Part shown: one piece after another, positions 1 through 21,754 of the stretch | How the letters are laid out: the number at the start of each line of letters is the position of its first letter | Numbering within the stretch: the first letter of the stretch is position 1 | Virus record (IMG/VR): IMGVR_UViG_3300017719_000256 | Coordinates: 1-21,754 of that record | Strand: one strand, 5' to 3' | Length of the DNA stretch: 21,754 nt | DNA from: a virus | Notes under the pieces: generated by a model | Told to the model about the DNA's origin: nothing | Seen by the model: only the letters and a program-made list of their open reading frames with translations | The model's database searches: none | Position numbers and translations under genes: made by a program

Positions 1-618
1 AACAACCAATTGGTTTACACCATTAACCTTGTTCACATTTATCCCAATAATTTGACCTGCAAATATAGGTGTCTGATATGGTGGTACTGCGTAGTACAGG
101 TAGTCTCCCACACTTACTATGCTGCCTATATTAATGGTTAGGGCAAAGTTAATCTCGTATGCTGCTGCGGCACCACCCACGCTTGTGCTACGTGATATAC
201 CATTTAATGACCGTAGCTCAAACTGAGACTCATCCGTGTTAGCTCCTGTTGGTCCATTGCTTCTAACAAAGGCAAACCACGCATACTCTTTCTTCTCAAA
301 CCATTGCTCGCTTATCTCACCTGTTGTCTGTATATCGCTTGTTAATACTGCGTCCCACGACTCGTCACTCTCTAAGTTTAATGTCTTAAATATCTTAGTC
401 TCTAATGGTGCCTCGTTAAATATACTTGTTATTGTAGATGGATATGTAGTACCATAGTAGGTATTATGAGTATTGTTGGTATTGTGCCTGTAAAGGTTAC
501 CACCGTTAAACGTATAGAAAAATTGATTCATTCCTATCATCCAATCAGGTTCATAGGAATAAAAAGATGGGAACCCTTGAGAGGTCTCGCTGTACGTTAA
601 TGTATAATTCTGACTCAT
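1..618 (-). CDS. Phage structural protein, C-terminus cut by window edge
   Basis: The first 206 codons of a gene that runs off the left edge, open throughout from the ATG at 618. The protein begins MSQNYTLTYSETSQGFPSFY and continues with SYEPDWMIGMNQFFYTFNGGNLYRHN (residues 21-46) and FKTLNLESDESWD. From memory this N-terminal pattern recurs in virion proteins of uncultured marine and crAss-like Bacteroidota phages, where it lies just after the large tail protein, as here. It is rich in aromatic residues, Asn, Thr and Ser, with no signal peptide or membrane segment, which fits a beta-rich tail component. It starts 35 nt after the stop of the upstream 309-residue gene. The exact tail role (fibre, cargo or muzzle-associated) cannot be told from this fragment. 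Confidence 0.8.
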   Translation of the reverse strand, partial: MSQNYTLTYSETSQGFPSFYSYEPDWMIGMNQFFYTFNGGNLYRHNTNNTHNTYYGTTYPSTITSIFNEAPLETKIFKTLNLESDESWDAVLTSDIQTTGEISEQWFEKKEYAWFAFVRSNGPTGANTDESQFELRSLNGISRSTSVGGAAAAYEINFALTINIGSIVSVGDYLYYAVPPYQTPIFAGQIIGINVNKVNGVNQLVV

Positions 619-653
619 AACTTATTTTTTTGTCTCTTCAAAGAGACTATTAT

Positions 654-1583
654 CTAACAAACACTTACTAATGTAATAACACCATTAGCATCCACAATTA
701 ATTTTTTTCTTACTCCACCAACCTCTACTACATATGTATCTGCAGGAGCTCTATTAATAGCATACTCATCAAGACATAAGAACTCGTGAAGCTGAGGGTC
801 TCCTGCAGTACCACCCCTATTAGGTACGTTAAAATATGTATCAGGCAGGTCTCCTAATAAACAGTCTACGGCACCCACTAATACTCTACCCGGCACACCT
901 GTAAGAACGGCAGGACAATTTATCTCAATATCCCATCCTGTAGCCGGGCAAGGTCCAAATATTTGAACAAGGCTGTTATCAGGTGTAGGACTTGTTTTTG
1001 GGAAATAAAGAGTACACCACTGAGGGTCTGTAGATGTTAATACAACATCAGCAGACGTTCCTGTAACCGTTCCACTTGTTCCAACAGTATCAAAATTTGA
1101 CCCATTGAAATTCTTTTCCACAACACTCGTGTATCCTCCACCATCTAATGTAGTACCAATACTACAATCTGATGCCGTAATACCTACATATGTAAAGTTT
1201 GTAGGCTGAGAAGAAGATAAATACCCCCACACAGTACTTGTTAGGTTGTTATAATATGTAGAGTTATATAAAGCTCTTATCCCATCAGGAATAGCACCCG
1301 CATTAAAGTATATAATAGCAGGACCAATATCACTACCTACATTGTAGTTTATATCATAAATAGCACTTACTCCTGTTACACTAATTGATGTGCCACAAGG
1401 TGAAGAGCAACTTGGACACGATACTGCTCCTAATAACAATACGCCTCCTGACTGCTGTCTAACCACAGTACTATCACTATAGTATCCATCAGGAGCAGCC
1501 GTAGTCAAGGTAGCATCTGTAAACACTGCTGTCGCTCCCGATAAGGTAGCTGCGTCTAAAAAATAATTTCCAAGTGTTGCCAT
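654..1583 (-). CDS. Beta-rich phage structural protein (309 aa), probable tail component
   Basis: No enzyme motif is visible. The N-terminal part carries FTDATLTTAAPDGYYSDSTVVRQQ split around residues 21-44, a D/T/A-rich then APDGYYSD pattern that I recall from virion proteins of marine flavobacterial phages. A cysteine cluster SCPSCSSPCG follows at about residues 55-64. The remainder is Gly/Thr/Ser/Val-rich and likely beta-sandwich. The C-terminus, about residues 285-309 (YVVEVGG...LIVDANGVITLVSVC), looks like a short beta hairpin module. It lies 23 nt downstream of the 1533-residue tail gene and 35 nt upstream of another structural gene, so it is probably part of the same late tail unit. 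The stop is TAG. A tail-tip or fibre role is inference from position. Confidence 0.75.
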   Translation of the reverse strand: MATLGNYFLDAATLSGATAVFTDATLTTAAPDGYYSDSTVVRQQSGGVLLLGAVSCPSCSSPCGTSISVTGVSAIYDINYNVGSDIGPAIIYFNAGAIPDGIRALYNSTYYNNLTSTVWGYLSSSQPTNFTYVGITASDCSIGTTLDGGGYTSVVEKNFNGSNFDTVGTSGTVTGTSADVVLTSTDPQWCTLYFPKTSPTPDNSLVQIFGPCPATGWDIEINCPAVLTGVPGRVLVGAVDCLLGDLPDTYFNVPNRGGTAGDPQLHEFLCLDEYAINRAPADTYVVEVGGVRKKLIVDANGVITLVSVC

Positions 1584-1606
1584 ATATATAGGTTATAATT
1601 TAATTT

Positions 1607-4600
1607 TTAAAAAGGACACTCACAACATACATTGTATTCAGAAGTACCGTAGCATAGTTCTAACTCCGTTGGTCTTCTGTAGTTATATATTAAGTAAAGA
1701 TACTCATCCGTACTGCTCGGCATCGTAAACTCTGCGGTATAGGTGTTGCCACCGTTACTTGTAACAAGAGGAGTAGCATTTGTTGATGCGTTAAATAATG
1801 TCTGCATCTGTGCAGGTGTATTGACATACAACGTGTTACTTCTTAGGTACCTTAGCTCGTCAGTGCTTGGGTCAAATACATAATCATCAGTAGACCCTAT
1901 CTTATTGGTTACAATACTTACGGTTGCACCATTAGCAGGAATAAATCCTGAGCCCTGTGGTCCTACAATCTGCGTGTACTGAGAGATTAATGGATTTGCT
2001 GTACCTGACACTAACTCAACCTGCTCACTATGTATAGGTGATGTGTATAGACCATCCTCCCAACTGTATTCATTATGGATAAACAGTCCTGCATCATCAT
2101 CGATAGAGTAGCATACCTGAATGATTGTTATCTGCTGAGCGTCAGGACAGTTTACAGTAATCTCTAAATGCGTAGAACCTTGGGAGGTAATACTTAGATT
2201 TAAAGTATTTGCAGCAACACTATCCTTGTCTACAGTTAACGTACCTGATACAGATGTCACACCCGTGGTGTCTACAACACTATTGTACGTTGACTCAATT
2301 TCAAATGGACTCTGTCCGTCTCCTAATACATTGTATTCAATAGATACATCCCCAACCAAGAAGCCTACATCTACACAGAAGGTTGTAGCCTCGCTATCCG
2401 TTACAACTAACGAACGAGATATACCGCACTCAATACATTCTACCACAGATGGTAACAGCTCTGAGTTAGAGCTTAATACGTACTCATTCATATAAGGGTC
2501 AAACCCTCCAAGTTTTTGTGTATTGAAAGCCTCAAGGAATAAATCCCTAAACCATCCACGCATCCCTGACTCAGATATAACTGACAGAGACTCGCTTGTC
2601 CCTGCACCACGTAGCTGTATTACAGCACCACGCTTCGCATCGGTAAAGAACTTATTTGGTCCCCACTTACTGTAGCTCTCAGGATGAAAGCTTATACCAT
2701 ACTCCTCTACACGTGCAACCTGCTGACCTAATACCTCAGGTACGGATGCAACCTGACCCCCACCTGTTGAGTCGGTAAGAATATTCTTACCTTGTAGCAC
2801 GTATGACACCTTATCCTCTTGCAGTGTAAGTATATCTGTCTCTCTACCATCGATTAGGTATATAGGTCCGTAGGACTCTTCTAAGGGCTTAAAGTTTAAT
2901 AGCCCTAAGTTGAACTCGTTAAGTTTATTTACGTTGGACTCATCGTTAAATACACCACTATATGTGAGGTCTGCAAATCTTCTTACCTCTTGATAGTCTT
3001 GTGCTGCTGTAGATGTAACCCTGTTCCCTAACGACAAATCATTTTTACCTATAGCATCCAAAATCACATAGCTCTCAATCCCATTTCCAAAAGCATAGCA
3101 GTTAAAGAAATCTGTATTTACAATTGCTGATGCTCCTGCTATATTTTGATTTAAAATATTACCTATATGTGAACCAACGGGTAAGGTTGTACTTATAACT
3201 TCTGCAGCATCAGGGTCAAATGGTGGTGTTGATGGGCTTGTTACTATACTGCTACACACCCCAACAAATTTTAATTGACCGTCTCCAACAATAGTACCAT
3301 CATTAGGTACTATCACAGACTGAGGTAATCCGTTTATATCTATATAGTCAAACTGTATTGGGGTAGGTTCAGTTGCTGCAACCCTTAAAGTAAATTCACA
3401 TATACCACTTTCTGTTACAATAGGAAATGACTCAGAGGACTCATACCATACATCAGGAAGTGCATCCTGAGGCTCTGTCTCAAATGCAATAAAATTTGCA
3501 CCTCTAAACACAACTATCTGAACCTCTAACTTTGTCCATTTCTTTTTTGAACCACGTTGCCCTAAAGAGCTTTGCACTAAAAATCCTTTTTCACCACTTA
3601 AGTTGGTCTCTATAGTAGATGATATATTGCCTGCTTCACAAGACCCCAACCCACTTAAGTTAAATGCCGGTCCATCGCAGTTATCTGTAGTAGCCAACGC
3701 TTCTAATGCTATATCTATATTCTGCCCTACAAACCAAGACTCAAAGTCAAGGTAATCTGATGTGACAGTAAATGTATGGTCAACAAACCACTCCCTCCGG
3801 CTTGTGTTACCCTTACCTTTTCTAAGATTATTTATATATATCCTAACCCGTGTGCCTTCAGGAAGTTCATAGTCATTGTATGTTCCCGGAGTCGTTGGGT
3901 CTTCAATGTTTATTGGATAAAATACCGAATTGCAACCCGGACCAAATGTATCAATTACTCCAAAATCTATAATACTATCATCTACATTAGATACAGAAAA
4001 CTCATTTGCCTTTATCTTCATATACACTCCCTGTGGGACAGTGGTGTCGGGGATGGTAATAAAATTTTCTTGCTGTGCTTTTTTCTCTAATACCGTAGCA
4101 GACACGCATCTTTCTACTGCACCATTTGAGTCTACTTTTACTCTTAGTATGTCACCCTCGTCAATCTTTTGAGAGTTCTGTCCCTCAATTAAAAAGTAGC
4201 TATCTGACGTAGCAGGGTCTGTAAAAAAGAAACGTGAGTACACATTAAAGTAATCCTCCTTGTCTGCCTTGATACAAAACTTGTATCGTGTTGCCCACTC
4301 AGGTGCTTTCTGCGATGGTAAAATATTAATATTTATACTATTCGCTAATTCTGATTTTGAGCACGGTACATATACAGTATTATCTCTACTAACTAATGCC
4401 GTTGTACTTCTCCCATACTCATCCATATATATCATACCCACCTCATAGCTCCTATCGCTATGTAAACTCTCAGGTGCTGCTATTTTCTGATATGTTGCAT
4501 CAGCAGATAGTATCTCATAGTATTCAAATACATAGTTTGCAACGTCTAAAGGGTCATCAAACCTCATAGCCAATAACTGAAACCCTATGGTAGTAGATGT

Positions 4601-6208
4601 TGGAGATGAGAATATAGCTATGTCGCCTTGTACTGAAACCGGAGGTGTTATATTATTACCTATATTACTTACAGTTTTGATATATCCATCCAAATCCTGA
4701 GGTATAATACAGTTAAAGTCATCAGTAAAAGTTGTTCCATCACAAGATGAAGATACAGGCTCTACTCCATTAAGTGCCGTGTCTCCAATCCTATTCCTAA
4801 AGTCTGTACTATTTGCAAGTTCATCAACACTACTAAAATCCTGTGTTAGTACATACTGAAAGCTTATTATAGTATCTGCAGTAGTTGCTACGGGTGTAAC
4901 AGTTCCTGTAAAGCTGTGGTGTGTAAACTGTAGTGTAATGTCAATTGCTGAGCCTGCCACTAAATTAACCCCCGCAAAGTCAATGTCTACCCTGCAGTTG
5001 GGTACATCATAATCAGGAAATCCACTATCAACAAAATAGTTATCCTCTAACAGTGTCTCGATTAAATTTTCAGCACCTATATCTTCTGAAATTAAATTTG
5101 CAGTGTAAATTATTTGTGTAGGAAATCCATCTGCAGTTATTAAATCATACTGCTCTAAGTAGTTGCCATAAAACAACCTGTTACCCATAATAGTCTGTGC
5201 CTTTGCAAGACGAGGTACGTTGTCATATAGTCTTAATATCTCTGATGATGGCAGTACCGTATATATCTTACTATTACTAAACGTATAGTCATACGAGGTG
5301 TTATTTATAAGACCTAACTCTGCCTTATCCAACTTCTCAATTACACGTATAATGCCGTTGGTCATATCCTTCCATAGTAAGTCTATACCTACCACCAATG
5401 GACCACCCGACATATAATCTATTCGAACCTGCTGTGCCAAGTTTAGCATACCATCATTTAACCCTGTACCATAGTTATAGTCAAATGGGCTTGGTATAAA
5501 TGCAGGCTTAGAGAATTGTGATGTGGCTGAATACTCGCCATCAGCATACTCATACCTATACGCAAAGCATATGAACCTGTCCTCAATAAAGTTATTCTCA
5601 GTTGTTGTAATCTGTGGTGTTATAGTAGGCGATGTTAATGGTGGCTTCTTTATAACAAGCAGTGCCTCAGCCAAATTGACATCATCTACATTAGCAACAG
5701 GATTAGGATAGTCTCTGTCTACGTTAACAAACCTCGGAGGGTTTATGTCGTCAGTAAAGAATAATAACTTCTCGTCTACAAGGTTTACGCCTGTTATAAG
5801 ATACTGAGGGTTAAAGTTTAGTGTCGTGTTAACACCACCCCCATCGTCAATACTTATAACTATATAGGTTAATATATTTGTTTGTACATTAAGAGATACT
5901 ATAAGGTCTAACTTTCCTGTTGGACTTGGTGTAAAGTTTGAGTCGTGAATGAACCAATACAACGTCTCGTTACCCCCGTCCTCATACGCACCAATACACC
6001 TTGCATTGGCACTCAATGCATCTCCATTATACTGCAGCTCAGTTAGTTGTGTGTTGCCCTTACTGTTCTCCACAGAACCAATCTCAGAGTCTTCAGTAGA
6101 ACCTAAGCGTACATTTAAGGCATCAACATACTGACCATTGGGTAAAAGTCTCTCATCGATACTTTTATTCATTACCCCCTTTATAAAATTTCTTTGCGTG
6201 TTAGCCAT
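1607..6208 (-). CDS. Very large tail stabilization/muzzle-like structural protein (1533 aa)
   Basis: This is the largest gene in the window. The N-terminus reads MANTQRNFIKGVMNKSIDER, then LLPNGQYVDALNVRLGS and a segment with SKGNTQLTEL. I recognise this as the conserved start of the large protein that crAss-like phages encode after the ring proteins, called stabilization protein or muzzle in that literature. The middle is a long beta-rich region without catalytic motifs. The C-terminal domain, about residues 1250-1533, holds ECIECG, then IHNEYSWEDGLYTSPIHSEQ, a stretch with LYLIYNYRRPTELELCYG, and a cysteine-rich end CCECPF. The gene starts one base after the upstream stop (TAA-T-ATG), which supports the start and suggests coupled translation. 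The role, plugging or reinforcing the short tail, is inferred from family and position. Assignment to one named crAss001 protein is uncertain. Confidence 0.82.
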   Translation of the reverse strand: MANTQRNFIKGVMNKSIDERLLPNGQYVDALNVRLGSTEDSEIGSVENSKGNTQLTELQYNGDALSANARCIGAYEDGGNETLYWFIHDSNFTPSPTGKLDLIVSLNVQTNILTYIVISIDDGGGVNTTLNFNPQYLITGVNLVDEKLLFFTDDINPPRFVNVDRDYPNPVANVDDVNLAEALLVIKKPPLTSPTITPQITTTENNFIEDRFICFAYRYEYADGEYSATSQFSKPAFIPSPFDYNYGTGLNDGMLNLAQQVRIDYMSGGPLVVGIDLLWKDMTNGIIRVIEKLDKAELGLINNTSYDYTFSNSKIYTVLPSSEILRLYDNVPRLAKAQTIMGNRLFYGNYLEQYDLITADGFPTQIIYTANLISEDIGAENLIETLLEDNYFVDSGFPDYDVPNCRVDIDFAGVNLVAGSAIDITLQFTHHSFTGTVTPVATTADTIISFQYVLTQDFSSVDELANSTDFRNRIGDTALNGVEPVSSSCDGTTFTDDFNCIIPQDLDGYIKTVSNIGNNITPPVSVQGDIAIFSSPTSTTIGFQLLAMRFDDPLDVANYVFEYYEILSADATYQKIAAPESLHSDRSYEVGMIYMDEYGRSTTALVSRDNTVYVPCSKSELANSININILPSQKAPEWATRYKFCIKADKEDYFNVYSRFFFTDPATSDSYFLIEGQNSQKIDEGDILRVKVDSNGAVERCVSATVLEKKAQQENFITIPDTTVPQGVYMKIKANEFSVSNVDDSIIDFGVIDTFGPGCNSVFYPINIEDPTTPGTYNDYELPEGTRVRIYINNLRKGKGNTSRREWFVDHTFTVTSDYLDFESWFVGQNIDIALEALATTDNCDGPAFNLSGLGSCEAGNISSTIETNLSGEKGFLVQSSLGQRGSKKKWTKLEVQIVVFRGANFIAFETEPQDALPDVWYESSESFPIVTESGICEFTLRVAATEPTPIQFDYIDINGLPQSVIVPNDGTIVGDGQLKFVGVCSSIVTSPSTPPFDPDAAEVISTTLPVGSHIGNILNQNIAGASAIVNTDFFNCYAFGNGIESYVILDAIGKNDLSLGNRVTSTAAQDYQEVRRFADLTYSGVFNDESNVNKLNEFNLGLLNFKPLEESYGPIYLIDGRETDILTLQEDKVSYVLQGKNILTDSTGGGQVASVPEVLGQQVARVEEYGISFHPESYSKWGPNKFFTDAKRGAVIQLRGAGTSESLSVISESGMRGWFRDLFLEAFNTQKLGGFDPYMNEYVLSSNSELLPSVVECIECGISRSLVVTDSEATTFCVDVGFLVGDVSIEYNVLGDGQSPFEIESTYNSVVDTTGVTSVSGTLTVDKDSVAANTLNLSITSQGSTHLEITVNCPDAQQITIIQVCYSIDDDAGLFIHNEYSWEDGLYTSPIHSEQVELVSGTANPLISQYTQIVGPQGSGFIPANGATVSIVTNKIGSTDDYVFDPSTDELRYLRSNTLYVNTPAQMQTLFNASTNATPLVTSNGGNTYTAEFTMPSSTDEYLYLIYNYRRPTELELCYGTSEYNVCCECPF

Positions 6209-6209
6209 A

Positions 6210-7133
6210 TTATTTTAGCCATTTATTTTGTCCTCTAAGATTCATTAATAATCTACCGGGATGTATATTACTTATTCTAATCTTTGCATTTCTTAAAAGA
6301 GAACTCTTTCTTTTTCTTGCTCTTGCAATCACATACTCTTGTACGTTTAGCTTTGAGCTTAGTATAGCGTACTCAATGTAAGCGTATATATAATCTTCAA
6401 ACATCTTGTTCACACTAACCTCTGTATTGTCACCGTTCTCCATTCCATCGGATACGTACTCAAGCACAATACTCTCGTTAGCCATATCAGAACTAAAGTT
6501 TATAACGCCACCCTTCTTGTTTATACTGAACGTAGGATTTGCGTTAGCAGTCTCTGTATTTAAACCAAACCGAGCTCCTATCGCATAATCAAAATACCAC
6601 ATCCCATCACAACAGTAACCTTCGTATCCGTTAAATGGACTGTTAGCATTCAAGTATATAGACTTCTTGCCGCCTGTAATCCTATCCATATCTAAGTTAG
6701 AATGCTCAGGGCTTAAGGCGTTACCGTTCTCATCAAATAGAATCCTACAGTTATTGTCTTGTAGATACGCATCACTCCAATTAGTCTGAATGTTTTCAGT
6801 TAAAGGATATAACAATCCATTCTTATACATAGACACCCTTACCCAATTCACATAGTCAGGAGGTAATACGTATCGTAAGGTATTGCATACCGTTAGCTGT
6901 AATATTTTTATTTCTTTAAACGCATCATAGTTAAGCTCTTGTATACCACGCTTAGCGTGAAACAAAACCTTAAACCTCTCCTCATTATTTATCAATGAGT
7001 GATTACCTGCGTACATCAACATAAAGTTGTTTACTATATCATACAACGAGACATACTGATAAGAGCCCCAATTTGCATCTTCAGGAGTGTTACCATTATT
7101 TTCGTAATATTCATACTGTGAGATATAAGCCAT
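6210..7133 (-). CDS. crAss-like connector/ring (tail-adaptor) protein candidate (307 aa)
   Basis: The protein shows YVSLYDIVNNFMLMYAG (residues 27-43), FHAKRGIQELNYDAFKE (about residues 53-69) and LPPDYVNWVRVSMYKNG (about 91-107). I recall these patterns as a well conserved family in marine and crAss-like podoviruses, next to the large stabilization protein. The C-terminal half is helical and basic (ARARKRKSSLL). There is no membrane segment. It lies 6 nt after the 320-residue gene and one base before the 1533-residue gene. A head-tail connector or tail-ring role, like the P22 gp4/gp10-type adaptors, is an inference from order and family. I cannot say which ring of the crAss tail it forms. 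Confidence 0.75.
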   Translation of the reverse strand: MAYISQYEYYENNGNTPEDANWGSYQYVSLYDIVNNFMLMYAGNHSLINNEERFKVLFHAKRGIQELNYDAFKEIKILQLTVCNTLRYVLPPDYVNWVRVSMYKNGLLYPLTENIQTNWSDAYLQDNNCRILFDENGNALSPEHSNLDMDRITGGKKSIYLNANSPFNGYEGYCCDGMWYFDYAIGARFGLNTETANANPTFSINKKGGVINFSSDMANESIVLEYVSDGMENGDNTEVSVNKMFEDYIYAYIEYAILSSKLNVQEYVIARARKRKSSLLRNAKIRISNIHPGRLLMNLRGQNKWLK

Positions 7134-7139
7134 AGTTTA

Positions 7140-8102
7140 TTATTTTTCGTCTTGGTCTTCTTTTTGTTCTAATCCTTGTCCAAACTGAACTGCTGCCACC
7201 TCTCTGATTGACATCCCTGCGTACTGTAGTATCTTTAATACTAACGTAGGCTCGTCAGATATACTCAACTCAAAGTCTTGAAAGTCAGATTGTGATTGGT
7301 CAAATGAAGGCTCTCCTCCAATTAACTCAACGTATGTCCACTTAGGGTCGTTAGGGTACCTAATGTATTGACATTGAACCGCACCTATAGTATTTATACT
7401 TGGTGGGAACAATGAAAGGTTAGGCTCCTGTTGTGTGTATGCAGGGAACATTGTTGACGGTGCAGTTAGTAAGGAGTTGTTCAACATAGTTATCTTGCTA
7501 TGCGTAACCTTCTCTGCTTCGTTTACTACACTATCATCGTACACCACATACCCCTCAGGGAAGTTTTGAAATATATCTGCAGGATTGCCATTACCATCCG
7601 TTAATACAAGGGTATCTGTCCCTGTTAACGACTGAACAAATGCTGTCTGATTCGTTGTGGTATTACCTACAATATCACCTACATTAACACCTGCTGATAC
7701 AAAGTTAATTGTGTTGTCTACTAAGTCACCTACCTGTACTGATGTATTGCTTCCACTTGCTAATAGTCGTGTGTATACTAATACCTTGTTTAATAGATAG
7801 TAGTCATCGTTTGTTGTCGTTTGACTTGGTGTAAAAAATTTATTAGATATGTTGTGTAATAAAAAATTGTCTACTGAGAATATATTTATTACCTCCTCAT
7901 ATCCTTTTGTTATATCTGCATAGCCTGTCCCTGAGGCTCTTGCATTCTCTTTGTTTATCTGATAGTTATACTGATAAAAATAATCTTCAAAAATATCTAA
8001 CTGTGCCTGCTTAGCGAATAGGTTAAAGTCAGATGGAGAAATGTATCCGTAATTATTTTTATTTAGTATAGACAATACTGTGTTCCTAACCGAGTTTATC
8101 AT
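7140..8102 (-). CDS. crAss-like connector/ring protein candidate with beta-module insert (320 aa)
   Basis: The N-terminal helical domain begins MINSVRNTVLSILNKNNYGY and continues with PSDFNLFAKQAQLDIFED (residues 23-40). This is a conserved opening I associate with crAss-like head-tail connector proteins. Residues about 124-190 form a beta-rich module (VGDLVDNTINF, VGDIVGNTTT, LVLTDG, DIF, EGYVVYDD) that recurs in the 167-residue protein at 20718-21221. The C-terminus is acidic and glutamine-rich (GQGLEQKEDQDEK). Its start lies only 17 nt downstream of a TATCTTTG promoter element, so it opens a transcript that continues through the tail genes to its left. Function is inferred from family resemblance and position after the capsid genes. 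Confidence 0.75.
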   Translation of the reverse strand: MINSVRNTVLSILNKNNYGYISPSDFNLFAKQAQLDIFEDYFYQYNYQINKENARASGTGYADITKGYEEVINIFSVDNFLLHNISNKFFTPSQTTTNDDYYLLNKVLVYTRLLASGSNTSVQVGDLVDNTINFVSAGVNVGDIVGNTTTNQTAFVQSLTGTDTLVLTDGNGNPADIFQNFPEGYVVYDDSVVNEAEKVTHSKITMLNNSLLTAPSTMFPAYTQQEPNLSLFPPSINTIGAVQCQYIRYPNDPKWTYVELIGGEPSFDQSQSDFQDFELSISDEPTLVLKILQYAGMSIREVAAVQFGQGLEQKEDQDEK

Positions 8103-8119
8103 CTGTAAATACTTTCATA

Positions 8120-8127
8120 CAAAGATA
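8120..8127 (-). promoter_or_regulatory. Bacteroidota-type -7 promoter element TATCTTTG
   Basis: On the minus strand TATCTTTG matches the Bacteroidota -7 consensus TAnnTTTG exactly. It lies 17 nt before the ATG of the 320-residue connector gene and three bases (GTG) after the T-tract of a terminator. No clear -33 TTTG is seen at the usual spacing, where the terminator hairpin arm sits instead. It would drive the connector and tail genes with a leader of roughly 10 nt. An identical copy lies at 8732-8739. Confidence 0.65.
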
Positions 8128-8130
8128 CAC

Positions 8131-8161
8131 AAAAAAAAAGACCCCTTCATTTGAAGAGGTC
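8131..8161 (-). terminator. Intrinsic terminator after the 171-aa gene
   Basis: The minus-strand transcript would read GACCTCTTC-AAAT-GAAGGGGTC, a nine-pair stem with one G-U pair and a 4-nt loop, followed directly by nine T residues (8139-8131). It lies 24 nt past the stop of the 171-residue gene and directly abuts the promoter at 8120-8127. Confidence 0.85.
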
Positions 8162-8185
8162 TCATTGATATTGATTAAATATAAC

Positions 8186-8701
8186 CTATGGAGTTATGTC
8201 CACTATAGTTACATTTGCAGGGTTAGGGGCAGGCGTCTGAAATGGGTCTATTGCAGGTACAGGAAAACAGTCAGCATTATTTAGAATGGCATTATCCCCA
8301 ATTGCAACTGTAATAGAATTTTCAAGCCCTCCTGTATAGTAAATAATATTTACAGGATTAGCAGCAGCAGGACTAACAGTTATTTGATACTCACAGCTCG
8401 GGTCTCCCGGACCTGCGTCTCCACCACCTTCTTCAGCACTAACAGAGTCGATAGTAGTACCGAAAGGTATGCTAACAACAGATACCGCCTGTGTCCAAGG
8501 AGATTGAAATGCCTCTACCTGTGCACTATTAATGCTGTCAATAAGAGATTGAGACATATTTGTGCCCGCAAAAAAAACAGTAATTGTCCCGTTGGTAATA
8601 GCTAAAGCCTCAGGGCTACTAATATTCATAAAGCACCCGTCAACAATAGGGAATAATACCGTGCCGTTATTTGTAGTTTCGAATGATAAAAATTTACTCA
8701 T
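8186..8701 (-). CDS. Conserved phage protein (171 aa), candidate virion or head-decoration protein
   Basis: I do not recognise a named family. The N-terminal half (MSKFLSFETTNNGTVLFPIV, then ITVFFAGTNMSQSLIDSINS and AQVEAFQSPWTQAVSVVSIP) resembles small marine-phage virion proteins that carry a helix followed by a W-T-x-A/V-V strand. An acidic, glycine-rich linker EEGGGDAGPGDPSCEY follows at about residues 90-105. The second half is Pro/Asn/Ala-rich and ends ANVTIVDITP. There is no membrane segment or catalytic motif. The gene has its own promoter (8732-8739), with an intrinsic terminator before that and another after the gene, so it is a separately controlled single-gene transcript between the capsid and connector genes. 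That suggests a need for different, perhaps high, copy number, as for a decoration or fibre protein. This last point is inference. Confidence 0.65.
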   Translation of the reverse strand: MSKFLSFETTNNGTVLFPIVDGCFMNISSPEALAITNGTITVFFAGTNMSQSLIDSINSAQVEAFQSPWTQAVSVVSIPFGTTIDSVSAEEGGGDAGPGDPSCEYQITVSPAAANPVNIIYYTGGLENSITVAIGDNAILNNADCFPVPAIDPFQTPAPNPANVTIVDITP

Positions 8702-8731
8702 AATAAAAAAAGTTTAAGTATTAATAAAAGA

Positions 8732-8739
8732 CAAAGATA
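8732..8739 (-). promoter_or_regulatory. Bacteroidota-type -7 promoter element TATCTTTG
   Basis: TATCTTTG on the minus strand, 30 nt before the ATG of the 171-residue gene and three bases (GTG) after the T-tract of the preceding terminator. It matches TAnnTTTG. The 20-nt string TTTTTTTTGTGTATCTTTGT is identical here and at 8119-8138. No -33 element was found at normal spacing. Confidence 0.65.
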
Positions 8740-8742
8740 CAC

Positions 8743-8770
8743 AAAAAAAAGAGGGGTCGTTAAACCCCTC
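8743..8770 (-). terminator. Intrinsic terminator after the 245-aa gene
   Basis: On the minus strand GAGGGGT-TTAACG-ACCCCTC forms a seven-pair, GC-rich stem with a 6-nt loop, followed directly by eight T residues (8750-8743). It lies 22 nt past the stop of the 245-residue gene and is joined to the promoter of the next gene. Confidence 0.87.
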
Positions 8771-8792
8771 CTCATCCATTATAACCTTATGT

Positions 8793-9530
8793 CTATAATT
8801 GTTTCTCTAAAAACACTAACACATCTACGCCATCGTCAGACTTAAACCAATCAGCTAAATACTGAACAGGGTCTGCACCAAATGGTATCGTTGTTAATCT
8901 TTTTTTGTTTCCTTCTAAATTAAAGTATACCTCTCTCCTCTTATTTCTAAATGCAATAAGCTTATTATCAAAGAACAACTGAACAGTTGACTGTAGTTTT
9001 AATTTAGGGTCAGATAATATATTTAAAAATGTACTTGGATTTTGTTTTGCAAATATAAGTACATCTCTTCTTAACTCAGATGATGTCATCTTAGATACAT
9101 CCTTGTTAAATACAACACGACCAAGATTTTCAAGCTGCTCTATGCTAAGTGACTTAGCTTCGATTAACGCATCCACCTCAGCAGTAAGCTGCTCTACCTC
9201 TTCTGCAGCATCCTTACCATAATCAACCTCAATAAATCGTTTACCGTTTAGAGGGTGGTAGTGTAAAAACTGTTGAAGCACAGGATTTGTTCTTGCAACT
9301 CTAAGCATACCATCTTCAAAGATTACAGGTGTAACAACAGCGTTACCGTCCTGTTCATCTTCAAAACAGCTTTTTTGATTGATAGCATATCTTATGGTTC
9401 TGTTAACTCCTTGCTCCTCGTCAAAGTACAGCAGTGCTGAATTACGAGAGCTTCGTGAAGGAATAATGCACGACAATGGTGCTCTGTCTCTTGTGAGTTT
9501 ATAAACTCTGTCTTTTAATTCTAATTTCAT
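8793..9530 (-). CDS. Conserved phage protein of unknown function downstream of the capsid gene (245 aa)
   Basis: Notable segments are PLSCIIPSRSSRNSALLYFD (residues 18-37), EEQGVNRTIRYAINQKSCFE (38-57), DEQDGNAVV, then a helical part (EEVEQLTAEVDALIEAKSLS) and EVYFNLEGNKKRLTTIPFG near the C-terminus. I recall this pattern as widespread immediately after the capsid gene in marine Bacteroidota phages, but with no established role. The protein is soluble and mixed alpha/beta with no catalytic motif. It is separated from the capsid gene by a terminator-like hairpin and from the next gene by a strong terminator. Its start follows the leader AAAATTTAATCAAA, nearly the same as that of the scaffold gene, which points to co-ordinated translation. 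A head-completion or assembly role is a guess from position. Confidence 0.72.
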   Translation of the reverse strand: MKLELKDRVYKLTRDRAPLSCIIPSRSSRNSALLYFDEEQGVNRTIRYAINQKSCFEDEQDGNAVVTPVIFEDGMLRVARTNPVLQQFLHYHPLNGKRFIEVDYGKDAAEEVEQLTAEVDALIEAKSLSIEQLENLGRVVFNKDVSKMTSSELRRDVLIFAKQNPSTFLNILSDPKLKLQSTVQLFFDNKLIAFRNKRREVYFNLEGNKKRLTTIPFGADPVQYLADWFKSDDGVDVLVFLEKQL

Positions 9531-9544
9531 TTTGATTAAATTTT
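9531..9544 (-). promoter_or_regulatory. SD-less A/T-rich translation leader shared with the scaffold gene
   Basis: On the minus strand AAAATTTAATCAAA directly precedes the ATG of the 245-residue gene. The scaffold gene start at 12208 is preceded by AAAATTTAATCAA. Neither contains a Shine-Dalgarno match. A-rich leaders of this type are usual for efficient translation in Bacteroidota. No TAnnTTTG promoter is seen in the gap. Confidence 0.5.
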
Positions 9545-9551
9545 AAATTTT

Positions 9552-9589
9552 AAAAATAAAAAAGTTAGGAGTGCCTAAGTAGACACTCC
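9552..9589 (-). terminator. Terminator-like hairpin after the major capsid gene
   Basis: The minus strand reads GGAGTGTCT-ACTT-AGGCACTCC, a nine-pair stem including one G-U pair, then TAAC and a broken T-tract TTTTTTATTTTT. It lies 15 nt past the capsid stop. The four-base spacer and the A inside the T-tract make it weaker than the two terminators further left. It may allow partial read-through to the 245-residue gene, for which no separate promoter was seen. Confidence 0.6.
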
Positions 9590-9604
9590 CTCCTCTTTGT
9601 AATA

Positions 9605-11053
9605 TTAGTCTTCGAACAGTACGAAGTTATTTGCACCTAATGTACAAACACATCTTTCAGACAAGAAGTGTACTTCCATCGCATCTAAAGACGATGTAGC
9701 TGCACCACCTGCAGAACCTGTAATCCAAGTCTTATATCTTCTGTCCTCAGTTTCAGAAGCTCTGTAACGAACGTGTAAGAACGGACGTTTAGCATTCTTT
9801 CCAAGAACTTGGTCATACACAGATGTTGAACCTGCAGGTACCAATAAACCGTTGATAGAACCTGTACCTGCGGCTAAACCTCCACGCATAGTTGGGTCAT
9901 TCAGATATTTCCAATCAGTCTTGTAGAAGTCATATCCTCTTCGGAATCCTGTGAATCCTAAGTTCAATGCCATTTCTTCGTCATTGTCAAACAATCCGTA
10001 AGAAGTACCACCCGGTGCACCATAAGAGTTTTGAGCAGCTAACATATCGTCAATTGCAAATCCAAAGTCTCTATCTAAGAATATTACGTTCTCTTCAATT
10101 GCTCCTTGTGCATCAAGTCGTCCGATGATAGCATCGAAGTCAGCTAATGCATTAGGAACGCCACCTGTCCATAGGTTACCTCGTTGTCCTACAGTATAGA
10201 ACACACCTTCAGAACCTTTAGCAATTCCTGCTGCCGTGTTCACAGCATTGTCCATAGGTACTGCTTCAATCATTGAAGTCTCAAGATAGTCATCGAAACG
10301 TAATCTTGTTTCGTGCTCAGACTTCATATACCAAAGGTATCCACTTGCACCGTTCTCTGTTGTTACTTCAACCCATCCAATCTGAGCCATATCAGAACCT
10401 GATACTGCGTATCTATCTTTAATGATAATTGGAGAGTTCTCGAAAATGAAATCGTCAGACTCTAAAGAACCATTCATTCCTTCAGTTCCTTTTGCAAACT
10501 CAGAACCGTAGATGAAGATAGTAACGTCTGCGTTTCCAACTCCTGAACCTGCTTGTGCAAGTCCACCTGCTTCGTAAAAAGCAATTGTAGCTTGAATAGG
10601 AGATACTGTTAAATCAACATCAGTAACAATACCTTTGTTCTCACCTAAACCACTGTTTTGGTGAACAACAACAGTCTGTCCTACTCTCAATGCGATACCA
10701 CTCTGAGCACCAAAAGGACTCGCAGTAGAAACTGCTGCATTAGGGTCATCATTGATTTGGAATACTGCTTCATCAGCAGCAGCTAATGCGGCTGTACCCA
10801 CGCTTGTATATTTAACGTGAAGTCTTCCTTGCTCTGCCCATTTTACAAGGTCTGAGTTAGAAGGCATCTCTGCTCCAACCATTCTTAAAAATGAACTAAT
10901 CGTTCTGTTTCCGTAACGTTCAAATTCCTTTTCATAAGTATCCGGAAGATACTGATTCAAGAAATCAAAGTTAGTAATGTAGTTTGTTGCCAACGGCACT
11001 TGTTGTGCGGACGGCTGTAGGTCAAAACCGGGACCTGTTAATGCTCCTGCCAT
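9605..11053 (-). CDS. Major capsid protein, crAss-like (482 aa)
   Basis: This is the shell protein that builds the icosahedral head. The N-terminal part contains LPDTYEKEFERYGNRTISSF (about residues 35-54) followed by LRMVGAEMPSNSDLVKWAEQ and GRLH. I recognise this as typical of crAss-like HK97-fold capsid proteins. Near the C-terminus VHFLSERCVCTLGANNFVLF also fits. At 482 residues it matches the size expected for that family. Residues about 120-175 (LRVGQTVVVHQNSG and following) look like a beta-rich inserted domain. The gene lies 30 nt after the scaffold-like gene, with an A-rich SD-less leader (AATTAGAAAAA before ATG), and is followed by a terminator-like hairpin, consistent with high expression. 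No cleavage site or maturation protease was identified. Confidence 0.9.
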   Translation of the reverse strand: MAGALTGPGFDLQPSAQQVPLATNYITNFDFLNQYLPDTYEKEFERYGNRTISSFLRMVGAEMPSNSDLVKWAEQGRLHVKYTSVGTAALAAADEAVFQINDDPNAAVSTASPFGAQSGIALRVGQTVVVHQNSGLGENKGIVTDVDLTVSPIQATIAFYEAGGLAQAGSGVGNADVTIFIYGSEFAKGTEGMNGSLESDDFIFENSPIIIKDRYAVSGSDMAQIGWVEVTTENGASGYLWYMKSEHETRLRFDDYLETSMIEAVPMDNAVNTAAGIAKGSEGVFYTVGQRGNLWTGGVPNALADFDAIIGRLDAQGAIEENVIFLDRDFGFAIDDMLAAQNSYGAPGGTSYGLFDNDEEMALNLGFTGFRRGYDFYKTDWKYLNDPTMRGGLAAGTGSINGLLVPAGSTSVYDQVLGKNAKRPFLHVRYRASETEDRRYKTWITGSAGGAATSSLDAMEVHFLSERCVCTLGANNFVLFED

Positions 11054-11083
11054 TTTTTCTAATTTTTAAATGTTTTAAATATT

Positions 11084-12208
11084 TTACTTTCTACTCTTAA
11101 TTTTCAAGCCTCTACTACTTGGTGTAGATATAGACTTGATTTGCAATCCATCCTTACGGTTTGATACTTGAGGTGCTTTACGTTCTGTCATATCGACATT
11201 TTTCATTCTACGTGTTACACTCTCAGTAGCATCCGATTTACCTTGTTCATAAAAGAACGAAGCAAACTTATTCGGATTCATTGCGACAGCTAATGCTCTG
11301 TGGTAACCTGCAGCATCGCTAAGCATACCCGTGTCTTTATCAATAAATTTCCTTACGAAACCTTGATAATCCATTTGTTGCTCTTTGATTCTATCAGTCT
11401 CACCCGGTTTGAAAGTAAAAGTATCTTCCCCAATCTTGAAATCAAAACCTTTGAAATCTTGGAAAACTTGGTCTGTTTTTTCAGTAAACCATTCTCTTTT
11501 TCTTTTTATCTCTTCTTGAGCTGTATCAGCCTCAGCTAAATATCGCTTGTACTCTTCAATCTCTTGCATCTGCTCATCAGAGACTCCAACCGTACTTGAC
11601 TCAAGTGGTTGTTTGTACATCTCCTTTTGCTCTTCAAAAAAGTTCTTAGCTTTAGCGATAGCCTTTTTCTTTGCCAACTTAGTTTTCTTAATATCTCTCT
11701 CTTCGTCTAAGTCCTCATCATAGCTGTAGTCATCCATAAGGACCTCTACATCTTCTGAGTCGGTAGCCTCGCCTGAAGCAAGAAAATATTCAGATAACAT
11801 TTGGTCTTCGTCCATAGAAGAAAAATCTCGGTTTAGTTTTACGTAATCTTCAATCCCTCTCCCTGTACTTTTTTTATAATCAAAATAACCTTTAACATCT
11901 TCAGGCAACTCTTCATTTTTTTCTCTTTGTTCGAAAAGTTGGTCTACAGATGTAAAGTCTTTCTCATATCTGTTTTTAATAAATGAAAGAACGTCATCCT
12001 CATTTAACTCAGAGGATTGAGTTTCTACATTATCCTGCATCTCTACAGTGTCTTGTGTGTCATCAGATGTAGAGTCAGATGGTTGCATATCAATCTGTTC
12101 TACATTTGTTTGGTTATGTCTTTCTTCTGCATCTTTTAATAGTTTAGCCTCTATTTCCTGTTGAGACTTTTCTTCAGTCCCGGTAACTTCTTTTACTTTA
12201 AATTCCAT
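11084..12208 (-). CDS. Probable capsid scaffolding protein (374 aa)
   Basis: This is a highly charged, helical and coiled protein encoded just before the major capsid gene, as scaffolding proteins usually are. The first 170 residues are very acidic and Gln/Asp/Ser-rich (DTQDTVEMQDNVETQ; DVEVLMDDYSYDEDLDEERD). Residues about 170-250 are long Lys/Glu helices (KKTKLAKKKAIAKAKNFFEE). The C-terminus is basic with a twice-repeated GLxIKS motif (GLQIKS at 354-359, GLKIKS at 367-372), ending SRK. P22-type scaffolds likewise use a basic C-terminal segment to bind capsid protein. There is no enzymatic motif and no recognisable protease domain. It has its own -7 promoter element, so scaffold and capsid can be boosted over portal and terminase. 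Primary sequence is poorly conserved in this class, so the name rests on composition and position. Confidence 0.75.
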   Translation of the reverse strand: MEFKVKEVTGTEEKSQQEIEAKLLKDAEERHNQTNVEQIDMQPSDSTSDDTQDTVEMQDNVETQSSELNEDDVLSFIKNRYEKDFTSVDQLFEQREKNEELPEDVKGYFDYKKSTGRGIEDYVKLNRDFSSMDEDQMLSEYFLASGEATDSEDVEVLMDDYSYDEDLDEERDIKKTKLAKKKAIAKAKNFFEEQKEMYKQPLESSTVGVSDEQMQEIEEYKRYLAEADTAQEEIKRKREWFTEKTDQVFQDFKGFDFKIGEDTFTFKPGETDRIKEQQMDYQGFVRKFIDKDTGMLSDAAGYHRALAVAMNPNKFASFFYEQGKSDATESVTRRMKNVDMTERKAPQVSNRKDGLQIKSISTPSSRGLKIKSRK

Positions 12209-12231
12209 TTGATTAAATTTTTACAAAGTTA
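12209..12231 (-). promoter_or_regulatory. TAACTTTG promoter element and A-rich leader before the scaffold and capsid genes
   Basis: The minus strand carries TAACTTTG at 12231-12224, an exact TAnnTTTG match. A 15-nt leader ending in AAAATTTAATCAA follows, then ATG at 12208. No TTTG at -33 is visible. The site lies in the 51-nt gap after the portal stop, where no terminator is seen, so scaffold and capsid genes would receive read-through from upstream plus their own transcript. Confidence 0.6.
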
Positions 12232-12259
12232 GTTAATATTTTTTATTGATTTTATTCGA

Positions 12260-14695
12260 TTATCTTGGAGAGAACTCAGCTAAGTCAAATCCATCTAAGC
12301 TATCCTCGTTAGACTCAAATCTTTGTGGAGGTAGATTGTTCTTACGTTGATTGATTAACTGTGACTGCTGCGTGTTCTGCTGATTTATCCTTGAAGATTT
12401 TGCATCCTCTCGTTGAGTCTCTCGTGATTGTAAAGCATTCTCAGACATATCTCGAAGCTGCTGATTGTAGTTAAACTCTTCCTGCATCAACATAGACTTT
12501 AACTTAGCCTCGTTGTTCATCTTCTCAATCTCAAACGCAATCTTAGCCTGCTCAAGCTGCATCTTGCCTCTTATCTCCATCTCCATCTTTTGTGCCGCCA
12601 TCTGTGCTGCCATCTGTTGAGACTGCATATTTATCTGACCTGTCATAGCCTGCTTCTGCATCTCCATCTGTTCTTGCTTATCTTGCTTCTGCTTACGCTT
12701 TAACTTAAGGAGTTGATTAGCAAGCTTGATATTCTTAAGCTCTCTAATATCTATGGCATCCTCAAGATTAATATCCTGCTTAGATAAAGCCATTTGTATG
12801 TTCTGCTCAAGCTTAGCTTTGTCCTCTTCGTCAGGTGCTACCTCTATAAATATACCAAAGTCATATACGTAAAGGTCACTTATCTCGTTAAGTATTGAGA
12901 CGTTGTACTTTCCTATCTTGTTTGCAAAGTCGTCTTTAAAGTCTGAGTACTCAAGTATATCTGCAACACGGTACGTTAATGCCTCCGCTAAACTTCTGTA
13001 TATGTAAAGGCTTCCATCAAGTATATGTCGAGTAGCTACATTAGAGTTTAATGCTGCAAGTTTCTGTAGTCCAACCAACGAGTTAGGGTCAGGATTACTT
13101 CCGTCTCGTGCCTCGTTTAATCCTGTTACGGTTCTAATCATACCTAAGTAATGATTGTAGTTTCCTATAAGCATCTGTGTCTTAGACGCTCCTGAATTAG
13201 ATGTAAGCTGTTGTATAGGAACCTTAGCCTGATTATAGTCACCATCCTGAGTGTATGACCTTCCTATCACACTACCCGTTTGGAAGTATAACCTTAATGC
13301 ATCCTCAGGGTTATATGCGTTGCCTGTACCGAGGTCAACCTCGTTTAGTCCATCTGCATCTATATATACACCATCAGGTACTACCCTTGCAATAACCTGT
13401 TGTAGCTTTAGGTGTGTCATCTGTATTAAATCAGCAAATGGCACCATCCTTCTTACTAAAGACTCTAACCTACCCTTATACATCCTTGGGGCAACTGCCA
13501 CATAGTTTGGAAGTGCGTGCTGACTTGTTGACTTAGGTCTCACCATATTCTTTGCAAGCTCCCACTTTAATAGGATATTGGTTCCCATAACCATAACACC
13601 GTCATACCACACGTCAATTGTTTTCTCAAACTTCTCAAAGTTCCCTTCCTCCATTACATCTACAGGTGGGTCAAATTGGTCATCCTTCTCAATCACCTTA
13701 TTGCCGCCTGTTGCTGTAATCTTTTTCTTATAGACCATCTTCTCTGTGGTCTTATAGTTAAAGTATAATAATGTTACAGTATCCCTGAAGAAAATATCGT
13801 TCTCATAGAACTGAGCTACGTTATAGTAGTCGTACCAAGATTGGCTGTACTTACTTATCTCCTCTAAATCTTCTGTTGTCAATGAAGGGTCTATCTTCAT
13901 TAGCTCTGTGATAGGAAGTGTCTTAACCTCTCCCCAATAGAAACAATCCTTAAAGTGTGGGTCTTCAGTGTAGCTGTATACCACATTAGCAGGGTCTACA
14001 TACGATACCTTTACCCCTGAGCCCTTTAAAAACTCGTGCTTTGCTATACCAATCCCTACCGTTGCTATGTCATAATCTACTCGCTTACGTAGGTCTATAT
14101 AATGATTCTCTTCAAATATAGTATTGATAGCCTCTTCCTCTGCTATCTCTATAGCAGGCTTGTAGTTAAGCTGCATATATAAAGACATCTCCTCATCATC
14201 TTGAGGTAGTGCATCCTCAGGCATTATAAACGGGTCGTATCCTGACTTCTCTTTTACTATAGAGAGCTGTTCTTTTGCAGCCATCTGCCCCTCCATCATA
14301 TCCTGATACTTGCTTCTCTTTGATTGAGACATTGCATCCTGAGCATATGCCTTAACCTTAAACAGTCTGTCAGACATTCCGTTCACTACTATATCCACAA
14401 ACTTAGGGATAACAGGAACAGGTGTCCAATCTAAGTTAAGATAAGACAGGTCGCCATCAATAGCCAACTCGTTCTTATACTTGCTTATTGACTGCTCACC
14501 TCTTGCGTATAATCTCAATCTGTGAAACTCTCTCCATTGGTCATAAAACCTACAACCATTTCCATCCTTACGAAACCATTCATACTGAATGGCTTGCCCT
14601 ATCATCAACCCGTATTCATCTGTTGCTTTCTCAGCATCAGAAACAAACTGACTTGGAAACCCTGCAGATGAAATATTAATTTTTACATCCTTCAT
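12260..14695 (-). CDS. Portal protein, crAss-like (811 aa)
   Basis: This forms the dodecameric ring at one head vertex through which DNA is packaged and ejected. Length, and placement directly after the large terminase and before the scaffold and capsid genes, fit a crAss-like portal. Conserved-looking segments include the wing/stem region with YVAVAPRMYKGRLESLVRRM (about residues 397-416), LIQMTHLKLQQVIARVVPDG and GLNEARDGSNPDPNSLVGLQ, followed by a helical crown. Residues about 655-760 are a Gln/Met/Lys-rich coiled region (KQDKQEQMEMQKQAM; AAQMAAQKMEMEIRGKMQLE), a C-terminal extension often seen in this group. The ATG overlaps the terminase stop as ATGA (14695-14692), which indicates translational coupling. 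No frameshift or truncation is seen. Confidence 0.88.
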   Translation of the reverse strand: MKDVKINISSAGFPSQFVSDAEKATDEYGLMIGQAIQYEWFRKDGNGCRFYDQWREFHRLRLYARGEQSISKYKNELAIDGDLSYLNLDWTPVPVIPKFVDIVVNGMSDRLFKVKAYAQDAMSQSKRSKYQDMMEGQMAAKEQLSIVKEKSGYDPFIMPEDALPQDDEEMSLYMQLNYKPAIEIAEEEAINTIFEENHYIDLRKRVDYDIATVGIGIAKHEFLKGSGVKVSYVDPANVVYSYTEDPHFKDCFYWGEVKTLPITELMKIDPSLTTEDLEEISKYSQSWYDYYNVAQFYENDIFFRDTVTLLYFNYKTTEKMVYKKKITATGGNKVIEKDDQFDPPVDVMEEGNFEKFEKTIDVWYDGVMVMGTNILLKWELAKNMVRPKSTSQHALPNYVAVAPRMYKGRLESLVRRMVPFADLIQMTHLKLQQVIARVVPDGVYIDADGLNEVDLGTGNAYNPEDALRLYFQTGSVIGRSYTQDGDYNQAKVPIQQLTSNSGASKTQMLIGNYNHYLGMIRTVTGLNEARDGSNPDPNSLVGLQKLAALNSNVATRHILDGSLYIYRSLAEALTYRVADILEYSDFKDDFANKIGKYNVSILNEISDLYVYDFGIFIEVAPDEEDKAKLEQNIQMALSKQDINLEDAIDIRELKNIKLANQLLKLKRKQKQDKQEQMEMQKQAMTGQINMQSQQMAAQMAAQKMEMEIRGKMQLEQAKIAFEIEKMNNEAKLKSMLMQEEFNYNQQLRDMSENALQSRETQREDAKSSRINQQNTQQSQLINQRKNNLPPQRFESNEDSLDGFDLAEFSPR

Positions 14696-16920
14696 CTAAT
14701 TATTTGACTTGTTTTTCCTGTATTAGTATACCTTGCAAAGTTAACTTTTATTTTTGATTCTTTTCTTTCGGGTTGATATAGGTTTTTTTGACACGCCATA
14801 ATAGCCAAACCCGTACTAATAGAGGCATCAAATTTAGTCCTGTTGGTTATATCAAACTTTGCCCAATCCTCCAATGTCCTATTGAATGCCATCGAGTTCA
14901 TATCGCCATTATCCCTTAACCCAATATGTCCCTCTATGTAAGACTCAATTGCTGCTGCGTGTGCTTGCTTAACAGCCTCACTTGAGTTAGGTATACCACC
15001 CAACTCTCTTTCTGTCTTAGACAGCTTCGTAAATGCCTTATCGGGTCTATTGGTACAGAACCCTCTGTAGCCTCTATTCTTAAAATGATATAGCAACCTT
15101 GGCTTATTGTTCTCTATTAGTATTGGCATACCGTAAAACACGCAAGCCATTAGCACATCCTCAAAGAATATCTCGGCTGTCTGTGGTCGTGCAATATACT
15201 CTAAGAAGAACTCGTTGCTCGGAGCCTCTTCCATACTAAACTTTGTTAGCCCGTGTAGAGAACCGTTTGACCCCACACCTCCTACGGTCCCACTAATATC
15301 ATATGAGTCACATCCAAAGCTACCTATGTGTTCGTTTCCCGGATACATAACCCCATTCTTTTTTACTATCCTGTTCTGCAGGTTTCGATTTGGTACCCAC
15401 GTAATAAAAAATCTTCCTCGCTTGTCAGGATTAAACATAACCGTACTATCCTTGATACCGTTCTTCCAACTGAAAGACCCACGTGTCACATACTGCTCTG
15501 TTATCATACTATCGTTGTAGTCTATCTGCTGATATATCTTTGTCAAGTTAAACAGTGACTGCTTGCTCTCGTCCCTAAATGCGTGGGACTCTGTACGTGG
15601 AAACTGTCTGTAGTATTCGTTTAATGCATCAGGGTCATTCTTTAATGACTCTACCTCGTTGTCCCAATACTCTACAGCACCTTGTGTAATCCACTCATTG
15701 TCAATGCCTTTAACCTTACCGTCAGCATTCTTTAGCACAGGCATACCGTACCTGTCGATAAACCCTTCCATATTCCATTCCATAGGAATAAAAAGAGAGT
15801 ACATACCACTCTTGGTCTGACCGTTAGCATTTCTTTTAGTTACATCAGAATCGTAGTACAGCCTCTTAAAGTTTTCTCCACCCTTGCTTAATGCATTTGA
15901 TGTTGAGCCCATCATACACTTACCTATAATCCTGCTACCTAATCTTAGACACGTCTTGGTGACACGCCAATTGTTTAGGATGTTGTTGGGCTTTAACCAC
16001 TTACCACTCTCATCGTGTACTAACAATAGAAGCTTCTCACCATCATAGCTGTTGTCGTCTGTGTTCTTCCAATCTATCGTGGTATCCAACCCCTCTATCT
16101 CATCAGCATCTATATCATACATATTCTTCTTGGTAATCTTAGCCGCAGGTACACGGTACGCTAACTCAGTCTTTGGTTTATCCATACCATCCATAATAGG
16201 CTTGAAGAAGAACGGTAGCCTGCTGTTTATTGGCACAACCTTGTCGGTAAACATCTTCTTAGCATCGCTACCCGTCTTGGATAGTATCCCAACCCTTGCA
16301 TCTTTTGCAAGCGTACCTGTATTGACACACTCTGACGATGACATAAAGGAGAACCCTGAACGTCTAATCTTTAGGTATATCATCCCAAAGCTTCTCTTGT
16401 CTGCCTTACAAGCCTCCCAATATATATACAGTAACCTATTTGCCTCTCTGAAGTCAGGGTATCCAACATCTATTGTAGTCCATTGCAGATACATATAGTG
16501 TGCCCCGGTTATGTATGTAGGCTTGCCATTACTCATAAACCAAAAACCAAGCTCCCTATTATCGAACTCTGCTTCAATATAGTCCACCCATCTTGCCTTA
16601 AAATCTGACAGCATCTCATTCCACTGAAAGATGGATGAAATCTTAGATAAAGGTTTTGGTAAATCTTGACGCTCCCAATACTGTTCTTTCTTGTCCTTAT
16701 GTCTTTGGTATATTTCTTTTGGAGGTTTGGGGAGTGCTATCTTTAGTCCTGATATTTCAATTATCTCTCCTATCTCTCCGGTCTTTGATATTACTATAAC
16801 GTCATACTTCTCGTTATAACCGTACAGCCAAGACCTGTTGCGGTTCTTGTTAGTATACACGCTCTTAGGTATGTAGTCGTGTATTACTCGGTATATATTA
16901 TTTGGACCTTCTTTCTGCAA
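14692..16920 (-). CDS. terL: Large terminase subunit (742 aa)
   Basis: This is the ATP-driven packaging motor and nuclease that cuts concatemers and pumps DNA through the portal. The ATPase part shows a Walker-A-position segment YLKIRRSGFSF (182-192) that lacks the standard GK[ST], a clear Walker B LLLLVHDE (297-304, with D303 and E304) and a coupling motif GSTSNA (338-343). The RNase-H-fold nuclease part shows GCDSYD (D538) and DVLMACVFYGMPILIENN, with acidic candidates D588 and E603. Length suits terminases of crAss-like phages. It overlaps the upstream 92-residue gene by 23 nt and the portal start by 4 nt. The atypical P-loop is seen in the sequence. Whether it is normal for this group would need an alignment. 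Confidence 0.9.
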   Translation of the reverse strand: MQKEGPNNIYRVIHDYIPKSVYTNKNRNRSWLYGYNEKYDVIVISKTGEIGEIIEISGLKIALPKPPKEIYQRHKDKKEQYWERQDLPKPLSKISSIFQWNEMLSDFKARWVDYIEAEFDNRELGFWFMSNGKPTYITGAHYMYLQWTTIDVGYPDFREANRLLYIYWEACKADKRSFGMIYLKIRRSGFSFMSSSECVNTGTLAKDARVGILSKTGSDAKKMFTDKVVPINSRLPFFFKPIMDGMDKPKTELAYRVPAAKITKKNMYDIDADEIEGLDTTIDWKNTDDNSYDGEKLLLLVHDESGKWLKPNNILNNWRVTKTCLRLGSRIIGKCMMGSTSNALSKGGENFKRLYYDSDVTKRNANGQTKSGMYSLFIPMEWNMEGFIDRYGMPVLKNADGKVKGIDNEWITQGAVEYWDNEVESLKNDPDALNEYYRQFPRTESHAFRDESKQSLFNLTKIYQQIDYNDSMITEQYVTRGSFSWKNGIKDSTVMFNPDKRGRFFITWVPNRNLQNRIVKKNGVMYPGNEHIGSFGCDSYDISGTVGGVGSNGSLHGLTKFSMEEAPSNEFFLEYIARPQTAEIFFEDVLMACVFYGMPILIENNKPRLLYHFKNRGYRGFCTNRPDKAFTKLSKTERELGGIPNSSEAVKQAHAAAIESYIEGHIGLRDNGDMNSMAFNRTLEDWAKFDITNRTKFDASISTGLAIMACQKNLYQPERKESKIKVNFARYTNTGKTSQIIR

Positions 16921-17176
16921 ACCCTTGTTTTGTATCTAACTTATTAGGCACACCACTACTCTCTATAGCCTCTCGCTCTTCTTCAATCCTTTTTAATATC
17001 TCAAAGGCATCGAATATTGCAAGCTTCTTTGTAGCAGCAGCATTTTTCAACCTATCTGCTGATATGTCATCCTCAGGGTCGTGCTTTATAATCTGCTCCT
17101 TAGCAACCTTTATTAGTTGTTCTACAGCCTTGTGACCTGCTTCAATTATTTTTAGCTTTATCGCCTTGGTGTCCAT
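16898..17176 (-). CDS. Small helical protein, candidate small terminase subunit (92 aa)
   Basis: The product is almost wholly helical and charged (IKLKIIEAGHKAVEQLIKVA; AAATKKLAIFDAFEILKRIE), with an acidic turn DPEDDISADRL at about residues 34-44. I recall near-identical small proteins directly before the large terminase in marine Bacteroidota phages. The 23-nt overlap with the large terminase gene and its size suggest the DNA-recognising small terminase. No helix-turn-helix can be named with certainty. The start is set by the TAG-ATG junction with the 31-residue gene. The TAG is in the same frame, so read-through would fuse the two. An alternative is a packaging accessory protein. Confidence 0.6.
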   Translation of the reverse strand: MDTKAIKLKIIEAGHKAVEQLIKVAKEQIIKHDPEDDISADRLKNAAATKKLAIFDAFEILKRIEEEREAIESSGVPNKLDTKQGFAERRSK

Positions 17177-17272
17177 CTATGTTAAAATATTAATGATAAA
17201 CAATATTAGTATTATATCTAAAATAATCTTTGTTATAAGCAAGACAGCTAATGATTTAAAAAACTTTCTCAT
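17177..17272 (-). CDS. 31-residue single-pass membrane peptide
   Basis: Translation gives MRKFFKSLAVLLITKIILDI then ILILFIINILT. A basic N-terminus (R2, K3, K6) is followed by a hydrophobic stretch from about residue 8 to 31, interrupted only by T14, K15, D19 and N28. The ATG overlaps the upstream stop as ATGA (17272-17269), and the TAG stop abuts the ATG of the 92-residue gene with no gap. Such exact coupling on both sides strongly suggests a translated gene rather than spacer. It would insert in the inner membrane. Function is unknown. No family is recognised. Confidence 0.65.
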   Translation of the reverse strand: MRKFFKSLAVLLITKIILDIILILFIINILT

Positions 17273-17832
17273 AGCTGTAAGGTTATTGAGTGGTCGTACA
17301 TTCTCCATAGTATCTCATCGTCTACCTTAAACTCATACTCCTGTGATGGCTTGTAGCATACTACATCACCCTCCTTTAGCCCCTGAGATTTTAGTCCATC
17401 ATTTAGAATAGCAATGGTACCCATTAGAGGCTCATTGCTTATAGCTTTATATATATAGCTTTCTTTTGCAGGGATGGGTTTTATAAAACAGTAGCGGTCG
17501 TATCCGTGCCACTCACCATTTTTTTTATATGCAAAGAATTGGTCGGGGTCTAAAAAGAATATGTTCTCTTTAAAAAAACTTTTCCCGCTCTGTCTCCTGC
17601 CCTTCATATCATTGTAGAACTTAAAGACATTGTGGTGAACCAATAATACATCACCCTTTTCAATTGGACCGTTATAGTTTAGTGGTGTTTCTATTACTAC
17701 AGCCTCTCTATTAGAGGCTGACACATCCTCTTCTGATGTGCTAACTATAAACTCTATTCCTGCTATTGTCTTGGTGTTGTTATATCTTTTCTTATTTACG
17801 GGTTCTACTATAAACTGATATATTGATTTCAT
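17269..17832 (-). CDS. Candidate phage co-chaperonin with two GroES-like folds in tandem (187 aa)
   Basis: The N-terminal half (about residues 5-104) follows the GroES layout: a first strand FIVEPVNKK, a loop TKTIAGIEFIVSTS at the mobile-loop position, strand REAVVIETP, then IEKGDVLLVHHNVF like the GroES VKVGDxVxF element, ending in FFLDPDQFFAY. The second half (113-187) repeats it: RYCFIKPIPAK, a strand with MGTIAILNDG, GLKEGDVVCYKP, and EYEFKVDDEILWRMYDHSIT matching the GroES pattern of a Glu/Asp-rich strand followed by a final strand. GroES itself is about 97 residues, so 187 fits two copies. T4 gp31 shows that phages use such partners with host GroEL to fold capsid protein. The assignment is by pattern only. 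It overlaps the preceding gene by one base (TAATG). Confidence 0.55.
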   Translation of the reverse strand: MKSIYQFIVEPVNKKRYNNTKTIAGIEFIVSTSEEDVSASNREAVVIETPLNYNGPIEKGDVLLVHHNVFKFYNDMKGRRQSGKSFFKENIFFLDPDQFFAYKKNGEWHGYDRYCFIKPIPAKESYIYKAISNEPLMGTIAILNDGLKSQGLKEGDVVCYKPSQEYEFKVDDEILWRMYDHSITLQL

Positions 17833-18059
17833 TAAAAATTTATATTAAATTCAATTGACACAGGCACTGTAGATGTAAACTCCTTCCACAGTATAACCTC
17901 TTGACTTGTGCTCTCTATCCATATCTTTATAGAGTCGCTCTCATCGTAATATTTTATTAGATGAATAGTGTGACTACCGTTTAGTATCTCCTGACCTACT
18001 ATGTAGTGCATAGCTCCTGACTTGTAATCAGGTCCCACACTTATCTTACGAATATCCAT
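17832..18059 (-). CDS. Hypothetical phage protein (75 aa)
   Basis: Not recognised. The sequence opens MDIRKISVGPDYKSGAMHYI, then VGQEILNGSHTIHLIKYYDE, and appears to be a small all-beta protein with alternating polar and hydrophobic strands ending in SIEFNINF. No membrane segment or motif was found. It starts 4 nt after the tail-fibre-like 85-residue gene and its stop overlaps the GroES-like gene start as TAATG, so the two are likely translated together. Confidence 0.65.
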   Translation of the reverse strand: MDIRKISVGPDYKSGAMHYIVGQEILNGSHTIHLIKYYDESDSIKIWIESTSQEVILWKEFTSTVPVSIEFNINF

Positions 18060-18063
18060 AATG

Positions 18064-18321
18064 TTAGAATGTAGAGATTGCTACTCTTTTCCATACATCA
18101 GTATCTGTACAGATATATAAATGCGTTGCATCTACTGCTATCTGACCCTTTGTACCTGTAGATGTAGCTGAAGCAGGAACCGCATTACCATTAAATAACC
18201 CTAATGTATCACCTAAAGTAAAGTTTTTAGTTGCATTTGTAGGTGTTGCATTTGCATCACTACCTATTAACTTATCATCTAATGCAGGTGTTGTAGTTGC
18301 GTACGTGCTTATCTTTGACAT
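18064..18321 (-). CDS. Small tail-fibre/virion-like protein (85 aa)
   Basis: The N-terminal segment SKISTYATTTPALDDKLIGS, followed by a Thr/Asn-rich stretch and TKNFTLGDTLGLF, matches a pattern I recall from the N-termini of phage tail-fibre and structural proteins. There it usually begins a longer trimeric fibre (TP-x-DDKLIGSD, then TKNFTxGD). The C-terminus, GTKGQIAVDATHLYICTDTD followed by VWKRVAISTF, resembles the short beta element that closes many such fibres. Here the two ends are joined directly in 85 residues, as a minimal fibre or a virion accessory. It starts 3 nt after the coiled-coil gene. Confidence 0.7.
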   Translation of the reverse strand: MSKISTYATTTPALDDKLIGSDANATPTNATKNFTLGDTLGLFNGNAVPASATSTGTKGQIAVDATHLYICTDTDVWKRVAISTF

Positions 18322-18324
18322 CTC

Positions 18325-18555
18325 TTATTTTTTTTTCTGCTGAACCTCTCCTGTTTGAATATTTATAACAGAGTCTTCACCATATTTATCAATTAGTTTC
18401 TTTTCATTCTGAGCAAACTTAATCTTAATAGCTGCTATCTCAGAGATGATACTACTCTTTTGAATCTCTAAATCCCCAAGAGTAATCTTGAACTTAGTGA
18501 ACTCAGTGTTTAAATTCTGAAGCTCAGTTAATTCTTTTTCGTTTAACCTTTCCAT
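18325..18555 (-). CDS. Small coiled-coil phage protein (76 aa)
   Basis: Residues 1-55 form a continuous helix with heptad-like hydrophobics (LNEKELTELQNLNTEFTKFK; LEIQKSSIISEIAAIKIKFA). It then ends KYGEDSVINIQTGEVQQKKK, where YGEDSVINIQTGEV is a recurring C-terminal signature, as I recall, of a small phage family of unknown role. It is soluble. It lies between the holin and a fibre-like protein, with a near-consensus promoter in the 35-nt gap before it. A structural linker or regulator of lysis is possible. Neither is shown. Confidence 0.7.
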   Translation of the reverse strand: MERLNEKELTELQNLNTEFTKFKITLGDLEIQKSSIISEIAAIKIKFAQNEKKLIDKYGEDSVINIQTGEVQQKKK

Positions 18556-18577
18556 TTAATTTAATTTTATTTAGCTG

Positions 18578-18585
18578 TAAAGATA
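18578..18585 (-). promoter_or_regulatory. Near-consensus promoter element TATCTTTA
   Basis: TATCTTTA on the minus strand differs from TAnnTTTG only in its last base and lies 22 nt before the ATG of the coiled-coil gene, in one of the few gaps of this gene cluster. There is no terminator before it. It may add transcription of the coiled-coil, fibre-like and GroES-like genes, but the mismatch makes this tentative. Confidence 0.3.
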
Positions 18586-18590
18586 GAAAA

Positions 18591-19007
18591 TTAATTTCTA
18601 TTTTTTCTTCTACGTTTGTCTGAAGTAAAACTGTCCATCATCTTCTCACCCGTTCGACCTATAACATAGCCTCCTATACCGAGCTGTAACAGGTTCCAAA
18701 ACTCATCCTCTAACGGTGGTATGGTCAGACCGAACAACGGTCCAAGGAACTTTACGTATATAACAATGAAACCAAACGATAACATTAGTATGGGTCTCCA
18801 ACTTCTCTGTAGCCAATTCCCACTCGCCTCTGCTATTATTATATCAGCCTGCATCTTCTGAAGCTCAAGCTCCTTGGTTGCAAATATCTGCTTCAATGCT
18901 ATCTCAGCCTGCATCCTTTCTTCCTTAGACGTTATCAGACCATCAAGCCCCCCAAGGACATCCTTGACAAGGCTACCGCTAAACCATTCCATTACCTTTC
19001 CCATCAT
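18591..19007 (-). CDS. Holin, 3TM gene-transfer-release type (138 aa)
   Basis: This inner-membrane protein times lysis by forming holes that release the endolysin. An N-terminal amphipathic region (MEWFSGSLVKDVLGGLDGLI) and a charged helix (KEERMQAEIALKQIFATKEL) precede the motif ASGNWLQRSWRPILMLSFGF (61-80), which is typical of the family Holin_3TM (PF11351). Two clear hydrophobic segments are visible, about 72-94 and 103-118 (FWNLLQLGIGGYVIGR), then a very basic tail KRRRKNRN. The ATG overlaps the amidase stop by 4 nt, giving a coupled lysis pair. Length and layout are normal for the family. Confidence 0.88.
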   Translation of the reverse strand: MMGKVMEWFSGSLVKDVLGGLDGLITSKEERMQAEIALKQIFATKELELQKMQADIIIAEASGNWLQRSWRPILMLSFGFIVIYVKFLGPLFGLTIPPLEDEFWNLLQLGIGGYVIGRTGEKMMDSFTSDKRRRKNRN

Positions 19008-19423
19008 ATCGTATTATATTCTTTTGTTGCATCAAAACTTGGACACGCCTTGGCTGCAAAGTCTCGGTGTCCGTGTATAGTAGCGTCAGGCTGTAGTAAC
19101 TTTAAAAACCTTAACAGGCTTAGTAAAGACTCCTTCTGCTTTTCTGTGCGAGTATCCTTCGGTGTCCTGCCATCCTGTTCAACCCCACCTACGTAGCATA
19201 CGCCCCAAGACTTAGAGTTCAGTCCCTTGGTGTGTGCACCTGAGTCGTTTATGTTTCTTCCTACTTGAATCGTTCCATCTATCAGTATAACAAAGTGATA
19301 GCCGCATCCCTTCCATCCTCGTGCCTTGTGCCACCTGTCGATGACGTGTACGTCTATACAGTCGTCTCCCTCTCGTGTAGCGGAGCAGTGTACTATTATC
19401 TTTTCTACATCATCAGTTGTCAT
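19004..19423 (-). CDS. Endolysin: N-acetylmuramoyl-L-alanine amidase, Amidase_2 type (139 aa)
   Basis: The enzyme cleaves the bond between N-acetylmuramic acid and L-alanine in peptidoglycan. The domain fills the protein, as in T7 lysozyme. Zinc ligands are visible as H12 (VHCSATREG), H119 and C127 (HGHRDFAAKACPSFD, with the eight-residue spacing seen in T7 lysozyme). Y42 in GYHFVI and K125 match the catalytic Tyr and Lys. GRNINDSGAHTKGLNSKSWG is also typical. There is no signal peptide, so it depends on the holin for export, and the holin gene overlaps its stop by 4 nt. The start is 13 nt after the 50-residue membrane gene. Confidence 0.95.
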   Translation of the reverse strand: MTTDDVEKIIVHCSATREGDDCIDVHVIDRWHKARGWKGCGYHFVILIDGTIQVGRNINDSGAHTKGLNSKSWGVCYVGGVEQDGRTPKDTRTEKQKESLLSLLRFLKLLQPDATIHGHRDFAAKACPSFDATKEYNTI

Positions 19424-19436
19424 AAACCTTAATGTA

Positions 19437-19589
19437 CTACTTTTTTTCGTTTAAGTAAATCTTTTGTACCGTGTATATTATAGTTGCAGTTAACAAAACT
19501 ACCTTTAGCAACATCTCAACCTCAGTAAATGAGACTGCAAGCACACCTGAGTTTAGCATATATATCTTTAAATCTTGAATAGTTATCAT
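19437..19589 (-). CDS. 50-residue membrane protein upstream of the endolysin
   Basis: Translation from the ATG at 19589 gives MITIQDLKIYMLNSGVLAVS, then FTEVEMLLKVVLLTATIIYT and VQKIYLNEKK, ending at TAG. A hydrophobic segment at about residues 25-40 is followed by a basic tail, so a single membrane span with a cytoplasmic C-terminus is likely. A second in-frame ATG at codon 11 could give a shorter form. The gene fills most of the 188-nt gap, 22 nt after one gene and 13 nt before the amidase, and completes a three-gene lysis cassette with the endolysin and holin. It could be an antiholin, second holin or spanin-like factor. No lipobox is present. I recall similar small ORFs beside marine-phage amidases. 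Confidence 0.65.
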   Translation of the reverse strand: MITIQDLKIYMLNSGVLAVSFTEVEMLLKVVLLTATIIYTVQKIYLNEKK

Positions 19590-19611
19590 TGTTTATAAAT
19601 TTATTAATACA

Positions 19612-19863
19612 TTATTCTTCTAAATCATTTGATATATATCCCTGCTCTTCTGCTTCCTGTGGAGTAATCCAACTGACATCAATCAATACTGAACGAGTAG
19701 GTATAGAATCGTCAACAGCCAATACCCAATCTGTTCCATTAGTGTACCAAGGATAACTATATTTCGTTCCTCGTTCTTCAGGTGGTTGCCAAGCATACAA
19801 ATCGTATATATCGCAAGATGCCATCTTTACTTCGCTTTCTGTTATGTACTTGTAGTATTTCAT
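19612..19863 (-). CDS. Hypothetical phage protein (83 aa)
   Basis: Not recognised. The protein is acidic and aromatic-rich (YDLYAWQPPEERGTKYSYPW; YTNGTDWVLAVDD) and ends WITPQEAEEQGYISNDLEE. It is compact, with no membrane span or signal peptide. It starts one base after the lectin-like gene (TAA-T-ATG), so the two are probably translated together. It may be a partner, chaperone or small assembly factor of that fibre-like protein, which is inference from coupling alone. Met14 is an alternative start, but the junction favours the first ATG. Confidence 0.65.
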   Translation of the reverse strand: MKYYKYITESEVKMASCDIYDLYAWQPPEERGTKYSYPWYTNGTDWVLAVDDSIPTRSVLIDVSWITPQEAEEQGYISNDLEE

Positions 19864-19864
19864 A

Positions 19865-20716
19865 TTAATATATTAAGTAGTATCCGTTTATTGCTGTTTC
19901 TATATTTGACTCATCACTTGACTTATCACCCTCGTAAACTATAAATTCTTGCATACTCCAATTGTTAAAAGAAGATACACCATATCCTAATACAAAGGAG
20001 TTAATCGAATTATCTAAACTGCCGTCAATGGTCATTAAGGTTTGTGGTAAATTTGTTGTGTACACCTCTGTTCTATCTATTGGAGTATAAGCCGCACCAT
20101 TCCTCCTGTAAGTGTTTGGCAAGTAATTAGGGTCATTCCTTGTATTTGTTGATGTGCTACCACTTTGTGCTATTAATTGGAGTCTTGTGTCTTCACGATA
20201 TAGAATAGACCTAAGTGTTTCTGCCTTAGTTACTGAGAAGAAAAAGTATTGTCCTGTTGACGGCAAGTATGTAGCTTTTGGTGTAATCAACTCAAGATAT
20301 GAAGCTACTCCTGACACCGCACGTCCCGTAACTATAGGCTTTCCATTCTCCTTTAATACAGCACCACTTAATACAATTTGAGCTTGATTGGTTTTAACAC
20401 CCTGCTCCACATCTCCACCATTGCCACTTTGGTCATACCACTTAATAACAAATCCGTCACCTGCTCCGCAATGCGTAAGCAATGCAGACTCGTCAAGGTT
20501 GCCACTTGAATCAAATCCAATGTCTAACTCAAAACTTAAGCTATTACGAACACGCATACAAGCACCTGTGTACGCTGTTCTTAGCTTACGTACTGAATAC
20601 GCAAGTTTGTTATTTGTGCCGTACTCATCTAACAGTAAAGACGCACCGGACGAACCCAAACCTGCTCGTGTTTGAAATACATTACCTGATATTGCTATTC
20701 CTATCGCTGTAGACAT
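19865..20716 (-). CDS. Lectin-like / arabinofuranosidase-B-like virion protein, candidate receptor-binding protein (283 aa)
   Basis: The protein begins MSTAIGIAISGNVFQTRAGL. It then has AYSVRKLRTAYTGACMRVRN (39-58), LDIGFDSSGNLDESALLTHC (64-83) and a segment with GFVIKWYDQSGNG (88-100). This run is the signature of the concanavalin-like fold found in GH54 arabinofuranosidase B catalytic domains and in many phage fibre proteins. Residues 100-283 continue as a LamG-like beta sandwich (FFFSVTKAET; SFVLGYGVSSFNNWSMQEFI). It may bind or trim a surface glycan of the host. The catalytic residues of GH54 were not confirmed, so binding is the safer call. An ATG at 20761 would add 15 residues but overlap the upstream gene by 44 nt. 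The ATG at 20716 follows the upstream stop by one base and gives the better N-terminus. Confidence 0.75.
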   Translation of the reverse strand: MSTAIGIAISGNVFQTRAGLGSSGASLLLDEYGTNNKLAYSVRKLRTAYTGACMRVRNSLSFELDIGFDSSGNLDESALLTHCGAGDGFVIKWYDQSGNGGDVEQGVKTNQAQIVLSGAVLKENGKPIVTGRAVSGVASYLELITPKATYLPSTGQYFFFSVTKAETLRSILYREDTRLQLIAQSGSTSTNTRNDPNYLPNTYRRNGAAYTPIDRTEVYTTNLPQTLMTIDGSLDNSINSFVLGYGVSSFNNWSMQEFIVYEGDKSSDESNIETAINGYYLIY

Positions 20717-20717
20717 A

Positions 20718-21221
20718 TTACCATAGTCCGTAGATACCCGTTGCGGTTGTACCTGCTTCATTAATAACTGACATCAAAATTGGAAGTAATGAACCGTCAG
20801 GAATATTATCTAAAACAATGTCATCCCCTCCTGCTGTTTTACCTGATATACTTCCACCTGTCCCTACCCATAAGGCAGCACCACTCCCTTGTACAACGGA
20901 ACCAACTATGTAAATTTCTCCAACTGCAGTAAATATATCATCAGATAATGTTAAAGTTTTTGATTCAGGTGGATTAGGTGTATTATCAATTGGTACACCG
21001 ATAACCCTTGCACCTGAGCCTGTGCTAAGATTGTATACAGTATCTCCTGCCTTTATAATAGAATTAAAGTTTACAGTAAGTCCATTATCTACAAGTGAAT
21101 CTGCTAATACTGCTGTAGTCACACCAAATGCTAATCGAGACCCCGGTCCTCCCGGTAGTAATAAATCATCTGTAGGTATAATCTGTATTGCCCTTGTGGG
21201 TTGTAATCTTTGATATGCCAT
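20718..21221 (-). CDS. Beta-rich phage virion protein (167 aa)
   Basis: The opening MAYQRLQPTRAIQIIPTDDL followed by LLPGGPGSRL is a start I recall in small structural proteins of marine phages. Residues about 41-107 form a beta module (DSLVDNGLTVNF, AGDTVYNLSTGSGARVIGV, LTLSDDIF, GEIYIVGSVV) closely patterned on residues 125-190 of the connector candidate at 7140-8102. The C-terminal part, VGTGGSISGKTAGGDDIVLD then NIPDGSLLPILMSVINEAGT, ends in GIYGLW and looks like a capsid- or fibre-binding domain. The start is 2 nt after the 55-residue gene. Virion location is inferred from composition and from the lectin-like protein encoded one base downstream. Confidence 0.72.
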   Translation of the reverse strand: MAYQRLQPTRAIQIIPTDDLLLPGGPGSRLAFGVTTAVLADSLVDNGLTVNFNSIIKAGDTVYNLSTGSGARVIGVPIDNTPNPPESKTLTLSDDIFTAVGEIYIVGSVVQGSGAALWVGTGGSISGKTAGGDDIVLDNIPDGSLLPILMSVINEAGTTATGIYGLW

Positions 21222-21223
21222 AA

Positions 21224-21391
21224 CTAATTTTTATAGGGGATTATTCTGTTTAATGTATCACGTCTCTTACCACAGCCACAGTCCTTCCCCATCTTTTTAC
21301 TGACCGTGTCTACTACAGATTTGATACCTGTTAATTTTGTTACCTTGGCAACGGTGTCACCAAATCCTCTTGATTTATCTTTTAGCTTCAT
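21224..21391 (-). CDS. 55-residue basic protein with a Cys-Gly-Cys motif
   Basis: Translation gives MKLKDKSRGFGDTVAKVTKL, TGIKSVVDTVSKKMGKDCGC, then GKRRDTLNRIIPYKN. A basic helical front half (GFGDTVAKVTKLTGIKSVVD) is followed by DCGCGKRRDTLNRIIPY. I recall this D-C-G-C-x-K-R-R-x-x-L-N pattern from small proteins in many marine Bacteroidota phages, though without a known role. Two cysteines (C38, C40) are too few for a classic zinc finger unless it dimerises. The ATG overlaps the upstream stop as ATGA and the TAG lies 2 nt before the next ATG, so it is clearly coupled on both sides. A DNA-binding or virion role is possible but not shown. Confidence 0.75.
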   Translation of the reverse strand: MKLKDKSRGFGDTVAKVTKLTGIKSVVDTVSKKMGKDCGCGKRRDTLNRIIPYKN

Positions 21392-21540
21392 TTGCTCTTC
21401 TTACAGATACATAAAAATTTATCAGGGCACTCTCCGTACATCTTGAACATAAGCTTAGACATCATAGTGTTCCACTTACATTTCATCTTCACCTTTAGGC
21501 TCTGCATCCACAGACCTAAACTTACTAATAGTTTCCCCAT
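21388..21540 (-). CDS. 50-residue basic, cysteine-containing protein
   Basis: Translation gives MGKLLVSLGLWMQSLKVKMK, CKWNTMMSKLMFKMYGECPD, then KFLCICKKSK. It is rich in Lys and Met, with four cysteines (C21, C38, C44, C46) that could bind a metal or form disulfides. The first 14 residues are hydrophobic enough for a peripheral membrane helix but not a clear span. It begins 6 nt after the 65-residue gene, and its TGA overlaps the next ATG (ATGA), which supports real translation. I do not recognise the family. Confidence 0.6.
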   Translation of the reverse strand: MGKLLVSLGLWMQSLKVKMKCKWNTMMSKLMFKMYGECPDKFLCICKKSK

Positions 21541-21546
21541 TAATAT

Positions 21547-21744
21547 TTATTTTTTAAAGATACGAGAATTAGAACCTAAATGAGATTCGTACTTCATTGA
21601 GTGGTCTCCACCGTAAGCGTGACCATCCATCTTCTTAGACATAGCCTTAGACTCATCTCTTCGAGACTTCATAGACTGAGACTTCTTTCCGTTTCTTGCA
21701 CCCATTGACTCATCAAGTCTTGAGTTGTAACCTTGCTTTTTCAT
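21547..21744 (-). CDS. Small highly basic phage protein (65 aa)
   Basis: Almost entirely Lys/Arg/Ser/Gly/Met with interspersed Asp/Glu: MKKQGYNSRLDESMGARNGK, then KSQSMKSRRDESKAMSKKMD. The element RLDES/RRDES occurs twice (residues 9-13 and 28-32), each followed by a basic run, so it is a short internal repeat. I recall similar MKKQGYNxRLDES proteins in many uncultured marine phages, with no assigned role. Likely disordered. Its charge would suit binding to DNA or to an acidic partner such as the scaffold protein, which is a guess. It is the rightmost gene in the window, so its own promoter lies outside. Confidence 0.7.
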   Translation of the reverse strand: MKKQGYNSRLDESMGARNGKKSQSMKSRRDESKAMSKKMDGHAYGGDHSMKYESHLGSNSRIFKK

Positions 21745-21754
21745 AACTATTTAT

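Follow-up and report, generated by a model that had tools for sequence, protein, structure and literature searches.

Two intergenic sites in a 21,754-base virus record, the whole of which we call "the window", are best explained together as copies of a fused stop-and-restart element flanking a moron-like inserted gene, a joint reading that we consider probable. At each copy, a GC-rich hairpin followed by a tract of eight to ten T's would end the upstream transcript within the T-tract, and the box TATCTTTG, three bases on, would begin a new transcript with a short leader. Judged from the sequence, restart would occur about 16-20 bp from termination, and the polymerase acting there would probably be that of the host. 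One element before the gene for a ring-type protein would be the common and conserved state, with a small gene carrying an element on each side coming and going by way of joints inside the element. Comparison with relatives brings out the anatomy of the element, its fixed position and its replaceable hairpins, its nearly fixed T-tract and box, as well as the recurrent gain and loss of the gene and junctions that look recombinant.

Genes in the window match phage terminase, portal and virion structural families in a PHROGs search. On the minus strand they are ordered terminase, portal, 374-aa, capsid-type (9605-11053), 245-aa (8793-9530), 171-aa (8186-8701), 320-aa ring-type (7140-8102), 307-aa and muzzle-type. 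The 320-aa structural gene belongs to phrog_14543 (head and packaging), and its "ring" label comes from that family, from its position and from comparison with crAss001, whose ring and muzzle proteins are described in PMC10172136. The label "scaffold" for the 374-aa gene is taken from position only, and the 245-aa gene belongs to phrog_34748, a family of unknown function. A 1533-aa gene scores 38 bits against the crAss muzzle family PF25731 (cut-off 27), and the records of the closest named relatives, Elemovirus and Pervagoviridae, do not assign them to Crassvirales. Terminase matches were found in 87 phage records, with MW202828 the nearest at 75% identity; the other 86 were below 60% and come mostly from Flavobacterium (68) and Cellulophaga (15) phages. 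The late regions of Elemovirus, Callevirus (Pervagoviridae) and MW202828 resemble the window in the order of the capsid, 245-type and ring-type genes.

The window contains exactly two copies of the 20-nt string TTTTTTTTGTGTATCTTTGT, at 8119-8138 and 8731-8750; they share the minus strand, and each lies in a gap between genes (8103-8185 and 8702-8792). Nowhere else in the window is it matched within three mismatches, and the mean number of occurrences in 100 dinucleotide shuffles of the window is 0.01, which rules out a chance repeat. An intrinsic terminator is a GC-rich stem with a run of T's directly behind it, and this arrangement is present at both copies, each of which consists of a hairpin, a T8 or T9 tract, the 3-nt spacer GTG and then TATCTTTG. 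At the first, or ring, copy the hairpin (8138-8163), at the end of the 171-aa gene's predicted unit, is followed by nine T's (8131-8139), by the box (8120-8127) that is the predicted promoter of the ring-type gene, and by a predicted transcript start region (8113-8115) with A, A and A at spacings of 4, 5 and 6 nt. At the second copy the hairpin (8748-8773), at the end of the 245-aa gene's predicted unit, is followed by eight T's (8743-8750), by the predicted promoter box of the 171-aa gene (8732-8739; consensus from PMC6847099) and by a predicted start region (8725-8727) that reads T, T and A at the same spacings. All of these features lie on the minus strand.

A terminator scan gave 11-pair stems of unlike sequence at the two copies, with a fold energy of about -16 kcal/mol each. 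The hairpins differ between the copies, as do the leaders, which rules out recent duplication of the gap as a whole. The presence of two copies in the window reflects the small 171-aa gene, which sits between the 245-aa and ring genes, and the flanking elements predict a transcription unit of its own for that gene. The initial annotation had proposed such a unit, and had also recognized the identity of the two strings and the difference between their hairpins; its span for the second copy, 8731-8770, placed the string rightly but stopped short of the end of the hairpin at 8773. Fourteen TAHHTTTG sites occur on the coding strand of the window; three are intergenic, and two of those three are the copies described here. 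A scan for sigma-70 type promoters (60 sites in the window, 62.1 in shuffles) was uninformative. The leaders of slot genes, for example window 8702-8730, are T-rich near the start codon (TTTTTTTATT, TTTTTTACA), and ring leaders are A-rich.

Relatives were collected by searching viral contigs with the 320-aa protein and keeping the best 80 of at least 562 confirmed stretches. The ring-gap set comprises 78 of these, L097 and L128 being left out because they have less than 60 nt of sequence ahead of the gene. Many of the 80 loci are near copies of one another, and the contig of L005 and L053 equals the window in the proteins compared. A strict composite was defined as a stem, a tract of T6 or longer, and a box within 8 nt; this and the other rules and patterns were settled on once the first examples were known. 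In this sample from the best 80 of at least 562 relatives, a TAnnTTTG box lies ahead of the ring-type gene in all 78 gaps, and 76 of the 78 pass the strict rule. The two that fail, L084 and L085, do so because a doubled T-tract parts the stem from the box. The doubled tract is common to L084 and L085, where it belongs to the single copy of an empty allele, and to the left copy of the occupied locus L086.

Once identical 75-nt upstream sequences are merged, the 76 passing sites number 52, and among these there are 47 different hairpins. Each of positions -11 to -4 ahead of the box is T in no fewer than 51 of these 52 sites; 51 boxes read TATCTTTG and one reads TAATTTTG; T directly follows the box in 51; and the predicted start, the fifth base behind the box, is A in every one. 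The matched start codon stands 14-18 nt from the box in 44 sites, 24 nt in six and 20 or 21 nt in two; in the six sites with the 24-nt distance an ATG is visible 17 nt from the box. Among 54 distinct sequences, now counting L084 and L085, 52 have a stem of six or more pairs abutting the tract, compared with 49 of 1080 shuffles, and the mean strength of the hairpin, computed over the 34 nt before the tract at distinct ring sites, is about -12 kcal/mol. Hairpins thus appear to be freely replaced while the T-tract and box barely vary. These results agree with the view, advanced from the window alone, that only the T-tract and -7 box are conserved between copies, and the reading of the string as terminator plus -7 box recurs at the homologous gap. 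Two observations that might have told against that reading were not made: no coding part of the window contains the string, and it is not missing from the homologous gaps of relatives, where TAnnTTTG with a T-tract is found in 78 of 78 (from the best 80 of at least 562).

The box can be compared with known promoters of Bacteroidota, in which the primary sigma factor is reported to recognize TAnnTTTG at -7 (PMC7366714). In F. johnsoniae the start lies 4 or 5 nt beyond the consensus TAHHTTTG, the -33 element is barely evident, and AT-rich motifs occur at -18 and -28 (PMC6847099). A TAHHTTTG box lies upstream of a gene at both window copies, the consensus being that of F. johnsoniae and the host of the window phage a presumed one. 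The element shares with sigma-ABfr promoters the TATCTTTG box, an A at the expected ring start, the lack of a clear -33 (TTG in one and TTTG in none of the 52 distinct ring sites, drawn from the best 80 of at least 562 relatives), and an AT-rich tract at about -16 to -24; if transcription starts 4 nt behind the box, the T-tract would span about -24 to -16. It differs from them in having a nearly fixed T9 that would double as the terminator's T-tract, a box that is almost always TATCTTTG, and a C-rich hairpin arm in the -28 region of the ring sites, which is AT-rich in F. johnsoniae. The second window copy has T at 4 and 5 nt behind the box, in place of the A of the ring sites. Since the -33 element (TTTG or TTG in Bacteroides) was not found, we describe the element as working like a -7-box promoter rather than a full -33/-7 promoter. 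We infer termination and initiation at the element, use of the host polymerase and a role for the T-tract as the AT-rich -18 element. A box without a hairpin, TAACTTTG, lies before the 374-aa gene (12224-12231, minus strand), and similar boxes were seen in the same gap in MW202828, elemoA, phi38:1, Calle_1 and Panino, so that the box may start a capsid unit there.

The gap behind the capsid-type gene served as a contrast. In the window, the terminator scan places a hairpin there at 9567-9590 (minus strand), without a -7 box. TAnnTTTG is found in none of 44 distinct capsid-to-245 gaps from the same loci as the ring set; the box is therefore not a general feature of gaps, and the possibility that it is a general intergenic signal was ruled out. 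Hairpin-like repeats are visible by eye in the printed capsid gaps and were scored for the window only. Exactly nine T's are present in 41 of 54 distinct ring gaps compared with 3 of 44 capsid gaps, in which the longest T-run can be anything between 4 and 10. The T-tract of the element thus looks more constrained than that of a plain terminator. We take this constraint as the main support for dual use of the tract in termination and initiation, to which common descent may contribute. Like intrinsic (Rho-independent) terminators, the element has a GC-rich stem and then a T-run; unlike them, its T-run is more uniform than that behind the capsid-type gene, and a promoter box stands 3 nt on. The 245-aa gene behind the box-less hairpin at 9567-9590 would depend on read-through.

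The fused element was found at the ring gap in five of the six named phage records that were read. These five, from Elemovirus, Callevirus and MW202828, have the same element before the ring gene and lack a slot gene. MW202828 carries it behind the capsid-type gene and before the ring gene, and elemoA 7-9A and elemoF 6-3D carry it at both gaps with a 6-nt spacer; these three differ from the window in having the element behind the capsid-type gene. In phi38:1 and Calle_1 the element lies before the ring gene (TATATTTG), and a hairpin alone stands behind the capsid-type gene. The ring gene of Maribacter phage Panino has TATCTTTG ahead of it without an adjacent hairpin, and a hairpin lies behind the 245-type gene. 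Five small annotated genes lie in the slot of Panino (L048 10710-12000), which opens with a hairpin and closes with a box.

The pattern T6-N(0-6)-TATNTTTG was sought in 12 whole records, where it has 18 distinct sites, compared with 6 raw matches to the reversed pattern; Panino has none. Nine of the sites are in ring gaps, two are in capsid gaps (MW202828 and elemoA) and seven are elsewhere. One of the seven, in G005 (L166, around 1567-1600, on that locus's minus strand), is a hairpin element. The 76-aa gene that it precedes has no known function and resembles window 17832-18059; the corresponding gap in the window is only 4 bases long. Four others of the seven lack a strong hairpin and have an ORF behind them, which in one case we take to be GroEL-like, and two, in phi14:2 and crAss001, have no ORF behind. 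The resemblance extends to crAss001 only loosely: TAnnTTTG is present in 6 of the 11 gaps examined, never at the fixed distance from a preceding hairpin and T8-T10, and at the capsid gap there is only a hairpin. The exact 20-mer was matched 49 times in 43 stretches of viral contigs, 37 times before the ring gene, 7 times before a relative of the 171-aa gene and 5 times before neither. In this last group, a strong hairpin and a small gene whose product begins MEKFLS are present at L024, an AT-rich hairpin at L026, and no convincing hairpin at the other three. The string is not confined to phages, a possibility ruled out by 21 stretches of bacterial genomes (18 titled Bacteroidota) that contain it; three of the bacterial stretches have a hairpin abutting the T-tract and three more have one a few bases off. 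At L156 3652-3671, titled as an Aliivibrio bin, an element with an abutting hairpin is followed by a phage ring gene, and this is probably a misbinned phage contig.

The slot between the 245-type and ring genes was surveyed in the 77 loci, among the best 80 of at least 562 relatives, where a 245-type gene was seen. It is occupied (at least 300 bases between the genes) in 18 and empty (63-164 bases) in 59, and all 18 occupied slots hold a small gene of 92-172 aa. The proteins form two clusters (BLASTP at 1e-3), one of which includes that of the window; in an alignment of eleven, M1 and K3 are invariant and one W is nearly so. On a quick tree of 78 ring proteins (19 occupied, including the window, and 59 empty), 11 changes of occupancy are needed, at least 10 of them forced by starred branches. 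Shuffled labels need 17.1 changes on average, which indicates that occupancy is also clustered. Every one of the 18 occupied loci passes the strict rule ahead of the ring gene. Ahead of the slot gene, 11 have the hairpin element; the other 7 have a box-like site, TATCTTTA in two of them, but no hairpin. These seven, together with Panino, suggest that fusion of hairpin and box is not obligatory.

The 171-aa protein had no match in PHROGs, Pfam, NCBIfam or phage records. Its structural model (pLDDT 81.6, pTM 0.53, 11 sequences) is mostly beta with one helix. Roughly the first 95 residues match, by fold, five unnamed viral proteins of 91-108 aa (E <1e-4), and no solved structure matched the model at E 0.001. 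From gene position we would guess that the slot protein decorates the virion. Morons are genes acquired with their own promoter and terminator (PMC2147016), and the 171-aa gene appears to be a moron-like insert that comes and goes: like morons, slot genes are single, small, placed between two late genes, and present or absent among near-identical relatives (18 of 77 occupied; the empty locus L057 shares 99% of compared flanking residues with the occupied locus L053). For the window's gene a promoter and terminator of its own are also predicted. Unlike morons, slot genes encode two clusters of similar small proteins rather than unrelated ones, and their flanking signals are copies of one resident stop-restart element, with the joint inside it.

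The position of the joint emerges from comparison of empty and occupied alleles. In L057 the 36 bases before the T-tract are 94% identical to the left copy of L053 and 39% identical to the right, while the 18 bases behind the box are 100% identical to the right copy and 44% to the left. L085, compared with L086, has a hairpin side that is 100% left and 25% right and a leader that is 94% right and 44% left. For L107 and L106 the leader is equally distinctive (100% right, 44% left), but the hairpin side is 94% left and 83% right, a weaker case. The hairpin side is ambiguous when L111, L104 and L112 are compared with their nearest empty relatives, that of L087 has no match to L085, and the remaining pairs are too distant. 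Since these empty alleles combine the left hairpin side with the right leader, the joint lies inside the string, and the gene-less alleles look like recombinants within it, clearly in L057 and L085 and less so in L107. The suggestion that the string is a reusable cassette rather than a recent duplication is thus largely right, with the amendment that the copies flank a removable gene, and copy number follows its gain and loss. The initial annotation's question whether copies always sit between structural genes that need different dosage meets two qualifications: the box is missing from all 44 distinct capsid-to-245 gaps, and a further composite, in G005, lies ahead of a 76-aa gene with no known function. 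The two copies within one genome often differ, as in L086, L100 and L112. Homogenizing of the copies within a genome was considered, but the spacers agree in 3 of 8 distinct two-composite loci, too few for a claim.

Several other explanations were weighed. The string might be kept mainly as a recombination joint for gene exchange, its regulatory look being secondary; recombinant alleles joined inside the string and at least 10 changes of occupancy would fit, but the element is kept in 59 empty single-copy loci and the copies of one genome often differ, and we give this idea hardly any credence. It also seems very improbable that the element is a terminator only, with TATCTTTG inert and the ring unit reached by read-through or antitermination. 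Box-less hairpins do occur in capsid gaps, and transcription of the 245-aa gene beyond them must rely on read-through; against this, the box and the start A are maintained while the hairpin, spacer and leader change, and Panino keeps the box but not an adjacent hairpin. A hairpin that protects or processes RNA, stabilizing the 3' end of a processed upstream transcript without terminating it, beside a separate promoter, would suit hairpins that are strong and always upstream of the start. A hairpin abutting T8-T10 is, however, a textbook intrinsic terminator, and end protection does not need a constrained T-tract, so that we regard this account as improbable.

A phage-encoded or phage-modified RNA polymerase that reads T9-N3-TATCTTTGT as a dedicated late promoter strikes us as unlikely. 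In its favor, the motif is tighter than the host TAHHTTTG (TATCTTTG in 51 of 52, T9 in 41 of 54), relatives have very large late genes of about 11 kb (MW202828, elemoA), and crAss-like phages carry virion RNA polymerase subunits (PMC10136315). On the other hand, the host polymerase is believed to transcribe the late genes of crAss001 and phi14:2 (PMC8375218, PMC10136315), and the boxes of slot genes vary (TATATTTG, TACCTTTG, TATCTTTA) as expected of an ordinary -7 box. A bolder form of the stop-and-restart reading, which we hold as a tentative and rather doubtful possibility, is a dedicated relay: the T-tract would be selected both as terminator tract and as -18 element, and a host polymerase, having released the upstream RNA, would stay on the DNA and restart about 20 bp on. 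Capsid, accessory and tail outputs would then be coupled while their messages stayed separate, and accessory virion genes would plug in by recombination inside the relay. After intrinsic termination in vitro, E. coli polymerase can remain on the DNA and begin again from a promoter close by (PMC6978380). Recycling still lacks an in vivo demonstration and is held to be of little benefit to phages with their own polymerase (PMC11347151); a phage transcribed by the host's polymerase might profit. The element likewise has a promoter close to a terminator, at which a retained polymerase could restart; here the predicted stop-restart distance, judged from sequence, is about 16-20 bp.

Intrinsic terminators, the -7 boxes of Bacteroidota, and morons with a promoter and terminator are already known. 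What is new, as far as the open-access literature shows, is that these phages have such a fused element at a conserved position and that it serves as an accessory-gene joint; the open-access literature searched yielded no description of the element in crAss-like, Elemovirus or Cellulophaga phages. A fused stop-restart element of conserved position, with hairpins that can be freely replaced, would mark the late transcription units of phages related to crAss-like phages and would predict the starts and ends of their messages to within a few bases. It would show how accessory genes enter a structural cluster while leaving their neighbors undisturbed, and would provide a natural test case for RNA polymerase recycling after termination, a process not yet demonstrated in vivo according to PMC11347151.
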